NCBI RefSeq assembly: GCF_000196895.1
Contig: NC_014297.1
Span: 1,370,119 to 1,434,118, forward strand
From: Halalkalicoccus jeotgali B3
Lineage (GTDB): Archaea; Halobacteriota; Halobacteria; Halobacteriales; Halalkalicoccaceae
Length of the DNA: 64,000 nucleotides
Direction of reading: 5' to 3'
Notes under the pieces: generated by a model
Database searches by the model: none
Seen by the model: only the letters and a program-made list of their open reading frames with translations
Told to the model about the DNA's origin: nothing
Shown: piece by piece, positions 1-64,000 of the stretch
How positions within the stretch are numbered: position 1 is the first letter of the stretch
How the letters are laid out: each line of letters opens with the position of its first letter
Translations under genes and position numbers: made by a program

Positions 1-1200
1 GTGATCGGGATCGCGCTGCTCGGGGTCGCCGTCCTGCCGCTGGTGGTCTCCGAGCGACCGATCTCGCTGCCGATCTTCTTCGTCGCCTTCGGCGCACTCG
101 TCTTCTGGCTGCCGGTCGCACCCGCACCCGACCCCCTCGAACAGGGTCTTCTCACCGAGCACTTCGCCGAACTGGGGGTGGTCCTCGCGCTGATGGGTCT
201 CGGGCTGAAGATCGACCGCCCGCCGAGTCTGCGGGGGTGGGTCTCGACGTGGCGCCTGCTCGCGATCACGATGCCCCTGTCGATCGCCGGGGCCGCCCTG
301 CTGGGCTGGTGGCTCGTCGGCCTGCTTGCCCCCACGGCGATCCTACTGGGTGCGGCGATCGCGCCGACCGACCCCGTGCTCGCGGGCGAGGTCCAGGTCG
401 AAGAACCCGGCGAGGGTCATACGAGCGAGGAGGGCTCGGAACCCCGCTTTGCGCTCTCCTCGGAGGCCGGCCTCAACGACGGGCTTGCCTTTCCCTTTAC
501 GAACCTCGCGATCGCGATCGCGCTCGTCGGTCTCGCGCCGGGTAACTGGCTCGGCGAGTGGCTCCTCGTTGCGGTGGTCTACAGGACCGTCGTGGGTACC
601 CTCGCCGGAATCGTTTTCGGGGCGATACTCGCCCGGCTGGTCTTCGCGGCCGTCCCCGAGACGCGGATCGCCCAGTCGGTCCGTGGGCTGGAGGCGATCG
701 CCGGAACGCTCGTCGTCTACGGGCTGACCGAGATCATCGGTGGATACGGCTTCATCGCGGTGTTCGTCGCCGCGCTCACGATCCGCCACTACGAGCGCGA
801 CCACGAGTACAACGAGTCGCTCCACCGGATCTCCGAACTCGCAGAACAGATGCTGATGGCGCTGATAATGGTGTTCTTCGGCGGCGCGCTCGTCGGGGGT
901 CTGCTCGACCCGCTCACGACCGAGGGGTTGATCGTGGCGCTCGCGACCGTCTTTCTCGTCCGGCCGCTTGCGGGGATCGTCGGCCTCGCCGGGTCCGGCC
1001 TCGCGTGGGCCGACCGGGGTGCGATCGCCTTCTTCGGCGTGCGGGGGATCGGTTCGTTCTACTATCTGGCCCACGGGCTGAACGAGGCGGCTTTCGCCGA
1101 CGCCGATCTGCTGTGGGCGATCGTCGGTGCCATCGTCCTCGTCTCGGTCCTCGTCCACGGCGTCAGCGCCTCGCCGATCATGAATCGCCTCCACTCCTAA
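1..1200 (+). CDS. Cation/proton antiporter, CPA1 (NhaP-like), probably 5'-truncated
   Basis: Integral membrane Na+(K+)/H+ exchanger for ion and pH homeostasis. About 11-12 hydrophobic segments are visible. The CPA1 signatures are present: a TDP motif (AIAPTDPVLAGEV, about residues 118-130) and the ND ion-site motif (SEAGLNDGLAFPF, about 152-164). The frame is open at base 1 and begins inside a hydrophobic segment with GTG, so the true start may lie upstream of the window. No C-terminal TrkA domain follows the membrane part. Its stop codon overlaps the stop of the convergent archease gene by 4 bases. The family call is firm; the transported ion is not known. Confidence 0.85.
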   Translation: MIGIALLGVAVLPLVVSERPISLPIFFVAFGALVFWLPVAPAPDPLEQGLLTEHFAELGVVLALMGLGLKIDRPPSLRGWVSTWRLLAITMPLSIAGAALLGWWLVGLLAPTAILLGAAIAPTDPVLAGEVQVEEPGEGHTSEEGSEPRFALSSEAGLNDGLAFPFTNLAIAIALVGLAPGNWLGEWLLVAVVYRTVVGTLAGIVFGAILARLVFAAVPETRIAQSVRGLEAIAGTLVVYGLTEIIGGYGFIAVFVAALTIRHYERDHEYNESLHRISELAEQMLMALIMVFFGGALVGGLLDPLTTEGLIVALATVFLVRPLAGIVGLAGSGLAWADRGAIAFFGVRGIGSFYYLAHGLNEAAFADADLLWAIVGAIVLVSVLVHGVSASPIMNRLHS

Positions 1201-1610
1201 ACGTCCAGAACGACGTAGGCCTCCCAACCGTTCTCGACCTCCTCGATGCGCATCTCGGAGTAGGTGACGGCTTTCACCTCGCGGGCCTCGACCGCTTCGA
1301 GGGGCACCCCGCGCGAACTCGCGTCGAGTCGCCACTCCTCGCCGGGGTCGATTGTGATCCTGTTGTCGACCGGGAGGACGAGTCGAACGTCGCGTTCGTA
1401 GATGAGCTGATCGAGATAGTCGAACAGCAGCGCCTCGCGACTTTCCGCGATCAGCGAAAACGAGAAGCGCTCGCCGTCGGCGGGAATCGAATCGCACTGG
1501 GCGGCTGCGAGTCCATCCCCGAGCGCGCCGAAGACCGAATCGAGGGTCGGGCCCGAAGCCCCGATCCCCACGTCGGCCGTGTGCTCGCGGAGGTCGAACG
1601 TCGCGTCCAT
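1197..1610 (-). CDS. Archease (RtcB-ligase / tRNA-methylase cofactor)
   Basis: A 137-residue archease. In the family it activates the RNA ligase RtcB during tRNA splicing and can chaperone tRNA methylases. The N-terminal signature EHTADVGI (about residues 9-16) carries the conserved His and Asp. The C-terminal block KAVTYSEM is the conserved metal-site region, and the protein ends in a typical short acidic tail. Length matches the family. A TATA-like element (cctaaagg on the top strand, near 1634-1641) lies about 27 bases before the ATG, suggesting a leaderless message. No rtcB is nearby. Confidence 0.92.
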   Translation of the reverse strand: MDATFDLREHTADVGIGASGPTLDSVFGALGDGLAAAQCDSIPADGERFSFSLIAESREALLFDYLDQLIYERDVRLVLPVDNRITIDPGEEWRLDASSRGVPLEAVEAREVKAVTYSEMRIEEVENGWEAYVVLDV

Positions 1611-1631
1611 ACCGTGTGTGGGGTAGTGCAG

Positions 1632-1643
1632 CGCCTAAAGGCG
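1632..1643 (-). promoter_or_regulatory. Archease TATA element inside a 12-base palindrome
   Basis: The sequence cgcct-aa-aggcg is an inverted repeat with 5-base arms. Its centre is the only TATA-like element at the right distance (about 27 bases) from the archease ATG at 1610. Seen directly: palindrome and spacing. Inferred: it may be an operator that occludes TBP binding, or a chance overlap. Confidence 0.4.
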
Positions 1644-1691
1644 TCGTTAGGGGCGGTGAACTTATAGTGAGGTCGGTACTATACAAGGAGA

Positions 1692-2168
1692 GTGAGCGTC
1701 AACGTCGATCTGCAGGTCGTCGGACCGGGCGACGACACACACGTCGAGACCGCATGGCGGCTGAAGGAGGACATCCGGCTCCGGGAGGGCGTTCTCAAAC
1801 AGCGCCGCGGCTTTTTCACCGACGCCTATCGTCGGTCGACGGTCCATCTCCTCTTTCTGGACGATCGCCTCGTCGGTTTCGCGGCGACCCGTCGGGACGG
1901 CTACCTGCTCTTTCTGGCCGTCGACCCCGAGTACCGCGGACAGGGCTTTGGCGAGCGGCTGGTCGATCTCGTCGCCGAGGACCACCGCGCCGTGACCTGT
2001 CACGCCCGCACGACCAACGAGGAGGCGCTTTCCTTCTACGACCATCTCGGCTTCGAGATCGTCCGGCGGATCGACAACTACTATGAGGACGCGGGGGACT
2101 CCTTTTATCTCAAGCGCGGGAATACCGATGGGATCGCCGGACGACTCTCGGCGTATCTCCATCGCTAG
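1692..2168 (+). CDS. GNAT-family N-acetyltransferase
   Basis: A 158-residue acetyltransferase of the GNAT fold. The acetyl-CoA binding motif A is clear: VDPEYRGQGFGERLV with the R-G-Q-G-F-G loop at about residues 82-87. The family Tyr lies in the motif B region (ALSFYDHLGFEIV). The substrate (protein N-terminus or small amine) cannot be told. The GTG start at 1692 is favoured because a TATA-like box (cttatag, 1661-1667) sits about 28 bases upstream, consistent with a leaderless message. It shares the short divergent spacer with archease. Confidence 0.88.
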   Translation: MSVNVDLQVVGPGDDTHVETAWRLKEDIRLREGVLKQRRGFFTDAYRRSTVHLLFLDDRLVGFAATRRDGYLLFLAVDPEYRGQGFGERLVDLVAEDHRAVTCHARTTNEEALSFYDHLGFEIVRRIDNYYEDAGDSFYLKRGNTDGIAGRLSAYLHR

Positions 2169-2201
2169 CCCTATATCGACGGGACCGAGAGTCACTCGGG
2201 T

Positions 2202-3383
2202 ATGGAGGAGCGAACGTGCGCGTATCTCCGGGGGCGCTTTGGCGACCACTATCGCCGAGCGACGGTGAGTCCGCCGCCCGGAGCCGGCGAACGCGAGTGG
2301 GGGTACATTCCGTGGCGCACGGGCGGGACGACGATGATCCGCCATCGCTCCCTGCTCGACCTCGGCGACATCGACGACTTCCTCGCGCGCGAACGCCCGC
2401 GACACGTCTACTTCTCGGCGGGACGGTACGACGATCCGGGGGCGGGCTCGATGGGCGAGAAGGACTGGCGTGGCTCGGATCTGATCTTCGATCTGGACGC
2501 CGACCACCTGCCCGGCGTCGTTCCGAGCGAGGACTCCTACGGGGAGATGCTCGCCGACTGCAAGGAGGCGCTGTTCAAGTTGCTTTCCTTTCTCGATGCG
2601 GACTTCGGGTTCGAGGAACTGACGGTCGTCTTCTCGGGCGGACGGGGCTATCACGTCCACGTCCGGGACCCAGGCGTCCAGGACCTCGAACGCGACAGCC
2701 GGCGCGAGATAGTCGATTACGTCCGGGGGATCGGGCTGGATTTCGAGGAGCTGATCGTCCGTGAAACGGTCGCGGGCCTCGGGCGGCGAACCCCTGCCGA
2801 AAAACGCACCCTCGATACCCGCGGCGGGTGGTCAAAACGGGCCCACGAACACGTCCTCGATCTCGTCACCGAACTCGTCGAACTGGCCGACACAAACGAG
2901 GAGACCGCCATCGACCGGCTCCGCGAGTTCGAGGGGATCGGCGAAGGGAAGGCCAGAGCCGCGCTGACGGCGATGACCGAGAACCGCGCCGAAATCGAAG
3001 CCGGGAACGTCGACGTTCATCCGGCCTTTTTCAGCCTCGCCCGGCAGATCGCCGCCGAGAGCGTCACCCGGGACAACGCGCCCATCGACGAACCGGTCAC
3101 GACCGACACCAACCGTCTCATTCGCCTCCCCGGAAGCTTACACGGGGGCAGCGGGCTCGCGGTCAAACGCTTGGACCGCGAGGAACTCGACGACTTTGCC
3201 CCGTTGATCGACGCGGTCCCGGGGACGTTTCGGAACCACGAGATAACCGTCGAACTCTCCGAGTCCCGTCGAGTGGAGTTAGGCGGGCTCGACCGCTCGC
3301 TTGCGCCCGGAACGCACACCCTACCCGAGTACGCGGGGATCTTCCTGATGGCGCGCGGGTGGGCTGAGAAGAGCCGCGAGTGA
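2202..3383 (+). CDS. priS: DNA primase small (catalytic) subunit PriS
   Basis: Catalytic subunit of the archaeal/eukaryotic-type primase, which makes RNA primers for replication and works with PriL (not in this window). The catalytic Asp pair is visible in LIFDLDADHL (D97 and D99 by my count), followed by the SGGRGYHVHV block (about 145-154) of the nucleotide site and by TTDTNRLIRLPGSLHGG near residue 300, which holds the third acidic residue. The 393-residue length is normal. A TATA-like cctatatc (2170-2177) is about 28 bases before the ATG. It lies upstream of the GINS gene, so two replisome parts are clustered. Confidence 0.96.
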   Translation: MEERTCAYLRGRFGDHYRRATVSPPPGAGEREWGYIPWRTGGTTMIRHRSLLDLGDIDDFLARERPRHVYFSAGRYDDPGAGSMGEKDWRGSDLIFDLDADHLPGVVPSEDSYGEMLADCKEALFKLLSFLDADFGFEELTVVFSGGRGYHVHVRDPGVQDLERDSRREIVDYVRGIGLDFEELIVRETVAGLGRRTPAEKRTLDTRGGWSKRAHEHVLDLVTELVELADTNEETAIDRLREFEGIGEGKARAALTAMTENRAEIEAGNVDVHPAFFSLARQIAAESVTRDNAPIDEPVTTDTNRLIRLPGSLHGGSGLAVKRLDREELDDFAPLIDAVPGTFRNHEITVELSESRRVELGGLDRSLAPGTHTLPEYAGIFLMARGWAEKSRE

Positions 3384-3418
3384 AACAGTTAAGAGGATCG
3401 GGAATGACAGTCGGGGAT

Positions 3419-3532
3419 ATGCACTTACTGTCGGACGCAAACCATTGTGCGAGTTCGCCGAACCGTTGTGGCGAACTCGCACAATCAGTTGCAGCCGATA
3501 GTAACTGGTTCGTCGAGGAGGTGTGCCGGTAG
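3419..3532 (+). CDS. Candidate 37-residue micro-ORF before GINS
   Basis: An ATG-started frame of 37 codons that ends in TAG directly against the GTG start of GINS (no gap). A TATA-like gttaag (3388-3393) lies about 28 bases before its ATG, the usual leaderless spacing in this window. The peptide has three Cys and includes the stretch NHCASSPNRCGELAQ. Most of it is encoded by a large palindrome, so the reverse strand reads a closely similar peptide (CASSPQRFGELAQ). This weakens the coding argument: it may be a real microprotein, or the leader of the GINS message folded as RNA. No function is recognised. Confidence 0.35.
   Translation: MHLLSDANHCASSPNRCGELAQSVAADSNWFVEEVCR
3421..3508. repeat. 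88-base imperfect palindrome between priS and GINS
   Basis: Two 39-base arms (3421-3459 and 3470-3508) are inverted copies with 31 of 39 matches by my alignment, around a 10-base loop. The inner 16 bases are perfect: attgtgcgagttcgcc at 3444-3459 and its reverse complement at 3470-3485. As RNA this would form a very stable hairpin immediately before the GINS start. It could be an attenuator, RNA processing site, repetitive palindromic element or protein-binding site. No flanking target-site duplication was seen. Confidence 0.8.
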
Positions 3533-4369
3533 GTGGATCTCGGCGAACTCCAGTCGGTCAAGGACACCGAGCGGGGCAAGGACAGCCTCCAGCACCTCCC
3601 CGATTCCTTCTACACCGATGTCGCGGATCACATCGCGTCGCTGAAAGACGAGCGAAGCGCACGCGCGAACGAGGCCGACGACCCCTTCGGCGACCCCGAG
3701 GTCCAGCGCCTGACCGGCGAGATCGACTCGACCGAGCAGGTGGTCACCTCGATTTACGAGCGCCGAGTGGGGAAACTCGTCAAACTCGCGAGCTTCGCCG
3801 CCGCCGACATGCCCGCCGACGAGGAGGGACTCACGAGCGAGGAGCGCGAACTGTTCTCGGACCTCGTCGCTCGGATCAAGGAAAACCGCGGGCACGTCCT
3901 TGACGTACTGGCCGGCGAGACCGACCCCGACCCCGTCGAACCGGCCGACGGATCGCCCGAATCGACGCCCGATTCGCCCGACCAGCCCGATCCGACCGAG
4001 GAGCCGTCGGAACCGACCGACATGGGGTCCGAACCCGACTCGACGGTCACCGCCGCCGACCTCATGGGCGACGGCTCGGAACCCGAGAGCGTGCCCGCGA
4101 GCGCTGGCGCGATGACGGACGAACCCGACACGGACGACGTGGCCGGTCCTGCCGGGCCATCCGACCTACCCGAACCGTCCGAACCGGACCGCGCGGACGA
4201 TGACGACGGGCGGGTCGAGCGGACCACCCTCCGGATCACCCGCGACGTCGGCGAGATCGTCGGGGTCGACGACCGCGAGTACGAACTGGCGACCGACGAC
4301 ATCGTCACCCTCCCCGAGGTTAACGCCGGCGCGCTCCTCGAACGCGAGGCCGCCGAACGCCTCGACTAG
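3533..4369 (+). CDS. GINS complex subunit (Gins51/Gins15-type)
   Basis: A component of the archaeal CMG-like helicase that bridges MCM with GAN/Cdc45 and primase. The N-terminal helical A-domain (about 1-120) begins MDLGELQSVKDTER and contains the ERRVGKLVKLASF helix. A long Asp/Glu/Pro/Ser/Thr-rich linker (about 125-220) follows, then a small beta-rich B-domain (RTTLRITRDVGEIVGVDD, about 222-239, to the end). A-before-B order marks the Gins51/15 class. The GTG start abuts the stop of the preceding micro-ORF. Position behind priS fits joint replisome expression. The linker is low complexity and unlikely to fold. Confidence 0.88.
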   Translation: MDLGELQSVKDTERGKDSLQHLPDSFYTDVADHIASLKDERSARANEADDPFGDPEVQRLTGEIDSTEQVVTSIYERRVGKLVKLASFAAADMPADEEGLTSEERELFSDLVARIKENRGHVLDVLAGETDPDPVEPADGSPESTPDSPDQPDPTEEPSEPTDMGSEPDSTVTAADLMGDGSEPESVPASAGAMTDEPDTDDVAGPAGPSDLPEPSEPDRADDDDGRVERTTLRITRDVGEIVGVDDREYELATDDIVTLPEVNAGALLEREAAERLD

Positions 4370-4431
4370 GAGGATTCGTTCAGCCGCTACTGATCGGATA
4401 CTTGATTAGTACCGGCTCTCGATATCGGAGT

Positions 4432-6036
4432 ATGGCTCTCCGACGGGAGTTGCACCACGCCCACCGGATCGCCCGCGTCGAACTCCGCCGCGGCTGGCGC
4501 TCGGCGGTCGACCGGTGGACGCTCGTCGGCGTCGGGCTCGGCGTGTGTCTGTTCGCCGGCTGGACGCTGTTTCTCGGCGCGATCAGCTACGTTCTCGGGT
4601 CGGTTGCGGGGGGCGAGGCGCTTTCGATCACCGATTCGACGGGCGGGCAGCTGGTCGGCTGGGTGTTGTTTCTCGCCGGGTTGATCGCGTTTCAGGTCGT
4701 CGAGCGCCGCGCGCGAATCGACAACGAGGCGCTGCTGTTTACGACCGTTCCCGCACGGGCCGTGCTTCTCGGGCTCCTCGGTACGGAACTGGCCCGCGAG
4801 TCGCTGCTGTTCGGACCGTTCGTTCTCGTCGGCGCGACCGGCCTCGCGCTTGGGGCGGGCGCACCGACGCTGGTTCCGGTCGTCGCCCTCGTGGCGCTTC
4901 CGGTGCTCGCCCTCGTCGTGTTGTTCGGCCATACCGTTGGGATCGCGGCGAAGCTCCTGGCCGAACGAATGAGTGGGTTCGGGTGGCTCCGGACGGTGCT
5001 GGGGACTGTCCTGGGCGTCCTCGTCGGGCTCGGGCCCGTGGTGTTCTTCGGCGGGGCCGACTGGCTCGGCCTCTCGATCGACGTCGGTTCGCTGCTCGCG
5101 GTCGTCCCCGTGGCGGCCTACGTCGACCTGCTGGCGATCGGAACGCCCCTGCAAGCCTCGTTCGGCCCCGACACGGTCGTGGCGGTGGCTCTCGTCCTCG
5201 GTGCGATCCCCGCCCTGTTCGTCCTCGATTGTCGGCTCGCGCTGGCGCTCTGGTTCGGCGAGTCCGAAGGGAGTACTGCAGTCCACCGGCGTGCCCGTAC
5301 GCCGCCGGCGTGGCTCGAACGTGGCTCGACCGGCTGGCTCGTCTGGTGGTACTGGGTACGGGGACTGCGTGCGCCCGCCCGCTTCTCGCACCTGCTGTAC
5401 TACACGTTTCCCCTGTTCTGGCTCGTCTTCGACGCGATTCGAGACCCCTCGACGCTCCCCGTGGCGGTTTCGACGGTGCTCGCGGTGCTGGGCGTAGCGT
5501 TCGCCGGTGCGACGTTCGGACTGAACCCTCTGGGCGACGAGCGCCGGGCGCTGCCGGCGGTGCTCACGACGCCGTCCGGGGAACGGTTCGTCCGCGCTCG
5601 CGTCCTTGCGGGCCTGCCCTGGACCGCCCTCGCGATCGCGGGCGTCGCCATCGCGGGCGCCATCGGTCGGTTCGATCCGGTGACGACGCTGTTGCTCGGG
5701 CTCGTCGTCCTCGCACTCTGTGTCCTGAGTGCGACCATCGCGCCCGTCGTCGGGATCGCACTCCCCCGCTTCGAACCGATCGCCGCGACGAACACCGAGG
5801 CGATCACGCCCAGCTTCGGCGCCGTTCTCGCCCATCTGGTCGCCGTCGGAACGGCCGGTACCGTCGGCCTCCTCGCCGTCTTCGGTCCACTGATCCTCGG
5901 TACGCTCTCGGGATCGGCGCCCTCGCTTGCGACAAGAGTGGGGCTCGTCTGTGGCGTCACGCTCGTCGTTCTCGGGACGAGCTACGTGGCGTATCGCCGT
6001 GCCGCGGGTCGTTTCGGGACGACGAGGATCGCCTAA
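4432..6036 (+). CDS. Multi-pass membrane protein of unknown function
   Basis: A 534-residue protein with a short basic N-terminus (MALRRELHHAHRIARVELRRG) and roughly 12-14 hydrophobic segments in two blocks, separated by a hydrophilic loop near residues 275-300. The layout resembles the membrane part of ABC-2 type export systems, where an N-terminal amphipathic helix precedes the first segment, but no ATPase gene is adjacent and no signature is certain. A TATA-like cttgatta (4401-4408) is about 27 bases before the ATG. It converges on cdc48 with a 15-base gap. Substrate and partners are unknown. Confidence 0.75.
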   Translation: MALRRELHHAHRIARVELRRGWRSAVDRWTLVGVGLGVCLFAGWTLFLGAISYVLGSVAGGEALSITDSTGGQLVGWVLFLAGLIAFQVVERRARIDNEALLFTTVPARAVLLGLLGTELARESLLFGPFVLVGATGLALGAGAPTLVPVVALVALPVLALVVLFGHTVGIAAKLLAERMSGFGWLRTVLGTVLGVLVGLGPVVFFGGADWLGLSIDVGSLLAVVPVAAYVDLLAIGTPLQASFGPDTVVAVALVLGAIPALFVLDCRLALALWFGESEGSTAVHRRARTPPAWLERGSTGWLVWWYWVRGLRAPARFSHLLYYTFPLFWLVFDAIRDPSTLPVAVSTVLAVLGVAFAGATFGLNPLGDERRALPAVLTTPSGERFVRARVLAGLPWTALAIAGVAIAGAIGRFDPVTTLLLGLVVLALCVLSATIAPVVGIALPRFEPIAATNTEAITPSFGAVLAHLVAVGTAGTVGLLAVFGPLILGTLSGSAPSLATRVGLVCGVTLVVLGTSYVAYRRAAGRFGTTRIA

Positions 6037-6051
6037 AAGATGGGCGCCGGC

Positions 6052-8325
6052 TTACTGGAAGGTCCGGCTGACGTTGTCCTCCTCGAGTTCGGCGCTGCCA
6101 CGGTCGAAGCGCTCTTCGATCTCGGCGTAGCGCTCGCGGGTCTCGGGGGTGACGCTCGGGTTGACCTCCTCTAAGGCCTGCTCGAAGTGCTCGCGGCTCA
6201 CCCGGACGTTGCCGACGCTGTCGGCGGCCTCCTCGGGGCCGACACTGTTGATGAACTCCCGCGTGGCTGCCATCGAGGCCTCCCGGCAGACCGCCTCGAT
6301 GTCCGCGCCGACGTAGCCCTCGGTTTCCTCGGCCAGCTCGTCGAGGTCCACGTCGTCCGCGAGGGGTTTCTCGCGGGTGTGGACCGTGAAGATCGCTTTT
6401 CGAGCCGCCTCGTCGGGCACCGGCACGTGGACGTGACGGTCGAGTCGACCGGGGCGAAGCAGTGCCGAGTCGATCAGGTCCGGGCGGTTCGTCGTCGCGA
6501 TCACGACGACGTCCTCCAGTTCCTCGAGCCCGTCGAGTTCGGTCAGCAGTTGCGAGACCATCCGCTCGCCGACGCCGGAGTCGCCCGAGTGACGGCCCCG
6601 CTCGCCCGCGACCGAGTCGATCTCGTCGAAGAAGATCACGGTCGGGGCGTTCTCGCGGGCCTTGCTGAACACCTCGCGGACCCCCTTCTCGCTCTCGCCG
6701 ACGAACTTGTTGAGCAGCTCGGGGCCCTTGATCGAGATGAAGTTCGACTCGGCCTCGTTTGCGACGGCCTTCGCGAGCAGCGTCTTGCCCGTGCCCGGCG
6801 GACCGTAGAGCAGGACGCCCTTCGCGGCGTCCAGGTCCATCGACTCGAAGACCTCGGGGTACTCCAGTGGCCACTGGATCGTCTCGCGCAGGCGCTCTTT
6901 GGTGTCCTCGAGCCCGCCGACCTGCTCCCAGGACGTGTCGGGCACCTCGACGAACACCTCACGCAGTGCGGAGGGTTCGATTCCCTTGCGAGCGCTTTTG
7001 AAGTCCGCCTCGGTCACGCGAAGCGCGTCGAGCACGTCGGCGTCGATCTCCTCGCTCTCGAGGTCGAGTTCGGGGCGGATCCGTCGCAGCGCGTTCATCG
7101 CTGCCTCGCGGGCCAGGGTCGCGATATCCGCGCCGACGAACCCGTGGGTGTTCTCGGCGTAGCGCTCGAGGTCGATCCCCTCCGCAAGCGGCATCCCCCG
7201 GGTGTGGACCTGCAGGATCTCGCGGCGTCCTTCCTTGTCGGGGACGCCGATCTCGATCTCGCGGTCGAAGCGCCCGCCGCGGCGCAGTGCGGGGTCGATG
7301 GCGTCGACCCTGTTGGTAGCGCCGATGACGATGACCTGCCCGCGCTCTTCGAGCCCGTCCATCAGACTCAACAGTTGAGCCACGACGCGCCGCTCGACGT
7401 CGCCGCTGGTCTCGCCGCGCTTTGGCGCGATGGAGTCGAGCTCGTCGATGAAAACGATCGCGGGAGCGTTCTCCTCCGCTTCCTCGAACATCTCGCGCAG
7501 TTGCTCCTCGCTCTCGCCGTAGTACTTCGACATGATCTCCGGGCCGGAGATGGTGTGGAAGCTCGCGTCGATCTCGTTGGCGACGGCTTTCGCCATCAGT
7601 GTCTTACCGGTGCCGGGCGGGCCGTGCAGCAACACGCCCTTGGGCGGCTCGATACCCAGTTGCTGGAACAGCTCGGGGTGGCGCATCGGCAGCTCGATCA
7701 TTTCCCGTACTTGTTCGAGCTCGCGGTCCAGTCCGCCGATGTCCTCGTAGGTGATGTTCGGCGAACCGCCCTGACCGCCTCCGGCGATCCCCTCGTGGAT
7801 CTGCTCGGCGGGTTTTTCGCTGATCGTGATCTCCGTGCCGTCGGTGACGACGACCGTCCCCGACGGGGTGGTGTCGGCGATCTTCAGTGGGATCTCCCGA
7901 CCACCGCCGGACATCGGCCCGATCCCGAAGCCCACGCGAACAGTCTGGCCCTGCGTGATCGCCTGTCCACTCAGGCGATCACGAACCAGCGGGCCGATGT
8001 TACCCTGAATACGGAGGTTCTGGGGCGTCGCGATGGTGATCTCGGTTGCGGGGTTGACCTCGGCCTTCTCGACGGTCGCGCGGTCGTCGATGCCGACGTT
8101 TGCCTCCTGTCGGAGCCGGCCATCGATACGGATCACACCCCGGCCGTCGTCTTCTGGATAGCCCGGCCAGACGCGCGCAACGGCCTTCTCGCCCCCGCCG
8201 CCCGCGATGAGGATGTAGTCCCCGTTCTCGAGGTCCAGTTCCCGCATCGACGCGCGGTCGATGGCCGCGAGTCCGCGCCCCGCGTCCTTCTGTTTCAACG
8301 GTTTGATCGTGAGTTTCGCGCTCAT
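6052..8325 (-). CDS. AAA+ ATPase Cdc48 / VAT (p97 family)
   Basis: A hexameric unfoldase that extracts and unfolds proteins, probably feeding the proteasome. The order is: N-domain (about 1-190, double-psi barrel beginning [18 protein letters not shown]), D1 AAA module with Walker A GPPGTGKT at about 233-241 and Walker [13 protein letters not shown], then D2 with Walker A at about 506-514 and Walker [13 protein letters not shown]. The arginine-finger region [20 protein letters not shown] is present. The C-terminus ends VSRTFQ and has no clear HbYX proteasome-docking motif. Its ATG overlaps the stop of the upstream small Hsp20-like gene (ATGA, 8322-8325), so the two are translationally coupled. 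Confidence 0.96.
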
Positions 8326-8570
8326 TGCTCCACCTCGATGGTGAGAACGCCGTTTCTGATAAACGCTCGTGCCTCCTCACCCGGAAGGTCGAACTCCTCC
8401 TGGTGCTCTCCGTCGGAGGTTTCCGTGATCACGATCGCGGTGTCGCCGACCACGTCGACGGTCGACTCACCCGCTTTGCTGCCCAGATCGACCGCGATCA
8501 CGGACTCGTCGTCGTACTCGTAGCGACGGACGAACGCCTCGTTCTCGCCTGCTTTGTGTTGTGGCGTCAT
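8322..8570 (-). CDS. Small Hsp20/alpha-crystallin-like protein coupled to cdc48
   Basis: An 82-residue acidic protein predicted to be mostly beta strands. The central part ([13 protein letters not shown]) and the end ([15 protein letters not shown]) resemble the last strands of an alpha-crystallin domain, where a G-V-L-T-I/V motif is conserved. It is shorter than a normal Hsp20: the flanking N-terminal arm and the IXI tail are missing. Haloarchaeal genomes carry this family as an uncharacterised domain. First gene of a two-gene operon with cdc48 (4-base overlap), so a role as substrate holder or adaptor for Cdc48 is a reasonable inference only. Confidence 0.8.
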
Positions 8571-8576
8571 CGTTGT

Positions 8577-8610
8577 ACTAACTCTACGTTAGTCACGTTG
8601 ATATATAAAA
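8577..8610 (-). promoter_or_regulatory. Promoter and palindrome of the hsp20-like/cdc48 operon
   Basis: On the reverse strand a strong TATA box (ttttatatat, bases 8601-8610) is followed by an inverted repeat, actaac-tctac-gttagt (8577-8593), lying where transcription should begin, 7-23 bases before the ATG at 8570. A palindrome over the start site is the usual place for an archaeal repressor. TATA and palindrome are seen directly; a heat-responsive repressor is inference. Confidence 0.55.
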
Positions 8611-8711
8611 CCTTTCCCGGCAGTAGCACTACCGGGGGGCGATCGCCCTCGACCGGTGGTATTGTGATTCGGGGTAATGAGCTTTATCAGACGAGCGATC
8701 GAACCGATGGT

Positions 8712-9488
8712 ATGGAGACTGTCTCACATCACGGCCGGGAGACCGCCTACGAGCACCGCGACCGTGGTGGCGGGGGACGGGGGATCCTCTGTATTCACGG
8801 CAGCGGCGGCTCGCGCGACGTCTGGAAGTCCCAGGCGAGACTGGCCGACGACCGGCCCGTGATCGCGCTCGATCTCTCGGGCCACGGCGAAAGCGGGGAT
8901 ATCGCCAGCGAGGCGGGCTTCAGCACGCTGTCGGCGTACGCCGACGACGTGATCGCCGTCGCGCGCGAGACCGACGCCCGGGTGCTCGTGGGCAACTCGC
9001 TGGGGGGTGCGGTCGCGCTTCATATCGCGCTCTACCGGGAGTTCGATCCCGAGGCGCTCGTGCTGGTCGGGACGGGAGCGAGGCTCGCGGTGCTCGAGGA
9101 CCTGCTGGCGTGGCTCGCCGAGGACTTCGAGCGCGCGATCGACTTCCTCCACGAGCCCGGCCACCTCTTTTACGATGCCGACGACGCGCTCGTGGCACTC
9201 TCGCGGGGAGCGATGGACGAGTGCGGGCGGCGGGTCGTCGAACGGGATTTCAGGAGCTGTCACACCTTTGATGTCCGCGACGATCTCGACGGGATCGCGG
9301 TCCCGACGCTTGCGGTCTGTGGCGAGCACGACCGGCTCACGCCGCCCGCCTATCACGAGTACCTGGCCGAGGAGATCCCCGACGGCGAGTTCGAGACGAT
9401 CCCCGAGGCTGCCCATCTGGCGATGCTCGAACGACCAGGGGCGTTCAACGAGCGGGTGTCGGCGTTCCTGACCGACCGCGATCAGTAG
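8712..9488 (+). CDS. Alpha/beta-hydrolase fold enzyme
   Basis: A 258-residue hydrolase. The oxyanion region ILCIHGSGGSRDVW (about 25-38), nucleophile elbow GNSLGG (Ser at about 96), acid LAVCGEHDRLT and catalytic His in EAAHLAMLE form a complete triad. The substrate is unknown; the family covers esterases, lactonases and C-C hydrolases. The ATG at 8712 is chosen because the protein then begins just before the first beta strand; the frame is open further upstream but reads as the reverse of the Hsp20-like gene. It ends 7 bases inside the convergent panB. Confidence 0.88.
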   Translation: METVSHHGRETAYEHRDRGGGGRGILCIHGSGGSRDVWKSQARLADDRPVIALDLSGHGESGDIASEAGFSTLSAYADDVIAVARETDARVLVGNSLGGAVALHIALYREFDPEALVLVGTGARLAVLEDLLAWLAEDFERAIDFLHEPGHLFYDADDALVALSRGAMDECGRRVVERDFRSCHTFDVRDDLDGIAVPTLAVCGEHDRLTPPAYHEYLAEEIPDGEFETIPEAAHLAMLERPGAFNERVSAFLTDRDQ

Positions 9489-10288
9489 ACGTCCTCGACT
9501 TCCTCGACCGTTTCGGCGTGTTCCTCGGCGGGGAACTCCCCGCCCTCGACGGCCTCCTTGTACGCGCCGACGGCGGATTCGATCTCGCCGCGAACGTCCC
9601 CGAACTGCTCGGAAAAGGGCGGGGTCCACTCGCCGAGCCCGATCACGTCGGTGATCACGAGCACTTGTCCGTCACAGTCGGGTCCGGCGCCGATCCCGAT
9701 CGTTGGAACCGAGAGCTCCTCGGTGATCCGGGCGGCGAGGTTCGCGGGGACGTGTTCGAGCACGAGCGAGAACGCCCCGGCTTCCTCGTGGGCGACCGCG
9801 AGCTCCGCGATCTCGGTGGCGGCCTCCCGGGTCGTACCCTGTCGGCCGTAGCCGCCGAGCTGGTTCACGCGTTGTGGGGTGAGCCCGAGGTGAGCCATCA
9901 CGGGGATCCCCAACTCAACGAGCCGCTCGGTCAGCTCGACGGTGTGGGGCCCGCTCTCGAGTTTGATCGCGTCCGCGCCGGCCTCCTTGATCATGCAGCC
10001 GGCGTTCTCGATGCTCTCGGCTTCCTCGACACCGAACGAGAGAAACGGCATGTCCGCGACGACCAGCGTCTCCTCGGTCGCCCGCGTGACGGCTCCGGTG
10101 CGGCTGTGGACCTCCTCGACGGTCACGGGAAGCGTCGAATCGTGACCCAACACGGCATTTCCCATGCTGTCGCCGACGAGGATCACGTCGATCCCCGCGG
10201 CCTCGATCAGCTCGGCCGTCGGGGCGTCGTAGGCGGTCAGCATCGTGATCGGCTCGTCGGCCGCGCGAATGTCCGCGACAGTCGGCAT
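9482..10288 (-). CDS. panB: 3-methyl-2-oxobutanoate hydroxymethyltransferase (ketopantoate synthesis)
   Basis: Transfers a hydroxymethyl group from a folate/pterin carrier to 2-oxoisovalerate to make ketopantoate for coenzyme A synthesis. The family signature MLTAYDAPTAELIEAAG followed by DVILVGDSMGN (metal-binding Asp) is clear, as are MPFLSFG and IGIGAGPDCDGQVLV. Of the possible starts, ATG at 10288 (MPTVADIRAAD) is preferred over GTG at 10303, because the TATA-like gtttag (10312-10317) sits 26 bases upstream of it. 268 residues, normal for the family. A window-level link: the pterin genes at 41.7-43.7 kb could supply its cofactor. Confidence 0.95.
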   Translation of the reverse strand: MPTVADIRAADEPITMLTAYDAPTAELIEAAGIDVILVGDSMGNAVLGHDSTLPVTVEEVHSRTGAVTRATEETLVVADMPFLSFGVEEAESIENAGCMIKEAGADAIKLESGPHTVELTERLVELGIPVMAHLGLTPQRVNQLGGYGRQGTTREAATEIAELAVAHEEAGAFSLVLEHVPANLAARITEELSVPTIGIGAGPDCDGQVLVITDVIGLGEWTPPFSEQFGDVRGEIESAVGAYKEAVEGGEFPAEEHAETVEEVEDVY

Positions 10289-10377
10289 GGAGGGGATTGC
10301 CACCGCCCGACCTAAACGACCGCGGTTCGTCGGTCCGAACCCACAGGCTTACGAGCGCACCGCGCCCACCGTCGGGC

Positions 10378-10608
10378 GTGCCAACCCCAGTCGAGCGCCA
10401 CGACCCCGAGGGAATCGATTACGGCTGGGTCATGCAGGTCACGTTCGTGCTCACGATCGTGGTCGGTGCGCCGGTCGTCGCGCTGCTGTCGATCGCTGCG
10501 GACCTGCCGACGTGGGGCGACCGACTGGAGTTCACCGTCCGAGTAGGGTCGGTCGTCTGGATCGCCATCGGCCTCACGACGTTCCTCTACGCGCGCCGAC
10601 GGGTCTGA
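10378..10608 (+). CDS. Small two-helix membrane protein (haloarchaeal conserved)
   Basis: A 76-residue protein with a hydrophilic N-terminus (VERHDPEGIDYGWVMQ) and two transmembrane helices (about 21-40 and 53-70), ending in a basic tail RRRV that predicts a cytoplasmic C-terminus. It matches a family annotated only as a domain of unknown function in haloarchaea (I recall DUF5822). The GTG start is supported by a TATA-like cttacg (about 10348-10353) at leaderless distance. Its stop is directly next to the convergent HAD gene with no spacer. Function unknown. Confidence 0.78.
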   Translation: MPTPVERHDPEGIDYGWVMQVTFVLTIVVGAPVVALLSIAADLPTWGDRLEFTVRVGSVVWIAIGLTTFLYARRRV

Positions 10609-11160
10609 TCAGACCAGCTCGCGGACGTACAGGAACCCCGTTCCGGCCCGTTCTGCTGTGATCGCGTCCCTGTCGGTATCGCCGACGAAGACGGTCCGTC
10701 CGAGGGGTGCCCCGAGGGCCTCGGCGGCCGCTTCGAGCGGCCCGGGGTCGGGTTTGGGCTTCGCCACCGAGTCCCGGCCGATCACCGCCTCGACGTGGTT
10801 CTCCAGGTCGTGTTTCTCGAGGGCGATCCGGCAGGCCTCCTCACAGTTGAGCGAGCAGACCGCCACCGGACGGTCTTCCCCGACGATCTGGTCGGCCAGC
10901 GCCAGTCGCTCCGAGCGACGGGCCCCGCCCCGTTCGTACTCGGAGATGATCTCCTCGACCTCGCCCCGCAGATCCACCTCTGAGGCGCGCTCGAGCAGAT
11001 CCCAGAGCGAGCCGCTCGTGTCGACCCCCCGCTTGGCGAAGGTCGTGACCACCGCGGTCGCGACCTCGTCCCAGTCGACCGCGAGATCGACGAGCGTGCC
11101 GTCGAGGTCGTAGACGATCGCCTCCCACCCGTCGTCGATCCGGCGTGGCCCGTCGGTCAT
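10609..11160 (-). CDS. HAD-superfamily phosphatase (phosphoglycolate-phosphatase type)
   Basis: A 183-residue HAD hydrolase. Motif I YDLDGTLVD holds the nucleophile D18 and acid D20; motif II is AVCSLN; motif III is the Lys in SVAKPKPDPGPL; motif IV is FVGDTDRDA. A short helical cap sits between motifs I and II, as in phosphoglycolate phosphatase and pyrophosphatase-like members. The start at 11160 puts motif I near the N-terminus as usual; an upstream in-frame start would add an unlikely extension. The substrate is not determinable. Codirectional with tpiA and 107 bases downstream of it. Confidence 0.87.
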   Translation of the reverse strand: MTDGPRRIDDGWEAIVYDLDGTLVDLAVDWDEVATAVVTTFAKRGVDTSGSLWDLLERASEVDLRGEVEEIISEYERGGARRSERLALADQIVGEDRPVAVCSLNCEEACRIALEKHDLENHVEAVIGRDSVAKPKPDPGPLEAAAEALGAPLGRTVFVGDTDRDAITAERAGTGFLYVRELV

Positions 11161-11267
11161 ACCGGTGTGGTAGGTGACGCGGGGGAAAAATAGCTTGCCA
11201 ACGAAAGGCAGTAGTGGGCGTGACAGCACGTACCGTACTCCATCGGTGACCGAATCGAAGCGCCCCC

Positions 11268-11912
11268 TCACAGGGGCTCGACCAGGTCCTCGAGGGCCGC
11301 TTTCGGGTCGTCGGCCTTCGCGACCCCGCTCGCGAGCAACACGCCCTCCGCACCGAGATCGGCGGCCGCGGTCAGGTCCTCGCCGGTGCTGATGCCGGCC
11401 CCACAGAGTACGTCCACCGAGTCGTCGACCGCTTCGGCCGCGGCGACCGCGTCGGTCACGATGTCGGGATCGGCCTGACTCACGGGAGTGCCCGAACCGA
11501 TCAGTTCGGGCGGCTCGACGGCCACGCTGTCCGGGCCGAGCGCCGCGACGGCTTTTACCTGCTCGGGGTTGTTCGCACAGACGACCGTCTCGAGGCCGGC
11601 ACGCTCGGCGGCCCCGATCCCGGCGTCGATATCGGCGAGTGTCAGGCGTTTCTCCGAGTGGTTGATCATGGTGCCACTCGCGCCCGCTGCCGCCAGCGAT
11701 TCTGCGAGTGCGCTACCGGTGTGACTGCCCGTCTCGTTGCCATCGGTATGCTGGGCCCACGTCTCGACGCCCGTCCCGGCGACCGATTCTAACCGAGCGG
11801 TCTGGGGCGCGACGGCGATCCGGGTGCCCGACTCCTCGCTGACCTCGTGTGCCGCCGCCGCGATCTCGACTGGGTCACACGGGTAGGCCTTGCAGTTGAC
11901 CAGAACGAACAT
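11268..11912 (-). CDS. tpiA: Triosephosphate isomerase
   Basis: Interconverts dihydroxyacetone phosphate and glyceraldehyde 3-phosphate in central carbon metabolism. The short archaeal form (214 residues) is recognised by VNCKAYP near the N-terminus (catalytic Lys), INHSEKR (catalytic His), [12 protein letters not shown] (catalytic Glu) and the phosphate loops LCGAGIS and [16 protein letters not shown]-like taattaaa (11932-11939) lies about 25 bases before the ATG. Its substrate is the product of the dhaKLM operon 14 kb away, a metabolic but not physical link. Confidence 0.95.
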
Positions 11913-11956
11913 GGCTCGACCGAGGGCGGGGTAATTAAAGAGTCTTCCCGATCAGG

Positions 11957-12496
11957 TCAGGAGTCCTTTCGCGTGACGACGTCACCGAGCGTATAACTGC
12001 CCGTCGAGGAGCCTCCTTCCCACTCTGTGTCCTCGGTGTCGCCCCTCTCCGACAGCGAGATTTCCAACTTGCGTTCGAGCTTCTTCTGGACCGAGTCGCT
12101 GGGCAGCATGTCGCCGCGTTCGAGCTTGCGGATCAGGCTGGCTTTCTCGTTGAGCTCGCCGGCCAAGTCCTCTTGACTGAGTCCGGCCGACTCGCGGGCC
12201 TCGCGGATCCGCTGGTCGTAATCGGTGGCGACCTCATCCATCTCGTCGAACATGTCGCGCCGGCGTCGGCTCGAACCGCCGCCCGACCCACCCGAGGTCG
12301 TCGACTCCGAGGAGCTCGACTCCGAGCGACCCGACGAGGAGGACGTCGAGTACTTCGAGGAGCTCCCCGAGGAGTCCTGGGTCTGGACCTCGGTCCCGAA
12401 ATCCGCACAGGAGTCACAGACATCGAGTTCAGCGCCCTCGATCTTGACCGTCTTGGGTGTGGACGTCTCGGTGCCACACATCTCACACTGAACCAT
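11957..12496 (-). CDS. Multiprotein bridging factor type 1 (aMBF1)
   Basis: Archaeal transcription coactivator homologue. The N-terminal zinc ribbon has two CxxC pairs (CEMCG and CDSCADFG, residues 5-35). A Ser/Gly-rich low-complexity linker (about 42-80) follows, then a lambda-Cro-type helix-turn-helix (IREARESAGLSQEDLAGEL, about 97-115). The C-terminal tail is acidic and flexible. The TATA-like sequence at 12519-12526 is about 26 bases from the ATG, giving a leaderless transcript. Length 179 matches the family. Confidence 0.93.
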   Translation of the reverse strand: MVQCEMCGTETSTPKTVKIEGAELDVCDSCADFGTEVQTQDSSGSSSKYSTSSSSGRSESSSSESTTSGGSGGGSSRRRRDMFDEMDEVATDYDQRIREARESAGLSQEDLAGELNEKASLIRKLERGDMLPSDSVQKKLERKLEISLSERGDTEDTEWEGGSSTGSYTLGDVVTRKDS

Positions 12497-12538
12497 ACCC
12501 GTTCTTGCGGGCGGGGGTGTATAAATGGTGCGCCACGC

Positions 12539-13147
12539 TCACCCAAGGGTTCCCATCGCGTGATAGAACCGCTGGAAGGCGGTGACGTGGCCGACGACCG
12601 CGAACACCACGAGCAGCCAGCCCACGAGCGTGAACCAGCCGATCGTGACCGGGAGCAAGCCGGTGAGTACCGCGACGACACCGACGAGAACGAGCCGGTC
12701 GGCCCGGCCGAGCAGTCCCCCATAGACGCGATCCAGTCCGACGGCCTGGGCCTGCGTCCCGAGATACGAGGTCATGAGCACGCCCGTGACGGCGACGAAT
12801 CCGAGCGCGTACTCGCCGATCCCGGCCGCCAGCCCGGCGATAATGAGGATGTCCGCGTAGCGATCGAGCACGTGGTCGAGCAGATCGCCCGCCGTCGAGG
12901 CGACGTTCTGCCGGCGCGCGAGCGCGCCGTCGAGCAGGTCGAGCGCCCCGTTGAGCAGGACGAGCAACGCTCCGATGAGATACCAGCCGGGGGTCGCGCC
13001 GGCGAGGTAGAAGGTCCCGGCCGCGACGCCCGCGAGTGCGAACGCGAGGACGCTCACGCCGTTGGGCGATAGTCCGATCCTGTCGGCACCCTCGACGAAC
13101 GGCTCAAGGGCGCGATCCGCGAGCGGGCGGTACTTATCAAGGGTCAC
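12539..13147 (-). CDS. CDP-alcohol phosphatidyltransferase-family membrane enzyme
   Basis: A 202-residue membrane enzyme that joins a CDP-activated lipid (archaetidyl group) to an alcohol in polar lipid synthesis. The full catalytic signature D-x2-DG-x2-AR-x8-G-x3-D-x3-D is present from D70 to D95, within six predicted helices. The acceptor alcohol (inositol phosphate, glycerol phosphate or serine) cannot be read from the sequence. It starts at GTG 13147, overlapping the stop of the upstream kinase gene by 4 bases, as third gene of a hisC-kinase-transferase operon. Confidence 0.9.
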   Translation of the reverse strand: MTLDKYRPLADRALEPFVEGADRIGLSPNGVSVLAFALAGVAAGTFYLAGATPGWYLIGALLVLLNGALDLLDGALARRQNVASTAGDLLDHVLDRYADILIIAGLAAGIGEYALGFVAVTGVLMTSYLGTQAQAVGLDRVYGGLLGRADRLVLVGVVAVLTGLLPVTIGWFTLVGWLLVVFAVVGHVTAFQRFYHAMGTLG

Positions 13148-13632
13148 GAGAACGTCACCTCCCCGGCACTCGGCTCTCGCTCGCCCGCGAGCACGCGCTC
13201 GATCTCGCTTGCCACCTCGTCTGGCGACCGGTCGGTCGTGTCGATCTCGTAGACGCTCTCGAGACCGTGTTCGGTGACCGCCTCCGAGAGGATCAGATCG
13301 AGTTCCTCGCTCTCCCGGTTCTCCCCGGCTTTCGCCTCGTCCTCCCCGCGCTCTCGCAGGCGGCGTTCGAGGTCGTCGGGGGCACACCGCAGGACGATCA
13401 CTCGCTCGGCGGGCAGGTGGTGTGCGAGGTGGGACTCGACGATCCCCTCGCGTCCGCCGACGAACTCGCCGAGGGCGTCCAGATCGACCACGAGGCTGTC
13501 GCGCTCGGCGTCGCGCTCGGTGTAGAGCCCCTCGCGTTCGATCACGTCGTTCAGGTGGAGCACCTCCCGGTCGAGGCGCTCGGTGGCGCTCGTTTTCCCC
13601 GTTCCGGGGGTGCCGGTGACGACGGTTCTCAT
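13144..13632 (-). CDS. Adenylate kinase, AK6/Fap7 type
   Basis: A 162-residue P-loop nucleotide kinase of the AK6 (Fap7/hCINAP) type, which converts AMP and ATP to ADP and in archaea also assists small-subunit ribosome maturation. Walker A GTPGTGKT is at residues 7-14; the NMP-binding area has HLNDVIEREGLY and VVDLDALGEFV; the lid carries RCAPDDLERRLRERG. Start and stop both overlap neighbouring genes by 4 bases (ATGA with hisC, GTGA with the transferase), so translation is coupled. The operon partners are metabolically unrelated, a combination I take to be conserved in haloarchaea. Confidence 0.9.
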   Translation of the reverse strand: MRTVVTGTPGTGKTSATERLDREVLHLNDVIEREGLYTERDAERDSLVVDLDALGEFVGGREGIVESHLAHHLPAERVIVLRCAPDDLERRLRERGEDEAKAGENRESEELDLILSEAVTEHGLESVYEIDTTDRSPDEVASEIERVLAGEREPSAGEVTFS

Positions 13633-14708
13633 GTCGCCCCCCGGAGGACCTCGTTGCACTCGGTGATCGCGAGCCGGGTCTCCTCCTCGGTCCCGCAGGT
13701 GATGCGGATGCACTCGGGCAGCCCGAAGCTCGTACAGTCCCGGACGATGACTCCGCGCTCCCGGAGGCGTTTCGCGACGTCGCTCGCGTCGCCGACCTCC
13801 GCGAGCACGAAGTTGCCCGCACTCTCCCAGGTGGGGGCGTCGAGGCGCTCGCAGATGCGGTCGCGCCCGGCCTGCACGAGCGCGACCGAGCGCTCGACGT
13901 GCTCGGTATCGGACAGCGCGGCCAGCCCCGCCCGGCAGGCGATTTCGCTGGCGGCAAAGGGCGTGTTGACGCGCGCGTAGGCGTCCGCCCACGCTTCGGG
14001 AACTAGCGCGTAGCCCAAACGAAGCCCCGCAAGCCCGTAGGCCTTCGAGAACGTCCGCAACACGGCCACGTCGTCGCGTGTCTCGACCAGCGAGACGGCG
14101 CTCGGGCTCTCGGCGAACTCGCCGTAGGCCTCGTCGACGACGATCAGGGTGTCCTCCTCGGTTCGTTCGGCCAGCGTCTCGACCTCCGCGACGGGGATCT
14201 CGCTGCCGCTCGGGTTGTGCGGACTGGTGAGGTAGACGATCCGCTGGCCGTCGTAGTCGGCGAGGATCTTCCGCGCGCGCTGCTCGAAGCCCTCGGCCTT
14301 CGAGACCGGATAGGTCGTCACCTCGCCGTGGTGAAACCGGGCGCTCATCCCATAGTAGGCGAATCCCGGTTCGGGGACGAGCACGCGATCGCCCGGGTCG
14401 ATGGCCGTCCGCGCGAGGTAATCGAGCGCGCCGTCGCCGCCGTTGGCGAGCCAGACCTGATTCGGATCGAGGTCCCAGCGGGCGGCGAGTTCGGCCGTGA
14501 GATCCGCGTGGGAGGCCTTCGGATAGGTGTGAACCCGATCTGCGTGTTCCCGAATGGCCTCGACGGCCGCCGGGGACGGCCCGAGGGGGTTCTCGTTGGA
14601 GGCGAGTTTCACGAGCGAGTCGGGATCGAGCCCCAACTCGCGGGCGACCTCCTCGATTCCCCGCCCGGCCTCGTAGGCGGTGTGCGAGGAGAGGTCCCGT
14701 GGATACAT
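13629..14708 (-). CDS. hisC: Histidinol-phosphate aminotransferase
   Basis: PLP enzyme of histidine synthesis: transaminates imidazole-acetol phosphate with glutamate. Seen: LASNENPLGPSPAAVEA at the substrate end, VWLANGGDGALDYLA, TSPHNPSG for PLP binding, VVDEAYGEF, and the PLP Lys in TFSKAYGLAGLRLGY (about residue 222). 359 residues, normal. A TATA-like attaa (about 14731-14736) is about 27 bases upstream of the ATG. First gene of a three-gene operon with overlapping ends; no other his genes are nearby. Confidence 0.94.
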   Translation of the reverse strand: MYPRDLSSHTAYEAGRGIEEVARELGLDPDSLVKLASNENPLGPSPAAVEAIREHADRVHTYPKASHADLTAELAARWDLDPNQVWLANGGDGALDYLARTAIDPGDRVLVPEPGFAYYGMSARFHHGEVTTYPVSKAEGFEQRARKILADYDGQRIVYLTSPHNPSGSEIPVAEVETLAERTEEDTLIVVDEAYGEFAESPSAVSLVETRDDVAVLRTFSKAYGLAGLRLGYALVPEAWADAYARVNTPFAASEIACRAGLAALSDTEHVERSVALVQAGRDRICERLDAPTWESAGNFVLAEVGDASDVAKRLRERGVIVRDCTSFGLPECIRITCGTEEETRLAITECNEVLRGAT

Positions 14709-14786
14709 GGTCGCCTGAAATCGGTCGGGAGTATTAAGCGTGGTTACACGCGCCGCCCGGCACCACCCGCGGATCGACCGGCCGTG

Positions 14787-15515
14787 CTACGGCTGGCGCA
14801 CGTCGTGTTCGAGGGTTCCGATCCCCTCGATCTCGACTTCCACCCTCTGGCCGTCCTCGACGGGACCGACGCCCTCGGGGGTACCGGTCGCGATCACGTC
14901 GCCGGGTTCGAGGGTCAGATACTGGGTGATCTCCGCGATCAGCTCCGGAATCGAGAAGATGAGGTGCTCCAGGGTCGAATCCTGTCGGGTCTCGCCGTCG
15001 ACCCGTAGCTGGATCCGGGCGTCATCGGGCACCTCCTCGGGGGGCGCGAGTACCGGCCCCATCGGCGCGGCGTTGTCGAAGGCCTTTCCGCGGACCCAGT
15101 TCTGTTCCTCGTCCTGGTCGTCTCGATTGGAAAGGTCGTCGAAGCAGGTGTAGCCCGCGATGACCTCGTCGGCCTCGTCCTCGCTCACGTGACGGCACTG
15201 CTCGCCGATCACGACCGCGAGTTCAGCCTCGTGTTCGACGTACCGCTCGGCGGGCAGGGTCACGGTGTCGCCGTGGCCCGCAACGGCGTTTGGCGGCTTG
15301 AGAAAGAGGAGGGGCCGGTCGGGAAGTTCCTCGTCGCGCTCCGCGGCGTGGGCGGCGTAGTTGCGGCCGATGCAGACGATTTTCGAGGGTTCACACGGCG
15401 CGAGGACGTCGATCTCCTCGCTGTCGTACGTCTCGCCGGCGAAACTGACCTCGCCGTCTACCCATTCGCCCTGTCGGATCGAGCCGGCGGGATCGCGGAA
15501 TCGAACGCGGTGCAT
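14787..15515 (-). CDS. Fumarylacetoacetate hydrolase (FAH) family protein
   Basis: A 242-residue member of the FAH superfamily, which includes fumarylpyruvate and acylpyruvate hydrolases, oxaloacetate decarboxylases and isomerases. The catalytic dyad region [13 protein letters not shown] and the metal-binding acidic residues in [15 protein letters not shown] and [12 protein letters not shown] are in place, with [11 protein letters not shown] in the substrate lid. Divergent from the metallo-hydrolase at 15613. No aromatic degradation genes surround it, so the substrate is undecided. Confidence 0.88.
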
Positions 15516-15612
15516 GGGTGGTCCTCAAAGCGCGCCCTCAAAAGGGTTCGTTCGGCGGCAGGACTGCCGCGGCGACACCTTTTATGCGTTCGTCGGCCGA
15601 TGGTCCAGCCGT

Positions 15613-16341
15613 ATGGAACTCACCTGGCACGGCCACTCGACGTGGCACGTCACCGTCGGCGACACCGACCTGTTGATCGACCCGTTTTTCGACAACCCGA
15701 AGACCGATCTCGAACCGAGCGATATCGACTCGCCCGACTACGTCCTGCTCACGCACGGTCACGCCGACCACATCGGCCACGCCGGCGAGTTCAGCGACGC
15801 GACCCTCGTTGCCGTGCCCGAACTCGCCACCTACGCACAGGAGGAACTGGGCTTCGAGGACGCCGTCGCCGGCATGGGGATGAACATGGGCGGGACCGTC
15901 GAGTGTGGCGACGCCTACGTGACGATGTGCCGTGCGGATCACACCAACGGTATCAATACCGACTACGAGTACTCCGCGGGCCCGCCCGTCGGGTTCGTCA
16001 TCGGCGATACGAAGCCGACACAGGTTTCGGACGAAGAGAGCACCAGCTTCTATCACGCCGGCGACACCGGCCTGATGACCGAGATGCGAGAGATCATCGG
16101 CCCGTATCTCGAACCCGACGCCGCCGCCCTGCCGGTCGGCGATCACTTCACGATGGGGCCGTGGCAGGCCGCCATCGCCACCGACTGGCTCGACGTCGAT
16201 TACGCCTTCCCGATGCACTACGATACGTTCCCGCCCATCGAGATCGACACCGAGGAGTTCGAACGCGAGGTGAACGCTACGGGCAGCGACGCGGAGGTTC
16301 ACGTACTCGACGGCGACGAGACGTTCGACCTCTCGGCGTAA
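15613..16341 (+). CDS. Metallo-beta-lactamase-fold hydrolase (UPF0173 type)
   Basis: A 242-residue metal-dependent hydrolase of the UPF0173 group. The metal motif [11 protein letters not shown] (about residues 51-61) matches HxHxDH. Further ligands fit RADHTNG and HAGDTGLM, and the C-terminal part has [12 protein letters not shown]. It starts [11 protein letters not shown], typical for this family; the ATG at 15613 follows a TATA-like ttttatgc (15579-15586). Substrate unknown across the family. Confidence 0.9.
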
Positions 16342-16403
16342 CCGGACTGTCACGCGCTCGGTCTCCGTTCGCGAAGCGACGACAACTGACTCCCGTCGCC
16401 GGA

Positions 16404-16700
16404 TCAGCAGTAGTACACCCAGAACCGGTGATCGTTATCGCACGCGGCGACAATATGCTCGCCCGCGAGCGCGACGCTTCGCCGGATCAGCAGGTCGGTT
16501 CCCGGAGTCGGACTCGGGACGACGACCTCGTCCCCGCAGCGTGGACAGGGAATCGTGCTCGTCGAATACGCTGATTTCGTTTCGGTTCGGCTCCGTTTCG
16601 TGGTCGTCGAGCGCGGCCTCCCCCGTCCGCGACGGTGTCGCCCGGTCGACGGACCCCCTTTCGTGTCTTGCATAGCTCCCCTCGGCGACGCCGCGGGCAT
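16404..16700 (-). CDS. Small zinc-ribbon-like protein, start uncertain
   Basis: Short reading frame ending in a Cys-rich domain: CPRCGDEVVVP, then after about 30 residues CDNDHRFWVYYC. Two Cys pairs of this spacing suggest a zinc ribbon. The N-terminal half is basic and rich in Arg, Thr and Ser, probably disordered. The start is chosen at ATG 16700, but GTG codons at 16733 and 16745 and an ATG at 16673 are in frame. The strong TATA-like tract (taataatata region, about 16780-16792) upstream supports transcription. Not assigned to a named family by me. Confidence 0.55.
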   Translation of the reverse strand: MPAASPRGAMQDTKGGPSTGRHRRGRGRPRSTTTKRSRTETKSAYSTSTIPCPRCGDEVVVPSPTPGTDLLIRRSVALAGEHIVAACDNDHRFWVYYC

Positions 16701-16898
16701 CTCGGACTCCCGTGCTACGACCGTTCCACCCACGTCCGGCGCCACCGGTCGTCGATACGTATTGTGTACTGATAACATATATTATTTAGTACCGATCGCC
16801 GAATCGGTGGCCGAAGCGAGTTTTACGGTAACCGGTACCGGTGCCCTTCGCCTGCTAACACCACCTTTAGGACCTTCGCGCCGAACCGTCGAACTGCA

Positions 16899-17297
16899 AT
16901 GACCGACATCGAGACGTCCACCGTCAGCGAACAGGGCTTCGTAAGCAACAGTCAGGTCGGCGACTTCGAGCTCACCATCGACGCGACCGAGGAGGAGGGC
17001 CCGGGTCCGAACGGCGTGCTCGTCGCCGACTACGCCTCGTGTTTCCTGCCCGCCTTCCGCGTCGGCGGCCAACAGCGCGACCACGACGATCTGGGCAAGC
17101 TCCAGATCGACGCCGAGGCCGACCTCGACGACGACGACGACCTCACCGCCATTCGCTTCGACATCTACGTCGAGGAGGACCTCGACGACTCGGAACTCGA
17201 CGGGATCGTCGAGCGCGCAGAAGGCATCTGTCACGTCCACTCGGCGCTGCGCGAGGAGCTGCACGCAGACATCAGCGTCGAAGGCGGCGCGTTCTGA
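16899..17297 (+). CDS. OsmC-family protein, copy 1
   Basis: A 132-residue OsmC-like protein; members are thiol peroxidases that reduce organic hydroperoxides. The two redox Cys fit the family pattern: DYASCFLPAFRVGG (Cys at about 48) and EGICHVHSALREE (Cys at about 107). It is highly acidic (DDDDDL stretch in the middle). A TATA-like ctttagg (about 16866-16872) precedes the ATG by about 29 bases. The next gene is a paralogue in the same direction. Confidence 0.85.
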   Translation: MTDIETSTVSEQGFVSNSQVGDFELTIDATEEEGPGPNGVLVADYASCFLPAFRVGGQQRDHDDLGKLQIDAEADLDDDDDLTAIRFDIYVEEDLDDSELDGIVERAEGICHVHSALREELHADISVEGGAF

Positions 17298-17384
17298 GCG
17301 GTCCACACTTCTTTAAGCGAGCGCGCGACCCGTCGGGTTCGTGAAACAACACTTACGCCCGACCCCGTCGTGGGGTGAGTCGCG

Positions 17385-17780
17385 ATGGTAAAAGAGCTAC
17401 GCACCACGAGCGAGGAGGGGTTCCAGTCGACCAGTTCGATCCGGGAGTTCGACCTCACGATCGACGCCGAGGGTGAGGAGACGCCCGACACGGTCGAGAC
17501 GCTGCTTGCCGATTACGCCGCCTGTTACGTCCCGGCGCTCCGCGTCGGGGGCCGACAGCGCGACGTCGACGACCTCGGGCGGATCGAGAACGCCATCACC
17601 GGCGAGGTAGACGACGACGGCAAGCTCACGGCCGTGCGTTTCGAGATCGAGGTCGAGGCCGATGTCGACGAGGAGACGGGCCGCCGGATCGTCGAGCGCG
17701 CGGACGAACTCTGCAAGGTCCACGACGCGCTCAAAAACGGTCTTCACGCCGACACCACGATCGAGGGCGGGGCGTTCTGA
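17385..17780 (+). CDS. OsmC-family protein, copy 2
   Basis: A 131-residue paralogue of the preceding gene, with the same order of motifs: SEEGFQS, DYAACYVPALRVGG with Cys, DELCKVHDALKNG with the second Cys, and an identical GGAF ending. It has its own TATA-like cttacg (about 17352-17357) about 30 bases before the ATG, so the copies may be regulated separately. The 87-base gap between copies is non-coding. Likely a tandem duplication followed by divergence, mostly on the surface and in the acidic loop. Confidence 0.85.
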   Translation: MVKELRTTSEEGFQSTSSIREFDLTIDAEGEETPDTVETLLADYAACYVPALRVGGRQRDVDDLGRIENAITGEVDDDGKLTAVRFEIEVEADVDEETGRRIVERADELCKVHDALKNGLHADTTIEGGAF

Positions 17781-17788
17781 CTCGGCGG

Positions 17789-18232
17789 TCAGCGGGGCAG
17801 TTCGACCGCCCCGAGCTGTTCGAACAGCCCGAGCATGTCGAAGGTCGCCCACGTCTCGGCGACCCGGCCGTTCTCCAGGCGATGCATGACGTTCCCGGTC
17901 AGGTCGACGCGCGTTCCGGTGGGTTCGATTCCCATGAACTCGCCCTCGTGGGTCCCGGTCTCGGTCGCGCGGAAGGCGACCAGATCACCCGCCGCGACGG
18001 TCTCGTCGAGGGTCATCTCGACGTCCGGAAAGCCCGCCCGCCACATCTCGACTGTCTCCTTGAACCCCTCGGGGCCGCGCTTTTCCTCGGGGATCGACGG
18101 ATCGTGTCTGACGTAGTCGTCGGCGAACAGTTCGTCCGCCGTCGCGTAGTTCCCCTCGTTGACGACCTCCCGGACGAACCGTCGGACGATCGCCTCGTTT
18201 CGTTCAGGATCCGATTTCGCTGTCTGTGCCAT
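17789..18232 (-). CDS. SnoaL-like polyketide-cyclase/ester-cyclase fold protein
   Basis: A 147-residue protein of the SnoaL/NTF2-like fold: NEAIVRRFVREVVNEGNYATADELFADDYVRHDP at the N-terminus (quoted here as the diagnostic first helix and HDP site), FKETVEMWRAGFPDVEMT in the middle, and GNVMHRLENGRVAETWATFD at the end, where the NGRVAE-W pattern is family-typical. In bacteria such proteins cyclise polyketides, but most homologues have unknown roles. TATA-like ctatatac (about 18248-18256) lies about 20 bases upstream of the ATG. Confidence 0.82.
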   Translation of the reverse strand: MAQTAKSDPERNEAIVRRFVREVVNEGNYATADELFADDYVRHDPSIPEEKRGPEGFKETVEMWRAGFPDVEMTLDETVAAGDLVAFRATETGTHEGEFMGIEPTGTRVDLTGNVMHRLENGRVAETWATFDMLGLFEQLGAVELPR

Positions 18233-18326
18233 CTCTCACCACCGTGTGTGTATATAGCACTCGGGCGGGGATAACGCTGTCTCGCCGTGGAAAACCCTGA
18301 TACGCCCGCTCTCCGAAACGAGGCCC

Positions 18327-18803
18327 ATGAGCGAACAGCCGTGGATGGACCGGATCGTCGGCGACCGGATGGCCGTCGACCGGGAGTTCACCGAGCGAGT
18401 CAGTGACTCGCGGTTTTCGAGCCAGCAGTGGGGGTTGATCATGACCGCCACCGAGTTCGAGATCCGCGACCCGGACGAGCCCGAGCGGGCAAAGTTGGTC
18501 GCCAACACCGAGAAACTCTCCCAGATCATGCCCGAACTGGAGAAGATCGACGCCCAATCGGGGGCGATGGGCGGTGCGAGCGAGGCCGGACGGTCCCCCG
18601 ACTCCTCGGGGGGCGTCATCGACTCGATCAAGGGCGCGCTCGGATTCGACAGTGCCGGGGGTGGGGGTAACGATGAGGACCGACAGGCGGCCGAAGCGCT
18701 CACCGCCGAGTACGCAAACCGACTACAGGAACGCCTCGAAGGGCAAGGAAAGTGGGAATCGGCCCGCGAGGCGGCAGCCGAATCGACGTCGGATAGGCCT
18801 TAG
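18327..18803 (+). CDS. Haloarchaeal conserved protein of unknown function
   Basis: A 158-residue acidic soluble protein. The N-terminal part (MDRIVGDRMAVDREFTERV, SSQQWGLIMTATEFEIRDP) and the segment KLVANTEKLSQIMPELEKI are the conserved features; a Gly/Ser-rich flexible stretch (about 75-115) follows and a charged helix closes the chain. I recall the family as DUF5799. No catalytic motif is visible. Its TAG overlaps the stop of the convergent small gene by 4 bases. Confidence 0.78.
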   Translation: MSEQPWMDRIVGDRMAVDREFTERVSDSRFSSQQWGLIMTATEFEIRDPDEPERAKLVANTEKLSQIMPELEKIDAQSGAMGGASEAGRSPDSSGGVIDSIKGALGFDSAGGGGNDEDRQAAEALTAEYANRLQERLEGQGKWESAREAAAESTSDRP

Positions 18804-18949
18804 AGCTCCTCGCCCGCGTGGTGGAGGCTCATCTCGCCGGCCTCGTAGATGTTGATGAGTTCGTTGACGAGCTCGTCGTACGATTCGTCGTCCTCGCGCA
18901 GCGCGTCGAGTCGCTCGATCGTCTCCTCCTCGAGATCGACCTGTGTCAT
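18800..18949 (-). CDS. 49-residue antitoxin-like protein
   Basis: A tiny protein, MTQVDLEEETIERLDAL at the start, then a charged helix DESYDELVNELINIYEA. The strand-helix-helix pattern with Ser-Tyr-Asp-Glu-Leu-Val-Asn is like VapB/ribbon-helix-helix antitoxins (haloarchaeal DUF7557-type proteins). No toxin gene (PIN domain or other) is next to it, so it is an orphan. ATG at 18949 is preferred over longer in-frame starts because a TATA-like ttacaac box (about 18972-18978) lies about 27 bases upstream. Confidence 0.7.
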   Translation of the reverse strand: MTQVDLEEETIERLDALREDDESYDELVNELINIYEAGEMSLHHAGEEL

Positions 18950-19049
18950 ACTCGCCCCTTCGCGGGCTGACGTTGTAAGTGTTGGCCGTGCCGCGGCCGA
19001 ACCAGCAGGCATTTGACCCCCCGAGCGCGAAACTGAGGCAGTTTGGACA

Positions 19050-20543
19050 ATGGGTGAGGATCGGGCCAGTTTCGTCGAGTACGGTATCGAGGACAGACCG
19101 CCGCTTTCGGAATCGATCCTGTTGGGGCTTCAGCACTACCTCACGATGGTCGGCGCGAACATCGCGGTGCCGTTGATCCTCGCGGGCGCGATGGGGATGC
19201 CCGCCGACGTCACCGCGCGGTTCGTCGGCACTTTCTTCGTCGTCTCGGGGGTCGCGACGCTCGCCCAGACGACGCTTGGCAATCGCTATCCCATCGTTCA
19301 GGGTGCGCCCTTCTCGATGCTCGCGCCCGCCTTGGCGATCATCGCCGTCGTCGGGACGATCCCCGGTGAACCCGCCTGGCAGACCGACCTGCGCTCGCTG
19401 CAGGGGGCGATCATCGCCGCCGCCGTCGTCCAGATCGCAATCGGCTATCTCGGCCTGATCGGCCGCATTCGGAGGTTCCTCTCGCCCGTGGTGATCGCCC
19501 CCACGATCGCGCTGATCGGGCTGGCGCTCTTCGACGCCCCTCAGATCACCGCCGCGAACCAGGACTGGTTCCTGTTGGGGCTCACGGTGGGGTTGATCGT
19601 GCTGTTCTCGCAGTACCTGAAGACCAGAAACCGGGCGTTCCAGCTCTTTCCAGTCATCCTCGGGATCACCATCGCGTGGACGGTCGCCGCCGTCCTCTCG
19701 GTCGTCGGCGTCTATTCGCCCGACTCGGCGGGCTACGTCGCACTCGGGCAGGTCGCCGCCGCGCCCGCCCTGATGCCGATCTACCCCTTCCAGTGGGGCC
19801 TGCCCCGCTTCGAGTTCGCGCTCGTCGTGGGCATGGTCGCGGGGGTGCTGGCCTCGATCATCGAGAGCTTCGGGGACTATCAGGCGGTCGCGCGTCTGAC
19901 CGGCGCGGGCGCGCCGAGCGAGAAGCGCATCAACCACGGGATCGGCATGGAGGGGCTGATGAACGTCTTTTCAGGTGTTATGGGCACCGGCGGCTCGACC
20001 TCCTACTCGGAGAACATCGGCGCGATCGGCCTCACCGGGGTCGCCTCGCGGTACGTCGTGCAGGTCGGCGCGGCGATCATGCTCGTCGTCGGGTTCGTCG
20101 GGTATTTCGGCCAACTGGTCGCGACCATCCCCGACCCGATCATCGGCGGCCTGTTCGTCGCGATGTTCGGCCAGATCGTCGCGGTCGGGATCAGCACGCT
20201 GAAACACGTCGATCTCGATTCCCAGCGAAACGTCTTCATCGTCGGTTTCGCGCTGTTCGTCGGCCTCTCGATCCCCCAGTACATGGCGAACTTCGAGAGC
20301 GCAGCGGCCTTCCGTGAACTGGCTGCCGGCGTTTCGCCCGTGCTGGGATCGCCCCTGTTCGCCGACACGGTCTTCGTCATCGGCGGCACCGGCATGGCCG
20401 TCGGCGGGCTGGTGGCGCTCGTACTGGACAACACGATCCCGGGCACCCGAAAGGAGCGCGGGCTCGAACAGTGGGACGAACACACCGAGGACGAGACGGC
20501 CTTCGAGAGCGCCTGGGAGCGCTTCCGACAGACCGCGGACTGA
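19050..20543 (+). CDS. Uracil/xanthine permease, NCS2 family
   Basis: A 497-residue nucleobase:cation symporter with about 12-14 transmembrane helices. Conserved NCS2 elements: LGLQHYLTMVGANIAVPL in the first helix, TLGNRYPIVQGAPFSML, and the ESFGDYQAVARLTG signature (about 270-283) in which the Glu binds the base. The loop GTGGSTSYSENIGAIGLTGVASR is also typical. Cytoplasmic C-terminal tail is acidic. The choice among uracil, xanthine and guanine is not decided by sequence alone. Convergent with the SRPBCC gene. Confidence 0.92.
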   Translation: MGEDRASFVEYGIEDRPPLSESILLGLQHYLTMVGANIAVPLILAGAMGMPADVTARFVGTFFVVSGVATLAQTTLGNRYPIVQGAPFSMLAPALAIIAVVGTIPGEPAWQTDLRSLQGAIIAAAVVQIAIGYLGLIGRIRRFLSPVVIAPTIALIGLALFDAPQITAANQDWFLLGLTVGLIVLFSQYLKTRNRAFQLFPVILGITIAWTVAAVLSVVGVYSPDSAGYVALGQVAAAPALMPIYPFQWGLPRFEFALVVGMVAGVLASIIESFGDYQAVARLTGAGAPSEKRINHGIGMEGLMNVFSGVMGTGGSTSYSENIGAIGLTGVASRYVVQVGAAIMLVVGFVGYFGQLVATIPDPIIGGLFVAMFGQIVAVGISTLKHVDLDSQRNVFIVGFALFVGLSIPQYMANFESAAAFRELAAGVSPVLGSPLFADTVFVIGGTGMAVGGLVALVLDNTIPGTRKERGLEQWDEHTEDETAFESAWERFRQTAD

Positions 20544-20594
20544 CAGCGCGTCGGGACCTGCGCTGGGGGCGCTACTCACCGAAAAAGTGTGCGT

Positions 20595-21050
20595 TTACGC
20601 CGCTTGGGGCGTCTTTCGCTCGGCTTCCATGATCGTCTTGAGGTTCGCGAGCATCGTCTCGACCTCGCGTTCGTTGTACTTCCTCACGACGGGTCTAAGT
20701 ACCGTATCGAGCACTTTCGACGGGAAGGCAACGTCCATCACGCACGTAAAGCGCGTCCCGCCGTTTTCCGGCTCGAAGGTGTAATGCATGCTGCCCTCGA
20801 TCTCCCCGCTCATCTCGTAGACGCGCCGTTCGTGGGGGACGAACTCGACGTCCTCGAAGCGCCCGTCGATCGGGATGCCGACCATCTTGAACCGGAACTT
20901 CCCGCGGTGGCCGCCGCTCGGTACCGCCTCGACGTTCTCGATCCTCTGGAGACTCGGCATCACGTTCAGGTGATTTTCGGGCGACCCCATGTACTCGAAC
21001 ACCCGTTCCGGCCGCGCGTCCATCCAAATATCTCTCTCGATTGTGACCAT
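20595..21050 (-). CDS. SRPBCC (START-like) family protein
   Basis: A 151-residue protein of the helix-grip fold, with a deep hydrophobic cavity in known members. Seen: MVTIERDIWMDARPERVFEYMGSP opening (diagnostic start and first helix), EGSMHYTFEPENGGTRFTCVMD strands, and a long C-terminal helix VRKYNEREVETMLANLKTIME. It resembles the CoxG/polyketide-cyclase-2 branch. The ligand is unknown. A TATA-like actatatgg (about 21111-21119) is 60 bases upstream, so a short leader is likely. Confidence 0.82.
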   Translation of the reverse strand: MVTIERDIWMDARPERVFEYMGSPENHLNVMPSLQRIENVEAVPSGGHRGKFRFKMVGIPIDGRFEDVEFVPHERRVYEMSGEIEGSMHYTFEPENGGTRFTCVMDVAFPSKVLDTVLRPVVRKYNEREVETMLANLKTIMEAERKTPQAA

Positions 21051-21185
21051 CTACTCCTCTCCGACCACCGAACCCCGGCGTCGACCGCCGTCGATTCCGG
21101 TGATCCGACGTACTATATGGCGCGCTGAGAGCATAAACGCTGCTACCTCGGCGCGGTCGGGGACCGAATCCCGACTCCGGCGCGT

Positions 21186-21752
21186 TCAGGCCACGTCTCG
21201 CCACTTGATCGAACAGCCCCGCGAGGGCCGTTCTTCAACCGAGACTGCCTCGCCCGCGAGCAGTTGCTCGATGGCCTCGCGGAGGTCGTGTTCGCTCGGC
21301 TCGGCGTCGGGGTCGTGGGCGTCGTCGACCCGGCCGTGGTAGGCGAGCCGGAACTCGCCGTTTTCCCGTCGGAACAAAAAGGGGTCGGGCGTACAGACCG
21401 CGCCGTAGGCGCGCGCGACCGCCTGGGACTCGTCGCGCAGGTAGGCGTCGTACCCGATGGATCCGTCGGCGACCAGCTCTTTCATGCGGTCGAACGAATC
21501 TTCTGGGTATTCCTCGGCGTCGTTCGCGTTGATTCCGACGACCGCGACCTTCTCGTACTCGCGTCCGAGTTCGTTCAGCGGTTCGATCTTCGCCTTCGCG
21601 TACGGACAGTGATTGCAGGTGAAAACGACGAGCAGCGCCTCGCGGTCCGCGAACTCCTCGGGCGAGTGGGTTTTCCCGTCGGTTCCGGGCAGTTCGAACT
21701 CGGGGGCCCGATCACCGCGTTCGAGGTCGCTGTCGGATTTCTGGAGCGCCAT
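21186..21752 (-). CDS. Thioredoxin-fold redoxin (AhpC/TSA-like)
   Basis: A 188-residue thioredoxin-fold protein. The opening DRAPEFELPGTDGKTHS is peroxiredoxin-like, the active-site region is FTCNHCPYAKA with a CxxC pair, and the end carries GCSIKW, which is conserved in this redoxin subgroup and places a third Cys near the C-terminus. Probably a cytosolic thiol oxidoreductase or peroxidase. ATG at 21752 is preferred to an upstream TTG. Codirectional with the EamA-like gene 42 bases upstream. Confidence 0.86.
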   Translation of the reverse strand: MALQKSDSDLERGDRAPEFELPGTDGKTHSPEEFADREALLVVFTCNHCPYAKAKIEPLNELGREYEKVAVVGINANDAEEYPEDSFDRMKELVADGSIGYDAYLRDESQAVARAYGAVCTPDPFLFRRENGEFRLAYHGRVDDAHDPDAEPSEHDLREAIEQLLAGEAVSVEERPSRGCSIKWRDVA

Positions 21753-21794
21753 ACCGAATCTCGGGGCCGCGAGGGACAAAAGCGTTGATTCGAA

Positions 21795-22211
21795 TCACTC
21801 GACGGCGGTGAGGTAGACCGCCAGAACGGCGAAGCCGATCCCGGCGACTTTTCGGGCGGTGATCGCCTCGTCAAGCGCGACGAATCCGACCAGCGAGCTC
21901 GTGACGAGGAACATCCCGAAGATCGGAACGACGACGCTGACCGGCCCCATCGAGAGCGCCCGGTAGTACGCGAGAATGCCCACGGCAAGACAGATTCCGG
22001 CGGCGTACATATAGGGCGCGTCGGGGTGGGTGAGATACTCGGCGACGGGTTCGTTCGAGAAGACGACCACCACGAACGCGGCGACGACGAGCATGGAGTT
22101 CGAGACGATGACCGCGACGTTGCTCGGCACCTCCGTCGTCGCGATGCTCATCAGCGGTGCGACGAACGTGTACGCCACCAGTCCCACCAGCGCCCACAGT
22201 AAGTAGTTCAT
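21795..22211 (-). CDS. Half-size EamA/DMT-type membrane transporter
   Basis: A 138-residue membrane protein with five predicted helices, corresponding to one EamA repeat (full transporters have two). Seen: ALVGLVAYTFVAPLMSIA, the conserved SMGPVSVVVPIFGM loop-helix with its Pro, and LDEAITARKVAGIGFAVLAV near the end. Single-repeat members act as dimers, like small multidrug resistance proteins. The substrate is unknown. It starts divergently from the Lrp regulator. Confidence 0.85.
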   Translation of the reverse strand: MNYLLWALVGLVAYTFVAPLMSIATTEVPSNVAVIVSNSMLVVAAFVVVVFSNEPVAEYLTHPDAPYMYAAGICLAVGILAYYRALSMGPVSVVVPIFGMFLVTSSLVGFVALDEAITARKVAGIGFAVLAVYLTAVE

Positions 22212-22312
22212 ACCGACCCTATCGGTGCCGGTTCGGTATGCGTTGCGATCCCGGCAGGGGCGAATATCCGGCTAGAGGGAAGCCTTAACCCGCTGCCCTT
22301 TGCTCTCCCTGT

Positions 22313-22801
22313 ATGGAAGCGAAACGCGAACTGCTCGACGTCCTCTGTACGAACGCCCGTACCGAGACGGCGGATCTCGCGCGCCAGACCGGCCTTTCCG
22401 AGGACGAAGTCGAGACGGCGATCGCCGACCTCGAAGGCGAGGGAACGATCCGGGGCTATCAGGCGATCGTCGACTGGGAAGCCGTCGACGAGGACCACGC
22501 CCGCGCCGCGGTCGAACTCAACGTCACGCTGGATCGTGAAACGGGCTACGCGGAGGTTTCAGAACGCCTCGCGAAGTTCCCCGAAGTGTCCTCCTTGCAT
22601 CTGGTCAGCGGGAACTACGATTTCCTGATGATCGTCGAGGCGGGTTCAGTGCGCAAGATCTCCCGGTTCGTCAGCGAGAAGGTCGCACCGGTCCCCGAGG
22701 TGACCCAAACGGTGACACACTTCGTCATGGAGACGTACAAGGAGGGCGGTATCGGGATGAACGGCGGCGACGACGACGACCGCCTGTCGGTTTCGCCATG
22801 A
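22313..22801 (+). CDS. Lrp/AsnC-family transcriptional regulator
   Basis: A 162-residue regulator. An N-terminal winged helix-turn-helix (ETADLARQTGLSEDEVETAI, about 20-39) is followed by the RAM ligand-binding domain with FPEVSSLHLVSGNYDFLMIVE (about 85-105, the allosteric core). Such regulators sense amino acids and act on local metabolic genes. A TATA-like ccttaacc (22283-22290) is about 28 bases before the ATG. The aminotransferase gene follows in the same direction after an unusual 123-base spacer and is the likely partner. Confidence 0.93.
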   Translation: MEAKRELLDVLCTNARTETADLARQTGLSEDEVETAIADLEGEGTIRGYQAIVDWEAVDEDHARAAVELNVTLDRETGYAEVSERLAKFPEVSSLHLVSGNYDFLMIVEAGSVRKISRFVSEKVAPVPEVTQTVTHFVMETYKEGGIGMNGGDDDDRLSVSP

Positions 22802-22845
22802 AGGTGATCGGATACCCCGTCGCCTCCGAATCCCCGCTCTATTGC

Positions 22846-22880
22846 GCTCACGAGTGCCAGACGGGGTGGCTGTCGTGAGC
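22846..22880. repeat. Hairpin in the Lrp-aminotransferase spacer
   Basis: Perfect 8-base inverted repeat, gctcacga (22846-22853) and tcgtgagc (22873-22880), 19 bases apart. It lies in the 123-base spacer between the regulator and the aminotransferase. A 26-codon frame (ATG at 22798, overlapping the Lrp stop as ATGA) ends inside the right arm. Structure is seen; a function as attenuator or operator is inference. Confidence 0.5.
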
Positions 22881-22924
22881 ACGGTCGCAGCGGAGCTGCT
22901 CCCTGCTCACAAGGACTACACGAG

Positions 22925-24070
22925 GTGGTCCTCGTGAGGACCTCCGAACGTATCGGACGGGTCCCGCCGTCGGGCATCAGGAAGTTCTTCGAACTCGCAG
23001 AGGAGCGCGAGGACGTCATCTCGCTCGGGGTGGGCGAGCCCGACTTCTCGGCACCGTGGGCCGCCCGCGATGCCGCCATCGCCTCCCTCGAACGGGGCCG
23101 GACCTCCTACACCGCAAACCGGGGAATGTACGACCTCCGAGAAGCGATCGCGGACCACTGCGCGGAGCGCTACGACCTGCGCTACGACCCCGACGAGGAG
23201 ATCCTCGTGACGACGGGCGTCAGCGAGGGCGTCGACGTGGCGCTGCGAGCACTGGTCGACCCCGGCGACCGGGTCGCGATGGTCGATCCCTCCTACGTCT
23301 CCTACCGGCCGGGAGTGTTACTGGCCGACGGCGAGCCCCTGCCCGTGCGAACCCGCGAGAACGAGCACTTTCGCCTGACATACGAGGCCCTCGACCGGGC
23401 GGGCGCGAGCGAGGCCGATCTGCTCATCCTGTGTTACCCGAACAACCCCACGGGCGCGGTCATGCACGAGGAGCACCTCGAACCCGTCGCGGAGTTCTGC
23501 CGCGAACACGACCTTCGGGTGCTCTCGGACGAGATCTACGCTGACCTCACCTACTCGGGTGAGCACACCTCGATCGCCACTCTCGACGGAATGCGCGAGC
23601 GAACGATCGTCTTCAACGGCTTCTCGAAAGCCTACGCGATGACCGGGCTTCGCCTCGGCTACGCGCTCGGCCCCGCGGAGGGAATCGGGGCGATGAACCG
23701 CATTCACCAGTACTCGATGCTCTCGGCCCCGACGACCGCCCAGCACGCCGCCCTCGAAGCCTTGGTGAGCTGTGATGACGACGTCGAGGAGATGGTGAGC
23801 GCGTTCAACCGCCGCCGGCGGTTCGTCCTTTCTCGCTTCTCGGAGATGGGCCTGGACTGCTTCGAGGCCCAGGGGGCGTTCTACGTCTTTCCGGAGGTCC
23901 CCGGCGACGACGAGGCGTTCGCGGAGGGACTGCTCGAAGACCAAGGCGTGGCGGTCGTTCCGGGTTCGGTCTTCGGCGAGGCCGGCGAGGGCCACCTCCG
24001 TGTGTCGTACGCAAGCGGTCTTCCCCAGTTGAAGGAGGCGATGAACCGGCTGGAGGCGTTCCTCGCCTGA
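22925..24070 (+). CDS. PLP-dependent class I/II aminotransferase
   Basis: An aspartate/aromatic-type aminotransferase (subgroup I-gamma). Seen: SLGVGEPDFSAPWAARDAA, substrate-side TSYTANRGMYDLREAI, PLP-contact YPNNPTGAV, LSDEIYADL, and the PLP Lys in FNGFSKAYAMTGLRLGY (about residue 236). Start is uncertain between GTG 22925 and GTG 22934; conserved sequence begins at SERIGRVPPSGI just after. Pairing with an Lrp regulator suggests amino-acid responsive control. The exact amino donor is unknown. Confidence 0.92.
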   Translation: MVLVRTSERIGRVPPSGIRKFFELAEEREDVISLGVGEPDFSAPWAARDAAIASLERGRTSYTANRGMYDLREAIADHCAERYDLRYDPDEEILVTTGVSEGVDVALRALVDPGDRVAMVDPSYVSYRPGVLLADGEPLPVRTRENEHFRLTYEALDRAGASEADLLILCYPNNPTGAVMHEEHLEPVAEFCREHDLRVLSDEIYADLTYSGEHTSIATLDGMRERTIVFNGFSKAYAMTGLRLGYALGPAEGIGAMNRIHQYSMLSAPTTAQHAALEALVSCDDDVEEMVSAFNRRRRFVLSRFSEMGLDCFEAQGAFYVFPEVPGDDEAFAEGLLEDQGVAVVPGSVFGEAGEGHLRVSYASGLPQLKEAMNRLEAFLA

Positions 24071-24175
24071 CCGGCGGTTCGTCCGTCACGATCCCCGCCG
24101 AACCGGCGCTCGCGGTCGAATCGCCCCCTTCGGCCGAAGCGTACTACGTCGAGAGGCCCTGATGTCGGATGTGCC

Positions 24176-24397
24176 TCATGGCTGCGTTTCGGCCATCAGA
24201 CGCTCGAAATGGTCCAGTCTTCGACGTGACGGGCAGATCGATTCTTGTGGGGAGTCGGCGTGGTCGTCCGAGACGACCGTGTGACCGGAGTGACAGTGGT
24301 GCTCGATGGCCAGCCGCGAGACCTTGACGCGGCCGTATCCGTCGTCCGTACTCGCGGTCCAGTCACAGTCGGTGCAGTGGAGGGTGATATAATCCAT
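24176..24397 (-). CDS. Small Cys/His-rich protein (haloarchaeal conserved)
   Basis: A 73-residue protein with CTDCDW near the start and a second metal-ligand cluster IEHHCHSGH, together suggesting one zinc site. The segment VKVSRLAIEHH is a short amphipathic helix and the C-terminal helix is charged. I recall a DUF annotation in haloarchaea but no function. A TATA-like gtatttag (about 24413-24420) is near the ATG. It stands alone between two unrelated genes. Confidence 0.7.
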   Translation of the reverse strand: MDYITLHCTDCDWTASTDDGYGRVKVSRLAIEHHCHSGHTVVSDDHADSPQESICPSRRRLDHFERLMAETQP

Positions 24398-24490
24398 GCG
24401 GAGTCGGACCCGCTAAATACTGACTTTGGGATACCAAGGTGATTAAGACGACACCGATAGCGTATTTCCCTCACCGTCCGTGAACCGAGC

Positions 24491-25459
24491 ATGGTTCGGA
24501 TCCTCTCGGATGCGGACGTCGACGTGCTTCTCGACCTCGAAGGCCTCCTCCCCGTCGTCGAGGAGGCCTTCGTCAAACAGGGCCGCGGCGAGGTCGAGCG
24601 CCCCGATCGCCCGCACTTTCCGGTCGGCGTGGGACTGGAATCGGACGACCCCCTCGGGACCGGGCTGACCATGCCCGCGTATATCCACGGTGAGGAGTGC
24701 TATGCGACGAAACTCGCGAGCGTCCACCCCGATAATCCCGACCGGGGGCTGGCGACGGTCAACGCCCAGATCGCCGTCACTGACGCCCGAACGGGGCAAG
24801 CGAGGGCGTACATGGACGGTACACGGGTGACCGGTGCACGCACCGGCTGTATCGGCGGACTGGCCGCCCGCGATCTCGCTGGCGACCCGCTCACGGTGGG
24901 CGTCATCGGCGCGGGCACGCAGGCCCGCTGGGGGGTTCGCGCCATCGCCACCGGAAGTAGTGTCGAATCCGTTCGGATCCACTCGCCGAGCGACTCGCGA
25001 GAGCGCTGTGCGAGCGACCTCGCGGGTCGCGGGCTCCCGGCAAAGGCCGTCGACTCGCCGACGGAGGCCGTCACCGGCGCCGACGTGGTCCTGACGGCGA
25101 CACCGAGCGAACAGCCGGTGTTCCCGGGGAACGCGCTCGAACCCGACGCGCTGGTCGTCGCCGTCGGGGCCTACAACGGGGCGATGCGCGAACTCGACGC
25201 CGAGACGATCGAACGGGCCGAAGCGGTGCTCGCGGACGTCCCCGAGGAGGTTATCCGCACGGGCGACCTGCGCGAAAGCGGCCTCGAAGTCGGGGACCTC
25301 GTCCCCTTTGCCGACGTTTTCGAGGGGCGTTTTTCCCGGCCCAACGGGATCGTCGTCCTCTGCAGCGTCGGTTCTGCGGTGCTCGACGCCGCGACGGCCA
25401 CCCATCTGGTCGAACGTGCCGAGCGCGAGGAAGTCGGAACGACTGTCGATATCGAATGA
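24491..25459 (+). CDS. Ornithine cyclodeaminase / mu-crystallin family dehydrogenase
   Basis: A 322-residue NAD(P)-dependent enzyme. Family members are ornithine cyclodeaminase, alanine dehydrogenase or imine reductases. Seen: LTMPAYIHGEECYATKLASVHPDN with the substrate Lys, DGTRVTGARTGCIGGLAARDLA, and the Rossmann motif VGVIGAGTQARWG (about 136-148). Archaeal alanine dehydrogenase belongs here, so alanine is a plausible substrate; it sits 0.4 kb after the Lrp-aminotransferase unit. A TATA-like gtatttcc (24463-24470) is about 25 bases before the ATG. Confidence 0.88.
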   Translation: MVRILSDADVDVLLDLEGLLPVVEEAFVKQGRGEVERPDRPHFPVGVGLESDDPLGTGLTMPAYIHGEECYATKLASVHPDNPDRGLATVNAQIAVTDARTGQARAYMDGTRVTGARTGCIGGLAARDLAGDPLTVGVIGAGTQARWGVRAIATGSSVESVRIHSPSDSRERCASDLAGRGLPAKAVDSPTEAVTGADVVLTATPSEQPVFPGNALEPDALVVAVGAYNGAMRELDAETIERAEAVLADVPEEVIRTGDLRESGLEVGDLVPFADVFEGRFSRPNGIVVLCSVGSAVLDAATATHLVERAEREEVGTTVDIE

Positions 25460-25562
25460 TGGAGTATGTCCCGCTCCCTCACAGCGGAGGGCCTCGTGGC
25501 CTCGGTAAACGACCCTGAAATCGATATAGTGCGACGAAAAGTCGAACGAGCGGGCGATCCAC

Positions 25563-25841
25563 TCACGCGGGTCGCTCGGTGGGCTCGGTTTCCGCGTCCT
25601 CCCTCAGCGGTTCGCCTTTGTAGGTGTTGATGCCGAGCAGCCGGTTCATCGGGCATTTCTGGGTGAGACCGGTCACCGTCAGGACCGCCCCGACGACGAG
25701 GCTTACCACGATCAGGACGGGCGCGAGAGCGATCATCCCGAGTGCCGCTGCGATCCCGACGAGCACGAGCACCGGTCCGACGACCAATCGAACTCCCCGG
25801 TCCCAGCTACCGACATTTTTCTCTTTCGGATAGAATCTCAT
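25563..25841 (-). CDS. Inner membrane protein, DUF2892/YgaP-like
   Basis: A 92-residue membrane protein with a basic N-terminus (MRFYPKEKNVGSWDRGVRLV), two transmembrane helices and the CPMNRLLGINTY motif after the second helix. Members are often fused to, or found with, rhodanese domains, and the Cys may take part in sulfur transfer. No rhodanese gene is adjacent here. A TATA-like ttaaaata (about 25885-25893) lies about 45 bases upstream, giving a short leader. Confidence 0.8.
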   Translation of the reverse strand: MRFYPKEKNVGSWDRGVRLVVGPVLVLVGIAAALGMIALAPVLIVVSLVVGAVLTVTGLTQKCPMNRLLGINTYKGEPLREDAETEPTERPA

Positions 25842-26109
25842 TTCACTCCGCCATGTGAGGATAACCCTTCCGTAGAGATAAGTCCTATTTTAATCATGAG
25901 TATATACTTTTATGGGTATTTAAACTCACACTCTGGTGTTATTATACGCGAAGGAGTACGAAACGCGAATCGGAAGACGATCTGGATCGGTCGGTCCGTT
26001 CGAAGGACGGGAATGCCGATCGATCGTGAGTCGGCGGGCTGGCTCGCTCGGCGCGAGACGGCGCGAACGCGTAGGCTTATGCGCGAATCGGTGCATGGTA
26101 TACGCGAAC
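25842..26109. other. AT-rich divergent spacer before dhaKLM
   Basis: About 268 bases. The left half is AT-rich and contains a perfect 10-base palindrome agtatatact (25899-25908). The right half is G+C-rich. A TATA-like gcttatgc (about 26074-26081) lies about 30 bases before the dhaK ATG. I see no convincing gene here. Confidence 0.5.
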
Positions 26110-27117
26110 ATGAAGAAACTGATCAACGAACCCGAAGACGTCGTCGACGAGATGCTTGAAGGGATGGTCGCAGCCCACCCCGAGTACGTCCGCCGGCTCG
26201 AGGGGACGAACGTGCTCGTGCGCGCCGACGCGCCGGTCGAGGGGATGGTCGGAATCGTCTCGGGTGGGGGAAGCGGCCACGAGCCGACCCACGCGGGCTA
26301 TCTGGGCGAGGGAATGCTCACCGGGGCGGCCGCCGGCGAGGTCTTCACCTCGCCGACGGCCGACCAGCTCCAGGGGATGATCGCCGCCTGCGAGGGCGGC
26401 GCAGGCGTGCTCTGCGTGGTGAAAAACTACGAGGGTGACGTGATGAACTTCGAGACGGCGATCGAACTCGCCGAACTGGAGGGCGAGACCGACGTCGAGT
26501 ACGTCGTCGTCGACGACGACGTAGCCGTCGAGGATTCCCTCTATACCTCCGGTCGCCGCGGCGTCTGCGGGACGATCCTCGTCCACAAGATCGCGGGCGC
26601 GGCCGCCGCACGGGGCGACGATCTGAGCGAGGTCAAACGCCTCGCCGAGAAGGTAGTCGACGGGGTCGGAACGATGGGGATGGCCCTGACTTCCTGTACG
26701 ACCCCCGAGAAGGGCGAGCCGACGTTCGACCTTCCTGACGACGAAATCGAACTCGGGATCGGGATCCACGGCGAACCGGGCGTCGAGCGCACCGACGTGA
26801 TGGGTGCCGACGCGGTCGCAGAACACCTCACCGAACGGGTACTCGAGGACCTCGATCTCGCGGAGGGCGCGCGGGTCGCCACGATCGTCAACGGGATGGG
26901 CGCGACCCCGCTGATGGAGCTGTACGTCGTCAACCGCCGCGTGCAGGAACTGCTCGACGAGCGGGGGTTCGACGTCGGGGAGTGCTGGGTCGGCGACTAC
27001 ATGACCTCGCTGGACATGGCCGGCTGTTCGGTGACGGTACTGGAACTCGACGAGGAACTCGAGGAACTGCTGGGCGCGCCAGCGGACACGCCCGCCCTGA
27101 CGGTCCGGGGGGACTGA
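26110..27117 (+). CDS. dhaK: Dihydroxyacetone kinase subunit DhaK (PTS-type)
   Basis: Substrate-binding subunit of the phosphoenolpyruvate-dependent dihydroxyacetone kinase. The start MKKLINEPEDVVDEMLEG is family-typical; GIVSGGGSGHEPTHAGYLGEG forms the phosphate/DHA site; the His that binds DHA covalently lies in GIGIHGEPGVER (about residue 220). 335 residues, no ATP-binding DAK2 domain fused on, so it needs DhaL. First gene of dhaK-dhaL-dhaM; DhaL starts 3 bases after its stop. Confidence 0.95.
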   Translation: MKKLINEPEDVVDEMLEGMVAAHPEYVRRLEGTNVLVRADAPVEGMVGIVSGGGSGHEPTHAGYLGEGMLTGAAAGEVFTSPTADQLQGMIAACEGGAGVLCVVKNYEGDVMNFETAIELAELEGETDVEYVVVDDDVAVEDSLYTSGRRGVCGTILVHKIAGAAAARGDDLSEVKRLAEKVVDGVGTMGMALTSCTTPEKGEPTFDLPDDEIELGIGIHGEPGVERTDVMGADAVAEHLTERVLEDLDLAEGARVATIVNGMGATPLMELYVVNRRVQELLDERGFDVGECWVGDYMTSLDMAGCSVTVLELDEELEELLGAPADTPALTVRGD

Positions 27118-27120
27118 GCC

Positions 27121-27828
27121 GTGGACGAGGGCATCCAGCGCGAGGCGCTTGTGGCCACACTGGCGGCGATCGCCGATCGGATCGAAAGCGAAAAGGACCA
27201 CCTCACAGATCTGGACTCGGCGATCGGCGACGCGGACCACGGCGCGAACCTCCATCGGGGTTTTCAGGCCGCGCTCGACGGGGCGGATCCCGACGACGAC
27301 CCAGCGGCGTTCGTCAAGGCCGCCGGGATGGCGTTGCTTTCGAAGGTCGGGGGCGCATCGGGCCCGCTCTACGGGGGCTCGCTCGCCGTCGCGAGCAGCG
27401 AGTTCGAGGAGGGGATCACGACCGAGTCGTCGGTGGCGTTCGCGGAGGCCTACCTCGAGAAGGTGAAGGATCGCGGCGGGGCGAGCGTCGGCGATAAGAC
27501 GATGGTCGACGCGCTCACGCCTGCGGTTCACACCTACAAGCGCGCGATCGAAGTCGACGATCTCGACCCACTGGCGGCGCTCTCGAAGGCGGTCGACGCC
27601 ACAGAGCGGGGCGTTCGCTTTACCACCCCGATTCGCGCGAGCAAAGGCCGAGCGTCGTATCTCGGCTGGCGCTCCGTGGGCCATCCCGATCCGGGCGCGA
27701 CGAGCACGCTCTACCTGCTCGAGGAGATCCACGACGTGGCCGCCGAGTACCTCGACGGCGAGGCGGCGACGGTGGTCGACGCGGCGGCCGAGACGGAAGC
27801 AGAAGAGGGTTCGGGGGTCGAGGAATGA
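27121..27828 (+). CDS. dhaL: Dihydroxyacetone kinase subunit DhaL
   Basis: ADP-binding subunit that carries the phosphate from DhaM to dihydroxyacetone on DhaK, using a permanently bound ADP. Seen: LTDLDSAIGDADHGANLHRGF with the Asp residues that hold Mg-ADP, SKVGGASGPLYGG, GASVGDKTMVDAL, and GRASYLGWRSVGHPDPGA near the C-terminus. 235 residues. Its stop overlaps dhaM by 4 bases (ATGA), so translation is coupled. The acidic tail is extended, as in halophiles. Confidence 0.94.
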   Translation: MDEGIQREALVATLAAIADRIESEKDHLTDLDSAIGDADHGANLHRGFQAALDGADPDDDPAAFVKAAGMALLSKVGGASGPLYGGSLAVASSEFEEGITTESSVAFAEAYLEKVKDRGGASVGDKTMVDALTPAVHTYKRAIEVDDLDPLAALSKAVDATERGVRFTTPIRASKGRASYLGWRSVGHPDPGATSTLYLLEEIHDVAAEYLDGEAATVVDAAAETEAEEGSGVEE

Positions 27829-28208
27829 TCGGCCTCGTCGTCGTCTCCCACAGCGCTCGGCTCGCAGAAGGGGTGTGCGAGGTCGCCGGCGAGATGGCGA
27901 GCGAGGCGAGCATCGTTCCTGCCGGCGGCACCGATGGCGGCGAGTTGGGAACCAGCGTCGACCTGATCGCCGACGCGATCGAGGCGGCGAGCGCGGGGGC
28001 GGAGGGCGTCGTCGTGCTCGCCGACCTCGGAAGCGCGGTGATGAACGCCGAGATGGCCGTCGAAGTGAGCGAAATCGAGGCGACCTTCGCGGACGCTCCA
28101 CTGGTCGAGGGTGCGGTCAACGCCGCCGTGAGCGCGACGAGCGCGAAAGCCACCCTTGAGTCGGTCAGGGAATCCGCGGAGGAGGCAGGCGACCTCTCGA
28201 AGACCTGA
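27825..28208 (+). CDS. dhaM: Dihydroxyacetone kinase phosphotransfer subunit DhaM
   Basis: Passes phosphate from HPr to DhaL-ADP. It holds a single EIIA(mannose)-like domain (127 residues) with the active His in VVVSHSARLAEG (His9) and the ADLGSAVMNAEM loop. The HPr- and Enzyme I-like domains fused in the E. coli protein are absent, so separate HPr and Enzyme I proteins must be encoded elsewhere. Last gene of the operon, ending 5 bases before the convergent purL stop. Confidence 0.92.
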   Translation: MIGLVVVSHSARLAEGVCEVAGEMASEASIVPAGGTDGGELGTSVDLIADAIEAASAGAEGVVVLADLGSAVMNAEMAVEVSEIEATFADAPLVEGAVNAAVSATSAKATLESVRESAEEAGDLSKT

Positions 28209-28213
28209 GTCGG

Positions 28214-30400
28214 TCAGTCCAGTTCGCGCGCGAGGACGTCGCGCAGGTCCGCGATCTCCGCGGCCGAAGAGGTCAGTTCGCCCGTGTCGGTTTCGATTTC
28301 GAGGACGCCATCGGCGGTCGCCTCGCCGATCTCGACGACGGGCGCGACTCCCGCAACGCGCTCGTGGACGCCCTCGGGGTCGGTCGTCTCGATTACCGCT
28401 CGCCCCACCCGTTCGTGAAAGAGCCGTCCGAGCGCCGGGCCACCCGAGAGGTCGACCCGCGCGCCGGCCTCGCCGACCATCTCCGCGAGCGTCACGGCGA
28501 GCCCGCCGTGGCTCGCGTCGTGGACCGCAAGCGTCCCCTCGTCCTCGGCGACCTCTGCGAGCGCCCCGACGAACGCGGGGGCGCCTTCGGCGGGGGCGGG
28601 GAAGCGATCGGAACCACCGAACCGCGCGAGCAGTTCCGAGCCGCCCAGTTCGGGCGCCACATCGCCCGCCAGCACCGGGTCGCCGACAGCCAGTAGGGCC
28701 CCTTCGCCCGCGAGGCGCGTCGGCGGGGCGTCGTACCCCGCGCGCGCGCCGACCATCGCGAGCGTCGGGGTCGGCGGGATCGGGCCGGTCGCAGAATCGT
28801 TGTACAGCGAGACGTTCCCGCCGACCACCGGGACCGAGAGGTCAGAGCAGGCGTCCGCGAGCCCCGAGACGATCGCCCGAAAACCGCCGTAGACCTCGGG
28901 CTTCTCGGGGTTGGCGCCGTTGAGACAGTCCACGGCCGCAAGCGGCGTCGCGCCCTTCGCCGCGAGGTTAGTCGCGTTCTCGACGGCGATCGCCCGCGCG
29001 CCCTCGTAGGGATCGGCCGCGGTCCAGTTCGGGTCGGCACCCGCCGAGATCGCCAGTCCGGTGCCGGGCCCGCGGTTCGCACCGTCCGGGCGGTCCGTGC
29101 CCTCCCTGATCGCTAGCACGGCGGCGTCGTCGCCCGGCTTGACGGCCGTTCGCAGGCCGACTTCGTGGTCGTACTGCCGGTAGACCCACTCCTTGCTCGC
29201 GGTGTTCGGGCTCGAAACGACCGCCTCGAACGCGTCTTGTAGGTCGATTTCGGGCAGATCGCGCTCGGGGTCGGCCGGCTCGACGTATGCGAGGTCGTTC
29301 ATCGGCGCGCCGTCGGCGAGCAGTTCCGGAGCGACGTCGACGACCGTCTCGCCGTCGAACTCACAGACGTAGTTGCCCTCGGCGACCTCCCCGATGACCG
29401 AACAGCCCAGATCGAACCGATCCGCAACCGCCCGGACCCGCTCGACGCTTTCCGGGCGCACCTCGTAGCACATACGTTCCTGGGACTCCGCGAGCAGGAC
29501 TTCCACGGCCGTCATGTTCGGCTCGCGCTGGTGGACCCGCTCCAGGTCGATTCGCGCGCCTAACCCGCCCTTCGCGACGAGTTCCGAGGAGGCCCCACCC
29601 AGCCCCGCCGCACCCAGATCGCGGGCAGACTCGATCAGCCCCTCGTCGATCAGGGTTTCGTTGGCCTCGATCAGTAACTTCTCCGTATACGGGTCGCCGA
29701 CCTGCACGGCGGGGCGGTCCTCCGTCTCGGCGTCTTCCGCTAAATCCTCGCTGGCGAACGATGCCCCACCCAGACCGTCCCGGCCGGTCGCGTTGCCAAC
29801 GAGCACGAGTTTGTTGCCCGCCCGCTTGGCCGCGGCGGTGACGAGGCGCTCCTCGGAGAGCAACCCGACGCAGGCGACGTTTACGAGCGGGTTCCCCTCG
29901 TAATCGGGGTGGAAGGCGAGGCTTCCCCCGACGGTGGGAACCCCGATGGCGTTGCCGTAGTCGGAGATCCCCTCGACGACCCCCTCCAGCAGGTAGCGCG
30001 TGTGGTCCCGGTCGAACCCACCGAAGTACAGCGAGTCCATCAGCGCGATCGGGTACGCACCCATCGAGAGGGTATCCCTCACGATGCCGCCGATCCCCGT
30101 CGCCGCGCCGTCGTAGGGATCGACGTAGGAGGGGTGGTTGTGGCTCTCGATGCCGAGCGTGACGTAGGTCTCGCTCGGCTCTCCGGTTTCGGTGTCGGGA
30201 AGCGCCACGACGGCGGCGTCGTCGCCCGGCCCGACGACGACCTGTTCGCCCTCGCTCTCGAACGCGCCCAAAAGTGGCCGCGAGGAGCGATACGCACAGT
30301 GCTCGCTCCAGAGGTTCTCGAACAGCGTCGCCTCCGCGCGCGTGGGTTCCCGGTCGAGTTCGGTGGTGATGATCTCGCGATCCGAATCCGAGAGGCTCAT
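28214..30400 (-). CDS. purL: Phosphoribosylformylglycinamidine synthase, large subunit
   Basis: Fourth step of purine synthesis: converts FGAR with ammonia and ATP to FGAM; ammonia comes from PurQ, with PurS as a bridge (neither is in the window). The small-form PurL of 728 residues shows [14 protein letters not shown] (catalytic His region) near the N-terminus, [20 protein letters not shown] with the phosphate-binding loop, and [13 protein letters not shown] plus [17 protein letters not shown] in the two AIRS-like halves. A TATA-like gatttatc (30427-30434) is about 27 bases upstream of the ATG. Confidence 0.96.
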
Positions 30401-30516
30401 TCACTCTCGTGTTCAGCCGAGGGCGATAAATCGCTTTCCATATACACGGTCGTGCATCAACATGTGGGACAGGTGTGACCTCGTCGCCGGGCGGGACCAC
30501 GAGGGATCGGAGCCGA

Positions 30517-31662
30517 TCAGACCGGCGAGTCGGCCGTCAGTTCCTCGTCGAGCCGTCGGTTGTGCAATGCGGTGCCGTTCGTCCGGTCGAAGAGGTGGAT
30601 CGCTGCTTCGGGGATCCGGATCCGAACCGTCGACCCCGTTTCGATCGACCGGAGGCCGGGGACGGCCGCAATGAGGTCGATCCCGTTCATGTCGAGATAG
30701 ACGTTGTTCTCGTTGCCCTTGGGTTCGACGACGGTCACTGACGCCTCGAACTCGTGGTCCGCGGGTGACCCCGAACGGGCGACGACTTCGATATCCTCGG
30801 GTCGGACCCCCAACACGAGGTCGGTCACCTCACCGAGATCGGCGAGGGTCGCCTCGTCGAGCGAGTACTCGAGGGCACCGTCGCCCGTCACGAGGCGCTC
30901 GCCGTCCCGGCGAACGTCGATGAAGTTCATCGCGGGTTCGCCCATGAACCCGGCGACGAACAGGTTGTTGGGTTGGTGGTAACACTCCAGGGGTGTCGCA
31001 ATCTGCTGGAGGACGCCGTCGTTGAGGATCGCGATCCGGTCGCCCATCGTCATCGCCTCGGTCTGGTCGTGGGTGACGTAGATCGTCGTCGTCCCCAGTT
31101 CCGATTGGAGCTGCTGGAGCTCCGTGCGCATCTCCGCGCGGAGCTTCGCGTCGAGGTTCGAGAGGGGCTCGTCCATCAGGAAGACCGACGGATCGCGGAC
31201 GATCGACCGTCCGAGTGCGACCCGCTGTTGTTGGCCGCCCGAGAGCTCACCGGGCTTGCGATCGAGGAGGTTCTCGATACCCATCATCGAAGCGGTTTCC
31301 TCGACGCGCTCGCGGATCTCCTCGTCGGGCATGTCCGTCGATTCCTCGAGCCCGAAAGACATGTTTTCCCGCACCGTCATGTGGGGATACAGCGCGTACG
31401 ACTGGAACACCATCGCGATGTCCCTGTCCTTGGCGGGCACGTCGTTTATGGTCCTGTCGTCGAGGGAAATCGTGCCCGACGTGATCGATTCGAGACCCGC
31501 GACCATTCGCAGCGTCGTCGACTTCCCACAGCCTGAGGGGCCGACGAGGACGAGGAACTCGCCGTCGTCGATGTCGATCGATACCTCGTCGACGGCGACG
31601 ATCTCGCCGCCGTCGTCCTCCGTGAACACTTTCGTTACCTTGTCGAGTTTGGTGTGCGCCAT
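30517..31662 (-). CDS. Sugar ABC transporter ATPase (UgpC/MsmK type)
   Basis: ATPase of a carbohydrate importer, working as a dimer at the membrane. Walker [10 protein letters not shown] (about 43-51), signature [13 protein letters not shown], Walker B SVFLMDEPLSNLDA and switch His in YVTHDQTEAM are complete. The C-terminal TOBE/OB region (about 240-381) is the regulatory domain of the CUT1 class. It is the last gene of the four-gene operon and could serve more than one transporter. Substrate is not determined by this subunit. Confidence 0.94.
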   Translation of the reverse strand: MAHTKLDKVTKVFTEDDGGEIVAVDEVSIDIDDGEFLVLVGPSGCGKSTTLRMVAGLESITSGTISLDDRTINDVPAKDRDIAMVFQSYALYPHMTVRENMSFGLEESTDMPDEEIRERVEETASMMGIENLLDRKPGELSGGQQQRVALGRSIVRDPSVFLMDEPLSNLDAKLRAEMRTELQQLQSELGTTTIYVTHDQTEAMTMGDRIAILNDGVLQQIATPLECYHQPNNLFVAGFMGEPAMNFIDVRRDGERLVTGDGALEYSLDEATLADLGEVTDLVLGVRPEDIEVVARSGSPADHEFEASVTVVEPKGNENNVYLDMNGIDLIAAVPGLRSIETGSTVRIRIPEAAIHLFDRTNGTALHNRRLDEELTADSPV

Positions 31663-31701
31663 CTTAGAACCTCCGTACGCGTCGGTGCAGTCGTCGCCCG
31701 G

Positions 31702-32610
31702 TCATACTTCTACCCCCTCGGCGAACTCGTCGGCGAACAGGACGTAGACCACCAGCGTCGGCAGCGCCGTGATGAACGCGCCGGCCATCCGCAGCGGGTA
31801 GTCGGTCCCCTCCAAGGCCTCACCAAGCCCCGAGAGGATCAGCGTCGCCGAGGCCGCCGGATCGCTGACGCTCCCGATGATCGTCAACGAGAACAGAAAC
31901 TCGTTCCAGATCTGGGTGAACTGGAAGATGAACACGACCGCGAACATCGGAATCGACAGGGGAAGGACGATCCGCCTATAGATGCGCCAGACGGTCGCGC
32001 CGTCCAGTCGGGCCGCCTCGATCATCTCCCAGGACATCGTCTTGTACTGGGAGCGAAACAGCAGCGTACAGATCGGGATCCCGTAGGCGGTGTGGGTGAT
32101 AACGAGTTCGAGGAGCGTCGCGGCCCGATCCGACAGTATCAGCCCGAGTCGCACGTCGAGCATCGCGTACTGCGACCAGAACTGCGTCAGCGGGACGATG
32201 ACCGCCTGATAGGGGATGAAGATCCCCGCGATGAACAGCGTGAACACCGCGACCTGCCCGCGCCAATCGACCAGCGTCAGCCCGTAGGCGGCCATGCTCC
32301 CGAAGACCGCACAGAGAAGCGTCGCGGGGATCGTAAACAGCATACTGTTTATCATCCCGCTCCACAGCGTCTCGAAGGCGAACTGCCACTTCTCGAAGGT
32401 CACGCCCGCCGGCCCGGGCGGGGCGAACGGCTGGGTGTTGATGAGCGCCTCCGAGGTCTTGATCGAGGTCACCAGCCCCGACTCGATCGGGAGCAGGTAG
32501 AAGACGACCAGCGCAAGCATCGTCGCGTACAGGCCGATCCGCCGGAGATCGAAGCCCGTCGTCGTTTCGTCGCCCGTTTCCTCTCCGGCGGAAACCGATC
32601 GTTCGCTCAT
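31702..32610 (-). CDS. Sugar ABC transporter permease (MalG type)
   Basis: A 302-residue permease with six predicted transmembrane helices. The ATPase-contact loop, EAARLDGATVWRIYRRIVLP, is the EAA motif with the conserved Gly. The N-terminus is a long cytoplasmic arm before helix 1, and the first periplasmic loop is large (TSEALINTQPFAPPGPAGVT), as in MalG. It overlaps the upstream permease by 4 bases. Operon order is binding protein, MalF-like, MalG-like, ATPase. Confidence 0.93.
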   Translation of the reverse strand: MSERSVSAGEETGDETTTGFDLRRIGLYATMLALVVFYLLPIESGLVTSIKTSEALINTQPFAPPGPAGVTFEKWQFAFETLWSGMINSMLFTIPATLLCAVFGSMAAYGLTLVDWRGQVAVFTLFIAGIFIPYQAVIVPLTQFWSQYAMLDVRLGLILSDRAATLLELVITHTAYGIPICTLLFRSQYKTMSWEMIEAARLDGATVWRIYRRIVLPLSIPMFAVVFIFQFTQIWNEFLFSLTIIGSVSDPAASATLILSGLGEALEGTDYPLRMAGAFITALPTLVVYVLFADEFAEGVEV

Positions 32611-33578
32611 AGGTTACCTCGTGTGTACTGGCTGTAGAGATACGGCGCGATCACCGCGAGCGACAGTACGAACAGCGCGATCGCGATCGCGGAGCCGTAG
32701 GCCCACTCCGATTGGCCGAAGGCCTCGCGGACCATCTTGGTCGCGAGGATGTCGGCCCCCTGTCTGGGGCGATAGCCTCCAAAGACCGCATACAGGAAGT
32801 CGAAGGCCTTCAGCGCAAACAGCACCAGCGTCACCGAGGCGCTGACCATCGCGGGGCGCAGTTGCGGGACGATCACGCGTCGATACATCCGGAGGGTGCC
32901 GGCACCGTCGACTCGGGCGGCCTCGTACTGGTCGGTCGGGATCGAGCGCAACGCGGCCAGGTAGATCACCATCGTATAGCCGCTGAACTGCCAGACGAGC
33001 GCGAAGATCACCGCCCCGAGGACGATCTGTGGGTTCCCCAGCCAGTTGTACGGCCCGAGCCCGAAGATCCCGACGAACTGGTTGACGATACCGTCGTTGA
33101 CGTTGTACATCCACCGCCAGAACTGCGCGGTGACGATGAACGACAGGGCGAACGGCAGCAGGTAGATCGTCCGAAACCCTCGCCCGAAGCGGACCTGTCG
33201 ATCGAGCAAGATCGCGAGTCCCAGTCCGACGAGCAGACACGTGACCGTAAAGACCACGAGCAGGACGAAGGTGTTCCGGGTCGCCTCCCACATCGCCGGG
33301 TCCTCGAGCATCAGCCGGTAGTTCTCGAAGTTCAGGTTGCTGTAGTCGGCCCCGCCAAAGCCCGAGTAGTCCGTCAGCGAGAGGACGAAGTTCCAGCCGA
33401 TCGCCGCGTAGACGAAAAAGCCCATGAGCAGGAACGGCGGGCCCCAGAAGGGCGCCGACTGGACGATGTCGCTGTCGAGCCAACGCCTGGCCGTCGAGCG
33501 ACTCTCCGTGGCCCCGCCGTCGGCCCGGACGCGGCGCTTCCCGCGCATCCGCCGCAAAAACGTTAGAACACGTTTCAT
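32607..33578 (-). CDS. Sugar ABC transporter permease (MalF type)
   Basis: A 323-residue permease with six main helices. The EAA motif EAARVDGAGTLRMYRRVIVP lies before the last two helices. An Arg-rich N-terminal arm (MKRVLTFLRRMRGKRRVRAD) precedes helix 1. Paired with the MalG-like protein, with which it forms the translocation channel. It follows the binding-protein gene after 13 bases, so it is in the same transcript. Confidence 0.93.
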   Translation of the reverse strand: MKRVLTFLRRMRGKRRVRADGGATESRSTARRWLDSDIVQSAPFWGPPFLLMGFFVYAAIGWNFVLSLTDYSGFGGADYSNLNFENYRLMLEDPAMWEATRNTFVLLVVFTVTCLLVGLGLAILLDRQVRFGRGFRTIYLLPFALSFIVTAQFWRWMYNVNDGIVNQFVGIFGLGPYNWLGNPQIVLGAVIFALVWQFSGYTMVIYLAALRSIPTDQYEAARVDGAGTLRMYRRVIVPQLRPAMVSASVTLVLFALKAFDFLYAVFGGYRPRQGADILATKMVREAFGQSEWAYGSAIAIALFVLSLAVIAPYLYSQYTRGNL

Positions 33579-33591
33579 ACAGATGGCGTGG

Positions 33592-34884
33592 TCAGACCGT
33601 GTCCATGAACCCTTGGGTCGCGGCGTCGACGTCGAAGGGGTCCGCGAAGTTGTCGTTCAGGACGCCCTCGAGTTCCGACTGGGTGCTCTGAGGGACCGCG
33701 AGCCCGTGGGCCAGCGTCGGAGGCTTTTGCTCCGCGTTCTGGAAGTCCTCGATGGTGTCGGTGAGGTACTGGTTGAACTCGTCGGTGGGGACCTCCTGGC
33801 GGGTCGGAATCGAGCCCTTGTACTGGTTGAAGGCGACTTGGGCGGCCTCGCCGCCGGCAAAGCGCATGAAGGTCGCGGTCTCCTCGGGGCTTGGGTTCTC
33901 GCCCGGGTAGATGAACGAGTCGATGTGAAGTCCGTACATCCCGTCGGTGCCGGGGAACCGGACCGCGTCCCACTCGGCGCCGTACTCCAGGCCCTCGTTG
34001 ATGTAGGCACCGGCGACCCAGTTGCCCTGGTGGATGAACGCTGCGTCGCCGTTCATGATACGCTGGTTGACCTCCGTGAAGTCGACGGAGGCGGCATCGG
34101 CGTTGATGTAGTTGCCCAGAAGCTCCCCAAGCGTCTCGAAGGTCGAGCGCACGGCCGCCTCATCGCCGTTGCCCTCGATGAAGTTCGTGTAGGCGTCGAA
34201 ACCGTGCTCGCTGAGCATGGTGACCGCCCAGGTCTGAAGGATCCCCCACGGTGCGAGCGCGAACGCCATCGGCGTGGCCTCCGTCTCGGTGCTGACCGTA
34301 TCCAGGGCATCGATCAGCGCGTTCACGTCGGTGAGCGACGCGGGATCGACGCCAGCCTGCTCGACGACCTCGATATTGTAGAAGAGGTCGTTCATCCGGT
34401 GGGAGCCGATCGGGACCGCCGAGAAGCCGCCGTCGAACTGGCAGGCCTCGACGGCCTCCGGGGCGTGGGCGTCCTGTAGGTTCGCCTCGTTCCAGACGTC
34501 CTCCTCGATGTCGCCGAGCACGCCCTCGTACTGCTGGAGGTTCGCACCGGGCCAGCCGGCGAAGGAACTCGGCGGGTCGTTGCTCTGGAGTCGGTTCGCG
34601 ACCGTCTGGTCGAGGCTCTGGTTACCCCCGCCGCCGATCGGGTTCTCGTCGAGTTCGATATCGGAGTGTTCCTCCTCGAAGGCCCCGAAGAGGGCCTCGG
34701 CCGCCTCCGCGCCGTCCCCGCCGGTCCAGCCGTGGAGGATCTCGAGCGTGTTACCGTCACCGCCCGACCCCCCCTCGCCGCCGCTCAGACAGCCCGAGAG
34801 ACCCATGAGGCCCGCGGCACCGGCCGCGGCGCTCCCCGTCAAATACGTCCGCCGTGAAATCGTCCTCGATCGTTCATTATTCAT
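33592..34884 (-). CDS. Sugar-binding lipoprotein of the ABC transporter (SBP family 1)
   Basis: Surface-anchored receptor of the importer, 430 residues. It carries a Tat-type signal (SRRTYLTGSAAAGAAG, twin Arg at 11-12) and a lipobox LSGC with the lipid-anchored Cys at 32, then a Gly/Ser/Glu-rich linker. The mature part has the two-lobe family 1 pattern, with EALFGAFEEEHSDIELDEN early and YTNFIEGNGDEAAV later. ATG at 34884 is chosen because the signal begins directly there; a longer frame starts before the promoter. The ligand is probably a sugar or sugar-like compound, unassigned. Confidence 0.92.
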   Translation of the reverse strand: MNNERSRTISRRTYLTGSAAAGAAGLMGLSGCLSGGEGGSGGDGNTLEILHGWTGGDGAEAAEALFGAFEEEHSDIELDENPIGGGGNQSLDQTVANRLQSNDPPSSFAGWPGANLQQYEGVLGDIEEDVWNEANLQDAHAPEAVEACQFDGGFSAVPIGSHRMNDLFYNIEVVEQAGVDPASLTDVNALIDALDTVSTETEATPMAFALAPWGILQTWAVTMLSEHGFDAYTNFIEGNGDEAAVRSTFETLGELLGNYINADAASVDFTEVNQRIMNGDAAFIHQGNWVAGAYINEGLEYGAEWDAVRFPGTDGMYGLHIDSFIYPGENPSPEETATFMRFAGGEAAQVAFNQYKGSIPTRQEVPTDEFNQYLTDTIEDFQNAEQKPPTLAHGLAVPQSTQSELEGVLNDNFADPFDVDAATQGFMDTV

Positions 34885-35166
34885 GGTTAGTACTGTAGTA
34901 CATCCATACAGGTGGAGGCAAACCACTTAATCGTTTCGAGAATTTTTCATTACCGAATAACAAGGTAAATCTATAGATATAAAATCGTCTCCATCATTCG
35001 ATTTCTCACAAACACGTCAGTTCTCATATAGTCTGTTTCGTTCCTCAGTGGGTGTTCCGGGCTCGTTCACACATCGGGTCGGGTCTCCGTCTGCCGGCAG
35101 GTCGTCGACCGTGAGTCACCGGCCGGTTCCAGTAGGTTTTACCCCCCGGCCCGCGAGGGCCCGGGT
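34885..35166. promoter_or_regulatory. Divergent promoter region: sugar ABC operon and fumC
   Basis: 282 bases without a gene. For the ABC operon, a TATA-like cacttaatcg (34924-34933) lies about 42 bases before the ATG, and a palindrome TACT-gt-AGTA (34891-34900) lies between it and the start codon, where a repressor could act. The middle part is AT-rich. For fumC, the TATA-like gttttacc (35135-35142) is about 27 bases before its ATG. Confidence 0.5.
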
Positions 35167-36573
35167 ATGAGCGAGGACGTGCGGATCGAAGAGGACAGTC
35201 TCGGCGAGATGGAAGTCCCTACCGAGGCCTACTGGGGCGCACAGACCCAGCGCGCAGTGGAGAACTTCCCCGTCTCGGGGATCACCTTCCCCCGGCGGTT
35301 CATCCGCGCGCTCGGGATCGTCAAGAAGGCGGCCGCCCAAGCCAATCGCGACCTCGATCTCGTCGAGGACGAAACCGCCGACGCGATCGTTGAGGCCGCA
35401 GACGAGGTCATCGCCGGCGAGCACGACGAGGAGTTCCCCGTCGACGTCTTCCAGACGGGCTCGGGGACGTCCTCGAACATGAACGCGAACGAGGTGATCG
35501 CGAACCGCGCGACGGAGATCCGAGGCGGCGAGATCGGTTCGCGGGCCATTCACCCGAACGACCACGTCAACTACGGCCAGTCGAGCAACGACGTGATCCC
35601 CACGGCGATGCACGTCTCGGCGCTCGAAGCCCTCGAAAAGGACGTTCTGCCCGCCCTCGAATCCCTGGAGGGGGAACTCGAAGCCAAAGAAAAGGAGTTC
35701 GCCGACATCGTCAAGACCGGGCGAACCCACCTCCAGGACGCCACGCCGGTGACGCTGGGTCAGGAGTTCGGCGGCTACCGCACGCAGATCGAGAAGGGCC
35801 GCGCCCGCGTGAAGGCGGTGCGTGCGCACCTCTCGGAACTCGCACTCGGCGGGACCGCCGTCGGCACGGGACTGAACACCGATGAGAAGTTCCCCGAGAA
35901 GGCCGCCGAGTACATCAGCGAAGAGACGGGGGTCGAGTTCGTCGAGGCCGACAACCACTTCGAGGCCCAGGCCGCCCACGACGCGATGGTCGAGGCCCAC
36001 GGCGCGCTGCGCGTGGTTGCCGGCTCGATGAACAAGATCGCAAACGACCTCCGGCTGCTCGCGTCGGGGCCGCGAAACGGTCTGGGCGAGCTCGAACAGC
36101 CCGAGAACCAGCCCGGCTCCTCGATCATGCCCGGCAAGATCAACCCCGTCGTCGCTGAATCGGTCAATCAGGCCCACAAGCAGGTCGTCGGCAACGACGC
36201 GGCCGTCTCCGCCGGCGGAGCGCGGGGCGAACTCGACCTGAACCTCTACAAACCCGTTCTCGCGCACAACTTCCTCGAATCGGCCGGGATCATCGCGAAC
36301 GCCGCAGAACAGTTCGGCGAGCGCTTCGTCGCGAAACTCGAAGCCAACGCCGAGCACTGTGAGGACCAGGTCGAACAGTCGATGGCGCTTGCGACCGCGC
36401 TCAACCCCCACATCGGCTACGACAAGGCCTCCGACGCTGCCAAGACGGCGCTGAAAGAAGGCAAGACGGTCAGAGAAGTCGTCCTCGAGAAGGGCTATCT
36501 CGACGAGGACGAGGTCGATGACGTACTCGACCCCGAGCTGATGACCCACCGCGGAATCCTCGGCCAGGAGTAA
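35167..36573 (+). CDS. fumC: Fumarate hydratase, class II
   Basis: Citric acid cycle enzyme that hydrates fumarate to malate; a cytosolic homotetramer. Seen: TEAYWGAQTQRAVENFPVSG near the start, TGSGTSSNMNANEV (substrate contacts), HPNDHVNYGQSSNDVIPTAMH, and the superfamily signature GSSIMPGKINPV (about 318-329) in the mobile loop. 468 residues, normal for the class. Likely leaderless, from the TATA-like element 27 bases upstream. Confidence 0.96.
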   Translation: MSEDVRIEEDSLGEMEVPTEAYWGAQTQRAVENFPVSGITFPRRFIRALGIVKKAAAQANRDLDLVEDETADAIVEAADEVIAGEHDEEFPVDVFQTGSGTSSNMNANEVIANRATEIRGGEIGSRAIHPNDHVNYGQSSNDVIPTAMHVSALEALEKDVLPALESLEGELEAKEKEFADIVKTGRTHLQDATPVTLGQEFGGYRTQIEKGRARVKAVRAHLSELALGGTAVGTGLNTDEKFPEKAAEYISEETGVEFVEADNHFEAQAAHDAMVEAHGALRVVAGSMNKIANDLRLLASGPRNGLGELEQPENQPGSSIMPGKINPVVAESVNQAHKQVVGNDAAVSAGGARGELDLNLYKPVLAHNFLESAGIIANAAEQFGERFVAKLEANAEHCEDQVEQSMALATALNPHIGYDKASDAAKTALKEGKTVREVVLEKGYLDEDEVDDVLDPELMTHRGILGQE

Positions 36574-36667
36574 CGTTCGAGCGGCCGTATCGTGTTCCCG
36601 AGTCACACGTCTCAACGACCCGACTGAAACCAGTACAGCTATGTCTGACGTGTGAGTAGCATCTGAT

Positions 36668-36907
36668 ATGTACACGTGTCGGAACTGCAAGCGGACCTTC
36701 CGGACCGAACTCGCGCTGTCGCTGCACCGCGATGCGTGCGCGGAAGGTCAGCTGTTCTGTCGGGTCTGCGGGGACCGGTTCGCCGAGCGCCGAGCCACCC
36801 GCGACGGCTGGCACTACACCTGCCCGAACGAGGAGTGCGACGGCGAGGGCCTGACCGAGGACCTCCTGCGGGTCGACGACGTCCGGATCGCGACCCGGAC
36901 GCGATAG
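36668..36907 (+). CDS. Small zinc-finger protein (HVO_2901-like)
   Basis: A 79-residue protein with three Cys-rich units: CRNCKRTF then LHRDAC (a C2H2/C2HC-like finger, residues 4-26), CRVCGDRFAERR (about 36-47), and CPNEECDGEG (about 57-66). It matches a haloarchaeal small zinc-finger family I recall as HVO_2901-like, without known role. A TATA-like gctatgtc (about 36639-36646) precedes the ATG by about 27 bases. Nucleic-acid binding is a guess from the finger type. Confidence 0.8.
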   Translation: MYTCRNCKRTFRTELALSLHRDACAEGQLFCRVCGDRFAERRATRDGWHYTCPNEECDGEGLTEDLLRVDDVRIATRTR

Positions 36908-36928
36908 GTTGTCGGGATCCGTGGGCCG

Positions 36929-37171
36929 TTACTGGAACCGGGCCTCCTCCGAGAGGACGATCCCGCGGGCGATGGCATACACCAGCGCGTTGCCCACGCC
37001 CGTCACCATGAGCAAGATCGCGAGCCACCGCAGGACGGTCGTGAGAAACGTGCTTCCGAGGGCGAGCGCGGGTAGCGTCACGATCAACGCGACGACCCAC
37101 CAACATAGCAACACCGCCCCGATAACGAACCCGTCGGCCAGAACGTCGTCGAACGAGAGGGTCGAGTCCAT
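36929..37171 (-). CDS. Small two-helix membrane protein
   Basis: An 80-residue protein with two strong hydrophobic segments, FVIGAVLLCWWVVALIVTLP (about 15-34) and LRWLAILLMVTGVGNALVYA (about 47-66), and a hydrophilic N-terminus MDSTLSFDDVLADG. No known motif. It is convergent with the small zinc-finger gene. The function is unknown. Confidence 0.65.
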   Translation of the reverse strand: MDSTLSFDDVLADGFVIGAVLLCWWVVALIVTLPALALGSTFLTTVLRWLAILLMVTGVGNALVYAIARGIVLSEEARFQ

Positions 37172-37266
37172 ACCTGTTCGTACAATGACGGGATACTAAA
37201 CCGCTCCGCCCAACCCCTCGAAACGCGAGTCGTTGCCTCTATACTACCGGGTCGCTTCTGGTCGGT

Positions 37267-37512
37267 ATGCAACGACGCAGTTTTCTCGCGCTGAGTGCCG
37301 CGAGCGTCCCGCTGATCACCGGCTGTACCGATGTCGGAAGCATCACCGAGGAGGAGCCCAACGGGGACGCCGAAAACCACAGTCACGACGGGGACGGAAA
37401 TCACAGTCACGACGAGGGCGAAGAGGGACACAGCCACGACGAGGACGAAGCGAATCATACTCACGACGGAAACCACAGCCACGACGGTGAGGAGAGCGAG
37501 GATACGCACTGA
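37267..37512 (+). CDS. His/Asp-rich secreted lipoprotein
   Basis: An 81-residue protein. The N-terminus MQRRSFLALSAASVPLITGC has twin Arg, a hydrophobic core and a lipobox (Cys20), so it is probably exported by Tat and lipid-anchored. The rest is a repeat of HSHD (four copies) and HTHD (one copy) separated by Gly/Asp/Glu-rich spacers, ending EDTH. Such sequences bind Zn, Ni, Cu or Co in other proteins. No metal transporter lies beside it. A TATA-like ctatacta (37238-37245) is about 26 bases before the ATG. Confidence 0.78.
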   Translation: MQRRSFLALSAASVPLITGCTDVGSITEEEPNGDAENHSHDGDGNHSHDEGEEGHSHDEDEANHTHDGNHSHDGEESEDTH

Positions 37513-37544
37513 GCGCCTTCGTCGTCGAGGCGGAGACTGAACGG

Positions 37545-37550
37545 TTTTTT
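37545..37550 (+). promoter_or_regulatory. T6 tract serving as gatE TATA element and possible terminator
   Basis: The run ggttttttacc lies 33 bases after the lipoprotein stop and about 28 bases before the gatE ATG at 37577. T tracts are archaeal termination signals, and the spacing also suits a TATA element, so it may do both jobs. Confidence 0.5.
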
Positions 37551-37576
37551 ACCCCTCGGATTCCCACGTCGCCACA

Positions 37577-39454
37577 ATGACCGACAGCGACACCTACGAC
37601 TACGAGGAGTTGGGACTCGTCGCCGGCCTCGAGATTCACCAGCAACTCGACACGGCGAGCAAGCTCTTCTGTGCGTGCCCGACCGAGCGGCGCGAGCCTG
37701 CCGAATCGACGCGGACGTTCACGCGCTTTCTACACCCGACCAAGAGCGAGCTCGGCGAGATCGACGAGGCCGCTCTGGAGGAAAGCCGGGTCGATCGGGA
37801 GTTCGAGTATCTGGCCTACGATACGACCTGTTTGGTCGAGGCCGACGACGAGCCACCCCACCGAATGGACGGGGAGGCTCTCGGGGTCGCCCTCGAAATC
37901 GCCCAGTTGCTCGACATGGATCCCGTCGATCAGGCCCACGTGATGCGCAAAATCGTCGTCGACGGCTCGAACACCTCGGGCTTTCAGCGCTCGTCGCTGA
38001 TCGCCACCGACGGTGAGATCGAGACGAGCGAGGGACCGGTCGGGATCGAGGACCTCCTCTTGGAGGAGGAAAGCGCCCAGCGAATCGAGGAAACGGAGTC
38101 GGGGGTGCGCTGGAGTCTTGACAGGTTGGGGATCCCGCTCGTGGAGATCGGTACCAGCCCCGACATCTCCTCGCCCGAGCAGGCCCTAGAGGCCGCCGAG
38201 CGCATCGGGATGTTGCTTCGCTCGACCGGGACGGTCAAACGTGGACTGGGGACGATCCGACAGGACGTCAACGTCTCGATCGCGGAGGGCGCCCGCGTCG
38301 AGATGAAGGGCGTCCAGAGTCTGGAGGACATCGCTGACCTCGTACGCGGCGAGGTGGGGCGACAGGTCGCGCTCTTGGAGATCGCAGACGAACTCGCAGA
38401 GCGGGGGGCGAGCGTCGGCGATCCCGTCGACGTCAGCGACGTCTTCGCCGGGACCGACAGCGGGGTCATCGGCGGTGCCCTCTCCGGGGATGGTTCGGTG
38501 ATGGCCGTCCCGCTGTACGGTTTCGACGGGTTGGTCGGTCGAGAGATCCAGCCCGACCGCCGGCTGGGAACCGAACTGTCGGATCACGCGAAGCGCCACG
38601 GCGCGGGCGGGATCTTCCACACCGACGAACTGCCGGCCTACGGCGTTACCGAGGGGGAAGTCGCGACGCTGCGCGAGGCGGTCGACGTGGACGAAACCGA
38701 CGCGGTCGCCATCGTCGCCGACGATACCCCCACTGCCGAACGTGCGATCGAGGCGGTGGCGGCCCGCGCCGAGACCGCTCTCTCGGGGGTGCCCGAGGAG
38801 ACCCGCGGTGCGAACGCCGAGGGCACCTCGCGCTATCTCCGTCCGCTGCCGGGTGCCGCACGGATGTATCCCGAGACGGACGTGCCGCCCGTCGAACCCG
38901 ATCCGAGCGAGGTCGAGACGCCGGAACTCCTGACCGAAACGGTCGAACGCTACCAGCGAGAGCACGGACTGGACGCCGGACTGGCCGAACAGGTCGCCTA
39001 CGGCCGGCGCATGCCGTTGTTCGAGCGCGCCGTGAGCAAGGGCGTCGATCCCACCCTCGCGGCCGGGACGCTCGAATCCACCCTGACCGAACTGCGCCGC
39101 GACGACGTGCCTGTCGAGAACCTGAGCGAGGACCAACTCGTCGGGACGCTCGCGCTCGCGCGCGACGGCGACCTCCCGAAGGGAAGCGTCGGCGATCTCC
39201 TGGGCGCCCTCGCCGAGTCCCCCGACCTCACGCCCGAGGAGGCCCTCGAACGCGAGGACCTCGGCGGGGCCTCCGACGACGAAGTACGGGAGGCGGTCCG
39301 CGCGGTCGTCGAGCGAAACGCAGAGCAGGTCGAAGCGGAGGGAATGGGTGCCTTCTCGGGGCTGATGGGCGAGGCGATGGGCGCTTTGGGAGGAAAAGCC
39401 GACGGCGAGGCCGTCAGCGCCGCCCTGCGCGAGGAGATCCAGCAGCGGACCTGA
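37577..39454 (+). CDS. gatE: Glutamyl-tRNA(Gln) amidotransferase subunit E
   Basis: tRNA-binding and kinase/transferase subunit of the archaeal GatDE enzyme, which converts Glu-tRNA(Gln) to Gln-tRNA(Gln). Seen: LVAGLEIHQQLDTASKLFC at the start (GatB/E family), VDGSNTSGFQRSSLIA, and EIGTSPDISSPEQALEAAER with the catalytic region. The AspRS-like insert that separates GatE from GatB is present in the middle (about 290-400), and a C-terminal YqeY-like tail ends at QQRT. 625 residues is normal. gatD is not in the window. Confidence 0.96.
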   Translation: MTDSDTYDYEELGLVAGLEIHQQLDTASKLFCACPTERREPAESTRTFTRFLHPTKSELGEIDEAALEESRVDREFEYLAYDTTCLVEADDEPPHRMDGEALGVALEIAQLLDMDPVDQAHVMRKIVVDGSNTSGFQRSSLIATDGEIETSEGPVGIEDLLLEEESAQRIEETESGVRWSLDRLGIPLVEIGTSPDISSPEQALEAAERIGMLLRSTGTVKRGLGTIRQDVNVSIAEGARVEMKGVQSLEDIADLVRGEVGRQVALLEIADELAERGASVGDPVDVSDVFAGTDSGVIGGALSGDGSVMAVPLYGFDGLVGREIQPDRRLGTELSDHAKRHGAGGIFHTDELPAYGVTEGEVATLREAVDVDETDAVAIVADDTPTAERAIEAVAARAETALSGVPEETRGANAEGTSRYLRPLPGAARMYPETDVPPVEPDPSEVETPELLTETVERYQREHGLDAGLAEQVAYGRRMPLFERAVSKGVDPTLAAGTLESTLTELRRDDVPVENLSEDQLVGTLALARDGDLPKGSVGDLLGALAESPDLTPEEALEREDLGGASDDEVREAVRAVVERNAEQVEAEGMGAFSGLMGEAMGALGGKADGEAVSAALREEIQQRT

Positions 39455-39593
39455 GCCCTCTTCGGCGACCGAATCGGAACGGTGTCGGTTCGCGCTGTAA
39501 CGCGTCGTCGAACGCGTCTCGTGAGTGCGAAGGTCGGCCGATTTTGGCAGTATTGACTGTCAGGTAGCTCTTGGGAACGTTCCAGTACCCGCT

Positions 39594-40226
39594 CTACGGA
39601 GCAGTTCGTTCCTCAAGTGCGAGTTTCAGACCGAATCCGATCAGAACACTCCCACTTGCCGTACGAAGTAGTGTTTGGACGAGATCGCGTTCGGAGATCA
39701 CGTGCCGTGCCCGCGCTGAGAAGACTGCAAGCACTGCTTGATAGACGAACCCAAGACTGGCAAAGAGTACGCCGAACGTGAATATCTGGAGGGTAACGCT
39801 ACTTCCCGGTTGAACAAATTGTGGAAGGAAAGCGAGGAAGAATACAGCTACTTTGGGGTTTAAGACGTTGATGAGGAGCGCGCTCTGAAACGACTCCGTC
39901 GGCGTATAGCTGGTACTCTCTGGTGATATTTCGAACTCATCCGGCTTTCTGAACGTCTGAATGCCGAGATAGACGAGATACGCCGCACCGACGAATTTGA
40001 CGACGGTAAACGCCACCGCCGACGTTTGCAGAACAGCCGAGAGCCCCAATACAGCTCCTGTCGTGTGAACGATACTTCCGGCTGATGAGCCCAGTGCGGC
40101 CATCACACCAGCAGATCGACCATCACTAACACTTCGAGTTAACGTGTAGATACTGTCCGGACCTGGTGAGACGATTACGGCGATTGCAAGTGGAATGAAC
40201 GCGAGGAGGACACCAGCGTCTAACAT
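39594..40226 (-). CDS. LysE-family amino acid exporter
   Basis: A 210-residue membrane protein with six predicted helices. The family motif SPGPDSIYTLTRSVSDGRSAG (about 20-40, shown to place it) is clear, as is LLINVLNPKVAVFFLAFLPQ. Members export amino acids such as lysine, threonine or homoserine lactone. The gene has lower G+C than its neighbours: about 50% in two 60-base lines I counted. This suggests it came by transfer. A TATA-like gatttata (about 40251-40258) precedes the ATG. Confidence 0.9.
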   Translation of the reverse strand: MLDAGVLLAFIPLAIAVIVSPGPDSIYTLTRSVSDGRSAGVMAALGSSAGSIVHTTGAVLGLSAVLQTSAVAFTVVKFVGAAYLVYLGIQTFRKPDEFEISPESTSYTPTESFQSALLINVLNPKVAVFFLAFLPQFVQPGSSVTLQIFTFGVLFASLGFVYQAVLAVFSARARHVISERDLVQTLLRTASGSVLIGFGLKLALEERTAP

Positions 40227-40283
40227 ACACCGCTACCACTACCGAGTCGTATAAATCTACGTATCTAGAGGGACTCTCCTCGA

Positions 40284-40307
40284 CAAGGCAATCACTTCTG
40301 CCTTGTA
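40284..40307. repeat. Perfect hairpin near the edge of the low-G+C lysE segment
   Basis: Inverted repeat acaaggca (40284-40291) and tgccttgt (40300-40307) with an 8-base loop. It lies between the trmJ stop (40407) and the lysE promoter. It could act as a terminator for trmJ, though no T tract follows, or mark the edge of the transferred segment. Confidence 0.45.
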
Positions 40308-40406
40308 AGGCTGGTTAGCTACTCACTCTGTCTGTATCACTTCAGACGTCCTTTATCGTTTGACGAGTGTGTACGATCCGTTGTTCAATAACTCTGAAAA
40401 CATCCG

Positions 40407-41123
40407 CTATCGCTCCCGCGTCGCGCGCTCTACCGCCCGCAGAACACCGTGTAAGGTCGTGATCTCCCGGTCGGTGGGATGGGACCGTCCGACTAACCGC
40501 CGGACCAGCCGCATCGTCTTCGGACGCTTCCTGTCGGGATACCCCACCGCTTGTAGCGTCTCGTCGAATCGGTCGTAGAAGCGCTCGATCTCGGGTTCGG
40601 CGGCGCGTTCGTGTTCTACATCGGGCAGTTGTGACTCGTTCATTGCGAGGTCCCGGAGTTCGTAGAGCGCCACCGTCGCGGCCTGTCCGAGGTTCAATAC
40701 CGGGTAGTCGGCGCTCGCGGGGATCGCACAGATCTGGTCCAACCGTGCTAGCTCCTCGTTCATCAGGCCGACGCGCTCGCGACCGAAGACGAGCGCCACG
40801 TCGGTTTCGACGCTCGCGAGGTCCGCGGCGAGGTCGGTGGGCGTCCGGAAGGGAAATCGAACGTGTTTGCGGGCGTCCTCGTTGGTCGTCGCAGTGAACC
40901 CCACGGTGTGAAAGCCCTCGATGACTTCGTCGAAGGTCACCACCTCGGCGTCCGGCAGTACGTCCTCGCGGGCCTGCCCGGCGAAGCCGTAGGCCTCCCC
41001 ATCACGGTCGAGTTCGGGCGGGTCGACGAGCTTCAGGTCGCTGAAGCCGAAGTTCTTCATCGCGCGGGCGATGGTGCCGACGTTGCCGGGCGTTTCGGCG
41101 TCGACGATGACGACCGAAATCAC
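40407..41123 (-). CDS. RNA 2'-O-methyltransferase, TrmJ/SpoU family
   Basis: A SPOUT-class RNA methyltransferase of 238 residues that methylates a ribose in tRNA (position 32 in TrmJ). The SpoU motifs are present: DAETPGNVGTIARAMKNFGF near the N-terminus, ALVFGRERVGLMNEEL (motif 2) and LNLGQAATVALYELRDL (motif 3, in the deep trefoil knot). A C-terminal helical extension follows. It overlaps the upstream gene by 4 bases (41120-41123), so it is coupled to it. Confidence 0.9.
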   Translation of the reverse strand: MISVVIVDAETPGNVGTIARAMKNFGFSDLKLVDPPELDRDGEAYGFAGQAREDVLPDAEVVTFDEVIEGFHTVGFTATTNEDARKHVRFPFRTPTDLAADLASVETDVALVFGRERVGLMNEELARLDQICAIPASADYPVLNLGQAATVALYELRDLAMNESQLPDVEHERAAEPEIERFYDRFDETLQAVGYPDRKRPKTMRLVRRLVGRSHPTDREITTLHGVLRAVERATRER

Positions 41124-41644
41124 GAGGAGGGGTACTCCTGACCCAGGTCGACGTCCCGGAGATCGATGCGCTTGCCGTCCTCGGGCTGTTCGATCGCCAG
41201 TTCATCGGGATCGACCTCGCTGGGATCGGGGACGTCCGCAGGGTCGGTATCGACGTGCTCGATCCCCTCGTATTTGCCCGGCGCGCGCCCGCCGTCGGCG
41301 AACCACTCGTGGAAGGCGTCCTTCAGTTCCTCTTCGCCCATGTACTCCCGTCCTCCGTCGTCGCGAAACCAGTAGAGGAAGTCGGGTTCGTGTTCGTCAC
41401 AGAGTAGCACTTCCGAGCGGGGTTCGCCGTAGACCGCCTCCGCGACGTTGCACTCGGCGATGTCCTCGTCGCCGTGGAGCAGCCAGCAGGCCTGACACGG
41501 CGCGGTGACCAGCAGTTCGAGACGTTCGAGGCGCAGGCGCGTCTCCTCTGGGATCTCGCCCAACTCCTTGAACTCACCGTCGTCGTCGAACACTTCCCCT
41601 TCCTCGAACCGCCACCCGCGAAGCCCGATGCTCACCTTGCCCAT
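41120..41644 (-). CDS. Haloarchaeal conserved protein with Cys-rich centre
   Basis: A 174-residue acidic protein. The start MGKVSIGLRGWRFEEGEVFDD is followed by a middle section with APCQACWLLHGDED, a later ECNV and VLLCDEHEPDF, so four Cys and two His could form a metal site. The rest is Asp/Glu-rich with a predicted helix near the C-terminus. Haloarchaeal homologues are annotated only as a conserved domain. Translational coupling to trmJ hints at a role in RNA modification, which is inference. Confidence 0.72.
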   Translation of the reverse strand: MGKVSIGLRGWRFEEGEVFDDDGEFKELGEIPEETRLRLERLELLVTAPCQACWLLHGDEDIAECNVAEAVYGEPRSEVLLCDEHEPDFLYWFRDDGGREYMGEEELKDAFHEWFADGGRAPGKYEGIEHVDTDPADVPDPSEVDPDELAIEQPEDGKRIDLRDVDLGQEYPSS

Positions 41645-41740
41645 AGTCGTCTTACCCGCGCACTCGGTAAAAGTCGCGTGGATCGCCCCGCACGCGGGCG
41701 AACCGGGTCGCCTATTTCCCCGTCGACCCAACCCCCGGGT

Positions 41741-42868
41741 ATGCAGACCGTCGAGGCCGCCGGATTGGGGATCGGCGACGACCACCCGCCGCGGATCATG
41801 GGCGTTCTCAACGTCAGCGAGGAATCGCCGTACGATCCGAGCGTCTTCGCCGACCCCGGCGAGGCGGCCGCGTACGTCGAGCGCGAACTGATCGAGGAGG
41901 GCGCCGACATCGTCGACGTCGGCCTTGAATCCGCGAACAAACGCCTCGACGTACTCTCCCCCGAGGCGGAACTCGACCGCCTCGATACCGCCGTCGAGAC
42001 CCTCGAATCCGTCTCGAGCGAGGCGGTCTTCTCGATCGAAACGCGCTACTCGGAGGTCGCAGATGCGGCGCTCTCGCGGGGGTTCGACATGGTCAACGAC
42101 GTCTGTGGGTTCGCCGACCCCGCGATGCCCGAAACCTGTAGAGCGCACGACGCCGCCGTCGTCAAGATGGCCTCGCCGCCGGACCTCGAACGCCCTGGTG
42201 CGGTCGAGTCCGTCGACGGGATCTACGAGGCCCTCTCGATGAACGGCTTTACCGAGAAGACGATCCTCGATCCCGCCTTCGGGGGCTGGAGCCCGGAGAA
42301 GTCCCTCGCGGACGACCGCGAGACCCTCTCCAGATTACGGGAGTTTCGCGCCTACGGTCGGCCCCTGCTGGTGTCGATCAACCGCAAGAACTTCCTGCGC
42401 GATATCGCCGGTCGCAGTACCGAAAAGGCGCTTCCGGTTTCGCTGGCGGCGACCGCGATGGCGGTCGAGCGGGGGGCACACGTCCTCAGAACGCACGACG
42501 TGGCCGAGACGCGCGACGCCGCGTTGATCGGCCGGGAGTTCTCCCGCGAGCGCGTTCGCGAACCCACGGTCGAGGAACTCGACGTGACCAGCCACCGCGA
42601 GGCCGCCCGCCACCTCGAACGCGTCGACGGGGACGCCGAACTGGCCGACGCGGGCGTCACCCGCTGGTTTCGCCTCTCGGATCTCGGGGACGCCGCCCAA
42701 GCGCTCGCCCTCGCGGTCGCCGACACGGAGGGGGTCTCCCTCGCCGGCACCGATCCGACACTCCTCTTTGGCACCCGGGACGGGTTCGCCTCGCTGAATC
42801 GAGCGGTACCGGCCGAAACGGGCCCTCTCCCGGAATTACTCTCGAAGATCCTAGATGATTTCAGCTAA
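41741..42868 (+). CDS. Dihydropteroate synthase-like protein
   Basis: A 375-residue TIM-barrel protein of the DHPS family, which makes the pterin-pABA (or related) intermediate of folate and methanopterin cofactors. The N-terminal barrel begins IMGVLNVSEESPYDPSVF and reads DIVDVGLESANKR, DMVNDVCGF and then LLVSINRKNFL. These motifs differ from the classic NVTPDSFSDGG and GGESTRPG loops, so the substrate may differ. A C-terminal extension of about 100 residues follows (from ARHLERVDG on). Divergent from the Cys-rich gene at 41644. Confidence 0.8.
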   Translation: MQTVEAAGLGIGDDHPPRIMGVLNVSEESPYDPSVFADPGEAAAYVERELIEEGADIVDVGLESANKRLDVLSPEAELDRLDTAVETLESVSSEAVFSIETRYSEVADAALSRGFDMVNDVCGFADPAMPETCRAHDAAVVKMASPPDLERPGAVESVDGIYEALSMNGFTEKTILDPAFGGWSPEKSLADDRETLSRLREFRAYGRPLLVSINRKNFLRDIAGRSTEKALPVSLAATAMAVERGAHVLRTHDVAETRDAALIGREFSRERVREPTVEELDVTSHREAARHLERVDGDAELADAGVTRWFRLSDLGDAAQALALAVADTEGVSLAGTDPTLLFGTRDGFASLNRAVPAETGPLPELLSKILDDFS

Positions 42869-42908
42869 GAGAAAGCTTATACCGGAGGCGATAAAACGAA
42901 CGGATGGA

Positions 42909-42952
42909 AGCCGGATAGGCCCCCGGGTAGGGGTACTCGGGCCGATCCGGCT
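42909..42952. ncRNA. 44-base strong hairpin between the DHPS-like gene and mptE
   Basis: An 8-base-pair outer stem (42909-42916 with 42945-42952, agccggat/atccggct), one mismatch, a 5-base-pair stem (42918-42922 with 42939-42943), a 2-base bulge, a 5-base-pair inner stem (42925-42929 with 42934-42938, one G-U) and a GGGG loop. A TATA-like gcttatac (42873-42880) lies about 30 bases before it, so it may start a small RNA; mptE has its own TATA-like gattatat (42962-42969) after it. It could otherwise be a terminator. Confidence 0.4.
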
Positions 42953-42994
42953 CACGGAACCGATTATATCGACGCAAACTCGACAGCGACTGGC

Positions 42995-43675
42995 ATGAAC
43001 TTCGAGACGTGGGAGCCGATTTACGAGTCGATCATCACGGACTTCGGGTTCGATCGCCGGGAGGACGAACGCGCCCGCGACGCCCTCGCCCGACTCGTAG
43101 AACCGTTCGACGAGCGCCGTCTCGCGGCCCTCGGGGATGCGACCGTCGCGGTGGCGGGGGCGGGTCCCTCGCTTCCCGACGATCTCGATCGCGTCGCGGG
43201 GGCCGACTATGTGATCGCGGCCTCGACGGCCGCCGACACCCTGCTCGCGGCGGGGCTCGACCCCGATCTGATGGTTACGGACGTCGATAAGAACCCCGAG
43301 ACGGCCCGCCGGTTGACTCGACTGGGGACGCCGGTGGCCGTTCACGCCCACGGGGACAACCTCGGGCTGGTCGAGCGATGGGTGCCCCGGTTGGGAGCCG
43401 AGAGCGTCCTCCCGACGACCCAGGCCGCCCCGCGCGGTCCCGTTCGGAACTTCGGCGGGTTCACCGACGGCGATCGGGGGGCCTTCCTTGCGGATCACTT
43501 CGGCGCCTCCGAACTCCTGTTTCCGGGGTGGGATTTCGAGGACCCCTCGGTCGGGGCGACGAAAGCCCGTAAGCTCCGGTGGGCCGAACGCCTGCTCTAC
43601 TGGCTCGAAACCCGACGTGGGGAGCGGTTCGGCGTCCTCGACGGGCGGCGCGACGGGATCGAGCCGGTGGTGTAG
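42995..43675 (+). CDS. mptE: 6-hydroxymethylpterin diphosphokinase MptE-like (DUF115)
   Basis: A 226-residue protein of the archaeal DUF115/MptE family, which activates 6-hydroxymethyl-dihydropterin with ATP, providing the substrate of DHPS. Seen: TVAVAGAGPSLPDDLDRVAG (about 47-66, nucleotide site), DPDLMVTDVDKNPETARRL and VHAHGDNLGLVERWVPRL. It is unrelated to bacterial FolK, as expected in archaea. It follows the DHPS-like gene, giving two consecutive pterin steps, but has its own promoter. Ends 2 bases from the convergent oxidoreductase. Confidence 0.9.
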   Translation: MNFETWEPIYESIITDFGFDRREDERARDALARLVEPFDERRLAALGDATVAVAGAGPSLPDDLDRVAGADYVIAASTAADTLLAAGLDPDLMVTDVDKNPETARRLTRLGTPVAVHAHGDNLGLVERWVPRLGAESVLPTTQAAPRGPVRNFGGFTDGDRGAFLADHFGASELLFPGWDFEDPSVGATKARKLRWAERLLYWLETRRGERFGVLDGRRDGIEPVV

Positions 43676-43677
43676 TC

Positions 43678-44670
43678 CTAGGGAACGAGCACGACCTTGC
43701 CGCTGCTCTGGCGGTTCTCGATGTACGCGTGGGCGTCGGCCGCCTCCTCCAGAGCGAACGTCTCGCCGACGACGACCGATAGCTCGCCCGACGCGAAGCC
43801 CTCGGTCAGGTCCTCGACGGCCGAGAACACCCGTTCGGGCGCCTGTTGGCTCGCTTTCCCGAGATGGTAGCCGATCACCGAGTTGTTCCCGAAGAAGAGC
43901 CGGGGCGTCTCCACCCGACCGGGTTCGCCGCTCGCCACGCCGTACGTGACGATCCGGCCGAAGGGCGCGAGCGACTCGACGCTCCGCTCGAAGCTCCGGC
44001 CGCCGACCCCGTCGAGGACGAGGTCCAGTCCCTCCGCCGTGATCTCCCTTACCGCCGCCGGGAGGTCGGCCTCGGTGTAGTTGATCGGGTGCTCACAGCT
44101 CAGATCGCTCGCCAGATCGAGTTTCTCCTGTGTGCTCGCGGTGCCGAAGACCTCCGCGCCCGCCCGCGAGGCGAGTTGGACGGCGGCGGTTCCGACCCCG
44201 CCGGCAGCGGCGTGGATCAACACCCGCTCGCCCTCCTTCAGGCCGCCCCACTCGAACAGGCAGTTGTGGGCGGTGAGATACTGGACGGGAAAGCCGGCGG
44301 CCTCCTCGAAGTCCATTCCCTCGGGGATAGGAAACAGCGCCTCGACGTCGGCGACGGCGTACTCCGCGTAGCCGCCCCGCCCGATCAGCCCGACCACGCG
44401 ATCGCCCTCCGAGAGGTCGGTTCCCCCGGCGTCGCTGACGATGCCAGCGACCTCCATGCCTGGCGTGAACGGGGGCTGGGGACCGCCGGGGTACTCCCCG
44501 CGTCGCTGCATGACGTCCGCGAAGTTGATCCCGGCCGCACGCACTTCGAGTTCGACCTCCCCCTCGCCGGGGTCGGGCCGGTCGATCTCGCTCGTTTCGA
44601 GCGCGTCGCTGTCGCCGAACTCCGAGACGGTGATCGCATTCACGTCACCCGGTTGGGTCGCTAGGGCCAT
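43678..44670 (-). CDS. Quinone oxidoreductase-like (MDR family) dehydrogenase
   Basis: A 330-residue NADPH-dependent medium-chain reductase of the zinc-free quinone oxidoreductase branch. Seen: AAGINFADVMQRRGEYPGG, FTPGMEVAGIVSDAG, and the Rossmann motif HAAAGGVGTAAVQLASR (about 155-171). The structural zinc Cys cluster of alcohol dehydrogenases is absent. It may reduce quinones or alpha,beta-unsaturated carbonyls. It is divergent from the carotenoid oxygenase with a 43-base spacer. Confidence 0.9.
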   Translation of the reverse strand: MALATQPGDVNAITVSEFGDSDALETSEIDRPDPGEGEVELEVRAAGINFADVMQRRGEYPGGPQPPFTPGMEVAGIVSDAGGTDLSEGDRVVGLIGRGGYAEYAVADVEALFPIPEGMDFEEAAGFPVQYLTAHNCLFEWGGLKEGERVLIHAAAGGVGTAAVQLASRAGAEVFGTASTQEKLDLASDLSCEHPINYTEADLPAAVREITAEGLDLVLDGVGGRSFERSVESLAPFGRIVTYGVASGEPGRVETPRLFFGNNSVIGYHLGKASQQAPERVFSAVEDLTEGFASGELSVVVGETFALEEAADAHAYIENRQSSGKVVLVP

Positions 44671-44713
44671 AAAACGGGGCCAGAGCTATGCGCCGCGGCG
44701 TCGTGTCCTCGCC

Positions 44714-46123
44714 ATGGCAGATCACCGCCTCGGGTTTCGATCCTTCGACGAGGAGACCGATTCCCTATCGCTCGAGGTCATGGGGGAGCTTCCCGACTGG
44801 CTCTCGGGGACGCTCTATCGGAACGGACCCGGCCGCTTCGAGGTCGGGGATCGGACGCTGACCCACTGGTTCGACGGGTTCGCGCTGCTGCGGCGCTTTG
44901 CGTTCCGCGATGGGGGGGTCGAGTACTCGAGTCGGTTCCTCGACAGCGACGCCTACCGGGCAACACAGGACGGCGAGCTTCGCTACGGGGAGTTCGGCAC
45001 GGTCCCTTCGCGGTCGCTGTTTGATCGGTTCCGAACCCTCTTTGGCGGCGCCCAGACCGACAACGCCTCGATCACGGTCCGCCACCGCGCGGGCGAACAC
45101 CGTGCGGTGACCGAGACGGCCCGCGAGGTCGCCTTCGATCCCGCGGACCTCTCGACACTCGGTCACCGGACAGGAGCGGTCGGGGCGACCGGCACTATCG
45201 CCCACGACCACTACGACGGCGTTCAGGAGGAGTGGGTCGGCCTCGGGACGCGCCTCGGTCGCAGATCGGGCTACGTCCTCTATCGCGACCCCGACGACGG
45301 CGCCGTCGAGGAGATCGTCCGCATCGAGCGCGCCGAACCCGCCTACGTCCACAGCTTCGCGCTGACGGATCACTACGCCGTCCTCACCGAACACCCGCTC
45401 AGGACCGCCCCGCGGCGCCTGCTCGCGGACCGACCCTACGCCGAGAGCTTCCGGTGGTATCCCGGGCGCGAGACCCGGTTTCTCGTCGTCGACCGTCGCG
45501 ACGGCGAAGTGGTCGCCGAACCCGGCGTTTCGCCGTTTTTCACCTTCCACCACGTCGACGCCTTCGAGCGGGGCGAGGAGCTCTTCGTGGATCTGATCGC
45601 CTACGAGGACCACTCGATCGTCCCCGCGCTCTCGCTCTCGAACCTCCGGTCGCGGGAACCCGACGTCCCGGCCGGCGAACTCAGGCGGTATCGGATCGAC
45701 CTCGAAACCGGGCGTGCGGAGGGACGGCCCATCGTCGAGGGCGGGATCGAGTTCCCCACGATCCACTACGCCGAGGCGAACCTCCACCCCTACCGCTTTT
45801 GCTACGGCGTCGGATCGGAGACGGCGTTCAACGACCGCCTCCGGAAGGTCGACGTCGAACACGGAACCGACCGGGTCTGGGAATCGGAGGGGATCCACCC
45901 GGGCGAAGCGCTGTTCGTCCCCCGACCCGACGGGGAGCGCGAGGACGACGGCGTCCTGCTCTCGGTCGCGCTCGACGTCGCGGAGGAGCGTTCCTGTGTG
46001 CTCGTCCTCGATGCGACCGAGTTCGAGGAACTCGCCCGCGCGTACCTCCCCCACGTGCTCCCGTTCGACTTCCACGGCACCTTCGACGCGGACGGCGAGG
46101 AGCCGGTTCCGTCGATGAGTTAG
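44714..46123 (+). CDS. Carotenoid oxygenase (RPE65/CCD family)
   Basis: A 469-residue seven-bladed propeller iron enzyme that cleaves carotenoids at a double bond. The start GTLYRNGPGRFEVG and HWFDGFALLRRF are classic, and the four iron-binding His fit TGTIAHDHYDG, AYVHSFALTDHYAV, FFTFHHVDAFE and LPFDFHGTFDADG at the C-terminus. In a haloarchaeon it may process bacterioruberin precursors or produce retinal, but archaeal retinal is usually made by the Brp/Blh membrane enzyme. Overlaps the LLM gene stop by 4 bases (convergent). Confidence 0.9.
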   Translation: MADHRLGFRSFDEETDSLSLEVMGELPDWLSGTLYRNGPGRFEVGDRTLTHWFDGFALLRRFAFRDGGVEYSSRFLDSDAYRATQDGELRYGEFGTVPSRSLFDRFRTLFGGAQTDNASITVRHRAGEHRAVTETAREVAFDPADLSTLGHRTGAVGATGTIAHDHYDGVQEEWVGLGTRLGRRSGYVLYRDPDDGAVEEIVRIERAEPAYVHSFALTDHYAVLTEHPLRTAPRRLLADRPYAESFRWYPGRETRFLVVDRRDGEVVAEPGVSPFFTFHHVDAFERGEELFVDLIAYEDHSIVPALSLSNLRSREPDVPAGELRRYRIDLETGRAEGRPIVEGGIEFPTIHYAEANLHPYRFCYGVGSETAFNDRLRKVDVEHGTDRVWESEGIHPGEALFVPRPDGEREDDGVLLSVALDVAEERSCVLVLDATEFEELARAYLPHVLPFDFHGTFDADGEEPVPSMS

Positions 46124-47118
46124 GGCGCGAGCGTGTCGATCGTCGCTTCGATCTCGTCCTCACTCGCCCCGCGGGGAAAGCTCACTGCGACGGCGTCGAG
46201 CCCCTCGACGGCCTCGAAGCGCTCGATCGTCTCGCGGGCCTCCTCGGGCGTGCCCGCTGCACAGAGGTCGTCGAGCAACTCGTCGGGGATCGCCGCCAAC
46301 GCCGCCTCGCGATCGCCGCTGCCCCACGCCGAGGCGACGGCGTTCGCTTCCTCCTCGTAGCCCTGGCGGGCCAGCGACTCGCGGTAGTAGGTGCCCATCC
46401 CGCCGACGTAGAAGGCGGTGTGCTGGCGAGCGAGTTCGCGAGCGCGCTCGCGGTCCGCTAGGGCACAGCAGGTCAGCGAGAGGGTCGTCCGTAGCTCGGC
46501 AGGATCTCGATCCCCTAGTTCCGCACCCCGTTCGAGGTCGGCGAGCCGGTCCCGGATGCCGTCGGGCGTGAAGACGACGGCGTGCCACCCGTCCCCGAAC
46601 CGACCGGCGAGTTCGACCGACTTCGGGCCGAGCCCGGCGACGTCGATTCCGGGCGCGGTTTCGGGGGGGTCGCTCCGGAGTCGGAACCCCGAGAGTCCGA
46701 ATATCTCGCCGTCGTACTCGACGCGCTCGCCGGAGAGTACTCGCCGGACGATCTCGACGGTCTCGCGGGTCCGCTTGAGTGGCCGCTCGAAGGACTCGCC
46801 GTGCCAGCCTTCGATCACGGCGGGGCCGCTCGGGCCGATCCCGAGGCGGAATCGCCCCTCGCTCACCTCTTGGAGGGTCGCGGCAGTCTGACCGATCAGC
46901 GCCGGCGAGCGCGAGTAAACGGGAAGGATACTCGCACCCAACCCGACCGAGTCGGTGCGCTCGGCGATGACCGCGAGCACGGTCGCGGCGTCCCGGCCCC
47001 ACGTCTCGGGAAGCCAGACCCGGTCGTAGCCCGTTCGCTCGGCCCGCCGCGCGTCGGCGACCAGCGAGTCGACCCCCGATTGGGCGGCCACGGGCAGGTG
47101 GACGTCCCGGGCCGTCAT
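46120..47118 (-). CDS. LLM-class flavin/F420-dependent oxidoreductase
   Basis: A 332-residue TIM-barrel oxidoreductase of the luciferase-like family; archaeal members use F420. Seen: GYDRVWLPETWGRDAATVLA, VGLGASILPVYSRSPALIGQ, RFRLGIGPSGPAVIEGWHG and IDVAGLGPKSVELAGRFGDG. The non-prolyl cis-peptide region GLGASI matches the fold. The substrate is unknown. Convergent to the carotenoid oxygenase and followed upstream by the R2lox-like gene in the same direction. Confidence 0.88.
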   Translation of the reverse strand: MTARDVHLPVAAQSGVDSLVADARRAERTGYDRVWLPETWGRDAATVLAVIAERTDSVGLGASILPVYSRSPALIGQTAATLQEVSEGRFRLGIGPSGPAVIEGWHGESFERPLKRTRETVEIVRRVLSGERVEYDGEIFGLSGFRLRSDPPETAPGIDVAGLGPKSVELAGRFGDGWHAVVFTPDGIRDRLADLERGAELGDRDPAELRTTLSLTCCALADRERARELARQHTAFYVGGMGTYYRESLARQGYEEEANAVASAWGSGDREAALAAIPDELLDDLCAAGTPEEARETIERFEAVEGLDAVAVSFPRGASEDEIEATIDTLAP

Positions 47119-47184
47119 TCGAAACTCACCGAGAGTTGTGCGTGCATACTCCCGGGAGGAGGGCGGCTCACTAAAAGAGCGGGG

Positions 47185-48078
47185 TCATTCGATCGAGACG
47201 AGGTCCTCGACGTCGGGGATCTCGGCGCTCGTCGTCGAGAGCTGTTCCATACGTTGCAGGTGTTTTTCGGCGGCATAGGCGGTCAGTTCCTCCTCGCCGA
47301 GTCCGGCGCCGTTCTCGCTTGCGGCCGCGGTCGCGGCGACCTCCTGGGTGAGGGGCAACAGTCCGTTGACGGTCCCGTGGATCACGTCGATCGAAACCCC
47401 CTGCCGTTCGACGAGTTCCTTGAGTTTGGCCATGCCGAAGCCGACGTGTCTGCCCTCGTCGCCGCGGATCTCGGTGAACCCGTCGACCAGCCCCGGCAAC
47501 AGCGGGAGCTCGGGAATCTCGCCGCTGTAACTGGTCTGGACGGCATAGTAGCCCGTCTGGGCTATGACCCCTTCGATGGTCAGGTGGTAGTGACAGAGCG
47601 CCCGGGCGCGGTTTTCGGGCGTGTCCTCTTTGAGGACCCGATCCATCGCGCGCTCGTTTCGCTCGAACAGGTCGTGATAGGCCTCGAAGAACCACCGGTC
47701 ATCGAGCGGCGAGGTCCGTTCGAGTCCGCGGTCCTCCTCGGCGGGATGGATCACCGCCCGCCAGTATCGATCGAAGAAATCAGCGTGTTTTGCCTCCTCG
47801 TAGAGCTGGGTCGTGACGAACATCTGGTCCTCGATCCCCTCCAGAACCACCGCCAGTGGCGCGAGGTCCTCCGTGACCGCGGCCTCGCCCGCCCCGAACA
47901 GCGCGAGCGTCCGCCGGAGGTCCGTAAACGTCGCTCCGTCGAGCTGAGAGAGCCGCTCGCGATCCACACTCAGATCGATCTCGGCGGGATCCCAGTGGCG
48001 CTCGACGGCGTTGCGATAGTATCGATACGTCCGTCGGCCCCGGTTCAGAGCAGTGTCTCCTCCCGCGGTTCGATTCAT
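47185..48078 (-). CDS. R2-like ligand-binding oxidase (R2lox) / ferritin-like
   Basis: A 297-residue ferritin-like di-metal protein related to the ribonucleotide reductase R2 subunit. Metal-ligand helices: EGIEDQMFVTTQLYEEAKHADFF (shown by its core EEAKH), HLTIEGVIAQTGYY and EIRGDEGRHVGFGMAK. Loss of the R2 radical Tyr context, and the overall length, point to the R2lox branch, which holds a Mn/Fe site and a bound lipid. ATG at 48078 is favoured; a longer frame exists upstream. It is divergent from glutaredoxin. Confidence 0.82.
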   Translation of the reverse strand: MNRTAGGDTALNRGRRTYRYYRNAVERHWDPAEIDLSVDRERLSQLDGATFTDLRRTLALFGAGEAAVTEDLAPLAVVLEGIEDQMFVTTQLYEEAKHADFFDRYWRAVIHPAEEDRGLERTSPLDDRWFFEAYHDLFERNERAMDRVLKEDTPENRARALCHYHLTIEGVIAQTGYYAVQTSYSGEIPELPLLPGLVDGFTEIRGDEGRHVGFGMAKLKELVERQGVSIDVIHGTVNGLLPLTQEVAATAAASENGAGLGEEELTAYAAEKHLQRMEQLSTTSAEIPDVEDLVSIE

Positions 48079-48157
48079 ATACCCACCTAGTTCATTTTGA
48101 ATAAAAGGGTATTGCATGCGGAGTTGACTTTTTACCGTTGGATACCCATCGTCCGGC

Positions 48158-48397
48158 ATGTCCGTTCGGCTGTACCAACTCGACGGCTGTCCGTACTGTG
48201 AGAAGGTCGCTGATCGTCTCGACGAACTGGGCGTCGAGTACGAGAGCGAGTGGGTGGAGGCGCTTCACTCGAGGCGAAACGAGGTCAAACGGGTCTCCGG
48301 TCAGCGCGGCGTTCCGGTGCTGGTCGACGAGGAGTACGGGATCACGATGCCCGAGTCCGAGCGGATCCTCGAGTTCGTCGATCGAACCTACGCGTGA
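48158..48397 (+). CDS. Glutaredoxin-like protein
   Basis: A 79-residue thioredoxin-fold protein with the CPYC active site in QLDGCPYCEKVADRL (Cys11 and Cys14) and the cis-Pro in RGVPVLVDEEYG. It probably reduces disulfides or serves as electron donor with small thiols in the cytosol. It is divergent from the R2lox-like gene with an 79-base spacer that contains a TATA-like tttttacc (48128-48135). Confidence 0.9.
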   Translation: MSVRLYQLDGCPYCEKVADRLDELGVEYESEWVEALHSRRNEVKRVSGQRGVPVLVDEEYGITMPESERILEFVDRTYA

Positions 48398-48412
48398 GAC
48401 GACCACGACCGC

Positions 48413-49435
48413 TCACAGCGGGCTCGGGGCAACCGTCGTGCCGGGGGTCGGAGTGGCCTTCTGGAGGGCTGTTTCGGCGATGTTCACGCCGTAATCGCCG
48501 ATCCGCGACAGCGAGTCGACGATCAGCCCCAGCTGTTGAGCGTCGGCGGGGTCGACGGTTCTAAGCCGTTCGTCGATCGTCCGCGTCCGCTCGTCCAGTT
48601 CCGTCGCCCGCGCGAGCGTCGTCGTCGCGAGTTCGGTCGCTCGCTCGTGGTCCTCGACGAGAAACGCGTCCATCGCGTCCTCGACGATGGCCCGCGACTC
48701 GCTCTCAAGGCCCGAGAGTGGCTCGCGGACGTTTTCGGGGAGGGACTCGATGTCGTCGCCGTGGCGTGCGATCTTGACGGCGTGATCGGCGATGCGTTCG
48801 ATCTGTCTGGCACAGGTCCGGTAGTCGAAACAGGTCTCCCGACCGAGGTTGATCGCGGCAGCAGAGCGCGGATCGCGCAACACGGATCGGAACAGCCGCG
48901 AGGTCACGTACCAGAGCCTATCGACGTCGTCGTCCCGGTCGGCGATCCCGGGCGCGTAGTCGGGGCCGTCCTCGAACAACCCGTCGACAGCGTCCTCGAG
49001 CATCGACAGCGAGAGCAGGCGCATCTGCATCACGGTGTCATGAAGCGACAGCTCCGAAGAATCGAGCAAGTCCTGCAGGACGATCCGGTCGGTCGTTTCG
49101 GTGCTGACCTCGAATCCGACGAGCGAAGTCGCGGTTCGTCGAACCGCACGGCGTTGCTCGCCCGAGATCTGCTCGGCTTTCACGTCCACCTCATCGAAAC
49201 CGTTGATGTACAGGGTGACGATGCGACTCTCGAGTTCCTGGGGCGCCATCCCCTCGATCGAGAGCGTGACACCCGTCGTACTCGCCCCGTCGACGGGTGT
49301 CGCGACCAGCGTCTCGCCCTCGGGGTAGAAGGTCAGTTCGCTTCCCGCTTCGATCCCCGTCTCCGTCGCCCACTCCTTCGGCAGGGAGACGGTGAAGGTC
49401 GACCCGCCCGTGATCTGAACCTTGCGAACCTCCAT
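48413..49435 (-). CDS. PhoU-domain protein with SpoVT/AbrB DNA-binding domain
   Basis: A 340-residue regulator. The N-terminal swapped-hairpin AbrB domain (MEVRKVQITGGSTFTVSLPKEW, about 1-45; quoted by its first residues) binds DNA. Two PhoU helical repeats follow (about 100-215 and 230-330), with DHAVKIARHGD and IGDYGVNIAETAL as metal-binding signature helices. Such proteins control phosphate uptake genes in haloarchaea. TATA-like elements (gcttatg and tatatatt, about 49460-49485) precede the ATG. Divergent from pstB. Confidence 0.88.
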   Translation of the reverse strand: MEVRKVQITGGSTFTVSLPKEWATETGIEAGSELTFYPEGETLVATPVDGASTTGVTLSIEGMAPQELESRIVTLYINGFDEVDVKAEQISGEQRRAVRRTATSLVGFEVSTETTDRIVLQDLLDSSELSLHDTVMQMRLLSLSMLEDAVDGLFEDGPDYAPGIADRDDDVDRLWYVTSRLFRSVLRDPRSAAAINLGRETCFDYRTCARQIERIADHAVKIARHGDDIESLPENVREPLSGLESESRAIVEDAMDAFLVEDHERATELATTTLARATELDERTRTIDERLRTVDPADAQQLGLIVDSLSRIGDYGVNIAETALQKATPTPGTTVAPSPL

Positions 49436-49933
49436 ACCCCTTCGTTCGACCGTCAGTACATAAGCTCTTCCATAAATATATAGTATTCGTGGATGGTGGA
49501 CGATTCAAGCGGTTTTCCCCAACCGACTACACGATCGATGGGCTCTATCGAAGTCCCCCACTACGACTGATCTCCCGAGCCACCCGAAATAACCCGATAG
49601 AGGTCCTTTAGATACCACATAATATCCGAGGCACGAACGGTCCCTTTCGAGCGTCCCGAACGAATACTAATCTGTATAGAGATATAGATATACGGACTAC
49701 TATATATCTCTATTAGAAGGGTACTTCATGCCGGTCGTACTGTGTTCGATCGACGACCGGCCTCCCGTATCGGGGATCCCACGGGTACTACGGAGGCGGG
49801 TGTGGCCTCGACGTTTCGGACCCGCGATCCCCCGTTCGGTCGGTTACAGTTCGACGGCGGGGGCGTTCGATTCCCTGTCGGAAGTTCGTCGGAGGCGCCG
49901 TCGGTCGAGATGGAGCCGATCGAGTCCGTAACC
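49436..49933. other. 498-base spacer between phoU-abrB and pstB
   Basis: The left part holds the AbrB-gene promoter (two TATA-like tracts). The middle (about 49560-49720) is AT-rich and non-coding, with an inverted repeat at 49678-49711 and a TATA-like tatatatc. A 67-codon frame from ATG 49728 to TAA 49931 would sit at leaderless distance from that box and stops 2 bases before pstB, but its product is Arg/Ser/Pro-rich and looks non-genic. pstS, pstC and pstA would normally be here. Confidence 0.55.
49678..49711. promoter_or_regulatory. Inverted repeat next to a TATA element upstream of pstB
   Basis: Perfect 9-base arms, agagatata (49678-49686) and tatatctct (49703-49711), 16 bases apart. The right arm overlaps the TATA-like tract (tatatatc, 49701-49708). 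The position over a promoter fits a repressor site, perhaps the phosphate regulator encoded divergently. Structure is seen; the role is inferred. Confidence 0.5.
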
Positions 49934-50770
49934 ATGTCATCACAGAAATCACCCCGGCAGTCGAAGCCCGAGATCCGGACCGAGATCGAAATCGATCGAG
50001 ACGACCGCTCGATTCGATCCGTCGACACCGTTCTCGAATCGAGGGACCTAGCGGTGTACTACGGCGAGGAGCAGGCGCTTCAGCCCACGAGGATGGGAAT
50101 CCCGGAACACCAGGTCACGGCGATCATCGGACCCTCCGGCTGTGGGAAGTCCACCTTCCTGCGCTCGATCAACCGCATGAACGACCTCATCGACGTCGCC
50201 CGGGTCGAGGGCGAGCTCCTCTTTCGGGGCAAGAACGTCTACGACCAAGACGTCGATTCCGTCGCCCTGCGCCGCCGCATCGGCATGGTCTTCCAGAAAC
50301 CGAACCCGTTCCCGAAATCCATTCGGGACAACGTCGCCTACGGGCTGAAAGTCCAGGGCGAAGAGGTCACCGACGAGAAGATCGAGCGCGCGCTCAAACA
50401 CGCGGCCCTCTGGGAGGAAGTCAAAGACAAACTCGACTCCTCAGGGCTGGATCTCTCCGGGGGGCAGCAACAACGATTGTGTATCGCCCGGGCGATCGCG
50501 CCCGACCCGGAGGTGATCCTGATGGACGAGCCCGCGAGCGCGCTCGATCCCGTCGCCACCTCGAAGATCGAGGACCTGATCGAGGACCTCGCCCGCGATT
50601 ATACGGTCGTGATCGTCACCCACAACATGCAGCAAGCCGCCCGCATCAGCGACAAAACCGCCGTGTTCCTCACCGGCGGGGAACTCGTCGAGTTCGGCGA
50701 CACCAACAAGGTCTTCGAAAATCCGGAAAATCAGCAGGTCGAGGACTACATCACCGGTAAGTTCGGATAG
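49934..50770 (+). CDS. pstB: Phosphate ABC transporter ATPase PstB
   Basis: Cytoplasmic ATPase of the high-affinity phosphate importer. Walker [20 protein letters not shown] (about 73-91) with the Pst-specific NRMND, the Q-loop [13 protein letters not shown] typical of PstB, signature [14 protein letters not shown], and Walker [14 protein letters not shown] are complete. The N-terminal 40 residues are acidic and variable. ATG at 49934 is chosen; upstream in-frame starts (49742, 49913) are possible. The permease genes pstC and pstA and receptor pstS are not beside it. Confidence 0.93.
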
Positions 50771-51439
50771 ATGGCCCGAAACGAGTATCAGAGTCGTCTC
50801 GATGACCTCCGCAAGGAGGTCCTTCACATGAGCGAGGTCGTCCGCGAGCGCCTCGGGATCGCATTACAGGCGCTTTCGGAGCGAAACGACGAACTAGGAC
50901 GTGAAGTACTCGAACGCGACGCCGAGGTCAACGAGATGTACCTCGAACTCGAACGCGAGTGCACCGACCTGATCGCGCTCCAACAGCCCGTCGCGGGCGA
51001 CCTGCGCTTTATCGCAGCCTCCTTTAAGATCATCACCGATTTGGAGCGGGTCGCGGATCTCGCGACCAACCTCGGAGCCTACGCGGGACGGGCCGAACGG
51101 GAGATCCTGCCCGACGTCGACGTCGCGTACATCGGCGAACGCGTCGACGAGGCGGTCGGTGAGGCGATGGCTGCGTACGCCGAGGAGGACGCCGACGCCT
51201 GCTATCTGATCGCCGAGCACGACGACGAGATCGACGATCTCTGTGAACGTGCGAGCGAACTCGTCATCCGGGACCTGATCGACGGGGATCGCGAGGACGC
51301 CGACGCCGAAGGGGTCTTCTCGGAGGTCTCGCGGCTCCTATTGACAGTTCGGGACCTCGAACGCGTCGGCGACCATGCGGTCAACATCGCCGCACGCACC
51401 CTGTACATGGTCGAGAACGACGACGAACTCATCTACTGA
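50771..51439 (+). CDS. phoU: Phosphate-signalling protein PhoU
   Basis: A 222-residue regulator made of two three-helix PhoU repeats. The metal-binding signatures ITDLERVADLATNLG and VRDLERVGDHAVNIA (E-R-x-x-D-x-x-x-N) are at about 85-99 and 192-206. It begins directly after the pstB stop (no gap), so the two are an operon. It normally controls the Pst channel and phosphate signalling. A second PhoU-containing regulator is divergent upstream. Confidence 0.93.
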   Translation: MARNEYQSRLDDLRKEVLHMSEVVRERLGIALQALSERNDELGREVLERDAEVNEMYLELERECTDLIALQQPVAGDLRFIAASFKIITDLERVADLATNLGAYAGRAEREILPDVDVAYIGERVDEAVGEAMAAYAEEDADACYLIAEHDDEIDDLCERASELVIRDLIDGDREDADAEGVFSEVSRLLLTVRDLERVGDHAVNIAARTLYMVENDDELIY

Positions 51440-51502
51440 GACGCGGACGGCGGGTCGAGGAACGACAAGCTATAACCCGGTCAGTCCCGACGGCTTTACT
51501 CG

Positions 51503-52354
51503 ATGACCTCCCTTCTCGTCACGGGCGCGAGCGGGCTTCTCGGGCGGTGTCTCCTCGACGCCGAGTGGAGTGGCGGCCGCGTCGTCGGGACCTACTACAC
51601 GACCCCGATCGAGTCGGGCCACGAGACGGTTCACCTCGACGTTCGGGACGGCGAGGCTGTTGCCCGCCTCGTCGAACGTGTCGATCCCGACGTCGTGATC
51701 CACAGTGCCGCCGCCACGAGCGTCGAGGCCTGCGAGGACGATCCCAAGCTAGCTCACGGGACCAACGCGCGCGGGACGAAACACGTCGTTGACGCCGCGA
51801 CGGCGGTCGGTGCGCGGGTGATCTACCCCTCGACGGCGTACGTCTTCGGCGACGGTGGGCCCGTCCACGCCGAGGACGACGAGCCGGCCCCGATGAACCG
51901 CTACGGCCGCTCGAAACTCGACGGCGAGCGGTACGTGCAGGCCGCATCCCCGGAAAACACGATCGTGCGCTTCTGTGTCGTCGTGAACCTCGGGCCGGCC
52001 GATAGCCCGGATTTCGGAAGCTGGGTCCGGGGGCGGCTCGAATCCGGCGAGCGGGTTCGGTTGATCGACGATCAGGAGATCACGCCGACGGTGCTCTCGG
52101 ACGCGATCGACGCGCTGGGATATCTCGTCGAACACGAGACGGCGGGGGTCTTTCACGTCGCCTCCCCCGACCGGCTGACGCGCTACGAACTGGGTGTCGA
52201 GATCGCACGTAGACACGGTCTCGACCCGGATTTACTCGAGGCGATCCCGATAGCAGAGATGGACTGGCAGGCGCCGCGGCCGGATCACCTCTGTTTAGGT
52301 GCCGAAAAGCTAAGTCAGTACGGCTACCAAACGACAAGAATACGGACAGAGTGA
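51503..52354 (+). CDS. RmlD-like SDR sugar-nucleotide reductase
   Basis: A 283-residue extended short-chain dehydrogenase, similar to dTDP-4-dehydrorhamnose reductase. NADP motif TGASGLLGRCLL (about 7-18), the loop AAATSVEACEDDPKLA, and catalytic Tyr-Lys in MNRYGRSKLDGERYV (YxxxK, about 132-136). Its stop lies 2 bases before the gmd ATG, so it probably reduces the 4-keto sugar that Gmd makes, giving GDP-rhamnose or a similar 6-deoxy sugar. TATA-like gctataac (51469-51476) is about 30 bases upstream. Confidence 0.87.
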   Translation: MTSLLVTGASGLLGRCLLDAEWSGGRVVGTYYTTPIESGHETVHLDVRDGEAVARLVERVDPDVVIHSAAATSVEACEDDPKLAHGTNARGTKHVVDAATAVGARVIYPSTAYVFGDGGPVHAEDDEPAPMNRYGRSKLDGERYVQAASPENTIVRFCVVVNLGPADSPDFGSWVRGRLESGERVRLIDDQEITPTVLSDAIDALGYLVEHETAGVFHVASPDRLTRYELGVEIARRHGLDPDLLEAIPIAEMDWQAPRPDHLCLGAEKLSQYGYQTTRIRTE

Positions 52355-52356
52355 CT

Positions 52357-53436
52357 ATGAAAGGGGCTTTGATAACTGGGGTCACGGGACAGGACGGATC
52401 GTATCTCGCCGAGATGCTACTCGAGAAGGGCTACGACGTCCACGGGATCGTACGATGGAACACCACTGCCGGGTCCTGGGGTGCTCACACGGAACGCCGG
52501 GTCGAGGAGATCGAAAAACGGGCCGAACGCACCGGACAGCACCTCGAGTTTCACTACGGTGATCTCACCGACGGCAGCAGCATTCGACGGGTGATCCGCG
52601 AGGTCGAACCCGACGAGATCTACAACCTCGGCGCACAGAGCCACGTCGCCGTCTCCTACGATCAACCCGACTATACCGCCGAAGTGAACGCCCTCGGGAC
52701 GCTTCGCGTGCTCGAAGCGATCCGCGAGACCGGCGTTGACGCACGATTCTATCAGGCCTCGACGAGCGAACTGTTCGGCAACGCGACCGAAACGCCACAG
52801 GACGAGTCCACCCGGTTCGATCCCGAGAGTCCCTACGCCTCGGCGAAACTCTACGCCCACCACATCACGAAGAACTACCGGGACGCCTACGACATCTTCG
52901 CCTGTAACGGCATCCTCTTCAACCACGAGTCGCCCCGCCGCGTCAAGGCCGCCGTAACCCGCAAGATCTCCCGAACGGTCGCACGCATGGACGCCGGTAT
53001 GGAAGACCGCCTGTATCTCGGGAATCTGGACGCGAAACGCGACTGGGGGTACGCCCCCGAGTACGTCGAGGCGATGTGGGAGATCCTGAACAACGACACG
53101 CCCGAGGACCTCGTGATCGCGACCGGCGAGACACATACCGTACGGGAGTTCGCGACCATCGCCTTCGAGACGCTCGGCTACGAGATCGAATGGCAGGGCG
53201 AGGGCGTCGAGGAGCGCGGGATCGACGCCGACAGCGGGGAGACGCTCGTCGAGGTCACCGAGGAGTTCTTCCGGCCGACGGACGTCCACCTGCTGAAGGG
53301 CGACGCATCGCGGGCCAAACAGGAGATCGGCTGGGAGCCACGTACCACCTTCGAGGGACTCGTCGAAATCATGGTCGAAGCCGACAGAGAGGCCCTCGAA
53401 CCCGATCGCTCCGAGCCGACGGTTCTCGAACGGTAG
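52357..53436 (+). CDS. gmd: GDP-mannose 4,6-dehydratase
   Basis: Converts GDP-mannose to GDP-4-keto-6-deoxymannose. Seen: ITGVTGQDGSYLAEMLLEKG (NADP site, about 6-25), YNLGAQSHVAVSYDQP, QASTSELFGNATETPQDE and the catalytic YASAKLYAHHITKNYR. The C-terminal GDP-binding part has FFRPTDVHLLKGDASRAKQEIGW. 359 residues, normal. The ATG at 52357 is favoured over GTG 52351, which overlaps the previous stop. Likely serves cell-surface glycan or S-layer glycosylation. Confidence 0.93.
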   Translation: MKGALITGVTGQDGSYLAEMLLEKGYDVHGIVRWNTTAGSWGAHTERRVEEIEKRAERTGQHLEFHYGDLTDGSSIRRVIREVEPDEIYNLGAQSHVAVSYDQPDYTAEVNALGTLRVLEAIRETGVDARFYQASTSELFGNATETPQDESTRFDPESPYASAKLYAHHITKNYRDAYDIFACNGILFNHESPRRVKAAVTRKISRTVARMDAGMEDRLYLGNLDAKRDWGYAPEYVEAMWEILNNDTPEDLVIATGETHTVREFATIAFETLGYEIEWQGEGVEERGIDADSGETLVEVTEEFFRPTDVHLLKGDASRAKQEIGWEPRTTFEGLVEIMVEADREALEPDRSEPTVLER

Positions 53437-53467
53437 GGTTGACGGTTCGCCGGTCCCACGTCTGGAC

Positions 53468-54847
53468 ATGGACCTCTGTTGGCACCGCCGCGACCTCCGG
53501 GTGACGGACAACCGGATGCTCGCGGGCCGCAACGCCCTCCCGGTCTTCGTCCTCGACGAGGCCGTACTGGAACACGCCGCACCCCCGCGAGTCGCGTTCA
53601 TGCTCGACGCGCTCGAATCGCTCCGCGAGGCCTATCGCGAGAGGGGTGGGAACCTGCTGATCGAACGGGGCGATCCATCGGCGGTCGTCCCTACCCTCGC
53701 CGCCGAGTTCGGCGTCGATACAGTGGTCTGGAACCACGACTACTCGGGGCTCGCCCGCGAGCGCGACGAAGCGGTCCGCGCGGCCCTGGACGAACGAGGG
53801 ATCAATCACGAGCAGTACCACGACGCCGTCATTCACGAACCCGGTTCGATCACCACCACCGACGGCGACCCTTACTCGGTGTTTACGTACTTCGGAAAGA
53901 AGTGGTTGGATCGCGACAAACCCGATCCCGTTTCGGCACCCGAGTCGGTCTCCGACCCCGACGATCCCGGTGGGATCCCCGCACTCTCGGATCTCGGGTT
54001 CGAAGCGCCCGAGGGTTCGGTCCCGGATGCGGGACCGGACGCGGCCGAAAACAGACTTGAGACGTTCTGCGACGGACCGATCCGTCGGTACGAGGAGGAC
54101 AGGGACTACCCGTCCAGAGGGGGTACCTCGCGGCTCTCGGTCGATCTGAAGTTCGGAACGGTCGGAATTCGCCGGGTCTACGCGGCGACCGAGAACGCGA
54201 AGGCCGAGGCCGGAAGTAAGGAAGAACGCGGCTCCGTCGAGGAGTTCCAATCGCAACTCGCGTGGCGGGAGTTCTACACGCAGGTGCTTTATTATCATCC
54301 TAACGTCGTCACGAAGAACTACAAAACCTACGACGGGGAGATAGAGTGGCGAACGGACGAGGAGGGATTCGACGCCTGGACGGAGGGAAAGACGGGCTAT
54401 CCGATCGTCGACGCCGGAATGCGCCAACTCCGCGAGGAGTCGTGGATGCACAACCGCGTTCGGATGCTCGTCGCCGCCTTCCTGACCAAGGACTTGCTCG
54501 TCGACTGGCGGGAAGGCTACGACTGGTTCAGGAAACACCTCGTGGATCACGACACCGGAAACGACACCGGCGGCTGGCAATGGGCCGCCTCGACGGGCAC
54601 CGACGCCCAGCCCTACTTCCGGATCTTCAACCCGATGACACAGGGCGAGCGCTACGATCCCGACGCTGAGTACATCCGCGAGTACGTCCCCGAACTCCGT
54701 GAGGTCGACCCGAAGACGATCCACGCGTGGCACGATCTCGACGACGAGGCCCGTCCTGACGTCGGATATCCCGCACCGATCGTCGACCACGCGATCCGCC
54801 GGGAGGTAGCTATCGAGACGTTCGAACGTGCCCGCGGCGAGGAGTGA
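53468..54847 (+). CDS. phr: Deoxyribodipyrimidine photolyase (CPD, cryptochrome family)
   Basis: FAD enzyme that repairs cyclobutane pyrimidine dimers using light. The antenna domain begins MDLCWHRRDLRVTDNRML; the FAD domain has WREFYTQVLYYHP, YPIVDAGMRQLREESWMHNRVRM (by its core DAGMRQL) and QWAASTGTDAQPYFRIFNP with the Trp/Asn residues of CPD photolyases. 459 residues, normal. Common in haloarchaea exposed to sunlight. It stands 31 bases after gmd, in the same direction. Confidence 0.93.
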   Translation: MDLCWHRRDLRVTDNRMLAGRNALPVFVLDEAVLEHAAPPRVAFMLDALESLREAYRERGGNLLIERGDPSAVVPTLAAEFGVDTVVWNHDYSGLARERDEAVRAALDERGINHEQYHDAVIHEPGSITTTDGDPYSVFTYFGKKWLDRDKPDPVSAPESVSDPDDPGGIPALSDLGFEAPEGSVPDAGPDAAENRLETFCDGPIRRYEEDRDYPSRGGTSRLSVDLKFGTVGIRRVYAATENAKAEAGSKEERGSVEEFQSQLAWREFYTQVLYYHPNVVTKNYKTYDGEIEWRTDEEGFDAWTEGKTGYPIVDAGMRQLREESWMHNRVRMLVAAFLTKDLLVDWREGYDWFRKHLVDHDTGNDTGGWQWAASTGTDAQPYFRIFNPMTQGERYDPDAEYIREYVPELREVDPKTIHAWHDLDDEARPDVGYPAPIVDHAIRREVAIETFERARGEE

Positions 54848-54938
54848 CGTGATCCGGCGAGTCGCTCCCGCGATCGGTATATTTTGCACGACTTGTCACT
54901 AGATCTATCTAATCGGTCCCGTAACCGTATCATTGCAA

Positions 54939-55886
54939 ATGGTACGACTCTCGATCGCAAACGGGGACGAACTGCGAGCCCTCCGGCGGTGGCTCGATCA
55001 CCTCCGTGGAACGCGTCCCGTAGCGGCGGCCGAACGAACGTACGCACTCTGTGTCCAGTGCTCGTTGCTGTTGGCGGTGATCGGAGCGAGCAAAGTGGCG
55101 GTCGTCTCGCTTCTCCTCTCGATCCCGATCAACGCCGCCGCGGGGGTGGCGTTTCTGGTGACGCTCGCCGTCTACAACCACAACAAACTGACCGACCTCG
55201 AGGAGGACGCGGTCAACGATCCCGAGGGGGCCGCCCTCCGTGGCTCTCGGAAACGACTCTTCGCGGCCCTCTCGGTCGGATCATACGTACTGGCGCTGTG
55301 TCTATCGGCCCTCGGTGGCCCGGTGGCGTTCTCGCTGACGCTGTTTCCGGGCGTGCTGGGCGTACTCTACAGTAGTCGCTGGCTGCCGGGTCCGGGGCCC
55401 GACCGACTCAAGGACGTGTTGCTCGTCGGGACGGGCGCGGTCGCATTCGCGTGGGCCGTGCCCCTCGCGCTTCTGCCCCTCGCGTTCGCCGGCGACGCCG
55501 TCGGCCTCGGTGCGCTCGTCGTTCTCGCCTTCTTCTTCGTTCGGACGGTACTGGCCGTCGAACTATTCAACGTCCGCGATGTCGAGGGCGATCGGTGCCG
55601 GGGCATCGCGACGCTTCCGGTGGTCCTCGGCGTCGATCCGACGCGGGTCGTCCTCGTCGCGCTCAACGCCTGCTCTCTGGCGTTGCTCGTTGCCGCGGTG
55701 TTCCTCGGTGCGCTCGCGCCGGTCGCACTCGCGGCCGCCCCCGCGGTCGGGTTCTCCCTGGTACTGGTCGGGTGGCTGGACGCGGATCGGTCCGCCGATC
55801 GGCTCTGTCTGGCGAGTTACCTCGAAGCGCCCCTCATGGCCGCCTGTCTCGTCCTCGCGAGTGGCTCCGTGCCCCCGGTCGCGTAG
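54939..55886 (+). CDS. UbiA-family prenyltransferase
   Basis: A 315-residue membrane enzyme with about nine helices. Two Asp-rich motifs mark the family: NHNKLTDLEEDAVND (about 71-85) and FNVRDVEGDRCRGIA (about 208-222), which bind prenyl diphosphate with Mg. Possible products are isoprenoid lipids or quinones such as menaquinone precursors; the substrate is not clear. ATG at 54939 is preferred. It follows photolyase after 91 bases. Confidence 0.86.
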   Translation: MVRLSIANGDELRALRRWLDHLRGTRPVAAAERTYALCVQCSLLLAVIGASKVAVVSLLLSIPINAAAGVAFLVTLAVYNHNKLTDLEEDAVNDPEGAALRGSRKRLFAALSVGSYVLALCLSALGGPVAFSLTLFPGVLGVLYSSRWLPGPGPDRLKDVLLVGTGAVAFAWAVPLALLPLAFAGDAVGLGALVVLAFFFVRTVLAVELFNVRDVEGDRCRGIATLPVVLGVDPTRVVLVALNACSLALLVAAVFLGALAPVALAAAPAVGFSLVLVGWLDADRSADRLCLASYLEAPLMAACLVLASGSVPPVA

Positions 55887-55963
55887 TTTTGGCGGTCCAT
55901 ATACAAGTATAGATATATCGTGTATCCGTCACGAACGACACGCCCGCTCGGAACGATGATCCG

Positions 55964-57646
55964 ATGATTACACTATCGCCGACGGTCGCGCTGATCGTGG
56001 GTTCGGTGCTCGCCGCCGGAAGCGTCGGGGTTCTGGCGTGGCGCCAGCGCCCCGAACCCGGTTCGTTCAGCCTCGCTGTTCTCATGGCTGCGGCCGCGTG
56101 GTGGTCCGCGACTCAGTTGGGCACCCTCCTCGCAGGGACGCTCCCCGGCGCGCTGTTCTGGGCACGCCTCCAGTGGCTCGCGAGCGTGACGCTTCCGGTC
56201 GTGTGGTTGGTCTTCGCACTCGAGTACACCGGCTACGACAGGTACGTCAGGCGATCGGTCGTCGCGGGACTGGCGATCCCCTCGGTGCTTACGCTGGCGC
56301 TCCTCGCGACCAACGGCACACACGGGCTGATACGCGAGAGCGTGACCCTCGCCGACCACCACGGCTACCTCGTCCTCCAGTCGACGTGGGGGCCGTGGTT
56401 CTACCTCATCGTCGGCTACGCGTACGTCCTCGTGACGGTCGGGTCGCTCCTGTTCGTCCAGCTCGCGATCGGGGCGTCGCTTTTGTATCGAACGCAGGCG
56501 ATCGCGCTACTCGTCGGGGCCGCGAGCCCGTGGTTGGCGCATCTCGTCTATCTCAGCGGGTTCGTGCCCTGGGCCGGTCTCGACCTGATGGGGGCGACGT
56601 TCAGCGTCTCGGGGGCCACACTACTGTTCGCGCTCGCTCGCGGGAGGCTCCTCGATGCCAATCCGGCCGCGAGCCGTCTGGCGAGCGATTTCGTCATCCG
56701 GGGGATCGACGACGGGGTGCTCATCACCGACTCCAGTGGCCGCGTGGTCGATCTCAATCCCGCAGTGAGGTCGATCCTCGGGGTGAGTCCGGCCGACGCC
56801 GTCGGTCGGCCGGCAGTCGCCGTCGTCCCAGGATGGGACGGCTCGTCTGCGGAGCCGGACTCGGAGGTGACGACCAGGGTCGGAGATGGCGCTCGGTATT
56901 TCGACGTCCGCGTCTCGGTCCTCACCGACTATCACGACCGTCCGGTGGGCCGAGCGATCGTCCTGCGGGACGTCACCGAGCGGCGGCGGCGCCGCCAGCG
57001 ACTCACGGTGCTTCAGCGGATCCTCCGTCACAACCTGCGAAACGAGATGACGGTCATCCACGGACACGCACAGTGTCTCGAGGACGAAGGAAACGACGCC
57101 GCGGGCGCGATCGAGGAGAGCGCGAATCGCGTTCTCGATCTGAGCCAGAAGGCCAGCCAGATCGAGCGCCTCGTCGCAAAGAGCGAAACCGACGCGACGA
57201 CCCGTCTGGACATCGTGATCGAAAACGCGGTCCGATCGCTTCGATCCGAACATCCCGGAACGACGTTCCTCGTCGGCGAGCTCCCGTCGGTGACTGTGTG
57301 CGTCTCGATCGAGACGGCCGTCTACAACCTCCTCGAGAACGCAGCCGAACACAACACGGGCGACGACCCCACGGTCACCGTCGAAGCGAGCGTCAGCGAC
57401 AGGGAGGTCCGAATCACGGTCGCCGACGACGGGCCCGGGATCCCCCCGATGGAACGGCAGGTCCTTCAGGTCGACGGCGAGACCCCGCTGCACCACGGGA
57501 GCGGGATCGGGCTCTGGTTGGTCCACTGGACCGTCGAACTGCTCGGGGGAACGGTGACGTTCGGGGAGAACGACCCCATCGGAAGTGTCGTCAACGTTCG
57601 CGTTCCGGTGGCTGGCTCGCCCGGCGGCCACGAGCGGGGCGCGTGA
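55964..57646 (+). CDS. Membrane histidine kinase with 7-helix sensor and PAS domain
   Basis: A 560-residue sensor kinase. Seven hydrophobic segments (about 5-225) form a 7TM-type sensor; a PAS domain follows (IRGIDDGVLITDSSGRVVDLN, about 240-345); the H-box with phospho-accepting His is ILRHNLRNEMTVIHGHAQ (about 351-368). The HATPase core has VYNLLENAAEHN (N-box), VADDGPGIPP (G1) and HHGSGIGLWLVHWTVE (G2). No response regulator is adjacent, so the partner is elsewhere. Confidence 0.9.
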   Translation: MITLSPTVALIVGSVLAAGSVGVLAWRQRPEPGSFSLAVLMAAAAWWSATQLGTLLAGTLPGALFWARLQWLASVTLPVVWLVFALEYTGYDRYVRRSVVAGLAIPSVLTLALLATNGTHGLIRESVTLADHHGYLVLQSTWGPWFYLIVGYAYVLVTVGSLLFVQLAIGASLLYRTQAIALLVGAASPWLAHLVYLSGFVPWAGLDLMGATFSVSGATLLFALARGRLLDANPAASRLASDFVIRGIDDGVLITDSSGRVVDLNPAVRSILGVSPADAVGRPAVAVVPGWDGSSAEPDSEVTTRVGDGARYFDVRVSVLTDYHDRPVGRAIVLRDVTERRRRRQRLTVLQRILRHNLRNEMTVIHGHAQCLEDEGNDAAGAIEESANRVLDLSQKASQIERLVAKSETDATTRLDIVIENAVRSLRSEHPGTTFLVGELPSVTVCVSIETAVYNLLENAAEHNTGDDPTVTVEASVSDREVRITVADDGPGIPPMERQVLQVDGETPLHHGSGIGLWLVHWTVELLGGTVTFGENDPIGSVVNVRVPVAGSPGGHERGA

Positions 57647-57680
57647 TCGGGAATGGTATACGATAACGTGGGGCTTCTAA

Positions 57681-57720
57681 AGCTTTAACAGCGCGGCCGG
57701 AGATGGTAGAACTGGAGGAG
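57681..57720 (+). promoter_or_regulatory. sodA promoter with Shine-Dalgarno leader
   Basis: TATA-like gctttaac (57682-57689) puts the expected start near 57711. A ggaggag at 57714-57720 lies 6 bases before the ATG at 57727, a good ribosome binding site. This is unlike the leaderless pattern of most genes here and supports the start at 57727 over the upstream ATG at 57703. Confidence 0.65.
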
Positions 57721-57726
57721 ATTACC

Positions 57727-58338
57727 ATGCCAGAGAAATCAAACGCCGAACTGCCGCCGCTTCCGTACGACTACGACGCGCTCGAACCGTCGATCTCCGA
57801 GCAGGTCGTCACGTGGCACCACGACACGCACCACCAGGGATACGTAAACGGCCTCAACAGCGCCGAGGAGACGCTCGCGGAGAACCGCGAGTCCGGTGAT
57901 TACTCCTCGACGGGCGGCGCGCTCGGCAACGTCACCCACAACGGCTCGGGCCACTATCTCCACACGCTGTTCTGGGAGAACATGAGCCCCGAGGGCGGCG
58001 ACGAGCCGTCGGGCGACCTCAGAGAGCGCATCGAGGAGGACTTCGGCTCCTACGAGGGCTGGAAGGGCGAGTTCGAGGCTGCCGCAAAGGCCGCCGGTGG
58101 CTGGGCGCTGTTGGTCTACGACCCGGTTGCCAAGCAGCTTCGCAACCTCGCAGTCGATAAGCACGACCAGGGTGCCCTCTGGGGGGCCCACCCCGTGCTG
58201 GCGCTCGACGTCTGGGAACACTCGTACTACTACGACTACGGCCCGGACCGCGGCGACTTCATCGACGCCTTCTTCGACGTCGTCAACTGGGACGAGGCCG
58301 AAGACCAGTACCAGAAGTCCGTCGACCACTTCGAGTAA
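57727..58338 (+). CDS. sodA: Superoxide dismutase, Fe/Mn type
   Basis: Converts superoxide to hydrogen peroxide and oxygen; 203 residues, typical. Metal ligands: HHDTHHQGYVNGLN near the N-terminus (His cluster 31-36), NGSGHYLHTLFWENMSP, and DVWEHSYYYDYGPDRG (Asp and His ligands, about 164-168). The metal (Mn in halophiles is usual) is not fixed by the sequence. A T6 tract shortly after the stop may terminate transcription. Confidence 0.96.
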   Translation: MPEKSNAELPPLPYDYDALEPSISEQVVTWHHDTHHQGYVNGLNSAEETLAENRESGDYSSTGGALGNVTHNGSGHYLHTLFWENMSPEGGDEPSGDLRERIEEDFGSYEGWKGEFEAAAKAAGGWALLVYDPVAKQLRNLAVDKHDQGALWGAHPVLALDVWEHSYYYDYGPDRGDFIDAFFDVVNWDEAEDQYQKSVDHFE

Positions 58339-58354
58339 CTCCCTAGACTTCCCG

Positions 58355-58360
58355 TTTTTT
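58355..58360 (+). terminator. Probable sodA terminator (T6 tract)
   Basis: A run of six T residues 17 bases after the sodA stop, followed by G+C-rich sequence. Archaeal RNA polymerase stops at such tracts. Moderate support; the divergence in function with the next gene (DUF) fits a transcription boundary. Confidence 0.5.
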
Positions 58361-58409
58361 GCGCCGCCGCACCGTGAGCTTTAGTGGCGTCTCCGTCGAA
58401 CCCCATCCC

Positions 58410-58694
58410 ATGCCCAAACCCAAAGGGGAGTTCGACGAACTCTACCCGTGTGACTTCTACACCCCGGCGGAGCTGTTCGAACCCGACGAGATGTACACCG
58501 TCTACGAGATCGGGCGTCTCCTCCAAGGGCTCGATCCCGAGGCTGAACTCGAACCCGATACCGAGGCCGTGCTGCTGGACTGGGCGATCCCGTGGGTGGT
58601 GAAAAACGGCGAGGACTTGGTGGTCGGCGATCCCGTCTCCGAGGACCAGCCGGGCTACTACGGGCTGAAACGCGAGGAGGACCGAGAGGACTAG
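58410..58694 (+). CDS. Haloarchaeal conserved protein of unknown function
   Basis: A 94-residue acidic protein: MPKPKGEFDELYPCDFYTPAE opens it, then EMYTVYEIGRLLQGLDPEAEL and LLDWAIPWVVKNGEDLVVG, ending with GYYGLKREED. I recall the family as DUF5827. No known motif. Its TAG overlaps the stop of the convergent kinase by 4 bases. Confidence 0.78.
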   Translation: MPKPKGEFDELYPCDFYTPAELFEPDEMYTVYEIGRLLQGLDPEAELEPDTEAVLLDWAIPWVVKNGEDLVVGDPVSEDQPGYYGLKREEDRED

Positions 58695-60520
58695 CCCGCC
58701 CCGTTCGCGTCCGTCGTGATCTCGATTCGCAACCCGCCGGCCTCGCCGCAGGCCAGCGAGAGGCCCCAGCCGTGGCCTTCGGCGATATTTTGTATGATCA
58801 CCAGCCCGAATCCTGTCCCCTCATCGGTGCTGTAGCCCGGTTCCAGGGCCGCCTCGCGTTCGGATTCGGGGATGCCGGGACCGTCGTCCACGATCGCGAA
58901 CCCGTCGGGAGTGGCTTCGACGGTGACGGTCACGGCCGCCGAGTCGTGTGCCCCGCTGTCGCCGGAATCCGCAGGGTTCTGGCCACGCGTCGGGCCGTGT
59001 TCGACACTGTTTCGGAACGCGTTCTCGAACAGTTGGGTCAGTCGGTTTCTGTCGGCATGGACCGTCCGATCCTCCCCGATGACGAGGGTCGCCCCCTCGG
59101 TTTCGACGTTCGCCCAGGCCTCCTCGGCGACGGTTCCTAGGATCACCGGCCGCGTCTCGCCGACGGCCCTGCCCTCGCGTGCGAGCACGAGCAGCCCCTC
59201 GATGATCTCGCGGATCCGGCGGTGGCTCCGGTTCACCTGCTCGAGGTGGTCGAGATCACCGGTCTCCGTCGCCAGCGAGAGCGCGCCTTCGGCGACGTTC
59301 AGCGGGTTTCGCAGGTCGTGCGAGACGACGCCGACGAACTCCTCAAGGCGGGCGTTTTTCGCCTCGAGTTCGCTCTCGTGGGTGGCCCGATCCAACGCGA
59401 CGGTGGCGGTCGCCGCGAGCAGTTTCGCGAAGTAGACCTCCGCGTCGTCGAAGGCATCCAGGCTGTCGGCGGCGATGATGAGCACGCCGTGACTCCCGAG
59501 CGGGAAGATCATCTCGCTGCGGAGATGCGTCTCGGGGTTGTGCGCGCCCGCCTCCTCGTGGACACCCTCGAAGATTCCGTCCTCGCCCGACTCGAAGACC
59601 TCCCACGCGAGACACTCGCCGCGTACGAGGGCCGGTACCGTCCCGAGGGAGTCCTCGACGGTGTCGGTGTAAGCGACCGGTTCGAGGTGCTTGCCGGCCG
59701 CATCGACGAAGTGGATGCCGGTGTGGGTGAGCCCGAGGACGCGATCCGCGGCCGCCACGGTGACGTCCGCGACGTCCGAGCGTCCCTCGGCGACCATCAA
59801 CTCTCGCGTCGTCTCGAGCAGGCGTTCGAGCGTCCAGACCGTTCGTCGGTACTCGGTGACGTCGCGCCCGATCCCACAGACGACCGTCCGGCGGTCGGCG
59901 TCGAGGCGCGAATTGGTGAACTCGTAGGGAGTCGACCGACCGTCAGGTCGGGGGAGTTCGGCTTCGGTCGTGACCGGTAGGTCGTCCGGATCGCAGTCGG
60001 CGATGAGCGCGGCGATCCGGTCTGTGTCCTCCCCGGAGACGAGATCGACCGGGTGCATCGACGCGAGCTCCGCGTCGTCGAGGCCCGTCACCTCGGCGAG
60101 ACGGTCGTTCCAGTGGATGAAACCCTCCTCGTCGAACGCGTAGATCACGTCGGTCACAGTGTCGATCACCGTGCTCGCGAGATCGTCCCGCGTCGTCGCG
60201 GCGCCGCGCTCGGCGGCGGTTCCGATTTGGGCGATCAGAGTCTCGGGACGACGTACGACCTCCTTGGGAATGACCCGCACACCGGCCGCCCGGGCGGTCC
60301 GTGCGTCCGCCTCGTCGTCGGTCAGGACGATCGTCGGCGGCCACCCCGCAGCGTGCTCGGCCGGGAGCGAGCCGAGACAGAGCACACAGTCGATCCCCGA
60401 GATAGCGCCGACCTCCTCCGGCGGGACGGAGCGCAGTCGCACCCGCTCGTCGAGGTCGCGCCCGATGGCCGCCCATTCCTCGGACGCCCCGACACAGGCG
60501 ACCCGCACGGGTGGATCCAT
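58691..60520 (-). CDS. Cytosolic histidine kinase with PAS and GAF domains
   Basis: A 609-residue kinase without transmembrane helices. N-terminal receiver-like segment (PVRVACVGASEEWAAIGRDL, about 3-22, through VRVIPKEVVRRPE; the phospho-acceptor Asp pattern is weak), PAS domain (IYAFDEEGFIHWNDRLAEVTG, about 130-150), GAF domain (from TTRELMVAEGRSDV), HisKA H-box VVSHDLRNPLNVAEGAL and HATPase core with FAIVDDGPGIPESE. ATG at 60520 is preferred over 60535: a TATA-like gttatc (60544-60549) sits about 27 bases upstream. Confidence 0.88.
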   Translation of the reverse strand: MDPPVRVACVGASEEWAAIGRDLDERVRLRSVPPEEVGAISGIDCVLCLGSLPAEHAAGWPPTIVLTDDEADARTARAAGVRVIPKEVVRRPETLIAQIGTAAERGAATTRDDLASTVIDTVTDVIYAFDEEGFIHWNDRLAEVTGLDDAELASMHPVDLVSGEDTDRIAALIADCDPDDLPVTTEAELPRPDGRSTPYEFTNSRLDADRRTVVCGIGRDVTEYRRTVWTLERLLETTRELMVAEGRSDVADVTVAAADRVLGLTHTGIHFVDAAGKHLEPVAYTDTVEDSLGTVPALVRGECLAWEVFESGEDGIFEGVHEEAGAHNPETHLRSEMIFPLGSHGVLIIAADSLDAFDDAEVYFAKLLAATATVALDRATHESELEAKNARLEEFVGVVSHDLRNPLNVAEGALSLATETGDLDHLEQVNRSHRRIREIIEGLLVLAREGRAVGETRPVILGTVAEEAWANVETEGATLVIGEDRTVHADRNRLTQLFENAFRNSVEHGPTRGQNPADSGDSGAHDSAAVTVTVEATPDGFAIVDDGPGIPESEREAALEPGYSTDEGTGFGLVIIQNIAEGHGWGLSLACGEAGGLRIEITTDANGAG

Positions 60521-60617
60521 TACCGTGGTTACCATTCTGAGATAACATATCATTTTCGATACGATCTTCCCGAACCGGATCGGTGAGTGTTTCCCGGTCG
60601 GTTGCGAGCCACCGAGT

Positions 60618-61361
60618 ATGGACGTTAGGCTGCTCGAAGCCACCGACGACCCCGAGCGGGTCGTCTGTCTGGGGGCGCGAAACGATTACATGAGCGACTT
60701 CGTCGGCGATCAGTCCTTCGAGGAAGTCATGGAAAGCGTCGACGGCGGGAGTCTCGAGGAGAAGAAACGGACCCTGATCGGGCACCTGCTCTCACACGGT
60801 CACTTCGGCCCGTTCGAACATCCACAGATCACCATCGCCGTCGAGGGGATCAGTCGCTCCTGTATGGCCCAACTCACCCGCCATCGCCACGTCTCGTTCG
60901 ACGTTCAGTCGATGCGCTACGTCGCCTTCGACGAGGTCGACCCCGCGGAGGTTCGGAACGGCGAGATGGTCGTCGTCCCGCCCTCCGCGAGCGATCCGAA
61001 CTGGGTCGGGCGTAATCAGAAGAGCGGCGCGGTCGACGAGGAGACGGTAAAAGAACGCGAGCGGGTGTTCACTGAGTCGGTCTCTCGGTCGGTCGAGGAC
61101 TATCAGGAGCTGCTCGACCTGGGGATGGCCCCCGAGGACGCCCGGTTCGTCCTCCCGATCGGTACCGAGGTCAACCTCGTGATGTCGATGAACGCCCGAA
61201 TGCTGATGCACGTCGCCGACATGCGCGCCGCGGCCGACAGCCAGTGGGAAATCAGGGAACTCACCGAGAGCGTACTCGATATCGCCGCCGAGTGGTGTCC
61301 GCTCACCTTCGAGTACTACGACGAGCACATGAAGGGCCGGAAGAACCGCCTCGCGCCATGA
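60618..61361 (+). CDS. thyX: FAD-dependent thymidylate synthase ThyX
   Basis: Makes dTMP from dUMP with methylene-tetrahydrofolate (or pterin) and NADPH. The ThyX motif RHRHVSFDVQS (RHRx7S, about 90-100) is clear, and the C-terminal DMRAAADSQWEIRELTESV carries the dUMP/FAD contacts. 247 residues, normal for archaeal ThyX. The CoA-transferase gene starts inside its stop (ATGA, 61358-61361), an unexpected functional pairing. Its carbon donor links it to the pterin genes at 41.7 kb. Confidence 0.95.
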   Translation: MDVRLLEATDDPERVVCLGARNDYMSDFVGDQSFEEVMESVDGGSLEEKKRTLIGHLLSHGHFGPFEHPQITIAVEGISRSCMAQLTRHRHVSFDVQSMRYVAFDEVDPAEVRNGEMVVVPPSASDPNWVGRNQKSGAVDEETVKERERVFTESVSRSVEDYQELLDLGMAPEDARFVLPIGTEVNLVMSMNARMLMHVADMRAAADSQWEIRELTESVLDIAAEWCPLTFEYYDEHMKGRKNRLAP

Positions 61362-62578
61362 CCGGCGAGGCCCGCGACGCGGCGGGCGAGGGCCCGCTTT
61401 CCGGACTGACGGTGCTCGATTGCTCGCAGGTGCTCGTGGGCCCGTTCTGTACGATGCAACTCGGGGACCTCGGTGCGGAAGTGATCAAGATCGAGCGCCC
61501 CGGCGTGGGCGATCAGACCCGCGGGTGGCATCCCCCGCGCTTCGGCGAGGATGGCCCGAGCGCCTACTTCGCGAGCGTCAATCGGAACAAACGGTCGGTG
61601 ACACTGGATCTGGGGAGCGACGAGGGCCAGGAGGTCCTCCGGACGCTCGCTGCCGACGTGGACGTCCTCGTCGAGAACTTCCGGGTCGGCACGATGGAGA
61701 AGTGGGGGCTGGACTACGAGGCGCTCTCGGCGGTGAACCCCGAGTTGCTCTACTGCTCGCTGTCGGGCTACGGCGAGTGGGGCCCCTACAGCGACAAACC
61801 GGCCTACGACCTGATGATCCAGGCCGAGGGCGGGATGATGAGCATCACCGGCGAGGACGGGGGCGATCCGGTTCGCGTGGGCGTCGCCGTCGCCGACATC
61901 GGCGCGGGGATGTACGCGACCCAATCGATCCTCGCGGCGCTTCTGGGGCGTGAACTGCGCGACGTGGGCGGTCAGAAGATCGACGTGAGCTTGCTCGACG
62001 CCCAGGCGGCGTGGATGTCCTACATGGCAACGAACTACTTCGCGAGCGGCGAGGTCCCCGGAAAGATGGGCAGCGCCCATCCCACCATCGTTCCCTATCA
62101 GGCGTTCGAGACCCTCGACGGCCACGTCGTGGTCGCGGCGGCCTCCGAGAAACTCTGGCGGGCGTTCTGTCTGGCGATCGACCGCGAGGAGCTCACCGAG
62201 GACGACCGCTTCGCCAAAAACGCCGATCGGGTCGAGAACCGCGAGACGCTGGTCCCGATCCTCGCCGACGAGATCGAGGGCTACGCCACCGACGAGGCCC
62301 TCTCCCGGTTGGCCGACCACGACGTGCCCGCGCGGGCGGTCAACGACATGGCCGACGTCTTCAGTCACCCACAGATCGAAGCCCGTGGGATGGCCCGCGA
62401 GGTCGAGGGCCCTTCGGGGTCCGTCGAGATGCCCGGTAGCCCGATGTTCCTTTCGGAAACGCCGACGGCGATCCGACGCCATCCGCCCGAACTCGGCGAA
62501 CACACGGAGGGGGTCCTCCGGGAGAGCGGCTACACCGACGGGGAGATCGATCAGTTTCGCTCCGAGGGCGTGATCTGA
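61358..62578 (+). CDS. CoA-transferase, family III (CaiB/BaiF)
   Basis: A 406-residue class III CoA-transferase, which moves CoA between carboxylic acids. Seen: LDCSQVLVGPFCTMQLGDLGAEVIKIE (by its core FCTMQLGDLGAEV), ENFRVGTMEKWGLDYEAL, PAYDLMIQAEGGMMS with the catalytic Asp, and DVSLLDAQAAWM. Typical partners (acyl-CoA dehydrogenase, hydratase) are not adjacent. Start at 61358 overlaps thyX; a longer frame upstream belongs to the thyX region. Confidence 0.92.
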   Translation: MTGEARDAAGEGPLSGLTVLDCSQVLVGPFCTMQLGDLGAEVIKIERPGVGDQTRGWHPPRFGEDGPSAYFASVNRNKRSVTLDLGSDEGQEVLRTLAADVDVLVENFRVGTMEKWGLDYEALSAVNPELLYCSLSGYGEWGPYSDKPAYDLMIQAEGGMMSITGEDGGDPVRVGVAVADIGAGMYATQSILAALLGRELRDVGGQKIDVSLLDAQAAWMSYMATNYFASGEVPGKMGSAHPTIVPYQAFETLDGHVVVAAASEKLWRAFCLAIDREELTEDDRFAKNADRVENRETLVPILADEIEGYATDEALSRLADHDVPARAVNDMADVFSHPQIEARGMAREVEGPSGSVEMPGSPMFLSETPTAIRRHPPELGEHTEGVLRESGYTDGEIDQFRSEGVI

Positions 62579-62879
62579 TCGCCCGCAGCGTCCGGGATCG
62601 CCCGCCGGTAGTTCGATTAATACGGATTTAGTCTATCATAATACAATATCTGAAACAATAAGATTGTAGTAAATATCGTAGAACAGTACTGTAGAGTCGG
62701 TTGTCGTATCACGGTAGGGACTGGTTGGATTCGAACCTATCCACCGGTTTCACGACAGATAATCGCGGTTTTCGTCGTCTACTTTCTCAATTCTAGTTAC
62801 CATTTTTTATAAAATTCAGTTACTATACTGAAAATTTAGTTCGGTGGATTTATTCTTCAGTACCTGACGGGGATGGGAT
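62579..62879. other. AT-rich spacer before the secreted beta-helix gene
   Basis: About 300 bases, much richer in A+T than the rest. It contains a tRNA T-arm-like sequence, ggttcgaatcc on the reverse strand (62727-62737), followed by cagtccc (62717-62723), but no acceptor 5' strand or anticodon part, so it is at most a tRNA 3' fragment. The palindrome at 62815-62832 and the TATA-like atttattc (62848-62855) belong to the next gene. Confidence 0.5.
62815..62832. promoter_or_regulatory. Palindrome upstream of the beta-helix gene
   Basis: Inverted repeat ttcagt-tactat-actgaa (6-base arms, 6-base centre). It ends 15 bases before the TATA-like atttattc (62848-62855), which lies about 27 bases before the ATG. 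The upstream location would suit an activator or a repressor of TFB binding. Confidence 0.45.
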
Positions 62880-64000
62880 ATGCGACGGAGCACCGACAGA
62901 GATCTCGCGGGTGTCGATCGACGAACGCTGTTGCGGACCGTAGGGGGTGCGGCGCTCTCGACCGGGTTGCTCGGAACGGCGGCGGCCGACGACGGGGAGT
63001 ACGGAACCGTCGTCGACATCGCCGAGGCCGGGGCCGACCCCACTGGGGCCGAACCGATCGACGACGTCTTCGAGGAACACGCCGACGACGATACCTTGCT
63101 TCGGTTCCCCGAGGGGCGCTACCGGGCGAACGACCTCAGCCTCTATGCGCTTTCGAACTTCGCCATGGTCGGTGAGGGCGACGTCACCCTCGTTCCGGGC
63201 GAGGAGTACGACGAGGCCCTCTGGCTCGGCGGGGCCGAGACCCGCGACCTCCGCATTGAGAACTTCACCATCGACGCGACCCGCGAGGGTGTCGCCCCCG
63301 AGGTCGTCGTCAGCGCCTACGACGGGCTCGTCGTTCGCGATCTCCGAAAGGAGGGCTTTCACGACGGCGATACGTCCATGGGCTTTCGTACCCTCGAGGA
63401 GGACGGCCACAGCCTGATCGAGAACCTGCGGGCGACCGATGGCGGTTCGGGGACGGGCGTCTACGTCAACACGACCGGTTCGATCGCGTTTCGGAACTGC
63501 GAGGTCGCGGGCTTCGCTGACAACGGGCTGTACGCCTCTCACTCCTCGGGACCGGTCACCGTCGAGGGCGGCCGGTACGCCAACAGCAACGTCACGCAGA
63601 TCCGTCTGGGAAGCGCCGGCAGTTCCGTCGAGGACTGCGAGGTCGTCGTCGACGAACAGCCCGACGGGTTCGGCAACATGCGCGGGATCCGGATCGCGGA
63701 CGGTCCCGGCCCGGTAACGATCGAAGACTGCGAGATCAGTGTCGAGGACAGTCAGGGAACGGGCGCCGTCGTCGGTGCGTACTCCGGTGGCTCCTTCGAA
63801 CTGCGCGATACCCGGATCCACGTCGGCGAGGGATACACTACCCGGCGTTCGGGCGGGTCACGCACGAGCTACGCGGTCTACGTCGACGACGCCACGGCAG
63901 TCGACCCTGGCACACGAACGATCGAGAACGTCTCGGTCACCGGAAGCGGGACGTATCGGGGCGCGATGCGCTTCTCGCGGGATCACAACACGGTCGAGAA
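62880..64000 (+). CDS. Tat-exported right-handed beta-helix protein, 3' end outside window
   Basis: An open frame of 373 codons that continues past base 64000. The N-terminus RRTLLRTVGGAALSTGLLG with the twin Arg is a Tat signal (about 15-33), followed by AAADD as a likely cleavage region. The mature part repeats short strands with N/D turns, for example FAMVGEGDVTLVPGE, LRIENFTIDATREGV, SIAFRNCEVAGF and GPVTIEDCEISVEDS, the pattern of parallel beta-helix proteins (pectate lyase-like, or surface adhesins). Substrate or role unknown. No stop was found in the window. Confidence 0.82.
   Translation, partial: MRRSTDRDLAGVDRRTLLRTVGGAALSTGLLGTAAADDGEYGTVVDIAEAGADPTGAEPIDDVFEEHADDDTLLRFPEGRYRANDLSLYALSNFAMVGEGDVTLVPGEEYDEALWLGGAETRDLRIENFTIDATREGVAPEVVVSAYDGLVVRDLRKEGFHDGDTSMGFRTLEEDGHSLIENLRATDGGSGTGVYVNTTGSIAFRNCEVAGFADNGLYASHSSGPVTVEGGRYANSNVTQIRLGSAGSSVEDCEVVVDEQPDGFGNMRGIRIADGPGPVTIEDCEISVEDSQGTGAVVGAYSGGSFELRDTRIHVGEGYTTRRSGGSRTSYAVYVDDATAVDPGTRTIENVSVTGSGTYRGAMRFSRDHNTVE

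Follow-up and report, generated by a model that had tools for sequence, protein, structure and literature searches.

A palindrome between priS and GINS in Halalkalicoccus jeotgali B3, in all probability a copy of a dispersed 78-bp MITE-like element

In the stretch of DNA analyzed here, 64,000 nucleotides from Halalkalicoccus jeotgali B3 (hereafter, the window), a long palindrome lies between priS and a GINS gene. The genome from which the window is derived consists of a 2,809,118-bp chromosome and six smaller contigs, 3,698,650 bp in total. The identities of both flanking genes, as given in a preliminary description of this DNA, were verified by profile matches (Table 1); a match of the GINS gene to the NCBIfam family Gins23 falls under the family cut-off. 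The palindrome was also correctly placed within the leader of a replisome gene: it sits inside a leader open reading frame (uORF), the TAG stop codon of which stands directly against the GTG start codon of GINS.

Table 1. Features at the priS-GINS junction, with positions in the window.
Feature	Position	Strand	Basis
priS, DNA primase small subunit	2202..3383	+	NF001639, E = 2e-207
TATA-like box TTAAG	3389..3393	+	25 nt upstream of uORF ATG; spacing kept in genus and sister genus
Leader ORF (uORF), 37 codons	3419..3532	+	Position and frame conserved in 10 genomes of the taxonomic family
Left target-site duplication ACT	3423..3425	+	Comparison with G004 empty site
78-bp palindromic mobile element, TACTGTCGG...CCGATAGTA	3426..3503	+	R3, E = 4.8e-17; G004 empty site; family consensus and ends
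Right target-site duplication ACT	3504..3506	+	Comparison with G004 empty site
GGAGGTG, Shine-Dalgarno-like, within uORF end	3517..3523	+	9 nt before GINS start; sequence
GINS protein gene, Gins51_C domain	3533..4369	+	Gins51_C, E = 3e-7

The palindrome was confirmed and greatly exceeds what chance would produce. Its arms, 3422-3459 and 3470-3507, are complementary at 31 of 38 positions (82%) around a 10-base loop, in agreement with the preliminary description, compared with 27 matches for the best inverted repeat of 38 nt found elsewhere in the window and a maximum of 28/38 in 30 Markov-resampled 64-kb sequences. Mismatches occur along the arms, whereas the core pairs perfectly. As RNA, the palindrome folds at -53.2 kcal/mol versus -27.6 kcal/mol for shuffled sequences (z = -8.0). 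Nearly the same peptides, CASSPNRCGELAQ and CASSPQRFGELAQ, had been read from the opposite strands, and both were confirmed in the translations; they arise because the length of the palindrome keeps the two frames in register, as would be the case for any such palindrome.

The leader ORF is itself a conserved feature. Ten genomes of the taxonomic family share the same layout: about 25 nt behind a TTAAG box, an ATG opens a short ORF, and this ORF ends in a stop codon that either touches the GINS start (TAG|GTG) or overlaps it (GTGA). Relatives without the insert have a leader ORF of 10-13 codons (10-11 in the genus and 13 in the sister genus), for example MDWFVEEVCR, and the Shine-Dalgarno-like motif is represented by GAGGTG or near variants in most relatives. 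The spacing from the TTAAG box implies that the uORF start is probably leaderless. Most of the other haloarchaeal families examined have no such spacer, the GINS start overlapping or directly abutting the priS end, whereas a leader ORF is present in the family of the window. Termination-reinitiation coupling is known for touching genes in Haloferax (PMC6728339), and by this analogy uORF and GINS may be translationally coupled: ribosomes would start at the presumed leaderless ATG, terminate at the uORF stop codon touching the GINS start and reinitiate there (PMC6728339).

We found that the leader carries an insertion. In the sister species G004, which carries an empty site, the sequence reads ATG-G-ACT-GGTTCGTCG, the next bases after ACT being GGTTCG; in the window the filled site reads ATG-C-ACT-[78 bp]-ACT-GGTTCGTCG. 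Comparison of the two sites therefore defines the window copy as a 78-bp insert with a 3-bp duplication, and the outermost base pairs of the arms described earlier turn out to be the target-site duplication rather than part of the element proper. The empty site thus shows that one copy was inserted right behind the start codon of the conserved leader ORF. The copy is in + orientation, as read from an asymmetric internal loop (ACC / CAG), and its target, ACT, deviates from the TNA that is usual for the element family described below.

For the search for further copies that the preliminary description had proposed, covariance models were required: they disclosed a dispersed family, whereas plain BLAST of the palindrome against its own genome returned the palindrome alone and no second copy. 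BLAST against relatives gave nothing convincing except the GINS leader, and an end-motif search of the same genome with mismatches allowed gave 13 matches, as compared with 7 for the control, with little besides the two ends of the window copy. A covariance model built from the palindromes of the window's genome (G000) and its congener G001 recovered dispersed copies in congeners: about 23 in G005, about seven in G002 and one each in others. Model R3, whose sources are other genera alone, recovers the window copy (E = 4.8e-17), and matches another, older copy in that genome (C1:2515285-2515370; L399:1001-1086) with mutated ends, GACACCGTCGG...GGTGGTGT. Elsewhere in the window, positions 16786-16841 of the - strand give a weak R3 match (18.5 bits, E = 0.011 for the window), which is either a decayed copy or chance. 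L136 and other weak matches to model R1 fell outside the family and were discarded. In G005 (L005), half an arm is matched upstream of aIF1; this match can be no more than a truncated copy, and is partly ancestral promoter sequence, since most other congeners carry CCCGACAGTGTTTAATAGG at that place.

With model R2, for which 11 candidates were scored per genome, the family was detected at E <= 1e-3 in at least 177 of the 392 sampled genomes of the order, which represent 51 of 95 genera. When the whole phylum was sampled, the 30 genomes that were positive all fell in this order. Carrier genomes contain from one to about 100 copies, and some have about 47 to 100 nearly identical ones. The exact end motif occurs 95 times in G108 and 211 times in G207 (taken as Natribaculum breve), the reversed control pattern occurs in neither, and the copies within each of these genomes are almost identical. 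Copies nested within older copies were also seen (L188 and L193). Rfam gave no relevant match to the element, even at E <= 5, virus and phage collections gave no match, and a literature search for the end sequence in a haloarchaeal context gave none among the matches listed. The family seems to be undescribed, being absent from Rfam and the open literature searched; a catalogue entry in ISfinder may nevertheless exist.

The family element is 78 bp long and palindromic from end to end, save for a conserved internal loop of three to four bases on each side; it starts with TACTGYCGG and terminates in the complement of this motif. In the alignment of copies (A3), the common ends are TATACTGTCGG...CCGAYAGTATA, and the internal loop is asymmetric (AAGCC left, CAGTT right), which gives the element a polarity. 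The structure appears in the substitutions as well: 20 of 25 pairs have undergone compensatory change, far more than shuffled or slid controls gave, and standard base pairs occupy 91% of the paired cells (n = 29 copies). A set of 92 distinct copies was drawn from named genomes, among them Natribaculum, Halomicrobium, Halostella, Haloarcula, Halapricum and Halostagnicola. The length is exactly 78 bp in 85 of the 92 and the flanking trinucleotides are equal in 86, nearly always TNA, with TGA or TCA making up 79. Target duplications matched in 40/41 pairs from G108, and in 30/40 in another count.

Near-identical copies, 3-bp duplications and nesting together identify the element as a small non-autonomous DNA transposon. 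By its anatomy, the family is a MITE: it is short and transposase-free, has terminal inverted repeats, a fixed-length duplication and empty sites, and occurs as many near-identical dispersed copies. We therefore consider it highly probable that the palindrome upstream of GINS is a copy of this short, MITE-like transposon, tolerated where it landed and with at most an incidental effect on GINS. A mobile palindromic element was among the options offered in the preliminary description, and it is the one borne out by the dispersed copies, the fixed 3-bp target duplication and the empty sites in relatives.

The element is inserted at a staggered cut of 3 bp, mostly at (Y)TNA(R), which generates the 3-bp target duplication. 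Because the element itself carries no gene, it would be moved by a transposase acting in trans. We infer this enzyme, since no autonomous element with the family's ends was found among the 30 DDE_Tnp_1 loci of G108 and G207 or in 400 kb of G207. A 1.5-kb inverted pair in G108 was considered as an autonomous parent and was rejected: it is an ISH8-like IS inside a copy of the element (L215:1055-2551), with a 437-aa transposase and its own 10-bp duplication, CTTTACGAAC. A second palindromic repeat, of about 108 bp, was noticed on a G207 plasmid (L232:6345-6452 and L236:6706-6813), and also beside copies in L185 and L211. Its ends are nearly the same (TACTRCCGGACRACA) and its hairpin is different (CGATCGCG...); it has itself been a target of the 78-bp family, whose copies entered it at roughly one point. 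The two repeats probably share a mobilizer.

Copies are found between genes, frequently right on a stop codon. On the annotated plasmid pLC1Hm-01 of Halomicrobium sp. LC1Hm, the gene table of which is incomplete, all 11 copies are intergenic and five lie exactly at a stop codon. Among TGA/TAA-flanked sides in G207, G108 and others, 11 of 35 (31%) close an open frame that is 150 codons or longer; among 418 control sites bearing this motif, the share is 5.5%. Duplication of a TGA or TAA target regenerates the stop codon, so that insertion there is harmless to the protein, and the family would persist mainly between genes and at such stop codons. Selection against insertions elsewhere suffices as an explanation of this bias; a preference of the transposase may also contribute. 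In L224-L228 of pLC1Hm-01, several stop codons are directly followed by TACTGCC-type ends (for example at L224:18548, L227:400 and L228:7951), and these ends have the look of older copies sitting on the stops. A further possibility, to which the compensatory stem changes and the retained internal loop and polarity would point, is that the whole hairpin is constrained, being moved or acting via a folded strand, and that the copies at stop codons serve as host mRNA 3'-end signals across haloarchaea; we regard this as unlikely. Counts of G.U versus A.C mismatches, which bear on a constraint at the RNA rather than the DNA level, are 20:8 in the genus and 11:13 in other genera.

Within the genus, the exact GINS-leader position is occupied in three species, by net inserts of 81 nt in G000, 78 nt in G001 and 81 nt in G005, all multiples of three. 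The leader is without insert in G002, G003, G004 and G006, that is, in four of the seven species, and all three genomes of the sister genus are without the hairpin; the empty site is less exact in G002, G003 and G006 than in G004. A tree built on the flanking genes places G004 as sister to G000 (support 99/99). Since G004 is empty, at least one further gain or precise loss at this site must be assumed. The inserts of G001 and G005 are much decayed, with R2 scores of 20.6 and 17.0 bits and no match to R3, and such scores hint only weakly at membership of the element family. With inserts so decayed, repeated insertion, an old insertion with precise losses, or exchange between species may each account for the history of the site.

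A neutral insertion may have been co-opted later, with the hairpin or the 27 extra leader codons tuning the translation of GINS. The window copy contains no in-frame stop codon within the uORF, and inserts at one place in three species, all of a net length divisible by three, would fit such a role. However, any 78-bp element that brings a 3-bp duplication retains the frame automatically: 81 nt are 27 codons, and the uORF frame was thus left open. Reading through is also no peculiarity of this copy. Among genus copies in the same orientation, 8 of 29 would be open, but so would 13 of 27 copies from other genera, and hence the lack of a stop codon would be at best a faint sign of selection. Overall, we judge co-option rather improbable.

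The preliminary description had also suggested an RNA thermometer or attenuator controlling GINS, in which a conserved cis-acting hairpin at the 5' end of the mRNA would block or time translation of the leader ORF and GINS. The palindrome lies in a presumably transcribed leader, its fold is very stable, and the inserts of both G000 and G001 can form a stem. As an evolved function, such a device is nevertheless very doubtful: the insert is present in three species of the genus and absent from four, the sister genus has the leader without it, hundreds of unrelated loci carry this palindrome too, and an Rfam match is absent. The preliminary description had named relatives with a non-palindromic spacer as the observation that would reduce the palindrome to an accident of one strain. 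Such relatives exist and they count against regulation, but the palindrome is no accident of one strain, because it belongs to a repeat family found across the order.

Similarly small is the probability that the element is REP-like or PATE-like and travels as single-stranded DNA through the action of a hairpin-recognizing transposase of the IS200/IS605 (Y1) type. The compensatory changes that maintain the hairpin and the conserved asymmetric loop, with the polarity it confers, would suit such an enzyme, whereas the clean 3-bp duplication of 86/92 copies would not, as IS605-type elements and PATEs leave none (PMC3119063). Finally, a local quasi-palindrome produced in a single strain by template switching during replication, to which imperfect arms around a perfect core might point, can be dismissed as extremely improbable, being refuted by the R3 match to the window copy and by a family whose members, spread over many genera and unrelated loci, keep to a fixed length and a fixed target duplication.

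As a MITE family, the 78-bp element is a mobile element of nearly half of the sampled haloarchaeal genomes, yet neither Rfam nor the open literature searched seems to have a name for it. It accounts for hairpins scattered over gene ends and leaders that would otherwise be mistaken for regulatory RNAs or terminators, and offers a clean 3-bp-duplication system for tracing the transposase, including in genera that have laboratory strains, such as Haloarcula hispanica. For GINS, an apparent regulatory hairpin is removed, and a leader ORF conserved in the taxonomic family is revealed instead.

Tourist/PIF-Harbinger and IS5-type groups produce 3-bp TNA or TWA duplications. Tourist/PIF-Harbinger MITEs such as mPing (PMC4561436) and the IS5-type likewise duplicate 3 bp of a palindromic target, and mPing is known to excise precisely (PMC4561436), which, if it also applied here, would explain the empty sites inside the genus. 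The likeness is confined to the target duplication, and neither a related transposase nor a related terminal sequence was found. Rickettsia palindromic elements (RPE) are palindromic inserts within coding sequences. As with the window copy, their insertion keeps a coding frame open (partly covered in PMC2229807); unlike RPE, most copies of the 78-bp family are intergenic, and the window copy lies in a leader ORF and not in a protein gene.

Bacterial palindromic MITEs, reviewed in PMC2229807, include ERIC, RUP, Correia/NEMIS and the Yersinia element YPAL. Like ERIC, RUP, Correia and YPAL, the 78-bp element is shorter than 200 bp, encodes no protein of its own, and has terminal inverted repeats or dyad symmetry and target duplications; like them, it is dispersed and mainly intergenic, with some copies read as parts of ORFs (PMC2229807). 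The bacterial elements mostly carry or duplicate TA, whereas the 78-bp family duplicates 3 bp, mostly TNA. The family further differs from the bacterial elements in that it is wholly palindromic, is not low in G+C, is archaeal and has no sequence match in Rfam. Among haloarchaea, Haloquadratum walsbyi harbors MITEs, SMRs and PATEs (PMC3119063), which are similarly small, transposase-free mobile repeats. Its SMRs, of about 110 bp, resemble the 78-bp element in their inverted terminal repeats and in lacking a known parent transposon (PMC3119063). By their descriptions, SMRs and PATEs leave no target duplication (PMC3119063), and the 3-bp duplication of the 78-bp family sets it apart from both.
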